Source: Micromonospora chaiyaphumensis (GTDB lineage Bacteria > Actinomycetota > Actinomycetes > Mycobacteriales > Micromonosporaceae). From it: 64,000 nucleotides of DNA. The stretch lies in contig NZ_FMCS01000008.1 in assembly GCF_900091435.1 (NCBI RefSeq), forward strand, positions 186,001-250,000, written 5' to 3'. The translations under genes and the position numbers were made by a program. This document shows positions 1 to 64,000 of this stretch, piece by piece (the stretch's first letter is position 1; the number at the start of each line of letters is the position of its first letter). A model generated the notes under the pieces. The model saw nothing but the letters and a program-made list of their open reading frames with translations, did not search any database and was not told the DNA's origin.

Positions 1-843
1 GAACGAGCAGACCACGAAGTTCGGGCCCTGGAAGGTCTGGTGCACCGGTGGCGGCTGGTGGATCCGGCCGGTGATCGGCTCGAAGTCGTGGATGGAGAAC
101 GCCCACGGGTACATGTGCCCGTCCCAGCCGACCACGTCGAACGGGTGGTTCGCGTAGACGTACCTGGTCCACCCGCGCCGGTGCCGGACCAGCACCTCCA
201 CGTCGGTCTCGTCGACCAGGAGCGGCGTGTCCGGCCCGCGGACGTCGCGCTCGCAGTAGGGGGAGTGCTCCAGGAACTGGCCGCGCACCGAGAGGTAGCG
301 CTTGGGCGGGCCGACGTGGCCGGCGGCCTCGATGGCGAGCAGCCGGGTCGGCTCGTCGCCGGTGGGCACGAGGCGGTGGATGGTCGAGGTGGGGATGATG
401 ACGTAGTCGCCGGCCACCGCTTCGAGCACGCCGAACGGCGACTCCACCCGCAGCGTGCCGGACTCCAGGTAGAGGCAGTGGTCGCCGGTGGCGTCCCGGA
501 ACAGCGGTGAGGGCCGGTCGGCCAGCACGTACGCGATCCGCACGTCGTCGTTGGCGAGCAGGTACTGGCGGCCGAGCACCGGGTCCGCGCCGGCGCCGTC
601 GAGCTTGTGGGTGCGCAGGTGCCGGGGCTTGAGCGGCAGGTTGGGCACCCGGGTGAAGGCGGGCGGGGTGAACTCCTCGGCGGCCACGATCGCGGTGGGC
701 GCGTGCCGGTGGTAGAGCAGCGAGGAGTCGGAGGAGAAGCCTTCCTGGCCGACCAGCTCCTCGGCGTAGAGCGTGCCGTCGGGCTGGCGGAACTGGGTGT
801 GGCGCTTGCGGGGCACCTCGCCGACGCTGCGGTAGTACGGCAT
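1..843 (-). CDS. hmgA: homogentisate 1,2-dioxygenase, C-terminus cut by window edge
   Basis: Opens the aromatic ring of homogentisate with O2 to give maleylacetoacetate in tyrosine and phenylalanine breakdown; a cytosolic non-haem iron cupin enzyme. The visible 281 codons start at an ATG (MPYYRSVGEVPRKRHTQFR) and carry family segments such as GDYVIIPTSTIHR and HPFDVVGWDGHMYPW. The first of these matches the cupin fold and the second the region before the iron ligands, which lie in the missing part. The gene is divergent from an uncharacterised gene at 938 that precedes fahA, with a perfect palindrome at 880-896 between them. The family assignment is firm; only the 3' end is missing. Confidence 0.95.
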   Translation of the reverse strand, partial: MPYYRSVGEVPRKRHTQFRQPDGTLYAEELVGQEGFSSDSSLLYHRHAPTAIVAAEEFTPPAFTRVPNLPLKPRHLRTHKLDGAGADPVLGRQYLLANDDVRIAYVLADRPSPLFRDATGDHCLYLESGTLRVESPFGVLEAVAGDYVIIPTSTIHRLVPTGDEPTRLLAIEAAGHVGPPKRYLSVRGQFLEHSPYCERDVRGPDTPLLVDETDVEVLVRHRRGWTRYVYANHPFDVVGWDGHMYPWAFSIHDFEPITGRIHQPPPVHQTFQGPNFVVCSF

Positions 844-879
844 CTCGCCTCCCGATATGTCCCGTTCTCCGGCCGGGAA

Positions 880-896
880 CGTCCGATAATCGGACG
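880..896. promoter_or_regulatory. 17-bp palindrome between hmgA and the fahA-linked gene, candidate operator
   Basis: CGTCCGATAATCGGACG is a perfect inverted repeat of two 8-bp arms around one central base. It sits in the 94-bp gap between the divergent hmgA and 938 genes, where one regulator could control both. Related half-site-like words, TGTCCCGTTC near 859 and TGTCCGTTCC near 902, flank it. The sequence is directly visible; the operator role and the identity of the regulator are inference. Confidence 0.55.
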
Positions 897-937
897 CAGT
901 TGTCCGTTCCTTGTAGCGTCCCGTAGATTCTTGTCTC

Positions 938-1795
938 GTGTCAACGCAGGTGCCCCGCCTCTTCGCCGGCCTGGTCGACGACGCGGCGGTCTTCCCGCCC
1001 GGCAGCGCCGCGCTGCCGGACGCCGTGACCGCCCATCACCGGCACCGGGCCGGCTGGTACGCCGACCTCGTCGGCCCGCTGCTGCTGCCCGCCTCGACCC
1101 TGCCCGACCTGCCCGACCTGCTCGCCGCGGAGGCGACCCTGGCGGTCGGCGTGATCGGCGACGTGCCGGTCGGCCGGCTGGAGGAGTCCCTCGCGGAGGC
1201 GGACGCCCGGCTCGCCGTCCGCCAGGTCGAGGCGCCCGTCGCCAAGCGCGGCGAGGACCCGCAACCCGGCCTGGCCGACCTGCTCAAGCTCGCCGAGCGC
1301 CTCGGCGGCACCACCGTCTACGCGGAGGTCCCGCTGACCTTCGGGCTGATGGGCGCGCTGGACGCCCTCGCCGAGGCGCGGGCCGGCGGGCTGCCCGTGG
1401 CCGCCAAGTTCCGCACCGGCGGGCTGGCCGCCGAGCTCTTCCCGACCCCGGTCGAGCTGGCCGCGGTGATCTGCGCCTGCCGCGACCGGGAGCTGCCGTT
1501 CAAGCTGACCGCCGGGCTGCACCAGGCGATCCGGCATCGGGACCCGGAGACCGGCTTCACCCACCACGGGTTCGTCAACGTGCTGGCGGCGACGCTGGCC
1601 GCCACCGGGGGCGCCGAGGTGGCCGGCGTGGCCGAGCTGCTCGGCGCCACCGACCCGCTCCGGGTGGTCGAGCCGGCCCGGTCGGAGCGGGAGGCCGAGC
1701 GCCCGCTCTGGGTCGGCTACGGCTCGTGCAGCATCTCCGAACCACTGACCGATCTGATCCGGCTGGGGCTGGTGAACGGGGGCTATGAGGAATGA
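938..1795 (+). CDS. uncharacterised protein of the hmgA-fahA cluster
   Basis: A 285-residue soluble protein that I do not recognise as a characterised enzyme. It starts at GTG (MSTQVPRLFAGLVDDAAVF) and has no signal peptide or membrane segment. Alternating hydrophobic strands and Ala-rich helices, with well-defined polar motifs at the ends of predicted strands (AAKFRTGG near residue 150, PFKLTAGLHQAIRH near 190, GYGSCSISEP near the C-terminus), suggest a beta/alpha barrel enzyme with conserved Lys, Arg and His. It lies between hmgA and fahA and its last codons run into a repeat, so a role in homogentisate breakdown is likely from context. A maleylacetoacetate isomerase is the step with no gene here, but there is no direct evidence that this protein performs it. 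Confidence 0.8.
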   Translation: MSTQVPRLFAGLVDDAAVFPPGSAALPDAVTAHHRHRAGWYADLVGPLLLPASTLPDLPDLLAAEATLAVGVIGDVPVGRLEESLAEADARLAVRQVEAPVAKRGEDPQPGLADLLKLAERLGGTTVYAEVPLTFGLMGALDALAEARAGGLPVAAKFRTGGLAAELFPTPVELAAVICACRDRELPFKLTAGLHQAIRHRDPETGFTHHGFVNVLAATLAATGGAEVAGVAELLGATDPLRVVEPARSEREAERPLWVGYGSCSISEPLTDLIRLGLVNGGYEE

Positions 1796-1871
1796 GCGAG
1801 CGCAGCGAGCGAATCAGCAGGCTCAGCGCGATGGTGCCTCATGGCGCCACGGAGCGAAGCGGAGTGGCGGC
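1785..1871 (+). repeat. interspersed repeat element upstream of fahA
   Basis: An 87-bp low-complexity block that starts within the last codons of the preceding gene and ends exactly at the fahA start. It contains GAGCGAGCGCAGCGAGCG and a hairpin with arms CGCCAC (1845-1850) and GTGGCG (1864-1869) around a 13-nt loop. It reads open in the fahA frame but encodes only an Arg/Gln/Ala-rich extension absent from the family. I recall similar blocks next to genes in Micromonospora and Salinispora genomes; this is memory, not a search. There is no second copy in this window. Confidence 0.55.
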
Positions 1872-3071
1872 ATGAGCTGGGTGTCGGGTGCGGCGGGTTC
1901 GCCGTACGGGGTGAGCAACCTGCCCTACGGGGTGTTCCGGCAGGGCGACCGCGAGCCGCGGATCGGCGTGCGCATCGGTGACTTCGTGCTGGACCTGGCG
2001 GGCGCGGAGGCCGCCGGGCTGGTGCTGGCCGCCGGTGCGCTCGGCCGGCCCACCCTCAACGACTTCATGGCGCTCGGCCGTCCGCAGTGGACCGCCGTGC
2101 GACAGCGGGTCACCGAGCTGCTCACCGACCCGGCGCACCGGGCGGCCGTGGAGCCGCTGCTGGTGCCGCTGCGCGAGGTGGAGCTGCTGCTCCCGTTCGA
2201 GGTGGCCGACTACGTCGACTTCTACTCGTCCGAGCACCACGCGTCGAACGTCGGGCAGATCTTCCGGCCCGGCCAGCCGCCGCTGCTGCCGAACTGGAAG
2301 CACGTGCCGATCGGCTACCACGGCCGCGCCGGCACCGTGGTCGTCTCGGGCACCCCCGTCGTCCGCCCCACCGGCCAGCGGGCCACCGCGCAGGGCCCGA
2401 CCACCGGCGCCTCCGTACGGCTGGACATCGAGGCCGAGGTCGGCTTCGTGGTCGGGGTGCCGAGCCGGCTCGGTGACCGGGTCTCCGTCGCGGACTTCGC
2501 CGACCACGTCTTCGGGGTGGTGCTGGTCAACGACTGGTCGGCCCGGGACATCCAGGCCTGGGAGTACCAGCCGCTCGGGCCGTTCCTGGGCAAGTCCTTC
2601 GCCACCTCGGTCTCGGCCTGGGTCACGCCGCTGGACGCGCTGGCCGACGCCTTCGTCCCCGCGCCCGACCAGGACCCACCGGTGCAGGACTACCTGCGCG
2701 ACACCCCGCACCTCGGGCTGGACCTGAGCCTGTCGGTGGAGTGGAACGGCGAGCGGGTCGCCGAGCCGCCCTTCGCCACCATGTACTGGACGCCGGCCCA
2801 GCAGCTCGCCCACCTCACGGTCAACGGCGCCTCGCTGCGCACCGGCGACCTCTACGCCTCCGGCACCGTCTCCGGGCCGGAGCGCGGGCAGGTCGGCTCG
2901 TTCCTGGAGCTGACCTGGGGCGGAGCCGAGCCGGTGAAGTTCGCCGACGGCGCCGCCCGGACCTTCCTGGAGGACGGCGACACGGTGACGATCACCGCCA
3001 CGGCACCCGGCCCGGACGGCACCACCGTCGCCCTGGGCGAGGTCACCGGGAGGATCCTTCCGGCCCGCTGA
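1872..3071 (+). CDS. fahA: fumarylacetoacetase
   Basis: Hydrolyses fumarylacetoacetate to fumarate and acetoacetate, the last step of the homogentisate pathway. The 399-residue protein has the N-terminal FAH domain (about 1-110) and the catalytic domain with DFYSSEHHASNVGQIFRP, the metal-binding EAE pair in DIEAEVGF, and NDWSARDIQAWEYQPLGPF followed by GKSF. An upstream in-frame ATG at 1785 would add 29 residues made wholly from a repeat element, so the ATG at 1872 (MSWVSGAAGSPYG) is preferred. It follows the uncharacterised 938 gene closely and is probably co-transcribed with it. A strong hairpin follows at 3090-3124. Confidence 0.95.
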   Translation: MSWVSGAAGSPYGVSNLPYGVFRQGDREPRIGVRIGDFVLDLAGAEAAGLVLAAGALGRPTLNDFMALGRPQWTAVRQRVTELLTDPAHRAAVEPLLVPLREVELLLPFEVADYVDFYSSEHHASNVGQIFRPGQPPLLPNWKHVPIGYHGRAGTVVVSGTPVVRPTGQRATAQGPTTGASVRLDIEAEVGFVVGVPSRLGDRVSVADFADHVFGVVLVNDWSARDIQAWEYQPLGPFLGKSFATSVSAWVTPLDALADAFVPAPDQDPPVQDYLRDTPHLGLDLSLSVEWNGERVAEPPFATMYWTPAQQLAHLTVNGASLRTGDLYASGTVSGPERGQVGSFLELTWGGAEPVKFADGAARTFLEDGDTVTITATAPGPDGTTVALGEVTGRILPAR

Positions 3072-3089
3072 GTCACCCTGTTCACTCTC

Positions 3090-3124
3090 CGTCCCCGGTC
3101 GCACCCGCTGTGCGACCGGGGACG
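3090..3124 (+). terminator. hairpin terminator after fahA
   Basis: A perfect 14-bp stem, CGTCCCCGGTCGCA and its complement, around a 7-nt loop, followed by TTTCCTT. It begins about 18 nt after the fahA stop and probably ends the 938-fahA transcript. Confidence 0.75.
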
Positions 3125-3212
3125 TTTCCTTCGCCGTTGATCGTCGCGGATTGCGTACGCCCCGGCGGTGCGGGCCGGGGCGCACCCGAGTGCAACAGAA
3201 AGGACAGTGGCG

Positions 3213-3422
3213 ATGACCGAGTTGACCGGCGCCGTCTGGCGCACCAGCAGCCGCTCCAACGATCAGGGCCTCTGCGTCGAGGTGGCGACCAACGTGGTCG
3301 CCGCGCACGGCGTGGTGGGCGTACGCGACTCGAAGGACCCCCAGGGTCCGGCGCTCGCGGTCAGCCCACCGGGCTGGACGGCGTTCGTCGCCGCGATCCG
3401 GGGTGACGCCCTCCGTCCCTGA
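3213..3422 (+). CDS. DUF397 domain protein
   Basis: A 69-residue protein that is almost entirely one DUF397 domain: WRTSSRSNDQGLCVEVA near the N-terminus, VGVRDSKDPQGPALAVSP in the middle and WTAFVAAIR at the end. In actinomycetes these small proteins usually lie next to an XRE-type regulator of the WhiJ kind and are thought to modulate it. Here no such partner is adjacent, so this is an orphan copy. The ATG at 3213 is chosen for the AAAGGACA ribosome site just upstream. The domain has no known biochemical activity. Confidence 0.85.
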   Translation: MTELTGAVWRTSSRSNDQGLCVEVATNVVAAHGVVGVRDSKDPQGPALAVSPPGWTAFVAAIRGDALRP

Positions 3423-3530
3423 CCGCTCGCCGCGCCCGGTGCCCCGGTCGGGGCACCGGTGGTGGAAATGTCACCGCAAGGCTCCCCTTACCCGGTGACG
3501 GCCCGTACCGTGGACGACACGGGAGGTGCC

Positions 3531-4013
3531 ATGTCGACGGTGACGGTTTCCGCATTCATCGAAGCGCAGGACGTCGACGTCTGGCGGCTCCTCACCGACC
3601 TCCCGGCGCGGGCCGACTGGTTGTCCGCGGTCGGCGCGGTCGACGTCCTCAGCCCCGGCGACCTCGGGCCCGGCACCGCCTGGCGGGAGACCCGGGTCCG
3701 GCCCGACGGCGTCGCCGAGGCGGAGGAGTTCCTGGTGGTCGAGGCGGTCGCCCCCGCCCGGCTGGTGCTCATCTCGAGCGGCGCGGGCGCGGACTACCGG
3801 ATCACCTGGACGCTGCGCACCGTCGAGCGCCGGCGGCGCGGCTGCACCGAGGTCACCGTCGAGCACGAGGCCGTGCCGACCCGACCGTACGGGCGGGTGC
3901 TGGCGCTGATCCTCGGTGGCCTGGCCGCCCGTGCGGTGGAGGGCGCCCTCCGCCGTGACCTGGCCGACCTGGCGCTCGCCGTCGGGCCCACCCGGTCCGC
4001 CGAGGCCGCCTGA
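3531..4013 (+). CDS. SRPBCC (START-like) family protein
   Basis: A 160-residue protein of the polyketide cyclase/START-like fold that forms a hydrophobic pocket. It shows the usual opening (VSAFIEAQDVDVWRLLTDLPARADWL), the central W-containing strands (GTAWRETRVRPDG, DYRITWTLRTVE) and the C-terminal long helix (GGLAARAVEGALRRDLADLA). The ligand is unknown. The start ATG is preceded by GGGAGGTGCC; an upstream in-frame GTG at 3459 would add non-family residues. It lies alone between DUF397 and a beta-propeller gene, so context gives little help. Confidence 0.8.
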   Translation: MSTVTVSAFIEAQDVDVWRLLTDLPARADWLSAVGAVDVLSPGDLGPGTAWRETRVRPDGVAEAEEFLVVEAVAPARLVLISSGAGADYRITWTLRTVERRRRGCTEVTVEHEAVPTRPYGRVLALILGGLAARAVEGALRRDLADLALAVGPTRSAEAA

Positions 4014-4109
4014 GCCGAGCGGGCCGCCGCCCGTCCCCGGCCCGGCGCACGTGACGCCGCGCGGCGTCCGGGAGCCGCCGCTGGGTAGGGTGCCGGGCGG
4101 AGGTGCGGC

Positions 4110-5360
4110 ATGGGCAAGCCCGCGGGGCGGCGGATCCTGGTGGCGGTCGTGGCGGTGCTGGCCGTCGCGGCGTCGGCCGCCGTGGTCCTCCGGGTCCTCG
4201 CGCCCGCCGAGGTCGAGACGGTCGCCCGGGGCGCGTACCCGGCCGCGCCGAGCCCGCCGGTCGGGGTGATCGGCCGGCTGCCGGTGGCGCCGCTGGTTGT
4301 GGACGGCCGCCTCCGCGTCTACGCGGGCGCCCGGCAGGTGTACGCGGACCAGCCGGTCTCCGGCAAGCACCGGGTCACCCCGTTCTGGTCGTACCGCCGC
4401 TGGCCGGCCAAGCTGGTCGGGGTGCTCGCCGACGGCACCACGGTGGTCAGCCGCTGGTCCGACGGGAAGCTGGTGGCGCTGGACGCGCGTACCGGACGGG
4501 TCGCCTGGCGGGCCGACGGGCCGGAGCCGGGCGCGGTGCCGAAGCCCCGCCGCACCTACGCCGCCACGGTCTGGGACCCGGCCGGGCTGCATGTCACCCG
4601 CGCCGCCGACGGCCGTACCGTCCTGGTCGCCGCCGGCCCCGGCGCGGTCGGCGGGTACGCGCTGGCGGACGGCCGCCCGCTGTGGCGGTCGGCGGTGGTG
4701 CGTGGCTGCCGCACCGACGTGGGCACCACGGCCACCGGTGAACTGGTCGGGGTGGACACCTGCGCGGGGCCGGCCGCGGTCGAGTTCCGCGACGCCGCGA
4801 CCGGCGCGGTACGGACCCGCTGGCGACCGCCGGACGCCCCGGACCGGCTCGTGGTGACGCCGGTGGGCTGCCGGGACGGGCACTCGGCGTGCCGCGGGCT
4901 GCGCACCTCGGGGCAGGGCGACGAGACCGGCCGGGGCTGGCTGGTCGGCGCGGGCGAGCCGGTGGCCGCCTCCGCCCTGGACGGCCCGGACACCGAGCTG
5001 GACGGCGAGCACGCGGTGTCGGCGGCCGGTGGCGTGGTCATCGGAAGGTCCGCCCGGACCGGGGAGGAGCTGTGGCGCCGGGCCGACCTCGGCACGGTCC
5101 GGATCCTCGCGACCGAGCCGGGCCGGGTGCACCTGCTGACCGAGCGGCGGGAGCTGGTGACGCTGGACCCGACCACCGGGGCGGAGCGATCCCGGTTCGT
5201 CCTGGACATCGGCCGGGACGGGACCGGCTGGCAGCCGGGTCGGGCGCATGCGGTGGACGGCTACGTGGCGGTGGAGCGGCTACGCGAGGAGGCCCGGCCG
5301 GACGACGACGACCAGGGGTACTTCCTCATGGCCGAGCCGGTGCTCCTCGCCGCGACCTGA
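4110..5360 (+). CDS. membrane-anchored PQQ-like beta-propeller protein
   Basis: A 416-residue protein with a short basic N-terminus and one hydrophobic segment (about residues 8-30, ILVAVVAVLAVAASAAVVL). A long extracytoplasmic region follows, made of PQQ-like blades, for example VALDARTGRVAWRADGP near 130 and ELVTLDPTTGAERSRF near 350. Such folds act as scaffolds or sensors; no catalytic residues are evident. The start has a good GGAGGTGCGGC ribosome site and a TAGGGT -10-like word at 4086-4091. A paralogue of the same design lies at 10202. The biological role is unknown. Confidence 0.75.
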   Translation: MGKPAGRRILVAVVAVLAVAASAAVVLRVLAPAEVETVARGAYPAAPSPPVGVIGRLPVAPLVVDGRLRVYAGARQVYADQPVSGKHRVTPFWSYRRWPAKLVGVLADGTTVVSRWSDGKLVALDARTGRVAWRADGPEPGAVPKPRRTYAATVWDPAGLHVTRAADGRTVLVAAGPGAVGGYALADGRPLWRSAVVRGCRTDVGTTATGELVGVDTCAGPAAVEFRDAATGAVRTRWRPPDAPDRLVVTPVGCRDGHSACRGLRTSGQGDETGRGWLVGAGEPVAASALDGPDTELDGEHAVSAAGGVVIGRSARTGEELWRRADLGTVRILATEPGRVHLLTERRELVTLDPTTGAERSRFVLDIGRDGTGWQPGRAHAVDGYVAVERLREEARPDDDDQGYFLMAEPVLLAAT

Positions 5361-5369
5361 GCCGGTAAC

Positions 5370-5398
5370 TCGACAAAACGGACAAAACCCCCTATACT
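5370..5398 (+). promoter_or_regulatory. near-consensus sigma-70 promoter in a convergent gap
   Basis: TCGACA (5370-5375), a 17-nt spacer and TATACT (5393-5398) match the vegetative promoter pattern closely, which is rare in this GC-rich window. It points rightward, yet the next gene downstream is on the opposite strand. The predicted transcript would start near 5405 and run straight into the 17-bp hairpin at 5422-5464, so it may make a small RNA. Confidence 0.5.
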
Positions 5399-5421
5399 TC
5401 CTACATCCCGCCGGTCGAGGC

Positions 5422-5464
5422 GTCCGGGGCCGGTCCGTAGGGGGTTGACGGACCGGCCCCGGAC
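5422..5464. terminator. strong hairpin between convergent genes
   Basis: A perfect 17-bp stem (GTCCGGGGCCGGTCCGT and its complement) around a 9-nt loop, ending 8 nt before the stop of the minus-strand aminotransferase gene. There is no U-tract. It may end transcription from both sides, or form the body of a small RNA started at 5370-5398. Confidence 0.65.
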
Positions 5465-5472
5465 CTGCGCGG

Positions 5473-6576
5473 TCAGGCCAGCGCGGCCTCGGCGGCGGCC
5501 AGGAAGGCGTCGTTCTCGGCCGGCGTGCCGATGGTGACCCGCACGCCGTCGCCGGGGAACGGCCGGACGATCACACCGCGCGCCTCACACGCCCGGCCGA
5601 ACTCGACGGCCCGGTCGCCCAGCGGCAGCCAGACGAAGTTGGCCTGGCTCTCCGGCACGTCCGGGACGAACTTGCGCAGCGCCTCGGTGACCCGGTCCCG
5701 CTCGGCGACCACCAGCGCGCAGCGCCGCTCGACCTCGGAGGCCTGCGCGAGTGCCGCCAGCGCGCCGGCCTGGGCGGCCATGCTGGTGGAGAAGGGGGTG
5801 ACCACCTTGCGCACGGCAGCGGCCACGGTCGGCTCGGCGACCAGCCAGCCGATCCGCAGGCCGGCCAGGCCCCACGCCTTGGACAGGGTGCGCAGCACCG
5901 CCACGTTCGGCCGGTCCAGGTAGCTCAGGCCGTCCGGCACCTCGGGGTCGGTGACGAACTCCCGGTACGCCTCGTCGATCACCACGAGCACGTCGTCCGG
6001 CACCGCGTCGAGGAAGCGGTCCAGCTCGGCCTCGCGGACCGCCGTGCCGGTCGGGTTGTTCGGGTTGCAGACCAGGATCATCCGGGTCCGGTCGGTCACC
6101 GCCGCCGCCATCGAGGCGAGGTCGTGGCCGTGGCCCGCGTCGTTCGGCACCCGCACGCTGGTCGCGCCGCTGGTCGCCGCGATGATCGGGTACGCCTCGA
6201 ACGACCGCCACGAGTAGAGCAGCTCGTCGCCGGGGAGGCAGGTGGCCCGCACCAGGTGCTCGGCCAGCGCCACCGAGCCGCAGCCGGTGGCGATCCGGTC
6301 GGCGTCCACGCCGTACCGCTCGGCGAGGGCCTGCCGCAGCGCCACCACGCCCATGTCCGGGTAACGGTGCGAACCGGCCACGGCCTCGGCGACCGCCTCC
6401 ACGACGCCGGGCAGCGGGCCGTAGGGGACCTCGTTGCTGGCCAGCTTGATCGCCTCGGGCAGGCCCAGCTCGCGGGCCAGGTCGGCCGGGCTCCGCCCGG
6501 GCACGTAGTTGGGCAGCGCGTCCAGGTCGGCGCGGGTGAGCCGCAGCGGAGGCTGGTGACGTCCGGTGTCGGTCAT
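5473..6576 (-). CDS. pat: aromatic amino acid aminotransferase (Pat, HisC family)
   Basis: A 367-residue fold type I PLP enzyme. The PLP lysine is Lys233 in LSKAWGLAGLRIGW, with CNPNNPTG earlier. Family-specific words GCGSVALAEHLV and YSWRSFEAYPI resemble the mycobacterial Pat/HisC2 group, which transaminates phenylpyruvate and 4-hydroxyphenylpyruvate, rather than the biosynthetic HisC. It is the last gene of a minus-strand run behind hppD and two RDD genes, overlapping its upstream neighbour by ATGA. That context supports a role in supplying 4-hydroxyphenylpyruvate from tyrosine. Histidinol-phosphate transamination cannot be excluded from sequence alone. Confidence 0.85.
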   Translation of the reverse strand: MTDTGRHQPPLRLTRADLDALPNYVPGRSPADLARELGLPEAIKLASNEVPYGPLPGVVEAVAEAVAGSHRYPDMGVVALRQALAERYGVDADRIATGCGSVALAEHLVRATCLPGDELLYSWRSFEAYPIIAATSGATSVRVPNDAGHGHDLASMAAAVTDRTRMILVCNPNNPTGTAVREAELDRFLDAVPDDVLVVIDEAYREFVTDPEVPDGLSYLDRPNVAVLRTLSKAWGLAGLRIGWLVAEPTVAAAVRKVVTPFSTSMAAQAGALAALAQASEVERRCALVVAERDRVTEALRKFVPDVPESQANFVWLPLGDRAVEFGRACEARGVIVRPFPGDGVRVTIGTPAENDAFLAAAEAALA

Positions 6577-7562
6577 GGGGTGTCTCCCGGAGGGTTGGCG
6601 CGGTCGCGCGGGGTGGTACGGGTGTCGGGCCGGGTGCGGGGGAGCTGGACCACCACGGTCTGCGCCCGCTTGTCGTGCAGGGCCTGGCGCAGCGGCTGGT
6701 CGAAGAGCGGGGAGACCGCGTCGACGAACTGGAGCAGCAGGCCCAGGCCGCAGCAGTACCAGAGCAGGGTGGGCAGGCCGAGGGTGCTCCAGCGTCGGGT
6801 GGCCCGGCCGAAGCCGAGTGGCTGGTCCGCCTCGACCGGCAGGGCGCGGATGCCCACCAGCCGCTTGCCGAAGGTCTGCCCGCGGGCGGCCATCGAGGGC
6901 ACCTCGTAAGCGAACCAGAGCGCGGTGGCGATCAGCAGGATGGCGATCTGGAGCCCGGCGGCCTGCTCGCCCGGCTGGGGCAGCCCGTCGGTGGAGGTGT
7001 CCCCGGCCAGCGACCGGCGCACCGACTCGCGCAGGTACGGGGAGATCTCCTCGATGTAGCGCCAGACGAACCAGCCGTTGACCACGGCGTTGAGCAGGAA
7101 TACCACGCCGAAGTCGATGAGCCGGGCGACCAGCCGGGCGCCGTACGAGGCGAGCGGCAGCCCGTGCGGGCGCGGGGCCGGCGGCCGCCCGGGCCACCCC
7201 GGGTACGGCCAGCCCGGCGGCGGCCCCTGCTGGCCGGGCTGTCCCGGCCAGGGGCCGGCCTGTCCCGGCTGTCCCGGCCAGGGGCCGGGCTGGGTCGGCT
7301 GTCCCGGCCACGGCTGGCCGTGGCCACCGGCCGGCGGGCCCGGGAACGGCCCGACGGGGGGACCGCCCGGGGCGGGCTGGGCCGACTGCGGCGCGGCCGC
7401 GGCGGGGGCCGGTACGGGGGCGGGAGCCGCCTCGGGCGGCGGTGGTCCGTCGGGCGGGGTGGCGTCGACCGGGATCGGCGCGCCGATCCACCCCTCGCCG
7501 TCCCAGTACCGGCGGGTCTCGGGATCGGCGGGGTCGACGTACCAGCCGGGCTGCACACTCAC
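6573..7562 (-). CDS. RDD family membrane protein with N-terminal DUF2510
   Basis: A 329-residue protein. Residues 1-25 (PGWYVDPADPETRRYWDGEGW) form a DUF2510 motif. A Pro/Gly-rich linker with repeated GPWPGQPGQ-like units follows (about 30-130), and then a C-terminal RDD domain (about 130-310) with ASYGARLVARLIDF at its start and several membrane segments. RDD proteins are poorly understood; some work as ion or osmolyte transporters. The start overlaps the upstream RDD gene by GTGA and its stop overlaps pat by ATGA, so it is translationally coupled on both sides inside a tyrosine-catabolic operon. Confidence 0.85.
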   Translation of the reverse strand: MSVQPGWYVDPADPETRRYWDGEGWIGAPIPVDATPPDGPPPPEAAPAPVPAPAAAAPQSAQPAPGGPPVGPFPGPPAGGHGQPWPGQPTQPGPWPGQPGQAGPWPGQPGQQGPPPGWPYPGWPGRPPAPRPHGLPLASYGARLVARLIDFGVVFLLNAVVNGWFVWRYIEEISPYLRESVRRSLAGDTSTDGLPQPGEQAAGLQIAILLIATALWFAYEVPSMAARGQTFGKRLVGIRALPVEADQPLGFGRATRRWSTLGLPTLLWYCCGLGLLLQFVDAVSPLFDQPLRQALHDKRAQTVVVQLPRTRPDTRTTPRDRANPPGDTP

Positions 7563-8272
7563 GGCACAACCTTAACGACGACCGTTCCGGCGAACTTGTC
7601 GTGCAGGGTCTGCTGCCAGGGCTTGTCCCAGAGCTGCCAGAACCCGTCGAGGTAGTTGGCGAAGGGCACCAGCGAGCCGGCGACGAACTCCACCAGGTAC
7701 CGCCGGCCGAGGACGCCCCGGGTCAGCGGCGCGGTCGGGTCGAGCGGGACGATCCGCAGCTTCATGGCCTTCTTGCCGAGCGTCTGGCCGGTCCGGCGGG
7801 CGTATTCGACGTGGTAGAGCCAGTAGAAGACGAACATCACCAGCAGCAGACCGGCCTCGGCGAGCAGGACCGGCAGGAAGAAATCGGTCAGCACCGTGGC
7901 CGGGTCGGGCTGGGGAACCGTCCCGTCCGGGCCCACCGCCATCATGTCGCTGAACATCCGGAACCAGAGCCAGAGGAAGACCGGCAGGAAGAGCACCATG
8001 GCCACCGCGCTCGCCACCGCGGTGTCGATCAGCCAGGCCACCAGCCGCTCGCCGAACCCGGCCAGCGGCTGCCCGTTGGGCGCCAGGGTGGGCGGCACGA
8101 AGGCGGGGTGCGGGGCGTACCCCGGGGGTGGCGGCGGGTAGCCGGGCAGTCCGGCGTACGCCGGCGGGGTGTGCTGGCGTGGCGGCTGGTACGGCCCGGA
8201 CGGCGGCGCGAAGCCGCCGCCCGCGGGCGGGGGCCCGGCGGGCGGCGGAGACGCGGGGGAAGGCTCGGTCAC
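7559..8272 (-). CDS. RDD family membrane protein
   Basis: A 237-residue protein with a Pro/Gly/Tyr-rich N-terminus (about 1-70) followed by an RDD domain: LAGFGERLVAWLIDTAVASA, then further membrane helices and RTGQTLGKKAMKLRIVP, the typical post-helix signature. It lies 10 bp after the hppD stop and overlaps the next RDD gene by GTGA. It is a close cousin of that neighbour but lacks DUF2510, suggesting an old tandem duplication. Function is unknown; the position between hppD and pat is the notable point. Confidence 0.85.
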   Translation of the reverse strand: MTEPSPASPPPAGPPPAGGGFAPPSGPYQPPRQHTPPAYAGLPGYPPPPPGYAPHPAFVPPTLAPNGQPLAGFGERLVAWLIDTAVASAVAMVLFLPVFLWLWFRMFSDMMAVGPDGTVPQPDPATVLTDFFLPVLLAEAGLLLVMFVFYWLYHVEYARRTGQTLGKKAMKLRIVPLDPTAPLTRGVLGRRYLVEFVAGSLVPFANYLDGFWQLWDKPWQQTLHDKFAGTVVVKVVP

Positions 8273-8282
8273 GCGGACAGTG

Positions 8283-10120
<1,838 letters not shown>

Positions 10121-10174
10121 CACGCCGGCCGACCGAGAAAGCGGCGCGACACGGCCGTTCGGGGGGCCGGCGTG
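10121..10174 (+). terminator. long-looped inverted repeat after the Lrp gene
   Basis: CACGCCGGCC (10121-10130) is perfectly complementary to GGCCGGCGTG (10165-10174) across a 34-nt loop, directly after the regulator stop. It could terminate the lrp transcript. Its right arm covers a GTG at 10172 that might otherwise be taken as the start of the next gene, favouring the GTG at 10202. Confidence 0.4.
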
Positions 10175-10201
10175 GCCGTGGTCGTCGCTACCGTGTGCGG
10201 T

Positions 10202-11626
10202 GTGAAGGGCCTTGGCGTACGCGGCTGGTTGCTGCTGGGGCTCATCACCGTGGTCGTGCTCGCCTCCACCGGGGTGTGGAACCCGTTCCCGGCCCTGTGG
10301 GACTGGGTCGACCGGAGTCAACCGCTCTCCGAGCCGGAGCCGGTCTGGCAGCAGCGGGTCGGTGGCACGCCGAAGAGCGTCACCATCGCCGGCGACACGG
10401 TGATCGTCGAGCAGCGCACCCGGGTCGAGGCGCGCAGCCTGGCCACCGGCACGCAACTCTGGGAGCGCAAGGCCGACTGGGCGGCGGTGGCCGGCAGCGA
10501 CCGGGCCCCGGTCGTCGCCGTGGGCAGGCTCCTGGACAAGGGGTACGAGGTGCTCGACCCCGCCACCGGCGTGGTGCGCCGCCGCGACGAGCGGGCCATC
10601 GCGGTCTGGACCTACCGGAACCTGCTGCTCGACGCATACTGCGTGCGGTCCACCGACTGCACGCTGCGCGCCTGGGACCCCCGGGGGAGCAGCCCGCTGT
10701 GGAGTTCCTTCCTGCCCGGCGTGAACAGCGGGGTGCTCGCCGACAACCCGGAGCTGCTGGGCACCCGGCGGCTGGGCGCCCCACGGATCGACGGCGGGGT
10801 GGCCGGGCCGGAGTCCGTCCCGCCGCTGCTCGGCTTCCCCGTCGACGACCGGGTGCACGTGGTGGACACCGCCACCGGCCGGGTGCTCCAGAACGTCGAG
10901 CCCGGCCGCGAGGAGCGGCTCGCGGTGGTCGGCGGCCGGCTGCTCCGGATCGCGGCCACCTCCCGCGACGGGACCTGCCAGTTCGTCCTCACCGCCGTCG
11001 ACCCGGCCACCGGGCAGCAGGTGTGGCGGCGCAACGGCGTGAACCTGCGGACCGCCGACTACGCCGGCTGCGTCCAGCGGGAGGACCCGCAGGGCGCCCG
11101 GAACGTGCTGATCGGGGTCGCCCCGGACGGGCGCGAGGCGGTGCTCGACGGGTACGACGGCCGGCTGCTCCAGGTGGGCGCCGAGGGCGAGAAGCTGCTC
11201 GCCGTCGACGACCGCTACGCGCTGGTGCGCAGCGCCGACAAGGGCTCGATCATCGGCCGGGAGCTGTCGGCCGACCGCACCCGGTGGACCCGTCCGGCCG
11301 GCGGCAAGACCGGCGCGGCGCTCACCCCGTACGCGGCACTCATCGCCGAGGAGAAGCCGTCGCGGCTCATCGCGGTCGAGCCGCGCAGCGGCCGGGAGCT
11401 GGTCCTGCTGCGGACCTCCGCCAACGCCCTGGCGGTCGGCCCGAACGGCATGATCATCGGCGAGGGCCGGGAGATCGGGTACGTCCGCTGGGGCGCCGGC
11501 GCCGCCGGGGTGCCCCCGCCGGACGAGGGCGCGGTGCCCGCGCCGGACCCCGGCGACACCTGGCGCCCCCCGGCCGGCCAGGGCAGTTGCGGCCCGAAGA
11601 ACGAACTCTGCGCCGACGGCAAGTGA
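10202..11626 (+). CDS. membrane-anchored PQQ-like beta-propeller protein
   Basis: A 474-residue protein with an N-terminal membrane segment (about residues 5-25, [21 protein letters not shown]) and an extracytoplasmic region of PQQ-like repeats, for example [19 protein letters not shown] near 75, [17 protein letters not shown] near 115 and [16 protein letters not shown] near 225. A Pro-rich stretch and a CxxxxxxC-containing tail end it. It has the same design as the protein at 4110. An alternative GTG at 10172 lies within an inverted repeat. No enzymatic motif is visible, and the role is unknown. Confidence 0.75.
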
Positions 11627-11663
11627 CGCCGGGTGAGAGCGGCGTCCCAGGACGCACCCGGCG
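11627..11663 (+). terminator. hairpin after the second beta-propeller gene
   Basis: A perfect 9-bp stem, CGCCGGGTG (11627-11635) with CACCCGGCG (11655-11663), starts immediately after the stop codon. The loop is 19 nt and there is no U-tract. It separates this gene from fumarase. Confidence 0.45.
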
Positions 11664-11703
11664 GGTGCCACCGATCGACGGCTCTGCCCTAGGCTTTTCC
11701 GTC

Positions 11704-13371
11704 ATGAGCAGTGCCGCCGCCTTCTCGTACGCCCCCCTGCTGCCGACCGGACCCGACCAGACGGAGTACCGCCTGGTCACGGATGAGGGCGTCGACGTCG
11801 TCAACGGCCCCGGCGGCCGTCGGTTCCTCACCGTCGAGCCCGCCGCGTTGACCGCGCTGACCGCCGAGGCGATGCACGACATCGCCCACTTCCTGCGCCC
11901 GGCCCACCTGGCCCAGCTCCGGTCGATCATCGACGACCCGGCGGCCTCGCCGAACGACCGGTTCGTCGCGCTGGACCTGCTGCGCAACGCCAACATCGCC
12001 GCCGGCGGCGTGCTGCCGATGTGCCAGGACACCGGCACCGCGATCGTCATGGGCAAGCGCGGCCGGCACGTGCTCACCGACGGCACCGACGCCGAGGCGA
12101 TCTCCCGCGGCGTCTACCAGGCCTACACCCGGCTCAACCTGCGCTACTCGCAGCTCGCCCCGCTGACCATGTGGGACGAGCGGAACACCGGCAGCAACCT
12201 GCCCGCCCAGGTCGAGCTCTACGCCGAGGACCCGGACGGGCACCCCGACGCCTACAAGTTCCTCTTCATGGCCAAGGGCGGCGGCTCGGCCAACAAGTCC
12301 TACCTCTACCAGGAGACCAAGGCGCTGTTGAATCCCACGCGGATGATGCAGTTCCTGGAGGAGAAGCTGCGCCTCATCGGCACTGCGGCCTGCCCGCCCT
12401 ACCACCTGGCGATCGTCATCGGCGGCACCTCCGCCGAGTACGCGCTGAAGACCGCCAAGTACGCCTCCGCGAAGTACCTGGACGCCCTCCCCACGCAGGG
12501 TTCGATGAGCGCGCACGGCTTCCGCGACCTCGAGCTGGAGGCCGAGGTGCTGGAGCTGACCCGCAACTTCGGCATCGGCGCGCAGTTCGGCGGGCGCTAC
12601 TTCTGCCACGACGTGCGGGTGGTCCGGCTGCCCCGGCACGGCGCGTCCTGCCCGGTGGCCATCGCGGTCTCCTGCTCGGCCGACCGCCAGGCCGTCGCCA
12701 AGATCACCCCGTCGGGCGTCTGGCTGGAGCGCCTCGAGACCGACCCGGCGCGCTACCTGCCCGACGTCACCGAGGCCCAGCTCGACAATTCCGAGGTGGT
12801 CCGGGTCGACCTCAACCGGCCGATGGACGAGATCCGCGCCGAGCTGTCGAAATACCCGGTGAAGACCCGGCTGTCGCTGACCGGCCCGCTGGTGGTGGCC
12901 CGGGACATCGCGCACGCCAAGATCGCCGAGCGGCTGGACGCCGGCGAGCCGATGCCGCAGTACCTGCGCGACCACGCCGTCTACTACGCCGGCCCGGCCA
13001 AGACCCCCGAGGGCTACGCCTCCGGCTCGTTCGGCCCGACCACGGCCGGCCGGATGGACGCCTACGTGGAGAAGTTCCAGGCGGCCGGCGGCTCGATGGT
13101 GATGCTGGCCAAGGGCAACCGCTCCGCCCAGGTCACCCGGTCCTGCCAGACGCACGGCGGCTTCTACCTCGGCTCGATCGGCGGCCCGGCCGCCCGCCTC
13201 GCCCAGGACTGCATCAAGCACGTCGAGGTGCTCGAATACCCCGAGCTGGGCATGGAGGCGGTCTGGAAGATCGAGGTGGAGGACTTCCCGGCCTTCATCG
13301 TGGTCGACGACAAGGGTGAGGACTTCTTCGCCGAGGTCACCAAGCCGGTGCTCACCGTCGGGCGGCGCTGA
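11704..13371 (+). CDS. fumA: class I (iron-sulfur) fumarate hydratase
   Basis: Interconverts fumarate and malate in the TCA cycle using an oxygen-sensitive [4Fe-4S] cluster. The 555-residue single-chain enzyme keeps three candidate cluster cysteines at positions matching the E. coli FumA pattern: Cys107 in PMCQDTGTA, Cys230 in GTAACPPYH and Cys316 in [16 protein letters not shown]. The start is ATG; a TAGGCT -10-like word (11690-11695) only 8 nt before it suggests a very short or absent leader. A separate class II fumarase lies at 19191. Neighbouring tyrosine catabolism produces fumarate, but the gene is likely part of general central metabolism. Confidence 0.95.
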
Positions 13372-13385
13372 GTTCCGACGTACGT

Positions 13386-13423
13386 GAAGGGGCGCCGGGT
13401 GGGATCCCACCCGGCGCCCCTTC
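13386..13423. terminator. bidirectional terminator between fumA and the Ig-repeat gene
   Basis: A 38-bp perfect palindrome (two 19-nt arms) flanked by A and T residues on both sides. It sits between the convergent stops of fumA (13371) and the minus-strand secreted protein (13438) and should work in both directions. Confidence 0.85.
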
Positions 13424-13437
13424 TTCGATGTCGTCGG

Positions 13438-15864
13438 TCAGGTCGGGTTCGCCACGGGGAACCAGTACACGCCCTCCCCGGAGGTGATGCCGGAGTCCGT
13501 CCGGCTGGAGAGGTACAGGTAGTTGTCACCCGCCTCGGTCGGGGTGAGGGTGATCGTGGCGGTGCCGTCCGGGCCCACGGGGACCGTCTTCTCCTCGGTG
13601 CCGAAGCGGTAGACGAACTCGGTGCTGCCGGGCACGTGAGCGGTCAGCGTGAAGGTGCCGGCCACCCCCGGACCGCCCGCCTCGCCGCTGGACGGGTAGT
13701 CGTCGCTGGTCACCGTCGGGGCGAGCCGGCCGATGACCACGGCGTACTCGGTCTCGTCGGAGACGATGTCACCGATCTTCTCGCGCACCTTGAGCCGCAC
13801 CCAGCCTCGGGTGTCGGCCGGGTACGACTGCGGCGTCCAGCTGATGGTGGCGCTGCCGTCGGCCGCCGCCGCGACGTTCCGCGGGCCGTCACCGAAGTCG
13901 TAGACGTACCCGGTGACGCCCTCGCCCGCCGGACGGAAGGTGAACTGGCCGGTGACACCGGGGCCGCCGGCCTCCTGGTACATCGGGTAGTCGGTCGAGC
14001 TCACCTCGGGGGCGTGCGAGAAGACGATGAAATAGCCGGAGGCCGTCTCCGACTCGTCACCCTCGGCGGTGCGGCTGAACACCTCGATCCACTGGAATCC
14101 CGCCTCGGTCGGGATGTAGGTGACGGTGGCCGTCCCGTCCTCCTTCGCGGCCACCGTGTGCTGCTCGCCGCCGTTGACCGACCAGACGTACTCCGTGACG
14201 CCGGGCATGCCGGGGGCGAAGGTGAACGTGCCGGTGGTCCCGGCGAGTGCGCCCGACCCGTCCTCGCGCATGAAGTCCGGCGAGGAGATGGTCGGCGTGC
14301 TGGCCAGGTAGAAGTAGTACTCGGCGGTGCCGCTGGGCAGGTCGTCCGAGGTGCGGCTGGTGACGTGGACCGTGTTGGCGCCACCCCGGCGCGGGGTGAC
14401 CGTCACCGTCGCGGTGCCGTCCGCGCCGGCCGGCACGGTCGCCGGATCGCCGTCGTTTAGCCGCCAGGTGTACTCGACCACGTTGTCCATGCCCGGCGCG
14501 AGGGTCAGCTCGCGCGGCTCGCCGATCGCGCCGGACGGGTTCGCGTCGGTGACCAGCGGCGCGGTGTTCCGGACCCAGAACTCGTAGATCGTGGTGGGCG
14601 AGTGATTGCCGGTGCGGTCGATGCTCTCCACCTCGAGTCGCTGGTAGCCGGCGCTCTTCGGGGTGTAGGTGAGGGTCGCCGTGCCGCCGGCGCCGGCGGA
14701 AACCCTGCCCGCGCTCCCGGTCCAGCTCCAGTACTCGTAGCTCACGACGTCGTCCGAGCCGTTGGGCGAGAAGGTGAACGTACCGGGAATGCCGGGGCCG
14801 CCGGAGTTCGGCTGCTCCGGTGCGGCCGGGTAGTCGGTGGAGGTGACGACGGGCCGTGCCGGCACCCGGGTGTCCACGGTGAACCGGCACTCCGGCGACC
14901 ACGCCGAGGCGTCGCCGTACTGGTCGGTGGCGCGGGCGCTGAACGCGTACGTGCCGCCGTCGGTCATCACGCCGTCCGGGACGGTGTACTGGAAGCGTGA
15001 CCCGTTCGACAGCGGGTAGGAGAACTCGAACTCGGTCCGCTCGCCGGGCCGGTCCGCCGGCCACCAGGCGAAGGTCGCCTTCAGCTGGTCGCCCCCACCG
15101 GTCTCGGTGACGTCCGGGTCGCTCACCACGGCCTGGAGCTGCGGACGGGTCGTGCCGATGAACAGGTTGTCCCGGCAGGCGACGCCACCGGCCGCGAGCT
15201 GGGTGGGGACGTTCGGCGCCCGGTTGTGCTCCAGCGACACGGCGAGCGTGTCGACACGCCGGCTCCACTGGAGGCCGTCCTCGTGCTCGCCGATGCGGAG
15301 CATGAGCGTGAGCTTGTCCTGCTTCGCCGCGATCGCCCTGGTCACCACGTCCGTGATCGCCGTGCTCAGATAGCGGGCGGGGCAGGCCGGGCCGGACACG
15401 GTGAGGTCGGCGAGCTTCTCGACGGCCCTGGGGGCGTCCTTCCAGGTGGGCGCGGCTGCGGGAGCCTCGGTCCGCCAGAGCTGGAGCTCGCGCGGCTTGT
15501 CGCAGTTGGCTACCGACCGCTCGCCGGTGACAGTGCGGGCGCTGATGATCCGCTGCCCCTGGTAGGGGGCGAGGTCGAAGGTGAAGTACGCCCGGGAGGT
15601 GTGCTTGTCGCCCGCGGCGTCCTGCCAGGTGCCGACCGGCAGGGTGCCGTCCTCGGCGGGGAAGGAGCGGGTGGGCTGGGCGTTGTCCGTCCAGGTCGTC
15701 TGGACGGGCCGGACGAAGTTCTGCGCGGCCGACGCCGGCTGGCCGGTGGCGGTCAGCGCGCCCGTGGTGGCGAGCAGGGCCGCCAGGGCCGTGCCGACAA
15801 GGCGGCGCGGTACGCGCCGACGGCGTGCCGTGGACACGCCGGTGGTACCCCCGTTGAGTTGCAA
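13438..15864 (-). CDS. large secreted protein with DNRLRE-like and tandem Ig-like domains
   Basis: About 808 residues. The N-terminus has an Arg-rich stretch, a hydrophobic core and an AxA site (GQPASAAQNF), a signal peptide with possible Tat character (RRRRVPRRLVG). Next comes a DNRLRE-like beta domain (about 40-205; AYFTFDLAPYQGQRIISA). A fibronectin-like module follows, and then five repeats of about 90 residues that each open with a P-x-V-x-S-x-DYP type motif and carry DGTATVTYTPTEAG. The start is a TTG at 15864, with GGAGG 8 nt upstream; a GTG at 15903 is in frame but has no ribosome site. It is probably a cell-surface or adhesive protein. It is divergent from the SARP regulator. Confidence 0.8.
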   Translation of the reverse strand: MQLNGGTTGVSTARRRRVPRRLVGTALAALLATTGALTATGQPASAAQNFVRPVQTTWTDNAQPTRSFPAEDGTLPVGTWQDAAGDKHTSRAYFTFDLAPYQGQRIISARTVTGERSVANCDKPRELQLWRTEAPAAAPTWKDAPRAVEKLADLTVSGPACPARYLSTAITDVVTRAIAAKQDKLTLMLRIGEHEDGLQWSRRVDTLAVSLEHNRAPNVPTQLAAGGVACRDNLFIGTTRPQLQAVVSDPDVTETGGGDQLKATFAWWPADRPGERTEFEFSYPLSNGSRFQYTVPDGVMTDGGTYAFSARATDQYGDASAWSPECRFTVDTRVPARPVVTSTDYPAAPEQPNSGGPGIPGTFTFSPNGSDDVVSYEYWSWTGSAGRVSAGAGGTATLTYTPKSAGYQRLEVESIDRTGNHSPTTIYEFWVRNTAPLVTDANPSGAIGEPRELTLAPGMDNVVEYTWRLNDGDPATVPAGADGTATVTVTPRRGGANTVHVTSRTSDDLPSGTAEYYFYLASTPTISSPDFMREDGSGALAGTTGTFTFAPGMPGVTEYVWSVNGGEQHTVAAKEDGTATVTYIPTEAGFQWIEVFSRTAEGDESETASGYFIVFSHAPEVSSTDYPMYQEAGGPGVTGQFTFRPAGEGVTGYVYDFGDGPRNVAAAADGSATISWTPQSYPADTRGWVRLKVREKIGDIVSDETEYAVVIGRLAPTVTSDDYPSSGEAGGPGVAGTFTLTAHVPGSTEFVYRFGTEEKTVPVGPDGTATITLTPTEAGDNYLYLSSRTDSGITSGEGVYWFPVANPT

Positions 15865-15962
15865 GGTGGCTGCCTCCGAGGAGTGGGGTCGAATGTCATC
15901 CACGTCAGCGAATGCCGGGGCGCGGACGTTACGCGTCCCGGTGGCGGCGGGGCACCGACATC

Positions 15963-16001
15963 GGTGCGCCCGCCCGGGCGCGAGGCTCGGGCGGGCGCAC
16001 C
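15963..16001. promoter_or_regulatory. 14-bp hairpin in the divergent region
   Basis: GGTGCGCCCGCCCG and its exact complement surround an 11-nt loop. It lies between two divergent genes, where a terminator is not expected, so it may be a leader structure for either transcript. No U-tract follows on either strand. Confidence 0.4.
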
Positions 16002-16050
16002 GCCCCCGTCGGATGCCGTCGCCGGCAACCGCGCCCAGTGTCCGGGCCGG

Positions 16051-16079
16051 TGCTGTCGATCCGCTATCACCTCGCTATC
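16051..16079. promoter_or_regulatory. 11-bp-spaced direct repeats, candidate SARP box
   Basis: CGCTATC occurs at 16062 and 16073, and the related TGCTGTC at 16051. All three are exactly 11 bp apart, one helical turn. Direct heptamer repeats at 11-bp spacing are the known binding pattern of SARP regulators, and a SARP gene starts 74 bp downstream. The arrangement is visible; binding is inferred. Confidence 0.5.
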
Positions 16080-16152
16080 GTCTGCCCGAGGCGATCCGTG
16101 ACCGTCGGGCTACGCTGCTGGAAGTTGCACAGGAAGGCGTGCGGGGGCGCAG

Positions 16153-19137
16153 ATGCGGTTCGCGATTCTGGGGCCGCTGCGGGTAGGCGGCGGCGAGGTG
16201 ACCATCACCGCGGGTCGGGACCGGACCGTGCTCGCCATGCTGCTGCTGCGTGCGGGCCGGGTCGTGCCCGTCGAGGAGCTGATCGACGCGGTCTGGGAGG
16301 ACCGGCCGCCGGCCACCGCGCGGACGCAGCTCCAGATCTGCGTGTCGCGACTGCGGCAGCGTCTGGCGACGCTCGGGCCGCCCGGCGAGATCATCATCAC
16401 CGACCCGGTCGGCTACGGCGTCCGGATCGAGCCCGACGACCTCGACGCCGAGGTGTTCGCCCGCGAGGTGGAGGCCGGCCGGGCCGCGGTCGGCGCCCGC
16501 AGACCAGTGGAGGCGCGCCAGCACTATCGCGCGGCGCTGGCGCTGTGGCGTGGCCCGGCGCTGGGCGGGGTCGCCAGCCGGAGCGTACGCAGGCGGGCGC
16601 AGGCCCTCGACGAGCAGCGACTCGCCGCCCTGGAGGAGTGCGTCGACGTCGAGCTGCGGCTGCGGCAGGCGGCCGACGTGATCGACGAGCTGACCGAGAG
16701 CGTGGAACGCAATCCGCTCCGCGAGCGGCTGCGGGGTCAGCTCATGCTCGCCCTCTCCGCAGTGGGCCGGCAGGCGGACGCGCTCGCCGTCTACCGCGAG
16801 GGCCGGCGCATCTATGCACAGGAACTGGGCATCGAGCCGGGCACCGCGTTGCAGGAGCTGCACCAGCGACTGCTTGCCGGTGACCTGGCGCTGGGCGGCC
16901 CGGCGGCCCTGCCGGTCGTTCCGGTGCGCGCGCTGCCGCGGGCGATCAGCGACTTCACCGGCCGGCAGCAGACGATGGCCCGGCTGGTGAAGGAGATCGA
17001 GGAGGGCGGCGTCCGGGTCCAGCTCATCGACGGGATGCCCGGCAGCGGTAAGACGACCCTGGCCGTGCAGGTCGCGACCGCCCTGGCCGGCCGCTACCCG
17101 GACGCGCAGCTCTTCGTCGACCTGCACGGGCACAGCGAGCGGACGCCGTTGCCGCCGAGCGCGGCGGTGGCCACCCTGCTGCGCCAGCTCGGTGTCCCGG
17201 CGGAGCGGGTGCCGCCGGACGTCGACGACCGCCTCGCCCTCTGGCGCAGCGAACTGGCCGGCCGGCGGGCCCTCGTGGTGCTCGACAACGCCGCGAACGC
17301 CGCCCAGGTGGCACCGCTGCTGCCGAACGGCCCCGACTGCCTGGTGTTGATCACGAGCCGCCGCCGGCTGGTCGGGCTGGACGAGGGCCGTCCCTCGTCG
17401 CTGCCCGTGCTCGACCTGGAGGAGGCGGTCGAGCTGCTCGGCCGGGTTGTCGGGGCCGATCGGGTCGCCGCCGAGCCGGCTGCCGCCGCCGAGGTGGCCG
17501 AGCGGTGCGGATGCCTGCCGCTCGCGATCCGGCTCGCCGGTGCCCGGCTGGCACACCGCCCGCTCTGGCGTGTTGCCGATCTGGCGCAGAGGCTGGCCGA
17601 CGCGCGGGATCCGCTGGCCGAGTTGGCGGCCGGTGAGCGCTCCGTCGGCCACGCCTTCGCCCTCTCGTACGCCCAGGTGTCACCGCCGGCCCAACGTCTG
17701 TTCTGGCTGCTCGGGCTCCACCCCGGTGTGCGCATCGACGGCCGGGTGGCGGCGGTGCTCAGTGACCTGTCGCTGCCGGAGGCGCAGGACCTGCTCGACG
17801 AGCTGGTCGATGCGCATCTGGTGGAGGAGGTGGAACCGGGCCGTCACCGCCTGCACGATCTGTTGCGGACGTACGCCCGCCGGCTGCTGGCCGAGCCCGA
17901 GCGCGCCGGTGAGCGGCGTGCTGCCCTGGAGCGCCTGCTCGACCACCACCTGCAGGTCGCGGCGGCCATCGCGCTCATCGTGGAGACCAAGCCGAGCCCG
18001 CTGGCGCGACTGACCCTTCCGCCGCCACGCCGTCCGGACCTGCTCCTCGGCCAGGAGCGGCAGGGCCCGGCGTGGTTCGACGAGAACCGTTCCGCGCTGA
18101 CCGCCCTGGTCCGCATCGCCGAGTCCGAGGGCCTCCTCCGGTACTGCTGGCAGCTGACCCGGGCGTGCTGGTGGTCCAACTACGAGGGCGGGCACCTCGA
18201 CGAACTCATCGAGACACACACCGTCGCCCTGCGGGCCGCGAAGACGTTGGGTGACGACGAGGCTGTCGCCATCACCATGAACTACCTCGCCTCGGCGAAC
18301 TTCCGACTGGGCCGCTACTCGGAGGCGATCCGGCAGATGGAAGCGGTCGTCGACCGCCACCGCCGGCTCGGGCGGCGTCGCGAGAGACTGCAGACGCTCG
18401 GGAACCTCGCCGCCGCGTGTTTCGGCGGCGACGAATACCGTCGTTGCGTGGAGTGCGTCGACGAGTCGCTGCGGGTCAGCCGTTACCCGGACGAGGTCGG
18501 CGTGATGGCGAGCGCGTTCAACATGTTGTCGATCGTCATGCTCTTCCGCGGCCGGTACGGTTCCGCCCTGCGGGCTGCGCGCCGGCATCTCCTCCTGGCC
18601 AGGGAGTGCGGTGACCTGCGGCACACGGCGAACGCGATCGGCCACCTCGGCATGATCAGGCACCGGCTGGGTGACCTGGAGCCGGCCCGCCGCCTGCTCC
18701 GGATGGCACTGCACCTGAAGCGTTCCACCGCCAACAGGTTCGGGGAAGGGGAGTTGCTCAACGAGATCGGGATGATGGAACGGGAAGCCGGCCGCCCGGA
18801 CGAGGCCGCCACCCGGCACCGTGAGGCCCTGGTCGCGATGACCGATGCCGGAGACCGGATCGGGGAGTGTGCATCGCGCGACCTCCTGGCCCGTGCCCTC
18901 CACGACCAGGGAGACGTCGACACGGCGCTCGACCTGCATCGCCGGGTGCTGCGGGATGCGACAAGGCTCGGACTGCGCTACGCGCAAGCCCGTGCGCTGG
19001 ACGGCGCCGCCCGCTGCCTGCGCGACACCGATCCGGGCCAGGCCCGGGCGCACGCCCGCCGGGCACTTGCCCTCTTCCGGCAGGTCGAGTCCCCGGACCA
19101 GCGGGCGACCGCGGACCTGCTGGCCGAGCTGGACTGA
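16153..19137 (+). CDS. AfsR-like SARP transcriptional regulator
   Basis: A 994-residue regulator. It has an OmpR-like winged-helix (about 1-95; [34 protein letters not shown]), then a bacterial transcriptional activation domain (95-250). An NB-ARC type ATPase follows, with Walker [10 protein letters not shown] at about 294-302 and ALVVLDNA as Walker B, and then TPR-like helical repeats over the last 350 residues. AfsR proteins activate secondary metabolism or other programmes, often after phosphorylation by Ser/Thr kinases. No biosynthetic cluster is adjacent. The closest gene is the divergent Ig-repeat secreted protein, with candidate SARP repeats between them. The start has GGGGGCGC upstream. 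Confidence 0.93.
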
Positions 19138-19190
19138 AGCCGGACCGGCTTTCCCTGCGGACCGTCGACCAGCGCGGCAGGATGGTACGC

Positions 19191-20591
19191 GTGACGACTC
19201 CAGAGGCGACCGGCTACCGGATCGAACGCGACTCGATGGGTGAGGTGGAGGTGCCCGCCGAGGCCCTGTGGCGGGCGCAGACCCAGCGCGCGGTGCAGAA
19301 CTTCCCGATCTCCGGGCGGGGCATCGAACCGGCCCAGATCAAGGCTCTAGCGCAGATCAAGGGGGCGGCGGCGCAGGTCAACGCCGAGCTGGGGGTGATC
19401 GGCGCGGACGTGGGCGAGGCGATCGCCACCGCTGCCGCGCACGTGGCCGACGGCGGATACGACGACCAGTTCCCGGTCGACGTCTTCCAGACCGGCTCGG
19501 GCACCTCGTCCAACATGAACACCAACGAGGTGATCGCGACCCTGGCCGCCCGCGAGCTGGGCCGGAGCGTGCACCCGAACGACGACGTGAACGCGTCCCA
19601 GTCCAGCAACGACGTCTTCCCGTCCTCGATCCACCTGGCCGCCACGCAGGCCGTGGTGGAGGACCTGCTGCCCGCGCTCAAGCACCTGGCCGGCGCGCTG
19701 GAGGAAAAGGCCGCCGAGTTCGAGACCGTGGTGAAGGCGGGCCGTACCCACCTGATGGACGCCACTCCGGTCACCCTCGGTCAGGAGTTCGGCGGCTACG
19801 CCGCCCAGGTCCGCTACGGCGTCGAGCGGCTGGAGGGCGCGCTGCCCCGGCTGGCCGAGCTGCCGCTCGGCGGCACCGCCGTCGGCACCGGCATCAACAC
19901 CCCGCTGGGCTTCGCCGCGCGGGTGATCGAGAAGCTGCGCGCCTCGACCGGGCTGCCGCTGACCGAGGCGCGCAACCACTTCGAGGCGCAGGGCGCCCGG
20001 GATGCGCTGGTGGAGACCTCAGGTCAGCTCCGCACCGTCTCCGTCGGGCTCTACAAGATGGCCAACGACATCCGCTGGATGGGCTCCGGTCCCCGCGCCG
20101 GCCTGCGCGAGCTGCGCATCCCCGACCTCCAGCCCGGCTCGTCGATCATGCCCGGCAAGGTGAACCCGGTGGTCGCCGAGGCGATGCGGCAGGTGTGCGC
20201 GCAGGTGATCGGCAACGACGCCGCGGTGGCGTTCGCCGGCTCGCAGGGCGACTTCGAGCTGAACGTGATGCTTCCCGTGATGGGCCGCAACCTGCTGGAG
20301 TCGATCCGGCTGATCTCCGCGGCGAGCCGGCTCTTCGCCGACCGCCTCGTGGTCGGCCTGGTCGCGGACGCCGAGGTCTGCCTGGCGTACGCCGAGGGCT
20401 CGCCGTCGATCGTCACCCCGCTCAACCGTCACCTCGGGTACGACGAGGCCGCCTCGATCGCCAAGGAGGCGCTGGCCAAGCAGGTCTCCATCCGGGAGGT
20501 GGTCATCTCCCGCGGGCACGTCGACTCCGGCAAGCTCAGCGAGACCCAGCTCGACGAGGCCCTGGACCTGCTCCGGATGACCCACCCGTGA
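19191..20591 (+). CDS. fumC: class II fumarate hydratase
   Basis: The iron-free, oxygen-stable fumarase of the TCA cycle; a 466-residue homotetramer-forming member of the aspartase/fumarase superfamily. It has [23 protein letters not shown], the [17 protein letters not shown] region and the signature [13 protein letters not shown] carrying the catalytic serine. The GTG at 19191 is preceded by AGGATGG at good spacing; an ATG at 19182 would add three residues. It follows the SARP gene on the same strand by about 50 bp. The genome therefore keeps both fumarase classes within about 8 kb. Confidence 0.95.
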
Positions 20592-20627
20592 GCACGCCTG
20601 ACGTCCACCCGCGGTGCCGGGGGTGCG

Positions 20628-21173
20628 TCAGGAGTGGGCCGCCGCCTTGCGGGCGCGGTAGGCGCTGACCGCCGCCCGGTTGCCGCAGCCGGCGTCGCAG
20701 AACCGGCGGGACCGGTTCTTGGAGAGGTCGACCAGCACGTTCTCGCAGTCGGGGTGGTCGCAGAGGCGCAGCCGGCTGAGCTCGTCCATCCGGACCAGGT
20801 CGGCCAGCGCCATGGCGGCCTCGACAGCCATCCGGGTGGCCAGCGGCGCGTCCCGCGGCACGGCATGCAGGTGGTACGGCTCGTCGTCGTGCCGGACGAG
20901 CTGGGGCAGGGCGTGCGACTCCCGCAGCAGTCCGTTGACGACGGCCACCACCTCGTCGGTGTCCGCGTGCCAGATCCGGCGGAGCCGGGGTCGCAGCGCA
21001 CGGACCTCGCGCAGCTCCGCCTCGGTGTGCTCGTGCCGGCCGGTCCACCCGTACGCCGTGAAGAACTCGTCGAGGGCCGTCACGTCCGGCAGCCCCTCCC
21101 GGTCCGGGCCGGTCGTGTTGACCAGCGCCGCGGTCGCGACCAGGCCACACTCGGTGTCATGAGCAAATAGCAA
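20628..21173 (-). CDS. CGNR zinc finger regulator
   Basis: A 181-residue protein. The N-terminal part is an ABATE (DUF1470-like) helical domain, and the C-terminal 45 residues form a CGNR zinc finger: LCDHPDCENVLVDLSKNRSR, then FCDAGCGNRAAVSAYRARK, with four cysteines for zinc and an Arg-rich end suited to DNA. The start is a TTG, supported by AGGAG six bases upstream. It is divergent from an EamA transporter gene, a common actinobacterial pairing in which the CGNR protein probably controls the transporter. The inducer is unknown. Confidence 0.88.
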   Translation of the reverse strand: MLFAHDTECGLVATAALVNTTGPDREGLPDVTALDEFFTAYGWTGRHEHTEAELREVRALRPRLRRIWHADTDEVVAVVNGLLRESHALPQLVRHDDEPYHLHAVPRDAPLATRMAVEAAMALADLVRMDELSRLRLCDHPDCENVLVDLSKNRSRRFCDAGCGNRAAVSAYRARKAAAHS

Positions 21174-21174
21174 C

Positions 21175-21204
21175 TTGACTCCTGTCGGGGTGCCCGCCTA
21201 GCGT
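21175..21204 (+). promoter_or_regulatory. candidate promoter of the EamA gene
   Basis: TTGACT (21175-21180), an 18-nt spacer and TAGCGT (21199-21204). A second TTGACT lies at about 21223. The site overlaps the ribosome site and start of the divergent CGNR regulator gene, so occupancy by that regulator could affect both. Confidence 0.4.
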
Positions 21205-21255
21205 CATCAGCATAACCCCGATTGACTCATGTCCGGTCGACCCAAGGAGCTGTCG

Positions 21256-22218
21256 ATGCGTGAACGGCCCGGCGTCGGCCTCGGCCTGGCGCTGCTCTCC
21301 GCGCTCACCTTCGCCACCTCGGGCACCTTCGCCCGACCGCTGATCACCGGCGACTGGTCCGCCGAGGCGGTGGTGCTCGCCCGGGTCGGCATCGCCGCGC
21401 TGGTGCTCGCCGTGCCCGCGCTGCTGGCACTGCGTGGCCGGTGGCCGGTGCTGCGCCGCAACGCCGTCACGCTCGTGGTGTTCGGGCTGCTCGGGGTGGC
21501 CCTGGCCCAGGCCTGCTTCTTCAACGCGGTCCGCTACCTGCCGGTCGGCGTCGCGCTCCTGCTGGAATACCTGGGCATCGTACTGGTGGTCGGCTGGATG
21601 TGGCTGGTCCACGGTCAGCGGCCCCGGCTGCTGACCGTGGCCGGTTCCCTGACCGCCCTGTGCGGGCTGTTCTTCGTGCTGGACGTGACCGGTGCCGGCA
21701 GCCTCGACCTGGTCGGCGTGCTCTGGGGGCTCGGCGCCGGGGTCGGGCTGGCCGGTTACTACGTCATCGCCGGCCGCGTCGACCCCGCGCTGCCGTCGGT
21801 GGTCATGGCCAGCGGCGGCATGGCCGTCGGCGCCCTGGTCCTGCTCCTGCTCGGGCTGGTCGGGGCGCTCCCGCTGCGCGCCGGCACCGCCGACGTCAGC
21901 TTCGCCGGGCACGAGATGAGCTGGCTGATGCCGATCGCCGGCCTGTCGCTGATCGCCGCGGTGGTCGCCTACCTCACCGGCGTTGCCGGAGCCCGGCTGC
22001 TCGGCGCGCGGCTCTCCTCCTTCGTCGGGCTGACCGAGGTCATGTTCGCGGTGCTGATCGCGTGGCTGGTGCTGGACGAGCTGCCCACCGCCGTGCAGTT
22101 GCTCGGCGGGGCGCTCATCGTGGCCGGTGTGGCCCTGGTCCGGGTGGACGAGCTGCGCTCGGCGCCGGAGGCCGCTCCGTCCGCCGGGGCCGAGCCGGCC
22201 CTGGCCGCTGAACGGTGA
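21256..22218 (+). CDS. EamA/DMT family transporter
   Basis: A 320-residue integral membrane protein with about ten hydrophobic helices arranged as two EamA halves, each ending in the usual G-x-x-L-I-V-A-G-V helix (AVQLLGGALIVAGVALV). Members export amino acids, metabolites or drugs; the substrate cannot be read here. The ATG at 21256 has AAGGAG six bases upstream, better than the in-frame ATG at 21229. It is divergent from the CGNR regulator, and its stop overlaps the next gene start by GTGA. Confidence 0.9.
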   Translation: MRERPGVGLGLALLSALTFATSGTFARPLITGDWSAEAVVLARVGIAALVLAVPALLALRGRWPVLRRNAVTLVVFGLLGVALAQACFFNAVRYLPVGVALLLEYLGIVLVVGWMWLVHGQRPRLLTVAGSLTALCGLFFVLDVTGAGSLDLVGVLWGLGAGVGLAGYYVIAGRVDPALPSVVMASGGMAVGALVLLLLGLVGALPLRAGTADVSFAGHEMSWLMPIAGLSLIAAVVAYLTGVAGARLLGARLSSFVGLTEVMFAVLIAWLVLDELPTAVQLLGGALIVAGVALVRVDELRSAPEAAPSAGAEPALAAER

Positions 22219-22910
22219 GCGGACCGCGCTCCGCCGTCGTCTTCGACGCCGACGAGACCCTGGTCGACCTGCGCCCCGCGGTCACCGGCGCGCTGGCGGC
22301 CGTACTCGAGGAGATGCGGCGGTGGAACCCGGCGGCCGGCGTGTCGCTCGCGGACCTGGAGGCGGACTGGGGCGCGGTGTTCGGGGCGCTGAGTGCCGCG
22401 CCGGTGCAGGAGATCCGGCGGGCGGCGCTGGCCCGGTCGCTGGCCCGCGCCGGGCTGGACGCGCACCTGGACGAGTTCGCCGCGCTCTTCTTCGCCCGCC
22501 GGTTCGCGCTGACCCGGCCGTTCCCGGACGCCCTGCCGGCGCTGGCCGCGCTGCGCCCCCGCCACCTCCTGGGCTTCGCCACCAACGGCAACAGCCGGGC
22601 CGAGCGCTGTGGCCTGGCCGGCGAGTTCGCCTTCGAGCTGTACGCGCACGAGAACGGCCTGCCCAAGAAGCCGGCGGCGGAGTTCTACGCGGCCGTGTTG
22701 GCGGCCGCCGGGCTCCCCGCCGAGCACGTCGTGTACGTGGGGGACTCGCCGGAGCACGACGTGCGCGCGGCCCAGCGCGCCGGGCTGCGGGCGATCTGGC
22801 TGAACCGGGGCCGCCTGCCCCGCCCGCCGGGGCTCGCTCCCGACGCCGAAGTGTCCACCCTGGCCGAACTGCCCGACGCGCTCGCCCGTCTCGAACCCGC
22901 GAAAGCCTGA
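22215..22910 (+). CDS. HAD superfamily hydrolase
   Basis: A 231-residue phosphatase-like protein. Motif I is VVFDADETLVD (nucleophile Asp and acid Asp), motif II is FATNGN, motif III the Lys of LPKKPAAEFY, and motif IV YVGDSPEHDVRAA. The helical cap sits between motifs I and II. It is translationally coupled to the EamA gene (GTGA). The substrate is unknown; small phosphorylated metabolites are usual for this subgroup. Confidence 0.9.
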   Translation: MSGPRSAVVFDADETLVDLRPAVTGALAAVLEEMRRWNPAAGVSLADLEADWGAVFGALSAAPVQEIRRAALARSLARAGLDAHLDEFAALFFARRFALTRPFPDALPALAALRPRHLLGFATNGNSRAERCGLAGEFAFELYAHENGLPKKPAAEFYAAVLAAAGLPAEHVVYVGDSPEHDVRAAQRAGLRAIWLNRGRLPRPPGLAPDAEVSTLAELPDALARLEPAKA

Positions 22911-22912
22911 TT

Positions 22913-23170
22913 GCGGTCTGTACCGGACAGCCGTCTGGCGAAGTGCTGGCGGAGGACGAGGTCTCCACCGACACCGCGATCGCCGCCGTCACCGCGGCGG
23001 GCGGCGCGATGGCCTCCCACACCGACGACGTCGGTCGCATCCAGGTCACCAGCACCCGGGCGGACTTCGCCAGCCGGGCCACCGCCGCCGGCGTACTGCT
23101 CGGAGTCGCCGAGCAGAAGGCCATCGGGCGCAAGCCCAAGTCGGACCGGGTCGAGCAGGAGCACCTGCTC
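22913..23170 (+). pseudogene. remnant of a subtilase (S8) propeptide region
   Basis: A coding-like stretch without a start or the catalytic part. One frame reads AEDEVSTDTAIAAVTAAGGA, then DDVGRIQVTSTRADFASRAT and GVAEQKAIGRKPKSDRVEQE. This resembles the inhibitor-I9-like propeptide and linker of secreted S8 peptidases from actinomycetes. After about 23170 the resemblance is lost and palindromic repeats begin. I read it as a decayed fragment. The match is by eye only. Confidence 0.4.
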
Positions 23171-23271
23171 CGCACCCGGTGGCTGGTTCCGCGACGGCTT
23201 CGGCACCGACACGTACCGCACCGACGCCAACGAGGGACGCGGCCCGGAGTCCGGCCGTAACACCCAGTTCC

Positions 23272-23421
23272 CCGACGTGGCGGTGTCCGGTGCCCCCGGA
23301 CGCCGCCACGTCGGCGTTCTGGTGCTGCGTGGCGGTGTCTGGAGGTCGCGGCCGCCGCCACGAGGGCGTTCCGGGCGCGCCCCTGGCGGTCGCCGAGGTT
23401 CCCGGAGCCGCCATGTCGGCG
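23272..23421. repeat. cluster A of palindromic repeats
   Basis: The best copy has arms CCGACGTGGCGGTGTCCGG (23272-23290) and CCGGACGCCGCCACGTCGG (23296-23314), with one mismatch and a 5-nt loop. Two more degenerate copies follow (about 23326-23370 and 23392-23421). All share the GTGGCGGTGTC core with the hairpins at 25017-25334, on the other side of the DUF559 gene. They fill the space between the protease remnant and that gene. Confidence 0.65.
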
Positions 23422-23427
23422 TCGGGC

Positions 23428-23469
23428 CCGGCCTCACGGCCGCCAGCCCCGGCCTCACGGCCGCCAGCC
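23428..23469. repeat. 21-bp tandem duplication across a stop codon
   Basis: Two identical 21-bp units (23428-23448 and 23449-23469) lie end to end. The second contains the stop of the minus-strand DUF559 gene, so the first is a spare copy beyond the stop. Confidence 0.8.
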
Positions 23470-24777
23470 CCGGGCCACCAGCGCCGCGCGGATCTCGCGG
23501 ACCAGCGCCGGGAACTCCCGGTGCAGACGGCGACCGGTCACGTGCAGCACCAGCCAGCCCGCCGCGACGAGCTGGTTGAGCCGGTAGCGGTCCCGAGCCA
23601 GCTGATCCGGGTCGGCGTGCCACTGGCCGTCGTACTCGACGGCGACCCGGAACTGCGGCCAGGCCAGGTCGGGGTGCAGGACAAGACCCGAGGGGCCGCG
23701 CACCGGGTGCTGCGCCACCGGGCGGGGCAGGCCGGCCAGCACGAGCCGGACCCGCAGGTGCGACTCGGGCGGGGACTGCGCCCCCGGATCCGCCAGGCCG
23801 AACACCCACCGCGCCCGCCGGCCGCCCGGTCGTCCGGCGCTCCGGTCCGCCACGTCGGCCAGATCCGTCCGGCCGACCAGGCCCATCCGGAGCAGGGCGT
23901 CGATGATCCCCACGGCCTGCACCGGGTCGGACCAGACGGCCGTCTCCCAGGCGCAGGCCGCCGGCGCGGTACGCAGCAACCTGCCGGCCCCGGCCGACAT
24001 GCCGGACCCGCCGCCCACTGCCACGGGACCACCGACCGCCGATCCGGCAAGCGCCTTCGGTCCGGTGGCCGTGCCCTCTCCGGTGGGCATGGTGCGCCAC
24101 AGGCCGCTGCCGTGGCCGTCTCGACCCGGAGTGATGTTCGCCGAGCCGATGGTGAGGCGGTCCGGGCCGGGGATGGCGCCGGCCGGGCTGTTCGGGCCGG
24201 GGCCGGGGCCGGGGCTGGCCGGGCTGTTCGGGCCGAGGCGGGGGCTGGCGGGGCTGTTCGGGCCGGGGCCGGGGCTGGCCGGGCTGTTCGGGTTGAGGCC
24301 GGGGCTGGCCGGGATGTTCGGGCCAGGGCCGGGGCCGGGGCCGGGGCTCACCGGGCTGTTCGGGCTGAGGCCGGCGCTGGGCGAGCAGGCTGCGACGGCG
24401 GCCGGGACGAGGAGACCGAGTCGCTGGGGCGACGACGGGGCCTGGTGCACCCGGACGCCGGGCTGGGCATCGGCCCGGACCGTCGCCGGCAGCAGGACGT
24501 GCACGTCGTCCCGGAAGCCGGCGGCGTGCTCGACCCCGTGCAGGTACGCCGCCGACGGCCCGGCGAGCAGCGTTCCCGGGGGCAGGCGGAGCAGTGCGCC
24601 GCGGCAGGCCAGCGCGTGGTCACGATCGAGGCGGGCATCGGCGTAGACGTCCTGCCGGAGCCGGACCCAGGAGGCCCCCCGGAGCTGGTGTCGGGTCAGC
24701 AGGCCACGCCGGATCACATCCGAGCCGCGGAAGACCTGCCAGGCCAGTTCGGGTGGTCGATGGGGATGAGGTGGCAT
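23455..24777 (-). CDS. AbiEi-like/DUF559 protein with low-complexity insertion
   Basis: A 440-residue protein in three parts. Residues 1-125 resemble the winged-helix N-terminus of AbiEi-type proteins (RRGLLTRHQLRGASWVRLRQ, then DVYADARLD). Residues about 130-270 are low complexity, with repeated GPGPNSPASP-type units coded by near-identical DNA. Residues about 330-440 form a DUF559 domain related to very-short-patch-repair endonucleases, with VAVEYDGQWHADPDQLARDR holding the expected acidic and His residues. Family members of this type are usually much shorter, so the middle is likely an expansion. Palindromic repeat clusters lie on both sides. Nuclease activity is not shown. Confidence 0.75.
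   Translation of the reverse strand: MPPHPHRPPELAWQVFRGSDVIRRGLLTRHQLRGASWVRLRQDVYADARLDRDHALACRGALLRLPPGTLLAGPSAAYLHGVEHAAGFRDDVHVLLPATVRADAQPGVRVHQAPSSPQRLGLLVPAAVAACSPSAGLSPNSPVSPGPGPGPGPNIPASPGLNPNSPASPGPGPNSPASPRLGPNSPASPGPGPGPNSPAGAIPGPDRLTIGSANITPGRDGHGSGLWRTMPTGEGTATGPKALAGSAVGGPVAVGGGSGMSAGAGRLLRTAPAACAWETAVWSDPVQAVGIIDALLRMGLVGRTDLADVADRSAGRPGGRRARWVFGLADPGAQSPPESHLRVRLVLAGLPRPVAQHPVRGPSGLVLHPDLAWPQFRVAVEYDGQWHADPDQLARDRYRLNQLVAAGWLVLHVTGRRLHREFPALVREIRAALVARGWRP
24181..24385 (-). repeat. in-frame tandem repeats inside the DUF559 gene
   Basis: About six imperfect copies of a unit near 30 bp built on GCCGGGCTGTTCGGGCCGGG. Read on the minus strand they encode Pro/Gly/Asn/Ser repeats without breaking the frame. 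Copy-number change by slippage is likely here. Confidence 0.75.
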
Positions 24778-25016
24778 GCCGACCAGCCTGGCGGCGACTC
24801 ACCGTCGCGGGGCACCCCTGTGGACAACCCACGGGCACCCTCGACCGGGGGCCTGTGGACAACCATCACCGCCCTCGGCCGCTGTGCTAGTGGCAGGGGG
24901 CTGACGAACGAGCGCTGCCGCCAACAGGGCATCGCCACCGTGCTCGTCGACGGCGGGCGGGGCGGAGATCCGCACCGCCGCCACAACGACGAGCGCTCTT
25001 GCTCGGGCATCGTCGC

Positions 25017-25334
25017 CAGCTCGCCGATCTGGCGGTGTCCGCCCTGGTCCAATGCCGGTACCTCAGCGAGCTGCTGCCGGGGCGCAATGGGGGTGCCGCG
25101 GCGCAGGGGCGTTACGCGCAGCGGCCGGTGGTTGGTCATCTCCAGCTCGCCGATGTGGCGGTGTGGGCCTCGGTCTGATACCGCCAGCTCGGGGAGCTGG
25201 TGCCCGGGGCGTGGCCGGGGCTGAGCACGGCGGCAGCGATTCGCGCCGGGCTCGATCCTGGCGTTGGTCGTCGCCAGCTCGCCGATGTGGCGGTGTCCGC
25301 TAGCCGCCGATACCGCCACATCGCCGTGCTGGCG
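25017..25334. repeat. cluster B: three hairpin repeats at about 125-130 bp period
   Basis: The 588-bp gap between the DUF559 gene and the IclR gene holds three copies of a hairpin with left arm CAGCTCGCCGATSTGGCGGT, at about 25017-25076, 25142-25200 and 25272-25334. The last has 26-nt arms matching at 23 positions. The DNA between the hairpins is also related (GAGCTGSTGCC... ending in TTGGTCRTC), giving a unit of 125-131 bp. No coding gene is visible in the gap. The rest of it (24778-25016) shows only a degenerate edge of the same family. Confidence 0.75.
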
Positions 25335-25365
25335 CAGACGGACCGTCGGACCGGCGGCGGCCGTC

Positions 25366-26013
25366 TCAGGACAGTGCCGCGGCGATCGACTCGGCGGCGG
25401 CGGCGACCTGGGTGCCGACCTCGGTGACGTCCAGCGGGGTCAGCGACACCACCCCGACGCTCGCCTCCAGCCCCGGCACCCCGAGCACCGGCGCGGCCAC
25501 CCCGTACGCTCCGGACTGCAGTTCGCCGCTGGTGCTCACCGGGGCGGCGGCGCCCGCGCGGCCGGCCAGGATGGCCCGTCCGGCCGCGCCCCGCTCCAGC
25601 GGGTGCCGCGATCCGGTCCGGTACGCCACGTGGAACGAGGTCCAGCTCGGCTCGACCACCGCGAGGGCCACCCCCTCACCGCCCTCGACCACGGTCAGGT
25701 GGGCGGTCGCCCCCGCCTGCTCGGCGAGCCGGCGCAGTGCGGGCAGTGCCCCCTCGGCGAGCAGCGGCTGGGCCCGGCGGGCCAGGTGCAGCACGCCCGC
25801 GCCGAGCCGGAGCCGGCCCTCGCCGTCGCGGCGCAGCATGCCGTGGTCGGTGAGCGCGCCGACCAGCCGGTAGACCGCCGCCCGGCCGATGCCGAGCCGG
25901 TTCGCCGCCTCGGTGACGGTCAGCCCGCCCGGCGCGTCGGCGACCAGATGCAGCAGGCGCAGCCCCCGGTCCAGGGTCTGCGCCGTCTCTCCCGCCCGTG
26001 CCGCCGTGTCCAC
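25366..26013 (-). CDS. IclR-type transcriptional regulator
   Basis: A 215-residue regulator. The N-terminal winged helix (LDRGLRLLHLVADAPGGLTV; recognition part RLGIGRAAVYRLVGAL) is followed by an IclR effector domain (LAEQAGATAHLTVVEGGEGV, SRHPLERGAAGRAILAG, SGAYGVAAPVLG). The effector domain is somewhat short compared with the usual 250-residue family. It is divergent from cysS with a 63-bp gap. The target and ligand are unknown. Confidence 0.88.
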   Translation of the reverse strand: MDTAARAGETAQTLDRGLRLLHLVADAPGGLTVTEAANRLGIGRAAVYRLVGALTDHGMLRRDGEGRLRLGAGVLHLARRAQPLLAEGALPALRRLAEQAGATAHLTVVEGGEGVALAVVEPSWTSFHVAYRTGSRHPLERGAAGRAILAGRAGAAAPVSTSGELQSGAYGVAAPVLGVPGLEASVGVVSLTPLDVTEVGTQVAAAAESIAAALS

Positions 26014-26076
26014 AGCACGCAGCGTACGACCCGGCTCCGGGGCACCTCGATATGCACGGACGGCTACCCTTGTACG

Positions 26077-27492
26077 GTGACGCTACGCCTGTATGACACC
26101 GCCACCCGTTCGGTGCGGGACTTCGTCCCGCGGGAAGCCGGCAAGGTGGGGGTCTACCTGTGTGGTCTCACCCTCCAGGCTCCGCCGCACATCGGTCACC
26201 TTCGTTCCGGTGTCAACTACGACGTGCTGCGCCGCTGGCTCACCGCCTCCGGTTTCGAGGTCACCTTCATCCGCAACCTGACCGACATCGACGACAAGAT
26301 CCTGGTCAAGGCCACGGAGCAGGAGCGGCCGTTCTGGTCGATCGCGTACGACAACGAGCAGATCCTGGCCGCCTCCTACCGGGCACTGAACGTGCTGCCG
26401 CCGACCTACGAGCCGCGGGCCACCGGGCACATCCCGGAGATGCACGAGCTGATCGCCCGGCTGATCGAGACCGGGCACGCCTACCCGGCCACCGACGGCT
26501 CGGGTGACGTCTACTTCCACGTGGCCTCCTGGCCGGCCTACGGGTCGCTGTCCGGCCAGTCGCCCGAGGACATGCAGTCCGCCGGTGACGCCCCGGAGCG
26601 GGGCAAGCGCGACCCGCGCGACTTCGCGCTGTGGAAGGGTGCCAAGCCGGACGAGCCGGCCGACGCCTACTGGCCGTCGCCGTGGGGCCGGGGGCGGCCC
26701 GGCTGGCACATCGAGTGCTCGGCGATGTGCTGGCGCTACCTGGGGCCGGAGTTCGACATCCACGGCGGCGGGCTCGATCTCACCTTCCCGCACCACGAGA
26801 ACGAGATCGCCCAGTCCCAGGCCGCCGACCTGCCCTTCGCCCGCTACTGGGTGCACCACGGCCTGCTCGGCATCGGCGGCACCAAGATGGGCAAGTCGCT
26901 GGGGAACACCCTCGACCTCGACTACGTGGCGTCCCTCGGGGTGCGCCCGGTGGAGCTGCGCTACTACTACGCCGCCGCCCACTACCGGTCCCGCATCGAC
27001 TACTCCGAGGACGCACTGCGCGAGGCCGCGGTCGCCTACCGGCGGATCGAGGGCTTCGTGCAGCGGGCCGCCGAGCGGGTCGGCGCCGGGCACCTCGGCG
27101 AGCTGCCGGGCGGCTTCGTGGCGGCGATGGACGACGACCTCAACACGTCGGCCGCCCTGGCCGTGCTGCACGAGGTGGTCCGCGACGGCAACACGGCGCT
27201 GACCGCCGGCGATGATGTGACCGTCCGCACGACGCTCGCCGCCACCCGGGCGATGCTGGATATCCTCGGCGTCGACCCCCTGGATCCGGCCTGGACCGGC
27301 GGCGGCCGCGCGGACGACCTGCGCGGCGTGGTGGACTCCCTGATCGCGCTCGCCCTGGAGCAGCGCGCCCAGGCCCGCAGCCGCAAGGACTGGGCCGCCG
27401 CCGACGCCGTACGCGACCAGCTCAAGCAGGCCGGCGTGGTCGTCGAGGACACCGCCCAGGGCCCGCGTTGGACTATTGGAGAGCAGGACTGA
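26077..27492 (+). CDS. cysS: cysteinyl-tRNA synthetase
   Basis: Charges tRNA-Cys. The 471-residue class I synthetase has the zinc Cys29 in VYLCGLT, HIGH at 38-41, the downstream zinc ligands in [14 protein letters not shown] and [10 protein letters not shown], and a KMGKS variant of KMSKS at 270-274. The C-terminal helical anticodon region follows. The GTG at 26077 is the only start that gives the family N-terminus ([16 protein letters not shown]). Its stop overlaps rlmB by TGATG, the usual actinobacterial gene order. Confidence 0.95.
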
Positions 27493-28610
27493 TGGCCGGC
27501 AACTCGCAGCGCCGTGGCCGGCGACTGACGCCGAAGGCGGGCGCCCCCAAGGGCTCCGGCGGCAAAAACAAGGACTCCCTCGCCGGGCGGGGCCGCACCC
27601 TGCCCGCCGACGAGCGGCCCTGGCACAAGGCCTACTCGGGCACCGAGAAGCTGCCCCAGCGCACCGCCTGGAAGCAGGAGAAGGAGCGCCGCGCGGCGGC
27701 CGAGGAGGGGCGCGCCCCCAAGATCGGACAGCCGGGCAGCAAGGACACCACCTGGGGCAAGGGCGGCGGTCGGGGCGTTCCGGCCGCGAAGGGCCGGGGC
27801 GGCAAGCCCGCCGGCCGGTCCGGGCCGCGGGTCGCCCCCGGCCGCAAGGCGAACCCGGCCAAGGACAGCCCGGAGCTGCTGGTCGGGCGGAATCCGGTGC
27901 TGGAGTCGCTGCGCGCCCAGGTGCCGGCGACCGCCCTCTACACCGCCCAGGGCATCGACATCGACGACCGGGTCAACGAGATCGTCCGCACGGCCGCCGA
28001 CCGGGGCATCGCGATCCTCGAGGTCAGCCGGGCCGAGCTGGACCGGATGACCGGCGGCGTCCTGCACCAGGGTGTCGGCCTCCAGGTGCCGCCGTTCGCC
28101 TACGAGCCGTTCGAGGACCTGATGGCGGCGTCGCTGGAGCAGGCCGCCCCGCTGCTCGTCGCCCTGGACGGGGTCACCGACCCGCGCAACCTCGGCGCCG
28201 TGATCCGGTCGGCCGCCGCGTTCGGCGCGCAGGGTGTCTTCGTACCCGAGCGGCGGGCCGCCGGGATCACCGCGACCGCCTGGCGGACCAGCGCCGGCGC
28301 GGCGGCGCGGGTGCCGGTCGCCCAGGTCACCAACCTGACCCGGTCGCTGAAGGCGTGCAAGGACGCCGGCTTCATCGTGGTGGGCCTGGACGCCGACGGG
28401 CAGACCGACCTCTACGACCTGGAGGCCGCCGTCGGCCCGCTGGTCGTGGTGGTCGGCTCGGAGGGGCGCGGCCTGTCCCGCCTGGTGGGGGAGACCTGCG
28501 ACCTGACCGTGAGCATCCAGATGGTCTCCGACGTCGAGTCGCTCAACGCCAGCGTCGCCGCGGCGGTCACCCTCGCCGAGGTCGCCCGCCGCCGCTCCGT
28601 CGAGGCGTAA
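27492..28610 (+). CDS. rlmB: 23S rRNA (guanosine-2'-O-)-methyltransferase RlmB
   Basis: A 372-residue SpoU/TrmH-family SAM-dependent methyltransferase. The first 125 residues are a disordered Lys/Arg/Gly-rich actinobacterial extension. Then comes the substrate-binding domain ([15 protein letters not shown]) and the knotted catalytic domain with [34 protein letters not shown] and [16 protein letters not shown]. It is coupled to cysS and followed by a clear terminator. The precise guanosine is by family inference. Confidence 0.92.
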
Positions 28611-28619
28611 CGACGACAC

Positions 28620-28659
28620 GAGAAAGGGGCGGTCCGCCACGGCGGACCGCCCCTTTCTC
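28620..28659. terminator. bidirectional hairpin between rlmB and msiK
   Basis: A long perfect stem (GAGAAAGGGGCGGTCCGCC with its complement, loop ACG-like) between convergent genes, with A-rich and T-rich edges on the two sides. It should stop transcription from both directions. Confidence 0.85.
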
Positions 28660-28667
28660 TGCGTACG

Positions 28668-29759
<1,092 letters not shown>

Positions 29760-30123
29760 GGTGGAGCGCTTCCTTTCACCGGCAGGAACGTGCCGGACGA
29801 TCCGAGTGGAAGGAGCGACCGGCACCCAAGGTGCCGGCCAACGGGCGGTCGACCGGGCAGCCGAGGCCAACCGGAGTGTCGTCCGTGTCACTGCACCGTA
29901 AACGTGTTTCGCGAGCCTGCCAAGACAGGAGACGGCCGGTGGGACGGAGCGCATACGCATATCGGTCAGGCGGACACGGCAGGGCATCAATCCCCTCGGC
30001 CGCAGGCCGGCACGGGCGTCGATCCGTCGGGCTGCTGGTCGGGAAATTGACGTTTTCCGTGCTCGGGAGGCCTGCTGAGCGGGATTTCCGGCCGTCAGTC
30101 GTTATGCTGACCCCGGACCACGC
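29760..30123. other. 364-bp intergenic region upstream of msiK and tRNA-Thr
   Basis: No protein gene is visible. The msiK side has a hairpin CCGGCACCCAAGGTGCCGG around 29819-29837 and a related CCGGCAGGAACGTGCCGG nearby, likely leader structure. The tRNA side has a TATGCT -10-like word at 30103-30108 inside GTCAG/CTGAC arms, about 16 nt before the tRNA. Confidence 0.5.
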
Positions 30124-30200
30124 GCCCCTGTAGCTCAGCTGGCCAGAGCACTCGCCTTGTAAGCGAGATGTCGCCGGTTCGATCCCGGCCGGGGGCTCCA
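30124..30200 (+). tRNA. tRNA-Thr (anticodon TGT)
   Basis: A full cloverleaf with a genome-encoded CCA end. The acceptor stem is GCCCCTG/CGGGGGC, the D-arm GTAGCTCAGCTGG region is typical, and the anticodon stem CTCGC/GCGAG holds the loop CTTGTAA, giving anticodon TGT for ACA codons. The T-arm has GGTTCGATCC. The discriminator base is T. A 9-bp hairpin terminator follows at 30216. Confidence 0.95.
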
Positions 30201-30215
30201 ATTCCATCAGGTGTT

Positions 30216-30236
30216 TCGCGGCGGTGGCCGCCGCGA
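30216..30236 (+). terminator. hairpin after tRNA-Thr
   Basis: TCGCGGCGG (30216-30224), loop TGG and CCGCCGCGA (30228-30236) form a perfect 9-bp stem 16 nt downstream of the tRNA. Confidence 0.6.
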
Positions 30237-30316
30237 GACGGCCCGATGACAGCAACGCGATTCACGACAGCCGTCGTCAAATGTGGTGGCACCAGGCCAC
30301 GTTTGTCTGTCGCGGG

Positions 30317-31153
30317 TCAGACCGTTGAGTCGGTGTTCAGCGAGGCCAGGATGCGCAGCTTCTCCGCGCTCTCGGTGCCCTGGTCAGGGTAGTAGAGCAC
30401 CAGGATCACCTCGCCGGCCGGCAGCTTGTCCCGGTTGAGCCGCAGGGTGCCGACCACCGGATGGTTCACAGTGATCGAGCCGCCCTCCAGTTCGCTGACG
30501 TCGTGGCGGGCCCAGAGCCGCCGGAAGCGCTCGCTGGCCAGGGAGAGCTCGCCGACCAGTTCGACGATGCGGGCGTCGTCGGTCGCGTCGCCGATGGACT
30601 TGCGGAAGGCAGCGACGAACCCGGCGGTGGACGCCTCCCAGTCCTGGTGGAACGCCCGCTCCTCGGGGTCGAGCAGCAGCGAGCGGAGCCGGTTCTCGCC
30701 CGGTCGCAGGCGCGGTGACAGCGCGACGGCCAGCGGGTTCGAGGCCAGCACGTCGAACGAACGACCCTCGATGAAGGCCGGCACGTCGATGGCGGCCAGC
30801 AGGTGGTGCAGCCGGGCCGGAACGCGTTCCGGTGGGCGGCGGCGCGGGCGGGCGCGTGGCCGGGTGGTGCTGAGGCCGAGCAGGTATTCGCGTTCGACGT
30901 CGTCCAGCTCGAGCACCCGGGCCAGCGCCTCGAGGACCTGCCGCGACGGGTTCTTGTCACGGCCCCGTTCCAGCCGCAGGTAGTAGTCGGGGCTGATGCC
31001 GGCCAGCAGCGCCACCTCCTCGCGGCGCAGGCCCTTGACCCGGCGGTTGGCGCCGGCCGGGATACCCGCCCGTTCCGGCGTGATCAGCTCGCGCCGGGCC
31101 CGCAGGTACGCCCCGAGCCGACTGGTCGCGTCGTCACCGCTCACGAAAATCAC
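30317..31153 (-). CDS. XRE-type regulator with MmyB-like ligand domain
   Basis: A 278-residue regulator with an N-terminal helix-turn-helix (LGAYLRARRELITPE, GLRREEVALLAGISPDYYLR, LERGRDKNPSRQVLEALARV). A C-terminal MmyB-like domain follows (VPARLHHLLAAIDVPAFIEGRSFDV region), which is PAS-like and binds lipidic ligands in relatives. The start may be the GTG at 31153 or the one at 31144; neither has a strong ribosome site. It is divergent from a short-chain dehydrogenase gene, a very common pair in which the regulator represses the enzyme. Confidence 0.9.
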   Translation of the reverse strand: MIFVSGDDATSRLGAYLRARRELITPERAGIPAGANRRVKGLRREEVALLAGISPDYYLRLERGRDKNPSRQVLEALARVLELDDVEREYLLGLSTTRPRARPRRRPPERVPARLHHLLAAIDVPAFIEGRSFDVLASNPLAVALSPRLRPGENRLRSLLLDPEERAFHQDWEASTAGFVAAFRKSIGDATDDARIVELVGELSLASERFRRLWARHDVSELEGGSITVNHPVVGTLRLNRDKLPAGEVILVLYYPDQGTESAEKLRILASLNTDSTV

Positions 31154-31249
31154 GGTAGCCCGAGGCCAGGGGCCGGAAGGGGGTCCTGCCGCACCCCTGG
31201 ATCAGCGGAGCCTGCCCAGCCGTGGCGATCCGGCTGGAGTGTGGATCGC

Positions 31250-31993
31250 ATGGACATGACGAATCGCACGGTTTTCATCGTCGGCGGCACCTCCGGCATC
31301 GGGCTGGGCCTGGCCCACCGCTTCGCCGCCGCCGGCAGCACGGTCATCGTCGGCGGGCGCCGGAACGACCCGGTCGACGGCCTCGCCACCATCGAGGTCG
31401 ATGTCACCGACCCCGAGTCAGTGCTGCGGGCCCGCGACCGGGTGCTGGCCGACCACCCGGACCTGGACGTCGTGGTCACGATGTCCGGCGTCATGCTCAC
31501 CGAGGATCTCCGCGACCCGACGCACTTCGCCAGCGCCGAGACCATGATTGCGACGAATGTGCTCGGTACCATCCGGGTGATCGACGCGTTCACCCCACAC
31601 CTCATCGAGCGCGGCGTCGGCACGATCATCACGGTCAGCTCGGGCATCGCCTTCCTGCCGTTCCCGATCGCGCCGACGTACGGCGCGTCCAAGGCGGCTG
31701 TGCACGCCTACTCGGAGGCCCTCCGCGCTCAGCTCCTCGGCACCGGCGTCGAGGTCGCCGAACTGGTGCCGCCGGCCGTGGCCAGCCATCCGGACATCGC
31801 GAGCAGGAACCCGCACGCCCTGGACCTCAACGACTACCTCGACGAGGTGGTGGGCCTGCTGTCCGAGCAGCCCACCCCGCACGAGATCCTCGTCAAGGGC
31901 GTGCTGATGCATCGCTGGGCCGAGCGCGACGGCACCTACGCCGAGTTGGTCGCCCAACGCTCGAAGGCGCTGGCCGGCCTCCCCGGCCGCTGA
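31250..31993 (+). CDS. short-chain dehydrogenase/reductase (DltE-like)
   Basis: A 247-residue Rossmann-fold oxidoreductase. The nucleotide motif is GGTSGIGLG near residues 11-19, an acidic VDVTDPES follows the third strand, and the catalytic pair is Tyr144 and Lys148 in YGASK, preceded by the SSG serine region. The substrate is unknown. It is divergent from the XRE/MmyB-type regulator. A second in-frame ATG at 31256 is an equally possible start. Confidence 0.88.
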   Translation: MDMTNRTVFIVGGTSGIGLGLAHRFAAAGSTVIVGGRRNDPVDGLATIEVDVTDPESVLRARDRVLADHPDLDVVVTMSGVMLTEDLRDPTHFASAETMIATNVLGTIRVIDAFTPHLIERGVGTIITVSSGIAFLPFPIAPTYGASKAAVHAYSEALRAQLLGTGVEVAELVPPAVASHPDIASRNPHALDLNDYLDEVVGLLSEQPTPHEILVKGVLMHRWAERDGTYAELVAQRSKALAGLPGR

Positions 31994-32119
31994 TCCCGAC
32001 TCGCCGGCACCTGCTCGTCGACGCGAGCCGCCAGCAGCTGGCACCGCCGCTCGACGTAGCCGTCCACGAAGGTCAGCCGGCAGCTTGAGTCCGCAAACCC
32101 GGCGGGGATGCTTCGGAAC

Positions 32120-32839
32120 TCAGGAGGCAGCCGGTTCTCCACCGGCCCGTTCGCGGGCGCGTCTGATGCTGGCGATCTCGCCCTTGATCGGCCACCAGTA
32201 GAACGGAACGAACGCGGCGAGCACCGCAATGCCGAGGACGGGGTGCCATGCGCCCAGGAGGGTCCCGACGGCGATCCAGACGGGCGCCGGCCGGAAGCGC
32301 CTGCTGATCGCCGCCGCAGCGGCCGCGTCGGTGGCCGGATCCACCAGGCGGCGGCCGCGCCGCGCGTACTCCCAGATGACGTTGAACAGGATCGCCGCCA
32401 CCTCGTAGGCGATCCCGTAGAAGAGGACGGCGGTTCGCTCGCCGTGGCCCGACTCGAACGCGCTGGCCAGCACGGCGGAGGCGAACGGCAGGAACGCGAT
32501 CTGCATCAGGAGGAGGGTGTTGAGGAGCAGTACCAGGCGATCCGCGGAGCGGATGTGGTCGAACATGACGTGGTGGTTCACCCACATCTGTCCGATGAGC
32601 AGGAAGGTGAGGAAGTACGCCGCGTAGGAGGGCCACAGCTCGCGGAGGCCCTGCCAGAGGTGCCGGGTGTCCTCGGGCGGGCGGATCTCCAGGACGAGCA
32701 GCGTGACGGCGATGGCGATGACCGCGTCACTGAACGCGACGACTCGCTTCGGGTCTCGCTCCGCACCAATCGGAGTGCTGCGTCGCTCCTCCCGGTCACC
32801 AGCGTTCGAGGTGCTGCCGGCCGCGCGGAACCAGGGCAT
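32120..32839 (-). CDS. TMEM175-family membrane protein
   Basis: A 239-residue protein with six hydrophobic helices. The first carries the family signature RVVAFSDAVIAIAVTLLVLE, which in characterised TMEM175 channels lines a potassium pore. The ATG at 32839 is chosen; the frame is open to a TTG at 32872, which would add 11 residues. It precedes no clear partner and is convergent with the SDR gene. The 126 bp between them hold no convincing gene. Potassium or proton conductance is inferred from the family. Confidence 0.85.
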   Translation of the reverse strand: MPWFRAAGSTSNAGDREERRSTPIGAERDPKRVVAFSDAVIAIAVTLLVLEIRPPEDTRHLWQGLRELWPSYAAYFLTFLLIGQMWVNHHVMFDHIRSADRLVLLLNTLLLMQIAFLPFASAVLASAFESGHGERTAVLFYGIAYEVAAILFNVIWEYARRGRRLVDPATDAAAAAAISRRFRPAPVWIAVGTLLGAWHPVLGIAVLAAFVPFYWWPIKGEIASIRRARERAGGEPAAS

Positions 32840-32911
32840 GCGTTCCGGCTTCCCCTCCGTCACAGGCGACAAACCCGCCGTTCGGCGCGGACGCCGATCC
32901 GGCGGGATCGC

Positions 32912-33550
32912 TCACCCGGTCGCGGGGGAGCCGTCGAGCGGCAGGCCGCGGGGTGGCTGCTCCGGCAGCGCGCCGGCGTTCGGCACGTGCAGCCCGTCGA
33001 GGGCCAGCTCCAGGTAGCGGCGCCAGGCCTGCGGCTGGTCCGCCAGCAGGGGCGCCGCCGTCTGATGGATGCCGCCCAGCAGCAGCACGATGTCCGTCCC
33101 TGTGACGTCGTCGCGGACGGCGCCCTGCTCGCGGGCCCGGGCCGTGAGCGCCTCGGCGGCGTCGCAGAGGTGGTTGATCGCCGCGCGTACGTCAGGGTTC
33201 TGCAGTGACGGGCGCCCGACCACCTCGCAGAACGCGCGGTCGGCGGCGAGCGCCTCGACGCCGTTGGTCATGAACTCCCGGAGCGCGGCCGCCGCGTCGT
33301 CGGCCTGACGGAGCCGGTCGGCCGTGCCGGTGAGCCGGTCGAGCAGTTGCAGCATGATCGCGGCGAGCAGGTCCTCCTTCGAGGCGAAGTGCCGGAACAC
33401 CGTGCCCTTGGCGAGGCCGGCGCGCTGGGCGATCTCGCCCATCGACACCTCCACCCCACGCTCGGCGAAGGCCGCCGTCGCGGCCCCGAGCAGGAGCCGC
33501 CGGTTGCGCACCATGTCGGCTCGCTGGCCGGCGGCCGTCGTCTCGCTCAC
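32912..33550 (-). CDS. TetR/AcrR family repressor
   Basis: A 212-residue one-component repressor. The N-terminal HTH (RRLLLGAATAAFAERGVEV, MGEIAQRAGLAKGTVFRHF, ASKEDLLAAI) is canonical; the C-terminal ligand domain is variable. The GTG start has GGGAGGGAGGG just upstream. It is divergent from an SDR gene, and two perfect or near-perfect GACCG-type palindromes in the gap are strong candidate operators, so it probably represses both itself and the SDR. Confidence 0.92.
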   Translation of the reverse strand: MSETTAAGQRADMVRNRRLLLGAATAAFAERGVEVSMGEIAQRAGLAKGTVFRHFASKEDLLAAIMLQLLDRLTGTADRLRQADDAAAALREFMTNGVEALAADRAFCEVVGRPSLQNPDVRAAINHLCDAAEALTARAREQGAVRDDVTGTDIVLLLGGIHQTAAPLLADQPQAWRRYLELALDGLHVPNAGALPEQPPRGLPLDGSPATG

Positions 33551-33585
33551 GCGCGCCCTCCCTCCCTGTGAAGCCTAGCACAACA

Positions 33586-33599
33586 TGACCGGCCGGTCA
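33586..33599. promoter_or_regulatory. TetR operator 1
   Basis: TGACCGGCCGGTCA is a perfect 14-bp palindrome, 36 bp upstream of the repressor start. The arm TGACCG is shared with operator 2. Confidence 0.75.
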
Positions 33600-33619
33600 G
33601 GTTAGCTGCTACGGTCAAG

Positions 33620-33635
33620 ATGACCGAGCGGTCAT
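33620..33635. promoter_or_regulatory. TetR operator 2
   Basis: ATGACCGAGCGGTCAT is palindromic except for the central AG pair. It lies 25 bp upstream of the SDR start and repeats the TGACCG arms of operator 1, 34 bp away. Confidence 0.75.
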
Positions 33636-33659
33636 TTTCACGAACGCGGGAGGAACACC

Positions 33660-34397
33660 GTGGGGAACACACTGGAAGGGAAGGCCGTCCTGGTCACGGG
33701 CGCGTCCTCGGGCATCGGCCGGGCCACGGCCCTTGCCCTGTCGGAGGCGGGCGCCCGGGTCGCCGTCGGCGCTCGGCGGGCCGACCGGCTGAAGGCCCTC
33801 ACCGAGGACGCCCCCGGCGAGATGCTGGCCCTCGACCTGGACGTCACCGACCCTGAGTCGGTCCGGGACGCCGTCGCGGCGACCGTGGCGCGCTTCGCAG
33901 CACTCGACGTGCTCGTGAACAACGCGGGCGTCATGCTCAGCGGCCCGATCCTCGGAGCGGACACCGCCGAGTGGACGCGCATGGTCGAGACGAACCTGCT
34001 GGGATCGATGTACGCGGTCCATGCCGCCCTGCCGCACCTGCTCGCGTCCCGGGGCGCGGTCGTGCAGATCTCCTCCACCTCGGGCCGCACCGCGTCGGCC
34101 GCGAGCGGGGTCTACGCCGCCACCAAGTTCGGCGTCAACGCGTTCGCCGAGGCGTTGCGGCAGGAGGTCACCGCCCAGGGCGTACGGGTCGTCGTCATCG
34201 AGCCCGGCTTCGTCGCGACCGAGCTGGCCAGCCACCTCACCGACCCGGCCATGCGGGCCGCGGCGCGGACCATGGCGGACTCCATGCGGACCCTCCGGGC
34301 CGAGGACGTCGCCGCCGCGGTCCGGTACGCGCTCACCCAACCCGAGCACGTCGCCGTCAACGAGATCCTCATCCGGCCGACCGACCAGACCCGCTGA
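33660..34397 (+). CDS. short-chain dehydrogenase/reductase
   Basis: A 245-residue classical SDR with TGASSGIGRA as the cofactor loop, LDVLVNNAGVM after the fourth strand, SSTSGRTA with the catalytic serine, and Tyr152/Lys156 in YAATK. PGFVATEL closes the active site. The GTG start has GGGAGGAACACC upstream. It is likely controlled by the divergent TetR protein through two operators in the gap. The substrate is not evident. Confidence 0.9.
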   Translation: MGNTLEGKAVLVTGASSGIGRATALALSEAGARVAVGARRADRLKALTEDAPGEMLALDLDVTDPESVRDAVAATVARFAALDVLVNNAGVMLSGPILGADTAEWTRMVETNLLGSMYAVHAALPHLLASRGAVVQISSTSGRTASAASGVYAATKFGVNAFAEALRQEVTAQGVRVVVIEPGFVATELASHLTDPAMRAAARTMADSMRTLRAEDVAAAVRYALTQPEHVAVNEILIRPTDQTR

Positions 34398-34451
34398 GCG
34401 TGCCCGCGCGGGGCGGCGGTGCGCACAGCGTCGCCCCGCGCGGGTCGCCGG

Positions 34452-34916
34452 TCAGCCCCAGTTCTGCGGGGCCGGCTGCCGGGTCGCGGCGTTGATGCGG
34501 TTGAAGAAGTTGGTGGTGGCGATCCAGAGCACGAGCGCCGCCAGTTCCTTCTCGCCGAAGTGCCGGGCCGCCTCGTCCCACACGGCGTCCGGCACGGCGT
34601 CGCTCCGGTCGGCGAGCCGGGTCGCGTGCTCGGCCAGGGCGAGCGCGGCCCGCTCGGCGTCGGTGAAGTACGGCGTCTCCCGCCACACGGCCACCGCGAA
34701 GAGCCGCTCCTCGGTCTCGCCGTTCTTGCGGGCGTTCCGCGCCCCGGAGTCGACGCAGGCGCTGCACCCGTTGATCTGGCTGGCCCGCAGGTGGACCAGC
34801 TCCAGGGTGGTCGCCGGCACGCCCGCCGAGTGCGCCGCCTTGTAGAGGAGGTTGACCGCCTTCACGGCGTCGGGGAGGAGAGCCGCCGGGTTCTGGATGC
34901 GAGCCTCGAGAGACAT
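34452..34916 (-). CDS. carboxymuconolactone decarboxylase-like (AhpD-type) protein
   Basis: A 154-residue helical protein with the redox-active NGCSACVDSG motif (Cys51 and Cys54) and the downstream RLFAVAVWRETPYFTDAERA segment of the AhpD-like group. These proteins act in peroxide defence or as uncharacterised oxidoreductases. It is divergent from an ECF sigma gene, the hallmark arrangement of ECF41 systems, where the sigma factor drives exactly this type of gene. A matching promoter-like sequence is upstream at 34991-35017. Confidence 0.9.
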   Translation of the reverse strand: MSLEARIQNPAALLPDAVKAVNLLYKAAHSAGVPATTLELVHLRASQINGCSACVDSGARNARKNGETEERLFAVAVWRETPYFTDAERAALALAEHATRLADRSDAVPDAVWDEAARHFGEKELAALVLWIATTNFFNRINAATRQPAPQNWG

Positions 34917-34990
34917 CTTGGGTCCGTCCTGTCCTGTTAGGCTGGCCGGCGTTCGCCCGCGCGGCCGCTGTCGTCGTCCGTCACCCGGTT

Positions 34991-35017
34991 GTCGAGGGCC
35001 GGACCGGCGGCGTGACA
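34991..35017 (-). promoter_or_regulatory. ECF41-like promoter of the decarboxylase-like gene
   Basis: On the minus strand, TGTCACG, 16 nt, then CGAC. The ECF41 consensus as I recall it is TGTCACA, 16 nt, CGTC. It lies 75 bp upstream of the 34916 start in the sigma/AhpD-like divergent gap. Confidence 0.5.
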
Positions 35018-35060
35018 GATGTGACGGTGGTCACCCGGAGGCCGTGGGGATGGCGAGACC

Positions 35061-35927
35061 GTGAGCGACACCGACCTGTTGGTCCGCAGCTTCGAGGAGC
35101 AGCGCCCCCGCCTCCGGGCGGTGGCCGAACGGATGCTCGGGTCCGCCGCCGAGGCCGACGACGCCGTGCAGGACACCTGGCTCCGCCTGAGCCGCGCCGA
35201 CGTCGGCGCCATCGACAACCTGCCCGGGTGGTTGACCACTACCGTCGGCCGGGTCTGCCTGGACCGGCTGCGGTCGGCCGGCGCCCGGCGCGAGGAGGCC
35301 ACCGGCGAGGCGGGGGACGGGCCGGCGGGCGAGGCGGCCGGCGGCCGGGATCCGGAGCAGGAGGCCCTGCTCGCCGAGTCGGTCGGCCGGGCGCTGGAGG
35401 TGGTGTTGACCACCCTCGGCCCCACCGAGCGGCTGGTGTTCGTGCTGCACGACATGTTCGCCGTCTCCTTCGAGGAGATCGCGCCGGTGGTGGACCGCAG
35501 CACCCCGGCGGTGCGGCAGATCGCCAGCCGGGCCCGCCGCCGGGTGCAGGACCGGTCGGTCGACCCGGTCACGGACCCCGCCCGCCAGCGCCGCGTGGTC
35601 GAGGCGTTCCTCGCCGCGTCCCGGGAGGGTCGCTTCGACGACCTGGTCAGCCTCCTCGACCCGTACGTGGTGATGCGCGCCGACGCCGCCGCGGTGCGGA
35701 TGGGTGGCACCCCGGAGGCGCGTGGCTCCTCCGCGGTGGCCGACTTCTTCAACGGCCGGGCGCAGGCCGCCGTCCCCGCGTTCGTGGACGGGCTGCCCGG
35801 TGCCGTGGTCGTCGTTGACGGCCGGATCCGCCTCGCGCTCAGCTTCACGGTCACCGACCGGATCATCGGTATCGAGACGGTGGCCGACCCCGAGCAGCTC
35901 CGCGCACTCGAGCTGGTGGTGGGGTGA
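35061..35927 (+). CDS. ECF41-like (SigJ-type) sigma factor
   Basis: A 288-residue extracytoplasmic-function sigma factor. Region 2 is near residues 5-75 (RMLGSAAEADDAVQDTWLRL), region 4 near 110-165 (LGPTERLVFVLHDMFAVSFE, then VVDRSTPAVRQIASRARRRV). A C-terminal SnoaL-like domain of about 110 residues replaces a separate anti-sigma factor and in ECF41 proteins both inhibits and assists activity. The DPEQL near the end resembles the conserved NPDKL motif of that group. It overlaps the next gene, an AraC regulator, by GTGA and is divergent from its likely target. Confidence 0.9.
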   Translation: MSDTDLLVRSFEEQRPRLRAVAERMLGSAAEADDAVQDTWLRLSRADVGAIDNLPGWLTTTVGRVCLDRLRSAGARREEATGEAGDGPAGEAAGGRDPEQEALLAESVGRALEVVLTTLGPTERLVFVLHDMFAVSFEEIAPVVDRSTPAVRQIASRARRRVQDRSVDPVTDPARQRRVVEAFLAASREGRFDDLVSLLDPYVVMRADAAAVRMGGTPEARGSSAVADFFNGRAQAAVPAFVDGLPGAVVVVDGRIRLALSFTVTDRIIGIETVADPEQLRALELVVG

Positions 35928-36346
35928 GCCGGGCCGTCGAGGAGTCGAACCGGGCCATGCTGCGCGCCCGGGACGCCATGGACCGGGCGTACGCGGAGCC
36001 GCTCGACGTGCCGGCGCTGGCCGGCATCGCGCACGTCTCGGCGGCGCACTTCATCCGCACCTTCCGGGCCACCTTCGGCGAGACACCGCACCGCTACCTG
36101 CAGCGGCGGCGCGTCGAGCGGGCCATGTACCTGCTGGTGCAGACCGACCAGCCGGTCACCGAGATCTGCCATCTGGTCGGCTTCGGCAGCCTCGGCACGT
36201 TCAGCCGGACCTTCCGCGACATCGTCGGCGAGTCACCGTCGGCCTACCGGCGGCGCAAGGCGGTGGCGGTGGACGTGCCGAGTTGCTTCATCAAGGCCTG
36301 GACGCGGCCGAGCGCGACGGCGGAGGAACCTGTCACTTTTGGATAA
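35924..36346 (+). CDS. AraC family transcriptional regulator, DNA-binding domain only
   Basis: A 140-residue protein that is little more than the two AraC helix-turn-helix motifs: LDVPALAGIAHVSAAHFIRT with FRATFGETPHRYLQRRRVER, and VTEICHLVGFGSLGTFSRTF with FRDIVGESPSAYRRR. There is no N-terminal effector domain. It starts inside the sigma-factor stop (GTGA) and is followed 36 bp later by a VOC gene. This AraC/VOC pair is often seen in actinobacteria, and the regulator probably controls that gene. Confidence 0.9.
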   Translation: MSRAVEESNRAMLRARDAMDRAYAEPLDVPALAGIAHVSAAHFIRTFRATFGETPHRYLQRRRVERAMYLLVQTDQPVTEICHLVGFGSLGTFSRTFRDIVGESPSAYRRRKAVAVDVPSCFIKAWTRPSATAEEPVTFG

Positions 36347-36381
36347 GCACCAGGTCAGCGCCTTGCTCTAGCGTTCCAGGC

Positions 36382-36801
36382 ATGACGATGACCTCGATTT
36401 CCCGCTCCCAGATCTACGTCCTCGACCAGGACGAGGCGCTCGACTTCTACGTCGGCAAGCTCGGCCTCGAGGTGAACACCGACCAGGACCTCGGCTTCAT
36501 GCGGTGGCTCACGGTCAACGTGCCGGGCGACCCGGAGCACGAGATCCTGCTGGAGAAGCCCGGGCCCCCGGCCCTCGACCCGGCCACCGCCGAGCGGGTC
36601 CGTGAACTGCTGACCAAGGGCGCGATGAGCGGCTGGCTCTGCCTCACCACGGACGACGCGCGCAAGGCGTACGAGGACCTGGTGGCCAAGGGCGTGGACG
36701 TCACCGACGAGCCGACCGAGCGGCCGTACGGGATCGACTTCGGGATCCGCGACCCCTTCGGCAACCGGATCCGCATCGGCCAGATGAACCCCCGCGCCTG
36801 A
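36382..36801 (+). CDS. VOC (glyoxalase/bleomycin resistance-like) protein
   Basis: A 139-residue protein of two beta-alpha-beta-beta-beta units. The first opens with SQIYVLDQDEALDFYVGKLG, and the second ends with YGIDFGIRDPFGNRIRIGQ, the usual VOC close with an Asp-Pro-x-Gly-Asn turn. Substrate and metal are unknown. It follows the AraC regulator on the same strand. A TGTCACT word at 36336 upstream resembles the -35 of ECF41 promoters, though the -10 is not clear. Confidence 0.88.
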   Translation: MTMTSISRSQIYVLDQDEALDFYVGKLGLEVNTDQDLGFMRWLTVNVPGDPEHEILLEKPGPPALDPATAERVRELLTKGAMSGWLCLTTDDARKAYEDLVAKGVDVTDEPTERPYGIDFGIRDPFGNRIRIGQMNPRA

Positions 36802-36814
36802 CGAGCGGGCCCCC

Positions 36815-36858
36815 GGGGTCGGGAACGGGCGACTAGTCTCGCCTTTCGTCCCGACCCC
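36815..36858. promoter_or_regulatory. inverted repeat around a -10-like word
   Basis: GGGGTCGGGA (36815-36824) and TCCCGACCCC (36849-36858) are perfect complements across 24 nt that include TAGTCT. The right arm ends next to the ribosome site of the phosphatase gene. It may end the VOC transcript or control the next promoter. Confidence 0.4.
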
Positions 36859-36871
36859 GGAGGTGCCCCGG

Positions 36872-37483
36872 ATGCCCAGCCGCCTGCTCTACCTGGTCCG
36901 CCACGGCGAACAGGACCGGCCGGAGGAGGAGGCGGACACCGGCCTCTCGGCGCGTGGCCGCCGACAGGCGACGCTGCTGGGCGAGCGGCTGCGCGGCACC
37001 CACTTCGCGGCCGTTCACCACGGGCCGGCACGCCGCGCCGCGGAGACCGCCGCGCTGGTCGCCGCCGCACTGCCGGGCGTTCCCGTGTACTCCGACGACC
37101 GGGCCGGGGACCACATGCCGCACGACACCGACCCGGCCGGCCTGCCCGAGCGGTACGCGACCTTCCTCACCGGCTTCACCGAGCGCGAACGGCTCGACGG
37201 GCCGCGCGTGACCGCCGAGGCCGTGGCCCGTTTCGCGACACCGCCCGACGAGGGCGACGTACGTGAGCTGATCGTCACGCACAACTTCCTGGTCGGATGG
37301 CTGGTCCGCCACGCCCTGGAGGCCCCCGAACGGCGCTGGATCGGCCTGAACCACCAGAACGCCGGCCTGACCGTCATCCGCTACACCCCGGGCCTCCCGC
37401 CGGCGTTGATCGCCCACAACGACGTCGCCCACCTCCCCCCGGAACTCCGCGCCACCGGCCTCCCGGAGCACTACCTCATCTGA
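36872..37483 (+). CDS. histidine phosphatase family protein
   Basis: A 203-residue phosphoglycerate-mutase-like phosphatase. The catalytic LVRHGEQDRPEEE is at residues 7-19 (the RHG motif), the SARGRRQATLLGERL helix follows, the second Arg is in HHGPARRAAETA, and the second catalytic His is in LIVTHNFLVGWLV. The ATG at 36872 has GGAGGTGCCCCGG upstream. Substrates in the family range from sugar phosphates to proteins. It is convergent with the lipoprotein gene. Confidence 0.9.
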   Translation: MPSRLLYLVRHGEQDRPEEEADTGLSARGRRQATLLGERLRGTHFAAVHHGPARRAAETAALVAAALPGVPVYSDDRAGDHMPHDTDPAGLPERYATFLTGFTERERLDGPRVTAEAVARFATPPDEGDVRELIVTHNFLVGWLVRHALEAPERRWIGLNHQNAGLTVIRYTPGLPPALIAHNDVAHLPPELRATGLPEHYLI

Positions 37484-37489
37484 CCCGGA

Positions 37490-37951
37490 TCAGCCCGTCG
37501 CCTGCGTGAGCAGGTCGACCACGGCCGCGGTGGCGGGCGGCGGGGTGAGCTCCGGCGGGCAGTCCACGTAGCTCGTGGTGGTCGGGCCGACGGTGAGCCG
37601 GTAGCTGAACGCGTCCGCGCACATGGTCGCCGGGATGGTGGCGGTGGCCTCCGCGACCAGCCGCGAGTCGCTGGCGAGGCGCCGCAGCCGGTCGAGGTCG
37701 GTGTCGCTGAGCCGGCCGGTGCGGGAGGCGCCGGCCCGGTCGACCCGGGTCCACCGGCCGTCGGGCTCCACCGTGACGGTGTCCTCGAGCCCGACGATGC
37801 CGCCGGACTTCGTCAGCACCACCGGCACGGCGGGCGCGGTGGTGGCCGAAGCCGCGCTGTCGGGCGCGGGCCTGCCGCCGTTCTGGGCGCAGCCGCCGAG
37901 CGGGGCGAGGAGCGCGGCGAGGAGGGTCGCCGCGACAGGGGTGGCTCTCAT
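37490..37951 (-). CDS. small lipoprotein of unknown function
   Basis: About 153 residues. The N-terminus MRATPVAATLLAALLAPLGGC is a lipoprotein signal with lipobox LGGC. The mature part has an opening Ala/Pro-rich linker, then beta-rich sequence (SGGIVGLEDTVTVEPDGRWT) and two cysteines (TMCADAFSYRL, SYVDCPPEL) that could form a disulfide. No family is recognised. The ATG at 37951 is chosen because the lipobox then falls at a normal distance; the frame is open upstream to 38002. Confidence 0.7.
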   Translation of the reverse strand: MRATPVAATLLAALLAPLGGCAQNGGRPAPDSAASATTAPAVPVVLTKSGGIVGLEDTVTVEPDGRWTRVDRAGASRTGRLSDTDLDRLRRLASDSRLVAEATATIPATMCADAFSYRLTVGPTTTSYVDCPPELTPPPATAAVVDLLTQATG

Positions 37952-38058
37952 GCCGATCGGACGCACGGCGAGGCCACCCGGTTCCGACACGCTCCGTCGC
38001 ATCGTCCGAACGGACAGTGTCTCCGGCAGGAAAGCGCTCGCACCCTTTCACGTTCTTC

Positions 38059-38080
38059 GATGTATCGCTATATCTACATC
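38059..38080. promoter_or_regulatory. AT-rich inverted repeat upstream of the metalloprotease
   Basis: GATGTA (38059-38064) and TACATC (38075-38080) flank TCGCTATATC, a strikingly AT-rich spot in this GC-rich DNA. A second small repeat, GTGAC and GTCAC, follows at about 38083-38099. Both lie just before the protease ribosome site and are candidates for regulator binding. Confidence 0.45.
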
Positions 38081-38122
38081 AGTGACTACCCCCGTCACAA
38101 CTTCCCCCCTTCAGGAGGGCCC

Positions 38123-40522
38123 GTGAAAAGATCCCTCGCCGCCGTCAGCGCAGCGCTGCTCACCAGCGGCGTGCTGGCCTGCGTCACCACCACGGCGCAC
38201 GCGGCAACCCCGAGCGCCCCGTCCCCCGAGTCCGCCGCCGCAACCCGGGCGGAGAGCCTGCTCCGCGCCAACCCCGGTGCCGTCCAGGGCGCCGCCGGGG
38301 AGGCGTACCAGGCCGTGCGCACGAGGGTGGACGCCTCCGGGGCCACCCACACCCGCTACGCCCGGACCTACCACGGCCTGCGCGTCTACGGCGGTGACTT
38401 CGTCATCCACACCGCCCCGAACGGCACGCTGGCCGGCACCTCCGTCGGTCTGGCCGCACCGCTCACGCTGGCCACCACCGCCAAGGTGGGTGCGGCCGCG
38501 GCCAAGGCCAGCGCGCGCAAGGCGTTCTCCGGCTCGCTCACCTCGGTGGGCACGCCGGAGCTCTTCGTCGACGCCAGCTCCGGCCGGGGTCGGCTGGCCT
38601 GGGAGACCGTCGCCACGGGCTGGCAGGCGGACAGGCAGACGCCGTCGAAGTTGCACGTCGTCACGGACGCGACCACCGGCGCGGTGATCGGCTCCTACGA
38701 CGAGATCGTGACGGTGGTCGGCAGCGGCCAGGGCATCTACACCGGCACGGTCAGCATCGACACGACGCTCTCCGGCAGCACCTACCAGATGGTGGACCCG
38801 TCCCACGGCAACGGCCGTACGTGCGACATGAACAACAGCACCGGCGGCACCTGCACGACCTTCACCGACCCCGACAACAACTGGGGCAACGGCACCAACT
38901 CGAACCGGCAGTCCGCCGGTGTCGACGCCCACTTCGGGGCCGCGAAGACGTTCGACTACTTCAAGAACGTGCACGGCCGCAACGGCATCTTCGGCAACGG
39001 CGCGGGCGTGCCGAGCCGGGTGCACTACGGCAGCAACTACGTCAACGCCTTCTGGGACGGCTCCCAGATGACCTACGGCGACGGCTCCGGCAACTCCCGC
39101 CCGCTGGTCTCGCTCGACGTCGCCGGCCACGAGATGAGCCACGGCGTCACCGAGGCGCTGTCCGGCCTCGTCTACTCCGGCGAGCCGGGCGGCCTCAACG
39201 AGGCCACCAGCGACATCTTCGGCAACATGGTGGAGTTCTACGCCGCCGCGCCGAGCGACCCGGGCGACTACCAGGTCGGTGAGAAGATCAACATCAACGG
39301 CAACGGTACGCCGCTGCGCTACATGTACAACCCGTCGCTGGACGGCTCGTCCGACTCCTGCTGGAGCACCAGCACGAAGAACAAGGACGTGCACTACTCC
39401 TCCGGCGTGGCCAACCACTTCTACTTCAACCTGGCCGAGGGCACCGGCTCCACCGCGTACGGCACGTCGCCGGTCTGCGGCTCGGCGCCGGCCGTGACCG
39501 GCATCGGTCGCGCCAAGGCGGAGAAGATCTGGTACCGGGCGCTCGACGTGTACTTCACCTCGAACACCTCGTACGTCAACACCACCACCCCGTCGAACAC
39601 CGCCCGGGCCTACACCCTGAAGGCGGCGACCGACCTGTACGGCAACTGCTCCACCGAGTACAAGACCGTCCAGGCGGCGTGGACCGCGGTGAACGTGGCC
39701 GGCAACGACGCGCCCTGCGGCTCCACCGGCAACGACTTCTCCGTCGCGCTCTCCCCGACCTCCGGCTCGGTGACCGCGGGCGCTTCGGTCTCCACCACCG
39801 TCGCCACCGCCACCACCAGCGGGACCGCGCAGACCGTGACGTTCTCCGCCTCGGGCCTGCCGAGCGGCGCCACCGCGTCGTTCAGCCCGGCCTCGGTGAC
39901 CTCGGGCGGCTCGTCCACGCTCACCATCGCCACCTCGGCGAGCACCCCGGCCGGCACCTACTCGGTGACCGTCACGGGCGCCGGCTCGGTGAGCCACTCG
40001 GCGACCTACACGCTGACCGTGAACGGCACCGGCGGCGGCTGCACGGGTGCGGGTCAGAAGCTCGGGAACCCGGGCTTCGAGTCGGGTAACACCGTGTGGT
40101 CGTCGACCTCGGGTGTGATCGGCCAGTACGGCTCCTCCGGCCAGCCGCCGCGTACCGGCACCTGGAACGCGTGGCTGGACGGCTACGGCAGCACCCACAC
40201 CGACACCCTGTCCCAGTCGGTGAGCCTGCCGGCCGGCTGCACCAGCTACAACTTCACGTTCTGGCTGCACATCGACTCGGCGGAGACCACCAGCAGCGTC
40301 CAGTACGACAAGCTGACCGTGCAGGTGCTCAACTCCTCCGGCAGTGTGCTGGCGACCCTGGCGACCTACTCCAACCTGAACAAGGCCACCGGCTACAGCC
40401 AGAAGTCCTTCTCCCTGGCCGGCTACGCCGGCCAGAGCGTCACCCTGAAGTTCACCGGCACCGAGGACTCCTCGCTGCAGACCTCGTTCGTCATCGACGA
40501 CACCGCGGTCAACGTCTCCTGA
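38123..40522 (+). CDS. secreted M4 (thermolysin-like) metallopeptidase
   Basis: A 799-residue exoenzyme. It has a signal peptide (VKRSLAAVSAALLTSGVLAC, AHAATPS), then an FTP/PepSY-type propeptide to about residue 205. The M4 catalytic domain carries zinc ligands His336 and His340 in VAGHEMSHG and Glu360 in GGLNEATSD, the normal spacing. An Ig-like module follows (about 535-635; SVALSPTSGSVTAGASVS), and last a jelly-roll-like C-terminal domain beginning LGNPGFESGNTVW. The GTG start has AGGAGGGCCC upstream. It digests extracellular protein. An AT-rich palindrome precedes it. Confidence 0.95.
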   Translation: MKRSLAAVSAALLTSGVLACVTTTAHAATPSAPSPESAAATRAESLLRANPGAVQGAAGEAYQAVRTRVDASGATHTRYARTYHGLRVYGGDFVIHTAPNGTLAGTSVGLAAPLTLATTAKVGAAAAKASARKAFSGSLTSVGTPELFVDASSGRGRLAWETVATGWQADRQTPSKLHVVTDATTGAVIGSYDEIVTVVGSGQGIYTGTVSIDTTLSGSTYQMVDPSHGNGRTCDMNNSTGGTCTTFTDPDNNWGNGTNSNRQSAGVDAHFGAAKTFDYFKNVHGRNGIFGNGAGVPSRVHYGSNYVNAFWDGSQMTYGDGSGNSRPLVSLDVAGHEMSHGVTEALSGLVYSGEPGGLNEATSDIFGNMVEFYAAAPSDPGDYQVGEKININGNGTPLRYMYNPSLDGSSDSCWSTSTKNKDVHYSSGVANHFYFNLAEGTGSTAYGTSPVCGSAPAVTGIGRAKAEKIWYRALDVYFTSNTSYVNTTTPSNTARAYTLKAATDLYGNCSTEYKTVQAAWTAVNVAGNDAPCGSTGNDFSVALSPTSGSVTAGASVSTTVATATTSGTAQTVTFSASGLPSGATASFSPASVTSGGSSTLTIATSASTPAGTYSVTVTGAGSVSHSATYTLTVNGTGGGCTGAGQKLGNPGFESGNTVWSSTSGVIGQYGSSGQPPRTGTWNAWLDGYGSTHTDTLSQSVSLPAGCTSYNFTFWLHIDSAETTSSVQYDKLTVQVLNSSGSVLATLATYSNLNKATGYSQKSFSLAGYAGQSVTLKFTGTEDSSLQTSFVIDDTAVNVS

Positions 40523-40599
40523 CCTGACCGCCCGACCCCGGGGCCCGGCGGCCACCCCACGCGGGTGGTCACCGGGCCCCGCCCGTTACGGTCGGAGCC

Positions 40600-41367
40600 A
40601 TGTCCGATGCGGAACTGACCGTCACGGTCGACGGCCCGGTGGCGACCGTGGCGATCCGGAACCCGGCCCGTCGCAACGCCATGACGCCGGCCATGTGGCG
40701 GCAACTCCCGGTGCTGCTCGACGGCCTGGAGGCCGACCCGGCGGTGCGCGTGCTGGTGCTCACCGGAGCGGGCGGCACCTTCTGTGCCGGCGCCGACCTG
40801 GGCGACCTGGACGAGCTGCTGGAGGCCGGGGACGGCAGCATCGCCGTGGCCGCCGAGGAGCGGCTCGCCGTGTTCGGCCGGCCCACCGTGGCCGCCGTCG
40901 AGGGCGCCTGTGTCGGTGGCGGCTGCCAGCTCGCCGTCGCCTGCGACCTGCGCCTCGCCGCGGCGGACGCCCGGTTCGGCGTACCCCCGGCGCGGCTGGG
41001 GCTGGTCTACCCGGCGCCGACCACCCGGCGGCTGGCCCGGCTGGTCGGGCCGTCCGCGGCCAAGCACCTGCTGTTCACCAGTGAGCTGGTCGACGCCGAG
41101 CGGGCGCTGCGCATCGGGCTGGTCGACGAGGTGCTGCCGGCCGACGGGCTCGCGGCCCGCGTGGCGGCGCTGACGGCCACGATCGCCGAGCGTTCCCGGC
41201 TCACCGTGGCGGCGGCCAAGGAGATCGTCGACGGGCGCGCCGACGCCGACCGGGTCGCCTGGTGGCACCGGCAGGTCCGGGAGAGCGGCGAGGCCCGCGA
41301 GGGGATCGCGGCGGTCACCGAGCGCCGGCCGCCGCGCTTCGGCTGGACCCCGCCCGCCGCCGGCTGA
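40600..41367 (+). CDS. enoyl-CoA hydratase/isomerase family protein
   Basis: A 255-residue crotonase-fold protein. The oxyanion-hole segments are GTFCAGADLGDLDELL and VEGACVGGGCQLAVACDLRLA. The second catalytic acid expected in hydratases is not conserved: the GVPPARLGLVYP segment has no Glu at the usual place, so an isomerase or other crotonase reaction is possible. The C-terminal helices are complete. It stands between the metalloprotease and the convergent HNH gene with no clear pathway partner. Confidence 0.88.
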   Translation: MSDAELTVTVDGPVATVAIRNPARRNAMTPAMWRQLPVLLDGLEADPAVRVLVLTGAGGTFCAGADLGDLDELLEAGDGSIAVAAEERLAVFGRPTVAAVEGACVGGGCQLAVACDLRLAAADARFGVPPARLGLVYPAPTTRRLARLVGPSAAKHLLFTSELVDAERALRIGLVDEVLPADGLAARVAALTATIAERSRLTVAAAKEIVDGRADADRVAWWHRQVRESGEAREGIAAVTERRPPRFGWTPPAAG

Positions 41368-41437
41368 TCCCGGGACCGGCGGGCGCCGCGCCGGAGGCGT
41401 GCCTCCGACGCGACCCCCTGTGCCCGCCGGCCGTCCG

Positions 41438-41878
41438 TCACCGCGCCAGCGCGGCCCAGCTCGGCGTCACCGGCTCCCGCCGCAGCGGCATGCCCGCCTC
41501 GGCCGGGGTCCGGTCGCCCTTGCGCTGGTTGCAGCCGTAGCAGGCGGCGGTGGTGTTCCCCCAGGTGTTCCGGCCGCCGCGCGAGCGGGGCAGGATGTGG
41601 TCGATCGTGCTGGCCGGGCCGTCGCAGTAGGCGCACCGCCGGCCGTCGCGGTGCAGCACCCCGCCCCGGGACCAGGCCGGGCCGGCGCTGAACCGCCAGC
41701 GGGTCACCACGTACCGGACGAGGCGGACCACCCGCGGCATCGGGAAGACCCCGATGACCTGGTCCGGCTCGGCCTCGTGGATCTCGGCGACCCGCCGGCA
41801 GAGCATCCGGATCGCGTGCTGGACGGTGACCCGGTGCAGCGGGCCGAGGTCGGCGTTGATGACGAGGACGGCGTCCAC
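41438..41878 (-). CDS. HNH endonuclease
   Basis: A 146-residue protein whose C-terminal half is an HNH nuclease with zinc cysteines: CAYCDGPASTIDHILPRSRG, then NTWGNTTAACYGCNQRKGDR. The Asp-His of motif one, the Asn and the last cysteine pair are intact. The N-terminal half (VLVINADLGPLHRVTVQHAI) is conserved in chromosomal actinobacterial relatives. The GTG at 41878 has AAGGGAGAG upstream; longer in-frame starts run into the leader. Upstream lies a terminator hairpin and a small open frame. The DNA target is unknown. Confidence 0.88.
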   Translation of the reverse strand: MDAVLVINADLGPLHRVTVQHAIRMLCRRVAEIHEAEPDQVIGVFPMPRVVRLVRYVVTRWRFSAGPAWSRGGVLHRDGRRCAYCDGPASTIDHILPRSRGGRNTWGNTTAACYGCNQRKGDRTPAEAGMPLRREPVTPSWAALAR

Positions 41879-41927
41879 CGGGCTCTCCCTTCCCGATCGG
41901 TGGTTACGGCATCGGTGGTACGGCAGC

Positions 41928-41960
41928 AAAAAGCCGCCCGGTCCGGTGTGGACGGGCGGC
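41928..41960 (-). terminator. intrinsic terminator in the HNH leader
   Basis: On the minus strand, GCCGCCCG, a 12-nt loop that can extend the stem by three pairs, CGGGCGGC and then TTTTT. It is one of the few textbook U-tract terminators here, yet it lies 49 nt upstream of the HNH start, inside the presumed leader. Confidence 0.75.
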
Positions 41961-41984
41961 GGCGACGTGGACGCGCAGGCGCGT

Positions 41985-42074
41985 TCAGTCGGGCCACCCG
42001 GCACGGGGAACTTCGGCTCGGCAACCGTCGCTGGGCAGCCACGACGGCATCGTGGTGGCGTGTCGCAGCGACAT
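41985..42074 (-). CDS. possible 29-residue leader peptide
   Basis: ATG with GGGAG six bases upstream opens a 29-codon frame, MSLRHATTMPSWLPSDGC to a TGA. It contains two Trp and one Cys. Immediately after the stop comes a small ACGCGC/GCGCGT hairpin and then the intrinsic terminator at 41928-41960. The arrangement looks like an attenuation leader for the HNH gene. The 231-bp gap between the HNH gene and the next gene holds nothing else. Short frames are frequent in GC-rich DNA, so this may be chance. Confidence 0.35.
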   Translation of the reverse strand: MSLRHATTMPSWLPSDGCRAEVPRAGWPD

Positions 42075-42109
42075 CGACGGCTCCCGGAGCGGTGGTTGAC
42101 CTTGCGCGC

Positions 42110-43252
42110 TCACGGTAGATCCACGCCGGAAACGTGAGCAACGTATTTCGATCCGCCGTCGGACGGGGGCCGTGGCCGGGCGGTCCGCCCGGCCGCCCGT
42201 GCCGCACTGAGCGGCCGGCCGAGCCGGGCACCCATCTGCACCACCAGCTCGCTCTCGAGCAGCGGCCGGTTCACCTCGGCGGCAACCGACAGGGCGGGCG
42301 TGGACACCGAGCGCCAGATGGCGGTCAGTCCGGCGCCCAGGCCGATCAGGGCCACCGCCGCCCGGGTGGTGGGGGAACCGGCCGCCGCGGCGGCGCTCAC
42401 CCCGACCACCGCCAGCAGCACCACCAGCAGGGGTACGAGCACCGGCCAGAAGATCCCCCGGGCCGCCTGCACCACCAGCTTCCGGTCCCTGATGATCACG
42501 TTCCGGGCCACCACCGCCCAGTTCTCCTCGTCCAACAGGTCGCGCGGGTGCAGGCCGCCGGTGAGCACGCCCCGCCACAGCTCGCCCTGGTTGGGCAGCT
42601 CGCGGGCCAGCTCCGCCAGCCCGGCCTCGCCCGGGTCGCCGACCGCGGCCCGGGTGGCCGCCGCCGCCCAGGCGGCCAGGGAGTGGCGCACCACCGCCGC
42701 CGAGTACGGGGGCAGCACGGTGGCCAGTTCGTCCAGCCACCGGCTGAGCTGAATCTGCCGCCCGCCGAACCGCCCGACCACCTGGTCGGCGTCGCCACGC
42801 CGGGCCGTGTCGGCGAGCGACCGGCCGAGCCGGTACGCCAGCCCCACCCGGTGGTTGGTGGCCATCGTCCAGCGCAGCACGTCCACATTCAGCTCGTCGA
42901 GGGCGAGCAGCAGCGGTTCGCGGTCCGCCCCGCCGGCGGCCCGGGCGGTGGCGGTGGACGGCAGCGGCCGGCCCGGCGCGGTGAGCGCGGCGATCTGGGC
43001 GAGCGCCACCTCCACCCCGTCGAGGTTCATCCGGAGCCGGAGCTGTCCCGGCATCTCGGTGACATTGGAGAGCTTCGGCGGGGCGGCCGTTGGCCGGTCC
43101 GCGCCGTCGGCCAGGTCGGCGGTCTGCGCGTGGTGGTAGGTGTCCGCCATCGACCAGCCCAGCCGCAGCGCGGTGACGACGCACGCCCGCTCGTCGCGGA
43201 GCAGCCCGTAGGCGTCGTCCCGCTCGTCGTCCACCCGCAGCGCCGTGCTCAC
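42110..43252 (-). CDS. conserved membrane protein of unknown function
   Basis: A 380-residue protein. The first 260 residues are soluble and helical, with no known domain: a Leu/Ala-rich region including LNVDVLRWTMATNHRVGLAY and RQIQLSRWLDELATVLPPYS. Two membrane segments follow (about 275-300, FWPVLVPLLVVLLAVVGVSA, and 305-325), and then a cytosolic Arg/Pro-rich tail. The GTG start is used. I do not recognise the family. The tail end overlaps a promoter-like site for the HNH leader. Confidence 0.65.
   Translation of the reverse strand: MSTALRVDDERDDAYGLLRDERACVVTALRLGWSMADTYHHAQTADLADGADRPTAAPPKLSNVTEMPGQLRLRMNLDGVEVALAQIAALTAPGRPLPSTATARAAGGADREPLLLALDELNVDVLRWTMATNHRVGLAYRLGRSLADTARRGDADQVVGRFGGRQIQLSRWLDELATVLPPYSAAVVRHSLAAWAAAATRAAVGDPGEAGLAELARELPNQGELWRGVLTGGLHPRDLLDEENWAVVARNVIIRDRKLVVQAARGIFWPVLVPLLVVLLAVVGVSAAAAAGSPTTRAAVALIGLGAGLTAIWRSVSTPALSVAAEVNRPLLESELVVQMGARLGRPLSAARAAGRTARPRPPSDGGSKYVAHVSGVDLP
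42112..42141 (-). promoter_or_regulatory. candidate promoter of the HNH leader transcript
   Basis: On the minus strand, TTGCTC, 18 nt, TACCGT, overlapping the stop codon of the upstream membrane-protein gene. Transcription would start near 42105, about 30 nt before the 29-codon frame. Confidence 0.35.
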
Positions 43253-43325
43253 CCTCCCGACCTCCCGTGCCGACGGAATCAGTCGAGCCTAGTGCAGCTT
43301 TTGCAGGCTTATGACCGGTTTCGGA

Positions 43326-44855
43326 TCAGCGCCGTCCGGCCAGCAGCCCGCGCGGGCGGACCGAGTGGACCGGCTCGGCCGCCGCCCCCTCCGCCCGCAG
43401 GATGTGGTTGGCGGCCACGATGCCGGTCGCCGCCGACCGTTCCATGAGCGCGCTCGGGAACGCGGTGCGGATCCCGTCGCCGGCCAGGTAGAGGCCGGCC
43501 GCGTCGGTGCGTACCCCCGGCCGCCGCGCGTGGCTGCCCGGGGTGAACGCGGGGGCCTGCGCCTCGACCCGGGCGCGCAACGCGCGCACCCGCAGGCCGG
43601 CCGTCTCCGGCCACAACGCCGCCAGCTCCGCCCGCATCCGCTCGGCCAGCTCCTCGGCCGGCACGTGCGGCTCGCAGGCGTACGCGTGCAGCTCCACCAC
43701 CGAGCCGCCGGTCCGCCGCGCCCAGCGCCGCGGCTCGTCCTCGAGCCGGTGGTAGAGGGTCACCGAGTCCAGCGTGGACTGCCGGGACACCCCGCTGAAC
43801 GCCGCCCGGTCCGGCCGCACGTCGCCGTCCAGCCAGTAGCGCGCCACCGCGTACGGCGGGCCGGGCCGGCCGAACGCGGCCATCCGCGCCACCAGCCCCG
43901 GGGCCGCCGCGAGCAGGCCGGGAGAGGCAGCGACCAGTGCGGCGAGCGCGGGCGGGTCGACGGCGAGCACCACGTGCCCGGCCTCGTGGACGTCGCCGCC
44001 GGCCGTGGTCACCCGCCAGCCGCCGGGGGTCCGGTCCAGCCGGGTGGCGGGCGTGCCGGTGCGCACCCGGGCGCCGTGCCGCTCGACGTGCCGGGTGAGC
44101 GGCTCCCAGATCGCCGTGGCGTAGTCCCGGTCCGGGCAGTCGAAGGCCAGCCCCTCCGGGTTGCCGAGCAGGTAGAAGTGGAACTGGGCGATCATCTCGG
44201 CGGCCGACATCTCGGCCTCGTGGTTGAAGAACGAGTGCGAGAAGACCTCGAAGAGCATGGCCCGGGCCCGGTCGGGCAGCCGCAGCGAGGTGAGCAGCTC
44301 GTCGGCGGTCCGGGTGTCGAACTCCGCGTAGGTGCGCACCGGGTCGTAGGCCAGCAGCGGCAACGCCGCGTCCCGGTCCATGGCCCGCAGGTCGGCCAGC
44401 CGCAGGCTCGGGCTGCGCAGCAGCAGGGCCACCAGGTTGGCCGGCGGCGCGGGCGGCAGCCTCCCGAACTCCTCGGCCGGCCACTCGGCCGAGAGGATCG
44501 GGTAGCCGGGGACCGGCTTGAGGAAACCCAGGGCCGGGTCGGCCCGGCGCAGGATGTTCCGCCAGTTCCAGTACTGCCGGAAGAAGGCGTGGAAGCCGTG
44601 CTCGTTGCGCTGGACGCCGTGCGGCAGCTCCTCCGGCCAGGCGCCGAGCCGGCCGCCCAGGTGCGGCGCCGCCTCCAGCACGGTCACCTCGACACCGCGT
44701 TCGGCCAGCACCACCGCCGCCGACATGCCGGCGATGCCGCCGCCGACCACCACGGCCCGCACCGGTCGCGGCACGCGCGGGGCGCCACCGCCGCCGGGGT
44801 CCACCACGTGCCGGCGTACGCCGATGAGCCGGCCGACCACTCGCGACAGTGCCAT
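43326..44855 (-). CDS. CrtU-like FAD-dependent carotenoid oxidoreductase
   Basis: A 509-residue flavoprotein of the phytoene desaturase/amine oxidase group. The dinucleotide motif is VVVGGGIAGMSAAVVLAERG (residues about 35-54), followed by VLEAAPHLGGRLGAW. The substrate-side segment ELPHGVQRNEHGFHAFFRQY resembles CrtU-type beta-carotene desaturase/methyltransferases. The C-terminal FAD motif GLYLAGDGIRTAFPSALMER is intact. GGAGGTGCGC precedes the ATG. No other carotenoid gene is near, so an aromatic-carotenoid role is plausible but unproved; a different FAD oxidase is possible. Confidence 0.8.
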   Translation of the reverse strand: MALSRVVGRLIGVRRHVVDPGGGGAPRVPRPVRAVVVGGGIAGMSAAVVLAERGVEVTVLEAAPHLGGRLGAWPEELPHGVQRNEHGFHAFFRQYWNWRNILRRADPALGFLKPVPGYPILSAEWPAEEFGRLPPAPPANLVALLLRSPSLRLADLRAMDRDAALPLLAYDPVRTYAEFDTRTADELLTSLRLPDRARAMLFEVFSHSFFNHEAEMSAAEMIAQFHFYLLGNPEGLAFDCPDRDYATAIWEPLTRHVERHGARVRTGTPATRLDRTPGGWRVTTAGGDVHEAGHVVLAVDPPALAALVAASPGLLAAAPGLVARMAAFGRPGPPYAVARYWLDGDVRPDRAAFSGVSRQSTLDSVTLYHRLEDEPRRWARRTGGSVVELHAYACEPHVPAEELAERMRAELAALWPETAGLRVRALRARVEAQAPAFTPGSHARRPGVRTDAAGLYLAGDGIRTAFPSALMERSAATGIVAANHILRAEGAAAEPVHSVRPRGLLAGRR

Positions 44856-44893
44856 GCGCACCTCCGCCCGACGGGGGCCTCCAGTCTGCCGGG

Positions 44894-45385
44894 TCACCCG
44901 GCGGGCGGCAGCAGACAGCGGCGCGGCCGGTCGGAGTCCGGCCAGACGTACTCCAGGTCGGGCGGGACGTCGCCGAACTGCGGGCCGTAGTGTGCCGGGT
45001 CCTTGCGCAGCAGCGACGACCGGTGGCTGCGGTGCAGGTCGTCCCGGCCCAGCCAGGGCGGCAGCTCGCCGGCCTCGGCCAGCTCCGGCTGGGTGCGGAT
45101 GAGCGTGATGCCGCAGGCGGAGGCGAGGTCGGTGGCCATGGTGGCCGCGCAGGTGTCGGCCCGCCCCGGCTCGCACCAGACCGCGCACATGTCCAGGCCG
45201 TAGCGGGTCAGCGCCTCCTCGTACCCGGCCCACATCTTCACCGCGGGGTGGTTGCGCCAGCCGTAGTCCGGGCGGGTCAGCCCGCGCAGCACCTGGATGG
45301 TCTCCACCCGCTGCTTGCCCAGCCGCTTCTGGTCCAGCGTGCGGGCGCTGGCCAGGAAGTCCGGATACGGCAGGAACGTCTGCAT
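44894..45385 (-). CDS. MSMEG_6728-family protein
   Basis: A 163-residue conserved actinobacterial protein: MQTFLPYPDFLASARTLDQK, RLGKQRVETIQVLRGL, HPAVKMWAGYEEALTRYG and SHRSSLLRKDPAHYGPQF. The first and middle parts are reminiscent of pyrimidine-dimer DNA glycosylase-like proteins in length and pattern, but I cannot confirm catalytic residues. It lies just upstream of the CrtU-like gene on the same strand (38-bp gap), which might allow co-transcription and hint at light-damage responses. That link is speculative. Confidence 0.8.
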   Translation of the reverse strand: MQTFLPYPDFLASARTLDQKRLGKQRVETIQVLRGLTRPDYGWRNHPAVKMWAGYEEALTRYGLDMCAVWCEPGRADTCAATMATDLASACGITLIRTQPELAEAGELPPWLGRDDLHRSHRSSLLRKDPAHYGPQFGDVPPDLEYVWPDSDRPRRCLLPPAG

Positions 45386-45472
45386 GCCGGTGCTCTACCC
45401 GCGGTGGCCGGCACCATGCGTTGATGATCGAGGGGGCTGCGCGCACCGCGAGCGGCTGACTACGATCCGGGC

Positions 45473-47257
45473 ATGGCCGAGCCCCTCCGCGACCGCGCGC
45501 GCCGGGCGACCGGATGGCGGCTCAAGATGAACGGCGACGTCCGTCCCCACTACGTGGTGTGCGGATCGGACCCGTTGGCCTACTGGGTGGTCCGGTCGCT
45601 GCTCGCCACCGACCCACCGGCGGGCCGGGTCCGGGTGACCCTGGTCGTGCCCGAGCGCCGCCGCTCCGAGGGGCCGGACGGGCGGGACCTCCCGGGTGTC
45701 CAGGTCGTCCGCGCGGACCGGCTCGACGAGGCCACCTTCCGCCGCGCCGGGCTGGCCGGGGCGGACGGGCTGGCCCTGCTGCACCAGGACGACGTGGGCA
45801 ACATGCACGCGGCGCTCTGCGCCCAGGAGGTGGAGCCGCGGCTGCGCCTGGTGGTCCGGATGTTCAACACCAGCCTGGCCAACGGCCTGCGGCAGCTCTT
45901 TCCCGACTCGGCGGTGCTCTCCGACGCCTCGATCTCCGCCCCGGCCTTCGTGGCCGCCGCCCTCGGCGAGCTGGCCCCCACGCACTTCCGGCACGCCGGT
46001 CGCACCCTCTACGTGGCGCGCCGCGCCGACGTGCGCCCGCAGGACGTGGTCAGCGGGCTGGCCGTCACCACCGACCCGGAGCTGGTCCGGGTGCTGCCCG
46101 CCGACGAGGCCTCCGCCGACGTGGTGCTGGCCGAGGCGACCGGACGGCCACCCGGCACCGAGCTGGCCGCCCGCCGGCTGGTCCGGGCCCGCCGGCGCCG
46201 GCAGCCGGTCGCGGTGCTGCTCCGCGCGCTCCGCAGCTTCGCCACCCGCAAGATCGGCGTGGCCGTGCTGGTGCTGCTGGCGGTGATCGCCGTGCTCGGC
46301 TGGCTCAACGCCCGGGCCGCCCACGTCAACTGGTCCGACGCGCTCTACCTCACCCTGGTGACCACGCTGAGCGGGCAGGATCCCGACCTCGGCAAGCCCG
46401 TCGCCGCGCAGATCATGCAGGTGGTGCTCAACCTGGCCGGGTTGGCCCTGATCCCGCTCATCACGGCCGCCGTGGTCGACGGCATCGTGAACGCCCGCCT
46501 CGCCCTGCACGCCGGCCGGATCCAGCCCGACCGGTCCGGGCACGTGGTGGTGGTCGGGCTGGGCAACATCGGCACCCGGGTGATGGCGCAGCTGCACGAC
46601 TTCGGGGTCGAGGTGGTGGCCATCGACAGGAACCCGGACGCGCGCGGTGCCCCGCTCGCCCACCGGCTCGGCGTGCCGCTCATCGTGGGGGACGCCGGCC
46701 AGGAGGAGACCCTGCGGGCCGCCTCCGTCGACACCAGCCAGGCGCTCGTGGTGGTCTCCACCGACGACGGGGTCAACCTCCGGGCGGCGCTCAACGCCCG
46801 CTCCCTCGACCCCGACCTGCGGGTGGTGCTGCGCCTCTTCGACGGCGACTTCGCCGAGCGGATCCAGCAGGCGTTCGGCATCGGCATCTCGCGCAGCGTG
46901 TCCTACCTGGCCGCCCCGGCGTTCGCAGCCGCCATGCTGGACCGCGCGGTGATCGCCACCATCCCGGTCGACCGGCACGCGCTGCTGGTCACCGAGGTGC
47001 CGGTGGTGGCCGGCTCCCCACTCGACGGCCGGCCGCTCGCCGCGGTGGCCCGCCCCGGCGAGGTGCGCCTCCTGGCACACACGAGAGCCGGGCAGAAGAC
47101 GGAGTGGTCCACCGACCCTCGAATGGTGATCCACGCGGGGGACCGGTTGACCGTGGTGGCTAGGCGCGCCGGGCTCACCGCCCTGCTCCGGGAGACCACG
47201 CCGGTGCCACCGCCCGCACCCGCCGGCACACCGGCCCCTCGCCAACCGGACGAGTGA
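45473..47257 (+). CDS. RCK-pore-RCK potassium-channel-like protein
   Basis: A 594-residue protein with an unusual layout. It has an N-terminal Rossmann RCK domain (HYVVCGSDPLAYWVVRSLLA, about 25-240), then two membrane helices with a pore loop between (about 255-345; LYLTLVTTLSGQDPDL). A second RCK/TrkA-N domain follows (VVVVGLGNIGTRVMAQLHDF), then a TrkA-C-like end. The pore loop lacks the TVGYG filter and has TTLSGQD instead, so ion selectivity is uncertain. It may sense NAD(H) or a nucleotide. A TACGAT -10-like word lies just upstream. Confidence 0.85.
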   Translation: MAEPLRDRARRATGWRLKMNGDVRPHYVVCGSDPLAYWVVRSLLATDPPAGRVRVTLVVPERRRSEGPDGRDLPGVQVVRADRLDEATFRRAGLAGADGLALLHQDDVGNMHAALCAQEVEPRLRLVVRMFNTSLANGLRQLFPDSAVLSDASISAPAFVAAALGELAPTHFRHAGRTLYVARRADVRPQDVVSGLAVTTDPELVRVLPADEASADVVLAEATGRPPGTELAARRLVRARRRRQPVAVLLRALRSFATRKIGVAVLVLLAVIAVLGWLNARAAHVNWSDALYLTLVTTLSGQDPDLGKPVAAQIMQVVLNLAGLALIPLITAAVVDGIVNARLALHAGRIQPDRSGHVVVVGLGNIGTRVMAQLHDFGVEVVAIDRNPDARGAPLAHRLGVPLIVGDAGQEETLRAASVDTSQALVVVSTDDGVNLRAALNARSLDPDLRVVLRLFDGDFAERIQQAFGIGISRSVSYLAAPAFAAAMLDRAVIATIPVDRHALLVTEVPVVAGSPLDGRPLAAVARPGEVRLLAHTRAGQKTEWSTDPRMVIHAGDRLTVVARRAGLTALLRETTPVPPPAPAGTPAPRQPDE

Positions 47258-47264
47258 CCCCGGA

Positions 47265-48506
47265 TCAGGTCGCGCGGGTGGCGTGGCGGAGGGCGTACCA
47301 GAGTGCGCCGAGGGCAAGCACGCCGAAGCCGGCGAGGGTGCTGGCCGGCGGCAGGTTGACCGCGAGCAGCAGGCAGCCGACGAGGCCCAGCGCGGCGAGC
47401 AGCTGCACCGGGAGCTTCCGGGCCGGGTCCCGGCCCAGGGTGAGCGCCGAGGCGTTGGCGATCGCGTAGTAGACCAGCACCGTGCAGCTGGAGAAGCCGA
47501 TGGCGCCCCGCACGTCGGCCAGGGACACCACGACGATCACCACGGCGGCCACCGCCAGCTCGGCGCGGTGCGGCACCCGGTACCGCGGGTGCACGGCGGC
47601 CAGCGCGGACGGCAGGTCCCGGCGGCGGGCCATCGCCAGCGTGGTCCGGCCGACCCCGGCCAGCAGGGAGAGCAGCACCCCGGTGACCGCCACGGTCGCC
47701 CCGGCCCGGACCAGCCAGGTCAGGCCGGGCAGCCCGGCGGCGCTCACCGCCTCGGCCAGCGGCGCGGTCGAGGCGGCCAGCCGCGGCTGGCCCAGCACCC
47801 CGAGCGCGACCACGGCGAGCAGCAGGTAGATCGCCAGCACCACGCCGAGCGCCAGCGGCACCGCCCGTGGGATCGTGCGGTCCGGCTCGCGTACCTCCTC
47901 GCCGAGGGTGGCGATCCGGGCGTACCCGGCGAAGGCGAAGAAGAGCAGGCCGGCTGCGGTGAGCACGCCCCGAACCCCGGTGTCGGCGAAGCCGGCCAGC
48001 CGGGCGGGCTCGACGTGCGGCGCGCCGGTCACCGCCACCACGGCGAGCACGGCGAGCACCAGGCCGACCAGCACCCGGGTGGCGGTGGCCGTCCTGCCCA
48101 CCCCGCGCAGGTTCACGGCGGTCACGGCCACCACGGCGAGAACGGCGACGAGCCGCGCCCGCTCCGGCCACAGGTACGCCCCGATGGTCAGCGACATGGC
48201 CGCGCAGCTCGCCGTCTTGCCGATCACGAACCCCCAGCCGGCGAGGAACCCGGCGAAGGGGTGCAGTCGCTCCCGGCCGTAGACGTAGGTGCCGCCGGAC
48301 TCCGGGTAGCGGGCCGCCAGCCGGGCCGAGCTGGTCGCGTTGCAGAAGGCGATGAACCCGGCCACGGCCAGCGCGACCAGCAGGCCGGCGCCGCCGGCCG
48401 CCGCCGCGGCGGGTGCGAAGACCACGAAGACGCCCGCGCCGAGCATCGACCCCAGCCCGATGACGACCGCGTCGGGTACGCCCAGCCGGCGCGCCAGTTC
48501 TGCCAC
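47265..48506 (-). CDS. APC family amino acid permease
   Basis: A 413-residue membrane protein with about 12 helices. The first helix has the unwound GLGSMLGAGVFVVFAP motif of APC transporters, and helix 3 or so contains RYPESGGTYVYGRERLHPFA with the conserved aromatic-Gly region. EEVREPDRTIPRAV follows helix 6. It probably takes up an amino acid or polyamine with protons. It is 9 bp downstream of the PAP2 gene on the same strand, so the two are likely one transcript. Substrate unknown. Confidence 0.9.
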   Translation of the reverse strand: MAELARRLGVPDAVVIGLGSMLGAGVFVVFAPAAAAAGGAGLLVALAVAGFIAFCNATSSARLAARYPESGGTYVYGRERLHPFAGFLAGWGFVIGKTASCAAMSLTIGAYLWPERARLVAVLAVVAVTAVNLRGVGRTATATRVLVGLVLAVLAVVAVTGAPHVEPARLAGFADTGVRGVLTAAGLLFFAFAGYARIATLGEEVREPDRTIPRAVPLALGVVLAIYLLLAVVALGVLGQPRLAASTAPLAEAVSAAGLPGLTWLVRAGATVAVTGVLLSLLAGVGRTTLAMARRRDLPSALAAVHPRYRVPHRAELAVAAVVIVVVSLADVRGAIGFSSCTVLVYYAIANASALTLGRDPARKLPVQLLAALGLVGCLLLAVNLPPASTLAGFGVLALGALWYALRHATRAT

Positions 48507-48515
48507 GGACGCAGG

Positions 48516-49283
48516 CTAGGGGACGGAGGTGAACGGCCGGTCCCGGTTCCGCAGCGGGCCGGGCAACGGCAGGTCGTCCCAGGGCACCCGGCGCAGCAAC
48601 CGGTCCAGCAGGAGGCCCAGCAGCAGCCCGGCGACCGAGTCGGTCAGCCAGTGCCAGCCCAGGTAGATGGTGGTGCAGAAGACGACCAGCGGCGGCACCA
48701 CCCGGACCACGGTCACCAGCCGGGGCGGGACGGCCCGGCCGAAGGTGCGCAGCAGCGGGGCCAGCAGCAGGGCGAGCACGCCGTACCAGACGATGGCGTT
48801 GGCCACGTGCCCCGACGGGTACGACTGGGCGAAGCGCACCGGCAGGTCCTGCTGGAACAGCGGCAGGGTCTGCTCGGGCGCCAGGAACGGCTCCTTCACG
48901 CTGGCGCTCGGCGCGGGCCGCGCGGTCCACACCTTCAGCGGCCCGATGGTCAGGTAGGTGAGCACGAACGCGGTCACCGGCGGCAGCACCGGGCGGACCG
49001 AGCGGAGCCGGACCGCCAGCAGCACGCCCAGCCCGGCCGCGAGCAGGGTCAGCGGGGTGCCCTGGCCGAGCAGGTTGAGACCCATGGCGGCCCACCGGGC
49101 GGCGGTCGGCCGGTGCGCCTCGGACCAGTCGGCGACGGCCCGGTCGAGCCCGAAGAGGTGCCCCTGGGCCAGCGCCACGGTGAGCGCCACCAGGGCGGCG
49201 AGCAGCAGCCCGTCCCACCACCAGCCGGCCGGACGGACGGGCCGGAGCCGCGGCTGCCGGCGTACCCCGGTTGTCTCCCGCAC
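48516..49283 (-). CDS. PAP2-superfamily membrane phosphatase
   Basis: A 255-residue integral membrane phosphatase. The three catalytic motifs are KVWTARPAP (KxxxxRP type), YPSGH, and the final one in TTIYLGWHWLTDSVAGL with the His and Asp. Six membrane helices are visible. Substrates are likely lipid phosphates such as undecaprenyl pyrophosphate or phosphatidic acid. The GTG start at 49283 is used. It heads a two-gene unit with the APC permease and is divergent from DUF4032. Confidence 0.9.
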   Translation of the reverse strand: MRETTGVRRQPRLRPVRPAGWWWDGLLLAALVALTVALAQGHLFGLDRAVADWSEAHRPTAARWAAMGLNLLGQGTPLTLLAAGLGVLLAVRLRSVRPVLPPVTAFVLTYLTIGPLKVWTARPAPSASVKEPFLAPEQTLPLFQQDLPVRFAQSYPSGHVANAIVWYGVLALLLAPLLRTFGRAVPPRLVTVVRVVPPLVVFCTTIYLGWHWLTDSVAGLLLGLLLDRLLRRVPWDDLPLPGPLRNRDRPFTSVP

Positions 49284-49394
49284 GCGACCACGCTACCGGC
49301 CGCTCGCGGCGCCGGACCGGCACGGGCGTCGGCGGCTGTGTGCCGCCCCACGAAGGGAAGCGCTCCCCGGGGGTCAGCGGTCACACTTGTGGCC

Positions 49395-50606
49395 GTGCGG
49401 ATCACCTCGGCCCTCGTCGACCCGGCGCTGCTCGACCTTCCCTGGTCGACCCCGCTGGAGGAGTGGCCTGCCGAACACCTGGTGGCGCTGCCGCAGGGCA
49501 TCTCGCGGCACATCGTGCGGTTCGTCCGGCTCGGCGACTACGTCTACGCGGTCAAGGAGACCGGCGAGCGGGTCGCCGAACGGGAGTACGACCTGCTCCG
49601 GGCGCTGGAGCGGATCGACTTCCCGTCGGTCGAGGCGATCGCGATCGTGGCGGACCGGCAGACCGACGACGGCGAGCCGCTCGACCCGGTGCTGATCACC
49701 CGGCACCTCCAGTTCTCGCTGCCGTACCGGGCGCTGTTCTCCAACACGTTGCGCCCGGAGACGATGAACCGGCTGCTGGACGCGCTGGCCGCGCTGATTG
49801 TGCGGATGCACCTGACCGGTTTCTTCTGGGGCGACTGCTCGCTGTCCAACACGCTGTTCCGGCGGGACGCGGGCGCGTTCGCCGCGTACCTGGTCGACGC
49901 GGAGACCGGCGCGCTGCACCCGTCGCTCTCCAACGGCCAGCGCGGCGAGGACCTGGAGATCGCCCGGGTCAACATCTTCGGTGAGGCGCTCGACCTGCAG
50001 GCCGCTGGCCTGTTGCACGAGTCGATCGACCCCGAGGTGGTGTGCGAGGAGGTCGTGCGGCGCTACGAGCGGCTCTGGCACGAGATCACCTACGAGCAGC
50101 AGGTCGAGCGGGAGGCCCGGCACGACATCGAGGGCCGCATCCGCCGCCTCAACGAGCTGGGCTTCGACGTGGCCGAGGTGGCCATGTCGACCGCCGACAA
50201 CGGGCGCTACCTGGTCCGGCCCAAGGTGGTCGACGCCGGCTACCACACCCGGCGCCTGCTCCGGCTGACCGGCCTGGACGCCGAGGAGAACCAGGCCCGC
50301 AAGCTCCTCAACGACCTGGACGCGTACCGGGTGGAGAGCGACCTGACCGACGAGCAGCAGGCCGCGCACCGCTGGCTCACCGAGGTGTTCGAGCCGGTGG
50401 TGCGGGCGGTGCCCGCGCACCTGCGCCGCAAGCTGGAGCCGCAGGAGCTGTTCGCCCAGATCAACGAGCACAAGTGGCTGCTCTCCGAGCGGGCCGGCCG
50501 GGACGTCGGGATGCGCCAGGCGGTGCAGTCCTACCTGACCGACGTGCTGGTGCACCGCCCGGACGAGCAGGCGGTGCTCGGCGTCGAGGTGCCCACCGCG
50601 GGCTGA
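49395..50606 (+). CDS. DUF4032 protein with kinase-like core
   Basis: A 403-residue actinobacterial protein. The N-terminal half looks like a divergent protein/lipopolysaccharide kinase: YVYAVKETGERVAEREYDLL could hold the ATP lysine and glutamate, and LTGFFWGDCSLSNTLFRRD matches the catalytic-loop pattern with Asp and Asn. YLVDAETGAL follows in the place of DFG. The C-terminal half is the DUF4032 region proper (GFDVAEVAMSTADNGRYLVR, LEPQELFAQINEHKWLLSE). Activity is untested as far as I know. The GTG at 49395 is chosen; an earlier GTG at 49389 is two codons upstream. Confidence 0.82.
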   Translation: MRITSALVDPALLDLPWSTPLEEWPAEHLVALPQGISRHIVRFVRLGDYVYAVKETGERVAEREYDLLRALERIDFPSVEAIAIVADRQTDDGEPLDPVLITRHLQFSLPYRALFSNTLRPETMNRLLDALAALIVRMHLTGFFWGDCSLSNTLFRRDAGAFAAYLVDAETGALHPSLSNGQRGEDLEIARVNIFGEALDLQAAGLLHESIDPEVVCEEVVRRYERLWHEITYEQQVEREARHDIEGRIRRLNELGFDVAEVAMSTADNGRYLVRPKVVDAGYHTRRLLRLTGLDAEENQARKLLNDLDAYRVESDLTDEQQAAHRWLTEVFEPVVRAVPAHLRRKLEPQELFAQINEHKWLLSERAGRDVGMRQAVQSYLTDVLVHRPDEQAVLGVEVPTAG

Positions 50607-50632
50607 AGTCGAGGTGCCCACCGCGGGCTGAA
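50583..50632. repeat. 25-bp perfect tandem duplication over the DUF4032 stop
   Basis: Two identical 25-bp units (50583-50607 and 50608-50632). The first contains the DUF4032 stop codon; the second repeats it in the 41-bp gap before the convergent nagA. Confidence 0.9.
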
Positions 50633-50647
50633 CGGGGCCTGCGGGCG

Positions 50648-51757
50648 TCACTCCACCCAGGCGCCGGCGCGCATCACCCGGACCACGTTGAGATCGTCGT
50701 CGAGGACGACCAGGTCGGCGCGGAGGCCGGGCTGGAGCGCGCCCACCCGGTCACCCAGGCCGATGGCCCGGGCCGGGGTGGTGGCGACCATCCGGCAGGC
50801 GTCTGGCAGGGCGACCCCCGCGCCGACGGCGTGCCGCAGCGCGGCGTCCATGGTCAGCGTGCTGCCGGCGATCGCGCCGTCCCGGCTGAGCCGGGCCACC
50901 CCGTTGGCCACCGTGACGGCCTGGCCACCCAGCTCGTACTCGCCGTCGGGCATGCCGGCGGCGGCCATCGCGTCGGTGATGAGGGCGGCCCGCTCCGGGC
51001 CGGCCACCGAGGTGGCGAAGCCGAGCATGCCGTCGTGCAGGTGCACCCCGTCGGCGACCAGTTCGCAGACCACGTTCGGGGATTCCAGGAGGGCCACCAC
51101 CGGCCCCGGCTCGCGGTGGTGCACCGGGCGCATCCCGTTGAACAGGTGGGTGCCGACGCTCGCGCCGGCCGCCACGGCCGCGCGCGTCTGGTCCCAGGTG
51201 GCATCGGTGTGCCCGACCGCCGCCACCACGCCCTGCCCGACCAGCAGCTTGATCGCCTCCAGGGCGCCGTCCCGCTCCGGGGCCAGGGTGACCATCCGGA
51301 CGGCGCCGCCGCCCAGCTCGATCAGCTCGGCCAGCTCCTCGGTGGACGGGTCGCGCAGGAACTCCGGGTTCTGCGCCCCGCACCGGGCCGCCGACAGGTA
51401 GGGCCCCTCGAAGTGCACGCCGGCCAGCACCCCGGACTCGACCAGCGGCCGGTACGCGGCGGTGGCCTCGCGCATCAGCGGGAACGGGGAGCTGACCAGG
51501 CTGGCCAGCAGCGTGGTGGTGCCGTGCCCGAGGTGGAACTCGGCGGCCTGCCGGGCCGACTCCGCGTCGCCGGTGGTGAAGGTGTGCCCGCCGCCGCCGT
51601 GGGTGTGCATGTCCACGAAGCCCGGCACGATCCAGTGCCCGTCGCGCACCGTCGGGTACTCGGCGACGGCCCGGATCCGGTCGCCGACGATCTCGACGCA
51701 CCCCTGCCGGAACACGCCGGTCGGGGTCACCACCTTGCCGGTCACGCGCAGGGTCAT
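50648..51757 (-). CDS. nagA: N-acetylglucosamine-6-phosphate deacetylase
   Basis: Removes acetate from GlcNAc-6-phosphate in the cytosol. The 369-residue amidohydrolase has PGFVDMHTHGGGG as the metal HxH motif, HFEGPYLSAARCGAQNP with the metal Glu, GHTDAT and THLFNGMRPVHHREPG with further His ligands, and ITDAMAAAGMPDG with the catalytic Asp. It is the last gene of a three-gene operon, overlapping the ROK kinase by ATGA, and converges on DUF4032. Confidence 0.94.
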   Translation of the reverse strand: MTLRVTGKVVTPTGVFRQGCVEIVGDRIRAVAEYPTVRDGHWIVPGFVDMHTHGGGGHTFTTGDAESARQAAEFHLGHGTTTLLASLVSSPFPLMREATAAYRPLVESGVLAGVHFEGPYLSAARCGAQNPEFLRDPSTEELAELIELGGGAVRMVTLAPERDGALEAIKLLVGQGVVAAVGHTDATWDQTRAAVAAGASVGTHLFNGMRPVHHREPGPVVALLESPNVVCELVADGVHLHDGMLGFATSVAGPERAALITDAMAAAGMPDGEYELGGQAVTVANGVARLSRDGAIAGSTLTMDAALRHAVGAGVALPDACRMVATTPARAIGLGDRVGALQPGLRADLVVLDDDLNVVRVMRAGAWVE

Positions 51758-52686
51758 CGGCTCTCCTTCGCCAGGGTGTCCAGGGCCAGCAGGGCGGCGC
51801 CGAGGCAGCCGGCCTCGTCGCCGAGGGCCGCCGCGACCAGCTGCGGTTCGCGGTGGAAGGTCAGGCGCTCGCGCAGCGCCGTGCGTAGCGGGTCGAACAG
51901 CCGGGGACCGGCCTGGGCCAGCCCGCCGCCGATCACGATCGTCGCCACGTCGAAGAGCGCCTGACCGGTGGCCAGGCCGTCGGCGAGCGCCTCGACCGCC
52001 TCCGCCCAGACCCGGCCGGCCAGCGGTTCACCGGCCGCCGCCCGGTCGGCCACCTCGGCGGCGGTGGCGGGAGCGCCGGACAGCTCGGCGTACCGGCGGC
52101 CGATCGCCGAGGCGGACGCCATCGCCTCCAGGCAGCCGGGGCGGCCGCAGCCGCAGCGTGGGCCGTCGGGGCGTACCAGGATGTGGCCGATCTCCCCGGC
52201 GGCGCCGTGCGCGCCGACGGCGGCCGACCCGTCGACCACGTGGGCGGCGGCGATGCCGGTGCCGATCGCGACGAAGAGCACGTGGCCGGCGTCCCGCCCG
52301 GCGCCGAGCCGGGCCTCGGCCAGGCCGCCCACCCGCACGTCGTGGCCGAGCGCCGTGGGCAGGCCGAGCCGCGTCTGCGCCAGCTCCCGCAGGGGTACGT
52401 CCCGGAAGCCGATGTTCGCCGACCAGACCGCCACCCCGCGGGCCTCGTCGACCACTCCGGGCACGGCGATGCCGCAGGCCACCGGGGTGAGGCCGTCGGC
52501 GCGGGCCTTGCCGGCCAGCCCCTCGGCCACGTCGAGGATCGTGCCGACCACCGCCTCCGGGCCACGCGCCGCGCCGGTGGCGTGCCGCTCGGCGTGCACG
52601 GTGGCGCCGTCCGGGCGGACCAGGGCGCACTTCATCCCGGTGCCGCCCACGTCCAGTGCGACGACGACCTCGCCGCCTGGGGTCAT
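51754..52686 (-). CDS. nagK: ROK family sugar kinase, probably N-acetylglucosamine kinase
   Basis: A 310-residue sugar kinase. ALDVGGTGMKCALV is the phosphate motif, GIAVPGVVDEARGVAVW follows, and EIGHILVRPDGPRCGCGRPG has the ROK zinc site (His and Cys residues) before CLEAMASASAIGR. The catalytic Asp lies in LGHDVRVGGLAEA. Flanking nagA and a SIS protein point to GlcNAc (or N-acetylmannosamine) as substrate. It overlaps both neighbours by ATGA, giving tight coupling. Confidence 0.88.
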   Translation of the reverse strand: MTPGGEVVVALDVGGTGMKCALVRPDGATVHAERHATGAARGPEAVVGTILDVAEGLAGKARADGLTPVACGIAVPGVVDEARGVAVWSANIGFRDVPLRELAQTRLGLPTALGHDVRVGGLAEARLGAGRDAGHVLFVAIGTGIAAAHVVDGSAAVGAHGAAGEIGHILVRPDGPRCGCGRPGCLEAMASASAIGRRYAELSGAPATAAEVADRAAAGEPLAGRVWAEAVEALADGLATGQALFDVATIVIGGGLAQAGPRLFDPLRTALRERLTFHREPQLVAAALGDEAGCLGAALLALDTLAKESR

Positions 52687-53612
52687 GCGAGCACCACGGA
52701 GCGGGTCAGGTGCCGGGGCGCGTCGGGGTCGAGGCCGCGGCTGGTGGCCAGCGCGACGGCGAAGCGCTGGGCGAGGATGAGGTCGGCCATCGGGTCGACC
52801 GGGTTGCGCCCGGCCGCCCAGCTCGTGAGCACCGTGTGGCAGCCGTGCGTGCGGCTGTGCACGAAGGCGGCCCCGGTCGCGGCCACGTCCTCCGGCAGCC
52901 CCTCCGGGATCCCGCCGAACGCCCAGACCAGCCGCCCGGGGGCGGCGATCGAGATCGGGCCGTGCCGGTAGTCCATGGCCGGGTACGCCTCGGCCCAGAA
53001 GGTGGCCGCCTCGCGGCACTTCAGCGCGGCCTCCTGGGCCAGCCCGACCGTCCAGCCGCGGCCGAGGAACGTCACCTGCTCGATGGCGGCCGGGTCGATG
53101 GGCAGCGGGGCCCGGACCGCCACCTCGGCGTCGGCGGCGAGCCGGCCCAGGTCCTCGCCGAGGTGGGCGCGGAGCAGCGCCAGCGCGGTGGTGGCGAAAC
53201 GGGTCTGCACCACGGAACGCTCGTCGGCGAAGGGCAGCGGCACCGCCGCGTCGGCCAGCTCGACGGCCGGCGAGGCCGGGTCGCCGACGAGCACCGTGGT
53301 GGGCAGCTGCCCGCGCAGCGCGACGAGCAGGTCGAGCACCTCGGTGGTGGTGCCGGAGCGGGTGATCGCGATGACCCGGTCGTAGCGGCGGCCGGTGGGG
53401 AACTCGCTGGCCTGGAAGGCGTCGGTCTCGCCGTGGCCGGCGTGCTCGCGCAGCCCGGCGTACGCCGCCGCCATGAACCACGACGTGCCGCATCCGACGA
53501 CGGCGACCCGCTCGCCGGGGCGCGGCAGGCGGTCGGTGACGGTCGGGGCGAGCCGCGCCGCCTCCCGCCAGCAGTCGGGCTGGCTCGCGATCTCCGCGTG
53601 CACGTACGCCAT
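52683..53612 (-). CDS. SIS-domain protein (AgaS/GlmS isomerase-like)
   Basis: A 309-residue protein with two SIS domains. The first is VAVVGCGTSWFMAAAYAGLR with AITRSGTTTEVLDLL, the second FLGRGWTVGLAQEAALKCRE with YRHGPISIAAPG. It resembles the isomerase half of glucosamine-6-phosphate synthase and AgaS-type deaminases. As no nagB is present in this operon, it is a good candidate for converting glucosamine-6-phosphate to fructose-6-phosphate plus ammonia. It heads the operon, with GAGGAG before the ATG, and overlaps nagK by ATGA. Confidence 0.85.
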   Translation of the reverse strand: MAYVHAEIASQPDCWREAARLAPTVTDRLPRPGERVAVVGCGTSWFMAAAYAGLREHAGHGETDAFQASEFPTGRRYDRVIAITRSGTTTEVLDLLVALRGQLPTTVLVGDPASPAVELADAAVPLPFADERSVVQTRFATTALALLRAHLGEDLGRLAADAEVAVRAPLPIDPAAIEQVTFLGRGWTVGLAQEAALKCREAATFWAEAYPAMDYRHGPISIAAPGRLVWAFGGIPEGLPEDVAATGAAFVHSRTHGCHTVLTSWAAGRNPVDPMADLILAQRFAVALATSRGLDPDAPRHLTRSVVLA

Positions 53613-53638
53613 GACAACTCCTCGCCCGGGGGAGACCT

Positions 53639-53790
53639 TGCGCAATACGGCGCGATACGGCCGCCTTTCGCGCGTCATTCTGCGCGATTCGGGGCGGCCG
53701 TGGCAACCGGCTCCCACATCGCGCAGGACAGGGTTTTGCGCCTGGCCAGTTTCGCGCACTACTGTGCACGCAATCAATCACCGTTCGTGC
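53639..53790. promoter_or_regulatory. cluster of GCGC-core repeats between the GlcNAc operon and deoR gene
   Basis: The 198-bp divergent gap has tandem GCGCAATACG and GCGCGATACG (about 53640), an inverted pair TTCGCGC with GCGCGAT (53667-53687), then TCGCGCAG, TTTTGCGC and TTTCGCGC further right. Such clustered sites are typical for DeoR-family repressors. The motif is visible; the protein that binds it is inferred from adjacency. Confidence 0.55.
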
Positions 53791-53810
53791 AGAGTCAGTG
53801 GAGGCCCCCC

Positions 53811-54596
53811 GTGGACCGCTACGCCCGATGGAACGCGCTGCTCGAGATGCTGACCGACAGCGGCCGGGTCAGCGTCGAGGAGGCGGCCGAGCGCCTGGAC
53901 GTCTCCCAGGCCACCATCCGGCGTGACTTCGACCAGCTCGCCCAGCAGCAGATGATCACACGGACCCGGGGTGGCGCGGTCGCCAACGGCGTCTCCTACG
54001 ACCTGCCGCTGCGCTACAAGACGGCCAAGCACTCGGCGGAGAAGCAGCGGATCGGCGCGGCCGCCGCCGCGCTCGTCTCCCCGGGCACCGTGGTCGGGCT
54101 GAACGGCGGCACCACGAGCACCGAGGTGGCCCGGGCGCTGGCCGTGCGCCCCGACCTGAACACCAGCGCCGAGGGTGCCCAGCTCACCGTGGTCACCAAC
54201 GCCTTGAACATCGCCAACGAGCTGCTGGTCCGCTCGCGGATGAAGGTGGTGGTGGCCGGCGGCGTGGTCCGGCCGAAGTCGTTCGAACTGGTCGGCCCGC
54301 TGGGCGGGGCCCTGCTGCGCGAGGTGACCCTGGACGTGGCGCTGCTCGGCGTGGACGCCATCGACCCGCAGCTCGGCGCCGCCGCCCATCACGAGGGCGA
54401 GGCGGCCATGAACAGCCTCATGGTGGCCCGGGCCAAGCGGGTCGTGGTCATCGCCGACTCGTCCAAGCTGGGCGGACACGCGTTCGCCCGGATCTGCCCG
54501 GTGGACCGGGTGGAGACGCTGGTGACCGACTCCGGCGCGTCGCCCGCCGTGGTGCAGGCGTTCCGCGACGCCGGCGTGCACGTCGTCTGCGCCTGA
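53811..54596 (+). CDS. DeoR/GlpR family transcriptional regulator
   Basis: A 261-residue repressor. The N-terminal HTH (YARWNALLEMLTDSGRVSVE, AAERLDVSQATIRRDFDQL) is followed by the DeoR sugar-phosphate sensor domain with GLNGGTTSTEVARAL, VVTNALNIANEL and ALLGVDAIDPQLG. The GTG start has GGAGGCCCCCC upstream. It is divergent from the nagA-nagK-SIS operon with clustered repeats between, so it most likely responds to a phosphorylated amino sugar. Confidence 0.93.
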   Translation: MDRYARWNALLEMLTDSGRVSVEEAAERLDVSQATIRRDFDQLAQQQMITRTRGGAVANGVSYDLPLRYKTAKHSAEKQRIGAAAAALVSPGTVVGLNGGTTSTEVARALAVRPDLNTSAEGAQLTVVTNALNIANELLVRSRMKVVVAGGVVRPKSFELVGPLGGALLREVTLDVALLGVDAIDPQLGAAAHHEGEAAMNSLMVARAKRVVVIADSSKLGGHAFARICPVDRVETLVTDSGASPAVVQAFRDAGVHVVCA

Positions 54597-54662
54597 CGCC
54601 TCCTCTCCTCCGCCGGCGCCACGTCCCGGCGCGCCTGATCCCGAATCCGGGAAAACCCCGAT

Positions 54663-54702
54663 GCATACCGGGTATTGTCTCCGCCTGCATACCGCGTATG
54701 GT
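54663..54702 (+). promoter_or_regulatory. promoter overlapped by twin inverted repeats, ABC exporter operon
   Basis: GCATACCGGGTATTG (54663) and GCATACCGCGTATGG (54688) are 25 bp apart, each with ATAC/GTAT arms. A TTGTCT -35 (54675-54680), 16-nt spacer and TATGGT -10 (54697-54702) overlap them, so a bound dimer would block the promoter. A GntR- or PadR-type regulator is likely but is not adjacent. Confidence 0.5.
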
Positions 54703-54737
54703 GTCGAGCTGACACCTACTCATCGGGGGAGGTCAGC

Positions 54738-55745
54738 TTGTCGGCTGTCCTGGAGATCGAAGGTCTCCGCAAGACGTACCGGAGCCGGAAACGCGGGGTC
54801 CGCCACGCGCTCGACGGCTTCGACATGCGGGTCGAGGCCGGCCAGGTGCACGGCTTCCTCGGCCCCAACGGCTCGGGCAAGACCACCACGCTGCGGACGC
54901 TGCTCGGCCTGATCCGGCCCAACGGCGGCCGGATGGCCATCCTCGGCCAGGAGCTGCCGCAGGCGCTGCCCGCGGTCGCCGGCCAGGTCGGGGCCATCGT
55001 GGAGAGCCCGCAGTTCTTCCCGCACTTCTCCGCCCGGGACACCCTCGGCCTGCTCGCGCAGGCCGGTGAGCTGCCCAGGCAGCGGGTCGACGAGGTGCTG
55101 GAGCTGGTCGGCCTGCGCGACCGGGCCGGGGAGCGGGTGAAGACCTACTCGCTCGGCATGAAGCAGCGGCTCGCCGTCGCGTCCGCGCTGCTGAAGAACC
55201 CGAAGCTGCTGATCCTCGACGAGCCGGCCAACGGCCTCGACCCGGGCGGCATCCGGGAGATGCGCACCCTGATGCGCGACCTCGCCGCCGCCGGGATGAC
55301 CGTCGTGCTCTCCAGCCACATCCTCGGCGAGATCCAGCTCATCTGCGACTCGGTCACCATCATCTCGCTGGGCCGGCGGGTCGCGTTCGGGCCGGTCGAC
55401 GAGGTGCTGGCCGCGCACTCGCAGGGCGCCGTGCGGGTCCGCCTGGAGGCGGTCACCGACCTGCCGCAGGCCGCCGAGACGCTGACCCGGGCCGGGATCC
55501 GGGTCGCCGCCGAGCCCGACCATCTGATGCTCGCCGGCGTCGACAAGCCGGCCACGGTGAGTCGCGTCCTCGCCGAGCAGGGCCTCTACGTCAGCGAGCT
55601 GACCCCGGTCGCCGTCGACCTGGAGAGCGTCTTCCTCGAACTGACCGCCACCGCGCCGGTTCCCGGCCAGCACCGGCAGGTCGACCAGTCCACGAAGGTC
55701 GGTGAGCCGGGCAGCGGCGCCACCACGGGAGGTTGGGGCGCATGA
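54738..55745 (+). CDS. ABC transporter ATP-binding protein
   Basis: A 335-residue ATPase of the drug/lantibiotic export (BcrA-like) type. Walker A is GPNGSGKTTT, the signature is YSLGMKQRL in place of LSGGQ (normal for this group), Walker B is LLILDEPANGLDP, and the switch His is in SSHILGE. The C-terminal 110 residues form the usual regulatory tail. The TTG at 54738 with GGGGAGG upstream is chosen; upstream in-frame starts lie in the operator. It overlaps the permease gene by ATGA. Confidence 0.9.
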   Translation: MSAVLEIEGLRKTYRSRKRGVRHALDGFDMRVEAGQVHGFLGPNGSGKTTTLRTLLGLIRPNGGRMAILGQELPQALPAVAGQVGAIVESPQFFPHFSARDTLGLLAQAGELPRQRVDEVLELVGLRDRAGERVKTYSLGMKQRLAVASALLKNPKLLILDEPANGLDPGGIREMRTLMRDLAAAGMTVVLSSHILGEIQLICDSVTIISLGRRVAFGPVDEVLAAHSQGAVRVRLEAVTDLPQAAETLTRAGIRVAAEPDHLMLAGVDKPATVSRVLAEQGLYVSELTPVAVDLESVFLELTATAPVPGQHRQVDQSTKVGEPGSGATTGGWGA

Positions 55746-56758
55746 GCCTGTACGTCACCGAACTGCGCCGGCTCAGCAAGCGCCGGGTCACCCGGCTGCT
55801 GCTGGTCCTGCTCCTGCTCGGCCTGGCCACGGTGGCCACCGCGTTCAGCTTCTCCAGCCACCAGCTCTCCAAGGAGACGGTCGCGGCCGCCCAGGTCGAG
55901 TCCGAGGCCCAGTACCAGCGGGCCCTGGAGGACTGGAAGAAGACGGTCGCCGACTGCGACGCCGCCAAGGCCCGGGGCGACCAGGACACCGAGGAACGGT
56001 ACGGCCCGAACTGCGGCCGGGACTGGCAGCCGCAGCGCGAGATGTTCGACCCGAAGTGGAACCTGCCCTACCAGTTCGACTTCCGGGCCGAGTTCCCCAT
56101 GTTCATCGCGGTCTTCGCCGGGGCGGTGGCGCTCTTCGCGTTCATCGTCGGCGCCTCCTACGTGGGCGCCGAGTGGAGCACCGGCGGGATGATGAACCTG
56201 CTGCTCTGGCGACCGAAACGGCTCGCCGTGCTGGGCACCAAGCTGGCCGCGCTGCTCACCACGGTGCTCGGGGTGAGCGTGGTGCTCGGCGCCTTCTGGA
56301 CGCTCGCCTTCTGGCTCATCGGCCGCTACCGGGGGACCACCGCCAAGGTGACCGCCGGGGTGTGGCAGTCCATCGGCCTCGACGGCCTGCGGGCGGTCGG
56401 GCTGGTCCTGGCCGTCGGCGCGGTCGCCTTCGCGCTCGCCTCGCTGGGGCGGCACACCGCGATGGCGCTCGGCGCGGCCGTGGCGCTCTTCGCGATCAGC
56501 GAGATCGGCATCCGGATCGCGGTCGCCGTGCTCTCCGTGCCGTTCGGTGAGCGCTACGTCCTGTCCACGTACGCCCAGTCGTGGTTCATGAAGCAGGTGG
56601 AACTGTTCGACTACGACACCTGCCAGTTCGCCAAGGGCGCGTGCGAACCGGCCAAGCTCGTGGTCACCTGGCAGCAGTCGGCCCTGGTGTTCGGGGTGGG
56701 CGCCGCCGCGGTGCTGATCGGCGCGTTCTGGTCGATGCGCCGGCGGGACATCGCCTGA
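55742..56758 (+). CDS. ABC transporter permease (ABC-2 like)
   Basis: A 338-residue membrane protein with a helix near residues 18-40 (LLLVLLLLGLATVATAF), a 100-residue extracytoplasmic loop containing three Cys (DCDAAKARGDQD and YGPNCGRDWQ), then five more helices. FIVGASYVGAEWSTGGMMNL is the typical motif of ABC-2 permeases. GGAGGTTGGGGCGC precedes its ATG. With the ATPase it forms a two-gene exporter or resistance unit. The cargo is unknown. Confidence 0.88.
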   Translation: MSLYVTELRRLSKRRVTRLLLVLLLLGLATVATAFSFSSHQLSKETVAAAQVESEAQYQRALEDWKKTVADCDAAKARGDQDTEERYGPNCGRDWQPQREMFDPKWNLPYQFDFRAEFPMFIAVFAGAVALFAFIVGASYVGAEWSTGGMMNLLLWRPKRLAVLGTKLAALLTTVLGVSVVLGAFWTLAFWLIGRYRGTTAKVTAGVWQSIGLDGLRAVGLVLAVGAVAFALASLGRHTAMALGAAVALFAISEIGIRIAVAVLSVPFGERYVLSTYAQSWFMKQVELFDYDTCQFAKGACEPAKLVVTWQQSALVFGVGAAAVLIGAFWSMRRRDIA

Positions 56759-56864
56759 CCGGCGCGCACCCCGCGTCCGATGCGGGCCGGGCGGACCCTG
56801 GTTAGGCTGGGGTCCCCCGGCCGGCGTCGTCGCGCCGGTCGCCCCGTCCCGCTGAGGAGCGCCA

Positions 56865-57278
56865 TTGCCCGCCGACGCCACGGAGCGGGCCGCCACCGAC
56901 CGGCCCGAGCCGTCCGGGACCACCGACGTCGCGCGCCGGGAGGCCGGCGTGACCGTCCCGCCGCCCCGCTCCGCCCCCGCCGTCGAGGCCGCGCCGCCCG
57001 ACGACGGGCCGGCGGAGTCCGCTCCGGCCGCGGAGCCGGAGGAGGCCGACGGGCTGACCGAGCGGGAGCGGCGCATCCTCGCCTTCGAGCAGCAGTGGTG
57101 GAAGCACGCGGGCGCCAAGGAACAGGCCATCCGGGACACCTTCGGGCTCTCCGCGACCCGCTACTACCAGCTGCTCAATGCCCTGCTCGACCAGCCGGCC
57201 GCGCTCGCCGCCGAGCCGGTGCTGGTCGGCCGGCTGCGCCGCCTGCGCTCGTCCCGGGCCCGGAACCGGCGGCGCTGA
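56865..57278 (+). CDS. DUF3263 helix-turn-helix protein
   Basis: A 137-residue protein. The first 60 residues are a disordered Pro/Ala/Glu-rich extension. The rest is the DUF3263 domain: LTERERRILAFEQQWWKHAG, AKEQAIRDTFGLSATRYYQL and LNALLDQPAAL, which forms a winged-helix-like DNA-binding unit. An Arg-rich tail follows. The start is a TTG with GAGGAG five bases upstream. Its role is unknown, but the family is conserved in actinobacteria. Confidence 0.82.
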   Translation: MPADATERAATDRPEPSGTTDVARREAGVTVPPPRSAPAVEAAPPDDGPAESAPAAEPEEADGLTERERRILAFEQQWWKHAGAKEQAIRDTFGLSATRYYQLLNALLDQPAALAAEPVLVGRLRRLRSSRARNRRR

Positions 57279-57366
57279 GCGGTTGGACCGCCCTCGGGTC
57301 CGCCCGCCCCGGCATGGGCTCCGGCGCTCCGGGTAGGCGGCGGGCGGCGACGGAGGGAGCAGACGG

Positions 57367-58269
57367 ATGGGGGCACCAGACCGCCGGTACCCGATCGGCA
57401 GCCGGCCGGCCCGGCCGGTCGGGACGGCGCCGATGATGCGGGTACGCTCCGCCTCCGATCCGGCCCCCGGCCGGCTGGAGAACGAGGACGTGGTCTTCCG
57501 GTTCGGCCCGCTGGTCGGTGTCCTCGACGGGGCCACCGTGCCCGAGGGCTTCGACACCGGCTGCGTGCACGGCCCGGCGTGGTACGTGCGGCACCTGGCC
57601 GCCCGGATCGGCCTGGCCGTCGCGGCCCGCCCGGCGGCCACGCTCATGAGCAGCCTGGCGGCGGCCATCCTGGCGGTGCGGGCGGACCACGGCGGCGAGT
57701 GCGACCTGGACCATCCGGGCACCCCGTCCTCCACGGTCTGTCTCCTCCGGGAGGGTGGCGACCAGGTGGACTACCTGGTGCTCTGCGACAGCCCGCTGGT
57801 GCTCGACACCGGCGACGGGATCGCCGTGGTCTCCGACGACCGGCTGGACGCGGCGCTGGTGGACCTGCGCCGGACCGCCGCCGCGCTGCCGGACGGGGAC
57901 GTCGACGCGGCGACCCGGTTCCGCCGGGCGGTGACCCTGCAGCGGACCCGGATGAACCGGACCCACGGCTACTGGGCGGCCGCGACCGACCCGGACGCCG
58001 CGTACCACGCGGTGACCGGGACGTTGCCGCTGCGCGGGCCGGGGGCGTTGCGACGGGCCGCCCTGCTCAGCGACGGCGCCTCCTGCGCGGTCGACCAGTT
58101 CGGCCTCTTCGACTGGGCCGGCCTGCTCGACGTGACGGCGACCGAGGGCCCGGAAGGGCTGATCGACCGGGTCCGGGCGGCCGAGCGGGACCACCCCGAC
58201 CGGTTGCGCCGGCGCAAGCGGAGCGACGACGCCTCGGTGGCGCTCTGCGAGTTCGCCCCGGCCGAGTGA
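57367..58269 (+). CDS. PP2C-like domain protein
   Basis: A 300-residue protein whose layout follows PP2C phosphatases: RLENEDVVFRFGPLVGVLDG early (normally the first metal Asp), LLSDGASCAVDQFG in the middle-late part and a final RRKRSDDASVALCEFAP. Some metal-binding Asp positions look conserved, but other canonical motifs are weak, so it may be a divergent or inactive member. GGAGGGAG lies seven bases before the ATG. It follows the DUF3263 gene closely. Confidence 0.72.
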   Translation: MGAPDRRYPIGSRPARPVGTAPMMRVRSASDPAPGRLENEDVVFRFGPLVGVLDGATVPEGFDTGCVHGPAWYVRHLAARIGLAVAARPAATLMSSLAAAILAVRADHGGECDLDHPGTPSSTVCLLREGGDQVDYLVLCDSPLVLDTGDGIAVVSDDRLDAALVDLRRTAAALPDGDVDAATRFRRAVTLQRTRMNRTHGYWAAATDPDAAYHAVTGTLPLRGPGALRRAALLSDGASCAVDQFGLFDWAGLLDVTATEGPEGLIDRVRAAERDHPDRLRRRKRSDDASVALCEFAPAE

Positions 58270-58420
58270 GCACCCTCACCGCGAAGACGGGCCGGTCGGC
58301 TGACAACGGAGCGTGAGGCGGAACACCCCGGGGGTACGACCGGCCGACCCCCTCCACCGGACCGGCAGTCCGCGCCCAAAGGGGTGGACTTGGGCCGGTA
58401 CGACCGGCAGACTACGGCTC

Positions 58421-58930
58421 GTGAGGGGTGCCGTACGACTGGAGCCGGTGGACGAAGGCAACCTGGAGCCGTTGCTCTCCGTAGCGGCTGCCGAGGCGGA
58501 GCCGGAGGATGTCATGCCCCCGGTGCAGGCCCCGGCCGGCTGGTCGCTGGCCCGCCGGGAGGCCTTCCGCGAGTTCTACCGGGCGAGCTTCGGCGGGCTG
58601 GACGGCCCGACCCGCACCCGCATGTACGCGATCGTCGCCGGTGGCGAGGTGGTCGGCATGGTCCGGATGACCCGCTGCGACGAGCCGGGGACGGTGGAGA
58701 CCGGGATGTGGCTGGGCCGCTCGGCGCGGGGCCAGGGGCTCGGCGCGGCGGCCCTGCGGGAGCTGCTGCACGCCGCCGCTGCCGCCGGCATGCACTCGGT
58801 CGTGGCCGAGACGACACCGGACAACCAGGGCGCCGTGTCGGTTCTTCGTAAATGCGGTGCGGAATTGCGCGAGGAAAACGGAAAACTGCGCGCGAAAATG
58901 TGTCTCGATTCGGCTCTGCCGACGCATTGA
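58421..58930 (+). CDS. GNAT family acetyltransferase
   Basis: A 169-residue N-acetyltransferase. The acetyl-CoA loop is GRSARGQGLGAAALRELLHA, preceded by strand VVGMVRMTRCDEPGTVETGM and followed by VVAETTPDNQGAVSVLRKCG, the standard GNAT order. The GTG at 58421 gives the family N-terminus VRLEPVDEGNLEPLL. The last 30 codons and the next 290 bp are markedly less GC-rich than the surroundings. Substrate unknown. Confidence 0.85.
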   Translation: MRGAVRLEPVDEGNLEPLLSVAAAEAEPEDVMPPVQAPAGWSLARREAFREFYRASFGGLDGPTRTRMYAIVAGGEVVGMVRMTRCDEPGTVETGMWLGRSARGQGLGAAALRELLHAAAAAGMHSVVAETTPDNQGAVSVLRKCGAELREENGKLRAKMCLDSALPTH

Positions 58931-58984
58931 ATGGCTGATTGCCCTCAGTCAAGCGTTTTGAGTTCTCCCTGGTCCGCTCGGGCT

Positions 58985-59094
58985 GTCTGACCGTTTTGCG
59001 TGGTCTGACCGGGACCTGGCCGGGTTTCCAATTCCGCAGTTAAATGCGTCTCCATGGCTCCGCCGGAATGTTTTGCCGGTGGGGTGACGGGTAC
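58985..59094 (+). promoter_or_regulatory. sigma-B-like stress promoter of the gas vesicle cluster
   Basis: GTTT (59070-59073), 15 nt and GGGTAC (59089-59094) match the actinobacterial sigma-B/H pattern GNNT-N14-16-GGGTA(C/T). Upstream, GTCTGACCG occurs twice, 18 bp apart (58985 and 59003), a possible regulator site. The leader is about 115 nt. The 290-bp gap holds no other gene. Confidence 0.55.
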
Positions 59095-59219
59095 TGCCCG
59101 CCGGGTCCGCTGATACGGAACGTCGGTCGCAGGCCCCTTTCCGCTGATCCCCGGCAGCTGTCTTTCCGGGCCTGCTCCAGATGAGGTGTCCGCTTCCGCC
59201 GGGGAGCGAAGGAGAACTG

Positions 59220-59672
59220 ATGAAGAGCGGAGCACGGGTAGCGCTGGCGGTGGGCTTCGGCTACCTCCTCGGGCGCCGGAAGAAGATGCGTACCGCCCTC
59301 ACCCTGGCCGCCGCCGTGGCGGCCGGGCGGGCCAGCCAGCGACCGGGCGGGCTGAAGCAGCTCGGCACGGACCTGTTGAACGTCCCCCAGCTCGGCGGCC
59401 TCGGCAAGCTGGGCGCCCCGCTGGCGACGGCCGGCAAGGCCGCGGCGACCGCGGCCGCGGGCAGCGGCATCGACGCGCTCAGCGGCAAGCTGCGGGGCAG
59501 CGCCGACGCGCTGCGCCGGAAGTCCGGCGGCGGCCCGCCGGAGGAGGAGGCGGCAGGGGGCCAGCGCTCGGCCGCCGACGACGAGGAGGAGCTGGACGAG
59601 CAGCCCACCGCGGAGGACGAGACGGACCGGGGCGGGCGCCCGGTCGTCGCGCGACGGCAGCGGGGGCGGTGA
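59220..59672 (+). CDS. gas vesicle cluster protein, GvpY-like
   Basis: A 150-residue protein that opens the gas vesicle cluster. The N-terminus (MKSGARVALAVGFGYLLGRR, KKMRTALTLAAAVAAGRAS) has a short amphipathic or membrane-like helix, then Gly/Leu/Ala-rich sequence (QLGGLGKLGAPLATAGKAAA) and an acidic tail (ADDEEELDEQPTAEDE). Position and composition match the unnamed gene that precedes the SRPBCC gene in Streptomyces clusters (sometimes called gvpY). AAGGAGAACTG precedes the ATG. Its molecular role is unknown. Confidence 0.6.
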   Translation: MKSGARVALAVGFGYLLGRRKKMRTALTLAAAVAAGRASQRPGGLKQLGTDLLNVPQLGGLGKLGAPLATAGKAAATAAAGSGIDALSGKLRGSADALRRKSGGGPPEEEAAGGQRSAADDEEELDEQPTAEDETDRGGRPVVARRQRGR

Positions 59673-59674
59673 CC

Positions 59675-60898
59675 ATGGCGACCAGCAACCTCACGGACCG
59701 GGCCCGGGAGCAGCTCGGCGGCGAGCTGCGCAACCTGGCCTCGGCCATCGGCGAGCGGGCCGTGCACGTGGTCACCGAGCGGATCACCGGCGCCACCGGA
59801 CGGCTCAGCGAGTACGCCAAGCAGGGCGGTGGCCCTGGCCTGGTCGCCGCCGCCACCGGCGCCCAGAAGCTCGCCGAGGGCCACTCCCCGGTCAAGGCCA
59901 TGTTCCATGCCGGCCTGGCCGGCGGTAAGGAGAAGTTGATGTCGGCGTTCGGCGGCGGCAAGGGCGGCAAGGGCGGCGGCAAGAAGCTCAAGGTCACCAA
60001 CATCGTCGAGACCATCGAGGTCGGCGTGCCGGTCCGGGTCGCCTACAACCAGTGGACCCAGTTCGGCGACTTCCCGAGCTTCATGAAGAAGGTCGAGCAG
60101 GCCGACTGGGACTCGGACGGGAAGATGACCTGGAAGGCCCAGGTCTTCTGGTCGCACCGGACCTGGGAGTCGACCATCGTCCGGCAGATCCCGGACCGGC
60201 TCATCCACTGGCGGTCCAAGGGCGAGAAGGGTTCCGTCGACGGCACCGTCAGCTTCCACGAGGTCGCTCCCGAGCTGACCAGGATCCTGGTCGTGCTCGA
60301 GTACCACCCGCAGGGCCTTTTCGAGCACACCGGCAACCTGTGGCGCGCCCAGGGCCGCCGGGTCCGGCTGGAGCTGAAGCACTTCGTCCGGCACGTGATG
60401 ACGCAGACCGTGCTCGACCCCGAGTCGGTCGAGGGCTGGCGCGGTGAGATCGAGGACTCCGAGGTGGTCAAGGACCACGAGACCGCCCTCCGCGAGGAGC
60501 AGGAGGCCCGCGAGGAGCGCGAGGGCCGCGAGGAGCGGGAGGCCCGCGGGCGGGGCCGCGCCGAGGAGCCCGAGGAGGAGCCCGAGGAGGAGCCGGAGGA
60601 GGAGCGCCGGCCCGCCCCGCGCGGCCGCCGCCGGCCACCGCCGCCGCGTCGCCGTCCCGCCCCCGACGAGGAGGAGTACGCGGACTACGACGAGGGCGAC
60701 GACTTCGACGACGACGAGTACGCCGAGGAGCCCGAGGAGCAGGAGCCGCCGCGCCGCCGCGCGCCCGAACGGGCGCGCCGCCCCCAGCCGCGCGAGGAGC
60801 GGGAGGCGCGCCCCGAGCGCCCGCGCCCGGTCCGGCGGGCTCCCGAGACACCACGACGGCCGGTGGTACGCCGCCGGCGGGAGGAGCGTGAGGAATGA
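59675..60898 (+). CDS. gas vesicle cluster SRPBCC protein, GvpZ-like
   Basis: A 407-residue protein in three parts. An N-terminal helical region ([20 protein letters not shown]) is followed by an SRPBCC/START-like domain at about 105-260 ([59 protein letters not shown]). The last 140 residues are very long, charged and low complexity, with Glu-rich and Arg/Pro-rich blocks. It is similar to the SRPBCC gene of Streptomyces gvp clusters (gvpZ). It may bind a hydrophobic surface during vesicle assembly; this is inferred. It overlaps gvpA by ATGA. Confidence 0.75.
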
Positions 60899-61323
60899 CG
60901 GTGGCCACCACGACGGGACAACCGGGCAGCGCCCTGGAACGCACGAGCGGCGGCGGCGGCGGGACCCTCGCCGACGTCGTGGAGACCGTCCTGGACAAGG
61001 GCGTGGTGATCGACGCCCAGGTGTCGGTCGCCGTGGTCGGTATCCAGCTCCTGGAGATCAACGCACGGATCGTGATCGCCAGCGTCGAGACGTACCTGCG
61101 GTTCGCCGAGGCGGTCGACCGGCTGAGCATCGTGCCGAAGGGCACGAAGGGCCTGCCGGACATGGTCGGTGACGCGGCCGGCGCGGCCACCAAGGGCAAG
61201 GCGATCTCCGGGCTCGGCAAGGCGGCCCAGGAGATCAGCGGCGCGGTGGCCGACTCGCTCCGGGACGGCGGCTCCGAGCGGGAGCGGGAGCGGCCGCGCC
61301 GGCGGCGGGACGAGGAGCGCTGA
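60895..61323 (+). CDS. gvpA: gas vesicle structural protein GvpA
   Basis: The main shell protein. Residues about 22-75 contain the GvpA core: [50 protein letters not shown]. The 142-residue length is much longer than the 70-75 of cyanobacterial GvpA; the extra C-terminal 65 residues are Gly/Ala-rich and end in a strongly charged Arg/Glu stretch, as in actinobacterial versions. It is followed after 1 bp by gvpF. Assembly in this organism is not shown. Confidence 0.9.
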
Positions 61324-61324
61324 G

Positions 61325-62080
61325 ATGGCTCAGGAGAACGGGCTGTTCATCTACGGCATCGTGCCGTCCGACGTGGAGCCGACCCCCGAGGCCGAGGGGG
61401 TCGGCTCCCCGCCCGGGGAGGTGATCGCGATCCGGCACGGCGAGCTGGCGGCGCTGGTCAGCGAGGTCGGGCTGGAGGAGCCGCTGGGCCGGCCGGCCGA
61501 CCTGACCGCGTACGAGCGGCTGCTCGACGGGACGGCCGTGGTCGCGCCGGTGCTGCCGGTGCGGTTCGGCACGGTGGTGACCGGCGAGGACGCGGTGGAG
61601 GACCTGCTCGCCGCGCACCACGACCGGTTCGCCGCCGCCCTCGACGAGGTCGAGGACCGGCTCCAGTACACCGTGCACGGGCGCTTCGACGAGCAGGAGT
61701 TCATCAGCGGGTTCCTGGCGGAGAACGCCTCCGCCGCGGCGCTCGCCGACGAGGTGCGCGGCCGCCCGGAGATCGAGAGCCGGGAGCAGCGCATCCGGCT
61801 CGGCGAGATGATCAGCCAGGCGGTGGAGCTGCGCCGCGAGGCGGAGAACCGCGACCTGATCGACTCGGTGGGCCGGTACGCCGTGGCGGACGCCGCCCTC
61901 CCGCCCAGCCACGAGCTGGACGCGGTGCGCGTCTCCTTCCTCGTGGAGGGCGACGACGAGGACGCGTTCGTCCAGGCCGTGGAGGACTTCGCCGAGCACC
62001 GGCGGGACCTGATCCGGATGCGGCTGATCGGCCCGCTCGCCCCGTACGACTTCGTCAGCGCACACCAGCTGGTGGAGTGA
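61325..62080 (+). CDS. gvpF: gas vesicle protein GvpF
   Basis: A 251-residue GvpF/GvpL family protein needed for vesicle nucleation. It opens with NGLFIYGIVPSDVEPTPEAE, then IRHGELAALVSEVGLEEPLG, PVLPVRFGTVVTGEDAVEDL, and ends with RMRLIGPLAPYDFVSAHQLV, the standard GvpF order. It lies between gvpA and gvpG as in other actinomycetes. A second, more divergent member (gvpL) is at 63139. Confidence 0.92.
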   Translation: MAQENGLFIYGIVPSDVEPTPEAEGVGSPPGEVIAIRHGELAALVSEVGLEEPLGRPADLTAYERLLDGTAVVAPVLPVRFGTVVTGEDAVEDLLAAHHDRFAAALDEVEDRLQYTVHGRFDEQEFISGFLAENASAAALADEVRGRPEIESREQRIRLGEMISQAVELRREAENRDLIDSVGRYAVADAALPPSHELDAVRVSFLVEGDDEDAFVQAVEDFAEHRRDLIRMRLIGPLAPYDFVSAHQLVE

Positions 62081-62084
62081 CCGC

Positions 62085-62432
62085 GTGGACATCCTGTGGA
62101 CGCTGCTGACCCTGCCGTACGCGCCGGTGCGCGGGCTCACGGCGCTGGTGAAGGTGGTGGCGCGGGAGGCCGAGTCCCAGCAGTACAACCCGGTCAACAT
62201 CCGGCGCGAGCTGGAGGAGCTGGACCGGGCCGCGGCGGCCGGGGACATCACACCGGAGGAGCGGGACCGGGGGCAGCAGCAGGTGCTGGACCGGCTTACC
62301 AGGCCGGCCGCCGGGGCGGACCGTACCCCGCCGCAGCGGGAGGGCGGGCCCCGGCGGCCCGCGCCCGCCCGGCGGGGCACGGCCGGCGGCCGCCGCGGTG
62401 CGGCGCGGCGCGGACGAGGGGGAGGACCATGA
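62085..62432 (+). CDS. gvpG: gas vesicle protein GvpG
   Basis: A 115-residue accessory protein. The first 75 residues are the GvpG domain (LWTLLTLPYAPVRGLTALVK, VVAREAESQQYNPVNIRREL, EELDRAAAAGDITPEERDRG), the rest a Pro/Arg/Gly-rich tail. GTG start, 4 bp after gvpF; it overlaps gvpO by ATGA. Confidence 0.9.
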   Translation: MDILWTLLTLPYAPVRGLTALVKVVAREAESQQYNPVNIRRELEELDRAAAAGDITPEERDRGQQQVLDRLTRPAAGADRTPPQREGGPRRPAPARRGTAGGRRGAARRGRGGGP

Positions 62433-62776
62433 CGGCACGGATCCGGGGTGACGGCGACCGGGAGCGGTGGCGCGACCGGGGCGGTCGGGTCGAGGAGCGG
62501 TATCTCGACGAGGACGACGAGGAGGCGGTCAGCGCGGCCGAGGCGGCCCGGGAGGGGCTGCGCCAGGTCGTCGCGCTGACCGGCAAGGATCCGCTCGGGG
62601 TCACCTCGATCCAGCCCACCGACGACGGCTGGCGCATCGGGGTGGAGGTGGTCGAGGACCACCGCATCCCGGCGTCGACCGACCTGCTCGGCCTCTACGA
62701 GGTCGAGCTGGACATGACCGGCAGCCTGCTCGGCTACCGGCGGACGCGTCGCTACCAGCGCGGCAAGGGGGACTGA
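62429..62776 (+). CDS. gvpO: gas vesicle protein GvpO
   Basis: A 115-residue GvpO. The acidic N-terminus (ERYLDEDDEEAVSAAEAARE) is followed by the core AREGLRQVVALTGKDPLGVT, then DDGWRIGVEVVEDHRIPAST and LLGLYEVELDMTGSLLGYRR, the known GvpO signature with its C-terminal Tyr-Arg-rich end. GGAGGACC precedes the ATG. In Streptomyces gvpO lies at the start of the cluster; here it is in the middle. Confidence 0.92.
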   Translation: MTARIRGDGDRERWRDRGGRVEERYLDEDDEEAVSAAEAAREGLRQVVALTGKDPLGVTSIQPTDDGWRIGVEVVEDHRIPASTDLLGLYEVELDMTGSLLGYRRTRRYQRGKGD

Positions 62777-62777
62777 G

Positions 62778-63155
62778 ATGACCATTGGGCGGGCGCCGTC
62801 GGTCGTGCAGAACTCCGGTCAGGTGCTGCCGGCCGGCCACGAGCCGGCGAACCTCGGCGACATCCTGGAACGGGTGCTCGACCGCGGCATCGTGATCGCC
62901 GGTGACATCCGGGTCAGCCTGCTCGACATCGAGCTGCTGACGCTGAAACTGCGGCTGGTCATCGCCTCGGTGGACACCGCGCGGCAGATCGGCATCGACT
63001 GGTGGGAGCACGATCCGTGGCTCAGCTCCCGGGCCCGCCCGCCGGTCGAGCCGGGCCCGCGGGACCCCGAGGAGGTCGAGGCGTCCCGCCGGCCGCGGGT
63101 CGCGGCCCGGGCCGAACGGGACCCGAGGGAGGGCTGGCATGACCACGACCTCTGA
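62778..63155 (+). CDS. gvpJ: gas vesicle protein GvpJ
   Basis: A 125-residue GvpA paralogue of the J/M/S group. Core residues about 24-75: NLGDILERVLDRGIVIAGDI, RVSLLDIELLTLKLRLVIAS, VDTARQIGIDWWEHD. The WW and following charged tail separate it from GvpA. It is a minor shell or initiation protein. It overlaps gvpL by 17 bp. Confidence 0.88.
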   Translation: MTIGRAPSVVQNSGQVLPAGHEPANLGDILERVLDRGIVIAGDIRVSLLDIELLTLKLRLVIASVDTARQIGIDWWEHDPWLSSRARPPVEPGPRDPEEVEASRRPRVAARAERDPREGWHDHDL

Positions 63156-63939
63156 CCCCGTCCGGGACACCGGCACCGCCGTCTGGCTGCACGGCGTGGT
63201 CACCGGGACGGCCACCCCGGCCGGGCTTCCGGGCATCGCCGGCACACCGGTCCGGGCCGTGGCCGCCGCCGGCTTGGTCGCCGTGGTCAGCGATGCCCCG
63301 CTCAGCGAGTACGGCGAGGCGGCGCTGCGCCGCAACCTGGAGGACCTGGCCTGGCTGGAGCGGGCGGCCCGGGCGCACCACGCCGTGGTGGACGCGCTGT
63401 CCCGGTCCGGCGCCGTGGTGCCGGCCCGGCTCGCCACCGTCCACCGGGACGACGACCGGGTGGCCCGGGTGCTGGTCGAGCGGCACGACGAGCTGGCCGG
63501 CACGCTGGCCCGGCTCGCCGGCCGCGCGGAGTGGGGCGTCAAGGGATACGTGGTGCCCGGCGCCACCCCGCAGGTAGAGGAACCCGCGGGCGGGGGCGGG
63601 GCCGGCGCGGCGTACCTGCGGCGGCGCAAGGCCCAGCTCACCGCCCGGGAGGAGGGGCAGCGGGTCGCGGCCGACGCGGCCGCCACCGTGCACGCCGCCC
63701 TCGCCGGGTACGCGGTCGCCGCCTGCCGGCACGCCCCGCAGGACCGGCGGCTCTCCGGTGCGCCCACCGCCATGGTGCTCAACGGGGCGTACCTGGTCGA
63801 CCGGGACCGCTGGGACGGCTTCGCCGGGCTGGCCCGCGAGCTGGCGGAGCGGCACCCGGAGCTGCGCATGGAGCTGACCGGCCCGTGGCCGCCGTACTCC
63901 TTCGTGGCGGAACCGGAGGCGGAGCCGGCATGGGCGTGA
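63139..63939 (+). CDS. gvpL: gas vesicle protein GvpL
   Basis: A 266-residue GvpF/GvpL-family protein. It opens VWLHGVVTGTATPAGLPGIA, has AAGLVAVVSDAPLSEYGEAA and VPARLATVHRDDDRVARVLV, and closes with ELTGPWPPYSFVAEPEAEPA. A Gly/Ala-rich loop is inserted in the middle (EEPAGGGGAGAAYLRRRKAQ). Only distantly related to the gvpF at 61325. It overlaps gvpJ by 17 bp and gvpS by 10 bp. Confidence 0.88.
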   Translation: MTTTSDPVRDTGTAVWLHGVVTGTATPAGLPGIAGTPVRAVAAAGLVAVVSDAPLSEYGEAALRRNLEDLAWLERAARAHHAVVDALSRSGAVVPARLATVHRDDDRVARVLVERHDELAGTLARLAGRAEWGVKGYVVPGATPQVEEPAGGGGAGAAYLRRRKAQLTAREEGQRVAADAAATVHAALAGYAVAACRHAPQDRRLSGAPTAMVLNGAYLVDRDRWDGFAGLARELAERHPELRMELTGPWPPYSFVAEPEAEPAWA

Positions 63940-64000
63940 CCACGCTGGCGCCCAGCAGCGCCGACGACCCGCTGACCTACCGCCCGGTGGCCCTGGTCGA
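63930..64000 (+). CDS. gvpS: gas vesicle protein GvpS, cut by window edge
   Basis: Only the first 23 codons are present: MGVTTLAPSSADDPLTYRPV followed by ALV. This matches the start of the GvpA-related GvpS/J group, and its position after gvpL fits the actinobacterial order. It overlaps gvpL by 10 bp. A gvpK gene is expected beyond the edge. Confidence 0.65.
   Translation, partial: MGVTTLAPSSADDPLTYRPVALV

Follow-up and report, generated by a model that had tools for sequence, protein, structure and literature searches.

A gas vesicle operon of Micromonospora chaiyaphumensis, its probable SigB-family promoter and a gvpY-gvpZ pair that some relatives keep without the vesicle core

The window analyzed here, a stretch of 64,000 nucleotides from Micromonospora chaiyaphumensis, ends in a gene run that we explain, with a probability of roughly 0.7, as a complete actinobacterial vesicle operon under SigB-family control, with GvpY and GvpZ as a separable pair that would retain some use where vesicles are lacking. 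It has long been asked why mycelial soil bacteria should have genes for gas vesicles, and the genus offers a natural series for asking which part of the operon pays: the full cluster, gvpY and gvpZ (YZ) only, and nothing are three states at one locus. The stress link of the S. coelicolor genes is already in print; what is new here is the persistence of YZ without the core.

The locus holds a set of ten genes, gvpYZAFGOJLSK, nine of which lie within 59220-64000 (the ninth, gvpS, is truncated by the window end), and the tenth, gvpK, is found beyond the window at the window-equivalent position 64154-64507. The junctions are close-packed, with overlaps or gaps of 1-4 bp. The tight, overlapping run of nine gvp-type genes described in the initial annotation is confirmed by Pfam and by the gene coordinates, with the ninth running off the window. 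Its assignment to an actinomycete also holds, Micromonospora being the closest named relatives among the matches listed. Genes 3-10 match, in order, the Pfam families Gas_vesicle, GvpL_GvpF, GvpG, GvpO, Gas_vesicle, GvpL_GvpF, Gas_vesicle and GvpK, each above the curated cut-off, and homologues of gvpY and gvpZ adjoin this core, as is characteristic of an actinobacterial gas-vesicle cluster. The features are as follows:

59070-59094, + strand: very probable SigB-family promoter, GTTT-N15-GGGTAC, exact string, kept in 32/32 genus clusters of the same type.
59095-59219, + strand: 5' leader of about 115-125 nt, initial region conserved (32 upstream regions aligned), ribosome-binding site AAGGAG at 59209-59214.
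59220-59672, + strand: gvpY-like, small helical protein (family alignments A2 and A4).
59675-60898, + strand: gvpZ-like, predicted START-like domain (Polyketide_cyc, 2e-17; structure model and fold match 5z8o).
60895-61323, + strand: gvpA, shell protein with C-terminal extension (Pfam; 8gbs 4.9e-17, 7r1c 4.7e-16).
61325-62080, + strand: gvpF, GvpL_GvpF family (Pfam, 2.1e-56).
62085-62432, + strand: gvpG (Pfam, 1e-18).
62429-62776, + strand: gvpO (Pfam, 4.5e-30).
62778-63155, + strand: gvpJ, GvpA paralogue (Pfam, NCBIfam).
63139-63939, + strand: gvpL, GvpL_GvpF family (Pfam, 2.6e-59).
63930-64000, + strand: gvpS, GvpA paralogue, window part (whole gene at window-equivalent 63930-64157; Pfam, NCBIfam).

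The promoter string stands in exact form 150 bp before the gvpY start, and in all 32 genus clusters of the same type the site is found 145-154 bp upstream of gvpY, with a spacer of variable sequence. In mononucleotide shuffles the string appeared in only 2 of 8000, against 32/32 real upstream regions. The second, divergent cluster of one genome (L119 of G228) was excluded from the promoter alignment and the tree; once it is counted in, the upstream scan stands at 32/33. Because the site is kept at a constant place while its spacer varies, the sequence makes it very probable that 59070-59094 is a real SigB-family promoter. Read as hexamers it is GTTTTG-N13-GGGTAC, with the 13-nt spacing in 32/32 clusters, and it thus combines a GTTT-like -35, a GGG-A- -10, a spacing within 12-14 nt and conservation over relatives; the B. 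subtilis SigB consensus, as quoted in PMC8346170, is GTTTAA-N12-14-GGGA/TAA/T. Two S. coelicolor promoters given in the same paper are similar, SCO1089p (GTTTCC-N13-GGGTAT) and SCO3557p (GTTTGC-N14-GGGTAC), the latter with a spacer of 14 instead of 13. The earlier proposal of a stress-type promoter at this place is therefore well founded. The S. coelicolor gvp operon is reported to be SigB-regulated and salt-induced (PMC5733086, PMC5839063), to which the SigB-family type of the Micromonospora site corresponds, and three SigB/F/G sigma genes in this genome score above the NCBIfam cut-off. By analogy with S. coelicolor, and given the conservation of the site, a SigB-family sigma factor would read the promoter in late growth or when cells meet osmotic or general stress. 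A structured 5' leader was also considered and was rejected, as the RNAalifold energy of -12.6 does not clearly stand out from 50 column shuffles, whose mean is -6.3 (sd 2.65) and whose lowest value is -13.65.

Can this operon make vesicles? The GvpA protein is above the Pfam cut-off and matches the solved shells 8gbs and 7r1c (NCBIfam GvpA models match it as well, below their cut-offs), and the core is represented by F, G, J, K, L, O and a third GvpA-like protein. In Halobacterium the essential set is GvpA with the accessory proteins F, G, J, K, L, M and O (PMC9501494), and each of these p-vac genes of Halobacterium salinarum has a Micromonospora homologue if gvpS, whose best NCBIfam match is haloarchaeal GvpM with a score below the model cut-off, is counted as GvpM. 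Compared with p-vac, gvpC, gvpH and gvpI have no match among the ten cluster genes, and Y and Z are additional. GvpN was searched for in the genome itself with TIGR02640, whose cut-off is 266.8 bits; the best score was 38 bits, and 12 of 14 control genomes likewise stayed below the cut-off. Both gvpC and gvpN are counted as conserved in all clusters by PMC9501494, whose own table lists S. coelicolor without either. A CDC48-like AAA ATPase gene adjoining gvpK was considered as a gvp-specific substitute for GvpN and rejected, as it is found at E <= 1e-180 in 148/151 genus genomes, against 72/151 for gvpK; its position beside gvpK is a feature of the locus, though the protein may still help.

Since the eight Halobacterium essentials have homologues and GvpA matches solved shells, true vesicles, perhaps small, remain the best reading of the operon from its sequence. 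By homology with the haloarchaea, GvpA would form the shell and F, G, O, J, L, S and K would nucleate and chaperone it; by analogy with a haloarchaeal gvpN deletion, vesicles made without gvpN are predicted to be small. One other option is that the operon no longer makes vesicles and that all Gvp proteins serve in another stress role, for example protein storage or turgor-related shells. According to PMC5839063, disruption of gvp in S. coelicolor left buoyancy unchanged, nitrogen storage has been proposed as a role, and no soil bacterium had ever been seen to contain vesicles; gvpK has no match in 79/151 genus genomes, from which it follows that the vesicle trait is dispensable. Yet GvpA retains the shell sequence, the ten genes stand in identical order in 31/33 genus gvpK loci that were read, and dN/dS in five gvp+ pairs is low for gvpK (0.10-0.22) and gvpA (0.15-0.45); we regard this option as improbable. 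The initial annotation had raised such a role for these proteins in general. For the whole set the complete Halobacterium homologues speak against it, as does one Streptomyces reported as a gas-vesicle maker (in a paper title and a row of a review table), and only for gvpY and gvpZ was evidence in its favor found.

This evidence comes from the YZ-only state, in which gvpY and gvpZ are kept and the vesicle core is deleted, and which is found in 9 of the 151 genus genomes. Micromonospora chalcea DSM 43026 is a named strain with YZ only. Both frames are open in 9/9, the promoter is exact in 8/9, and GvpA has no match in eight and a fragment in one. This count is from the cross-table of the 151 genomes; in 20 gvpK-negative loci chosen by hand from the CDC48 match list, a non-random sample, YZ is present in 5. 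A fewest-changes count on a two-gene locus tree gives about five origins, at least four of which read as well supported. Two loci were excluded from the trees, L270 (G651, at a contig end, with A to J present and not YZ-only) and L271 (a second YZ copy of G222); L070, L225 and L269 entered the second tree only, where they cover about 40% of the columns. Because YZ is kept with open frames after core deletion in several sister species, YZ may be a separable unit, and gvpY and gvpZ may have a job besides vesicle building.

Against this, the YZ-only loci could be half-decayed remnants in which YZ has no role without vesicles and is next to go, an explanation that we place a little short of even odds. 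One genome inside the YZ-only clade (G146, L211) has lost YZ as well, core losses in the remaining half of the genus remove YZ too, and a phylum-wide sample has gvpK in 20/20 genomes with strong gvpZ, although Prauserella alba has YZ with no Gas_vesicle match. In the clade that probably shares its loss, gvpZ dN/dS (0.14-0.43) is higher than in the five gvp+ pairs (0.10-0.17), but it is below 1 in all pairs, and decay fits poorly with the open frames, the exact promoters and several origins that each time left the gvpZ frame open. A deletion hot spot near the gvpZ end, and not selection, might also leave YZ behind. Several junctions are, by eye, in the first codons of gvpA; however, the right ends vary (gvpJ, the CDC48-like gene or past it), the left ends seem non-identical and YZ stayed open across the divergence of five genomes after the deletion, which makes a hot spot quite improbable.

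The natural series in the genus gives a first lead on GvpY and GvpZ, which are annotated as hypothetical in S. coelicolor (PMC5839063). The GvpY-like protein has a hydrophobic N-terminus, a GYLLGR motif and a charged tail; Pfam and NCBIfam profiles gave nothing at E 0.1, and its predicted model is of low confidence (mean pLDDT 65.9). The GvpZ-like protein has a helical N-terminus, a START-like domain at residues about 103-251 and a charged low-complexity tail. Its model (mean pLDDT 73.1) predicts that the domain is a START-like (SRPBCC) helix-grip fold, with 5z8o as fold match (Z 19.3, rmsd 1.6, 137 aligned). The fold is shared with MSMEG_0129 (5z8o), ZhuI (3tfz) and CoxG (8uds) at 6-20% identity among the matches listed, the helical N-terminus and charged tail being extra in GvpZ; when the GvpZ alignment was run as a profile against the PDB, DR_A0006 (3ggn, 2kcz) was the sole match. 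GvpZ would supply a START-like domain, probably for a hydrophobic ligand, and GvpY a hydrophobic helical N-terminus. Their most likely site of action, under the same stress, would be a membrane or some hydrophobic surface, and they would aid vesicles if present and have some value without them. A stronger form is put forward tentatively, with the odds against it: GvpY and GvpZ would take no part in vesicle assembly and would make up a stress unit of their own under SigB induction, consisting of a helical protein at the membrane and a START-like carrier of hydrophobic ligands. Actinobacterial vesicle clusters would have recruited this unit, and it would outlive the vesicle genes; in soil the vesicle would then be the dispensable part of the operon and YZ the part that is kept.

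The gene order had been noted as different from that of Streptomyces, and so it is: the Streptomyces-type order OAFGYZJLSK is exact in 13/38 loci outside the family, all 13 from one family (f5). A peculiar order must be rejected, since YZAFGOJLSK, besides the genus loci, is found in 60 of 80 named actinobacterial loci, which are the best matches listed and favor loci whose gvpZ is close to that of the window. Variants such as ZY or JO were an artefact of sorting stop-to-stop frames and are absent when sorted by matched region. The order tables retain the partial or divergent clusters L081, L118, L122, L125, L145, L152, L156 and L158-L161; from the set of 62 gvpK places G246 (gvpK 3.2 kb into the contig) was left out and the window's own locus was read from L004, and from the set of 42 four were left out, G391 and G634 as lying below the cut-off and G000 and G043 as repeats. 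The S. coelicolor clusters SCO6499-6508 and SCO0649-0657 share gvpO, A, F, G, Y, Z, J, L and S with the Micromonospora operon (PMC5839063), and gvpK is also present there (PMC2631018). In S. coelicolor gvpO leads and gvpYZ lies between gvpG and gvpJ, whereas in Micromonospora gvpYZ leads and gvpO follows gvpG.

The gas vesicle (gvp) cluster of the window, which is G000:C9:186001-250000 in its own genome (G000), was read to its end with the help of the flanking stretch L004. The features are:

59070-59094, plus strand: exact string GTTT-N15-GGGTAC
59220 to beyond the window end, plus strand: gvp genes in the order Y, Z, A, F, G, O, J, L, S, K (window and L004)
64510-71599 in window-equivalent numbering (L004:7011-14100), minus strand: CDC48-like ATPase, 160-aa protein and GTPase/DUF742/roadblock/kinase set

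Pfam assigns, always above cut-off, the Gas_vesicle family to GvpA, GvpJ and GvpS (the only three such matches in the whole genome), GvpL_GvpF to GvpF and GvpL, and families of their own to GvpG, GvpO and GvpK. The top NCBIfam scores place GvpA with structural-GvpA models and GvpS with haloarchaeal GvpM, neither passing the curated cut-offs, and the solved shells 8gbs and 7r1c align with GvpA. Directly 3' of gvpK and convergent to it lies a CDC48-like tandem AAA ATPase gene, then the 160-aa protein without a Pfam match; the same stretch holds a complete set of GTPase, DUF742, roadblock and NIT/HAMP kinase genes, which we take to be a conservon. This ATPase/conservon stretch occurs in loci both with and without gvp genes.

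Besides the shell protein GvpA, the Halobacterium essentials are GvpF, G, J, K, L, M and O (excerpts of PMC9501494), and a homologue of each is present here, counting GvpS as GvpM. GvpN is absent from the genome (best match 38 bits, below the cut-off, with a model that likewise scores below its cut-off in 12 of 14 control genomes). As Haloferax transformants without gvpN form only tiny vesicles (PMC9501494, in part), small vesicles are predicted by analogy in this organism. No study of Micromonospora gas vesicles was found, judging by titles and the starts of abstracts. In Streptomyces sp. CB03234-S, vesicles were reportedly described by Huang et al. in 2019.

This promoter site, with unchanged spacing, stands 145-154 bp 5' of gvpY in all 32 genus clusters of the window's type that were read. 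Across these, the spacer is almost constant at two columns (0.97 and 0.88) and variable at thirteen, the commonest base reaching 0.31 to 0.69. Only 2 matches were found in 8000 shuffled upstream regions. Of 15 upstream regions from the family's other genera, only 5 contain even a looser pattern. The exact site occurs nine times in the G000 genome and the reversed control motif not once; by a crude start-codon scan, four of the nine lie 5' of a plausible gene. Three further sites of G000 (loci L229, L230 and L235) each precede a gene, presumably encoding, by eye, a DUF2231, a DUF3140 and a PEBP-family protein, and it is possible that they form a small stress regulon. Three sigma genes of the genome pass the SigB/F/G model cut-off. 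Streptomyces coelicolor promoters recognised by SigB homologues resemble the window site, for example SCO1089p with GTTTCC-N13-GGGTAT (excerpts of PMC8346170). SigB control is stated for the gvp operon of S. coelicolor (PMC5733086, in part), where gvp expression is raised by salt, by acid shock (of 16 gvp genes, 11 rose and 2 fell) and by cell-wall antibiotics (at one of two loci), as excerpts of PMC5839063, PMC2631018 and PMC3123327 state. The stress-type promoter proposed in the initial annotation is thus upheld by its recurrence in the 32 clusters and by the stress control published for S. coelicolor. Since SigB control and stress induction are already in print there, the stress link itself is known; what this analysis adds is the genus-wide footprint of the gvp promoter.

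The gene gvpK is present in 60 of 250 genomes of the family and in 72 of 151 of the genus; in the phylum sample 34 of 396 genomes match, 32 of them above the cut-off. The window's order, YZAFGOJLSK, differs from the Streptomyces type, OAFGYZJLSK, in the placement of YZ and O, as was first claimed, but it is not peculiar: it is found in 31 of 33 genus loci read and in 60 of the best 80 named loci with a gvpZ relative, these 60 including loci of Mycobacterium, Nocardia, Rhodococcus, Nonomuraea, Saccharomonospora and Kitasatospora. It is exact in 12 of 28 other family loci; beyond the family, 38 loci were read, 13 of them with OAFGYZJLSK and one with YZAFGOJLSK. The nearest named relatives, among the matches listed, are Micromonospora. 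A second, divergent type of actinobacterial cluster was seen in L115-L117 and L119-L122, its genes ordered for example OJLSKAFZ or OJLKAFGYZ.

Searches over the same 151 genus genomes found gvpZ (E below 1e-100) in 80, gvpK in 72 and both in 70. Ten thus carry gvpZ without gvpK; in one of them, G651, the locus is cut off by the end of its contig and still shows A to J. In the other nine, termed YZ-only, gvpY and gvpZ adjoin the usual upstream GNAT gene and the vesicle core is absent. The CDC48-like gene lies downstream, except in G716 and G244, where that gene is missing and the next one takes its place. No Gas_vesicle match was found genome-wide in eight of the nine; a fragment is left in Micromonospora sp. 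RP3T (G700). An assembly fault was ruled out as the cause, because five of these eight genomes (G116, G671, G652, G244 and G710) are each assembled into a single contig. By eye, the start of gvpA is fused into gvpJ in G700, the cut lies inside the first gvpA codons in G716 and G244, and in G710 and a clade of five genomes the vesicle genes are missing from near the gvpZ end on. The matched parts of Y and Z hold no stop codon in any YZ-only genome. Eight of the nine keep the promoter unchanged, and Micromonospora chalcea DSM 43026 (G674) differs from it by one base; within the five-genome clade, the four unchanged sites lie closer to the gene, at 75-81 bp. The low-complexity tail of GvpZ past its START-like core has 89 residues in M. 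chalcea and 114-152 in the other eight, the latter within the 110-182 of seven full-cluster examples.

A quick IQ-TREE tree of two upstream neighbour genes (58 loci, SH-aLRT support) needs six changes of the YZ-only label, one of which can be a further loss in G146, giving five origins. Its starred branches force five changes, which we read as four origins plus G146; the forced origins are four rather than five because the fork that holds G244 is open. As far as this tree shows, the core may also have been regained by recombination. All nine YZ-only loci sit in one half of the tree; in the other half losses remove YZ too, or what is left is an S-K remnant (G723) or fragments of Y-O-J-L-K (G677). 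The five-genome clade probably shares one core loss. Within it, Nei-Gojobori dN/dS (10 pairs each) ranges over 0.14-0.43 in gvpZ and 0.16-0.36 in gvpY, against 0.10-0.17 and 0.22-0.36 in five full-cluster pairs, so that constraint on gvpZ without vesicles looks weaker, yet present.

Elsewhere, Prauserella alba (L306) retains YZ although it lacks any Gas_vesicle match. YZ or ZZ loci without a vesicle core in the stretch read were also found in Saccharopolyspora rhizosphaerae (L326) and six Actinomadura genomes, which do have GvpA at another place in the genome. In the phylum sample, strong full-length gvpZ (E below 1e-65) occurs in 20 genomes, and in the genomes sampled outside one part of Micromonospora and P. 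alba, gvpZ goes closely together with vesicle genes. Because gvpK accompanies it in all 20, we grade a role of gvpY and gvpZ separable from vesicles as possible to probable.

Residues 103-251 of GvpZ are predicted to form a START-like domain (top match MSMEG_0129, with 137 residues aligned at rmsd 1.6 and Z 19.3); hydrophobic ligands are commonly bound by proteins of this fold. GvpY is predicted to be helical, in a model of low confidence, and its family alignments show a nearly invariant GY-LGR stretch. Serratia gvpY and gvpZ are assumed to share only letters with the actinobacterial pair. No functional study of the latter was found among PubMed Central titles by names and SCO numbers; developmental up-regulation of S. 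coelicolor SCO0654 (gvpZ2) may need whiH and, less clearly, whiA (excerpts of PMC3878966).

Additional copies were also seen. In one genome, G222, YZ occurs again outside the gvp cluster:

L271 (G222:C1:73000-90000), about 8432-9593, minus strand: second YZ copy

This copy has its own GTTT-N15-GGGTAC site, and its dN/dS against the cluster copy is 0.68 (Z) and 0.53 (Y). In Actinomadura, gvpZ-like pairs (ZZ) lie apart from gvp clusters (L323, L329, L339, L351, L352 and L353). In genomes of family f5, additional gvpZ copies, all long, stand far from any gvpK at G372:C1:9408324, G571:C1:8300119 and C1:4864272, and G411:C1:633937.
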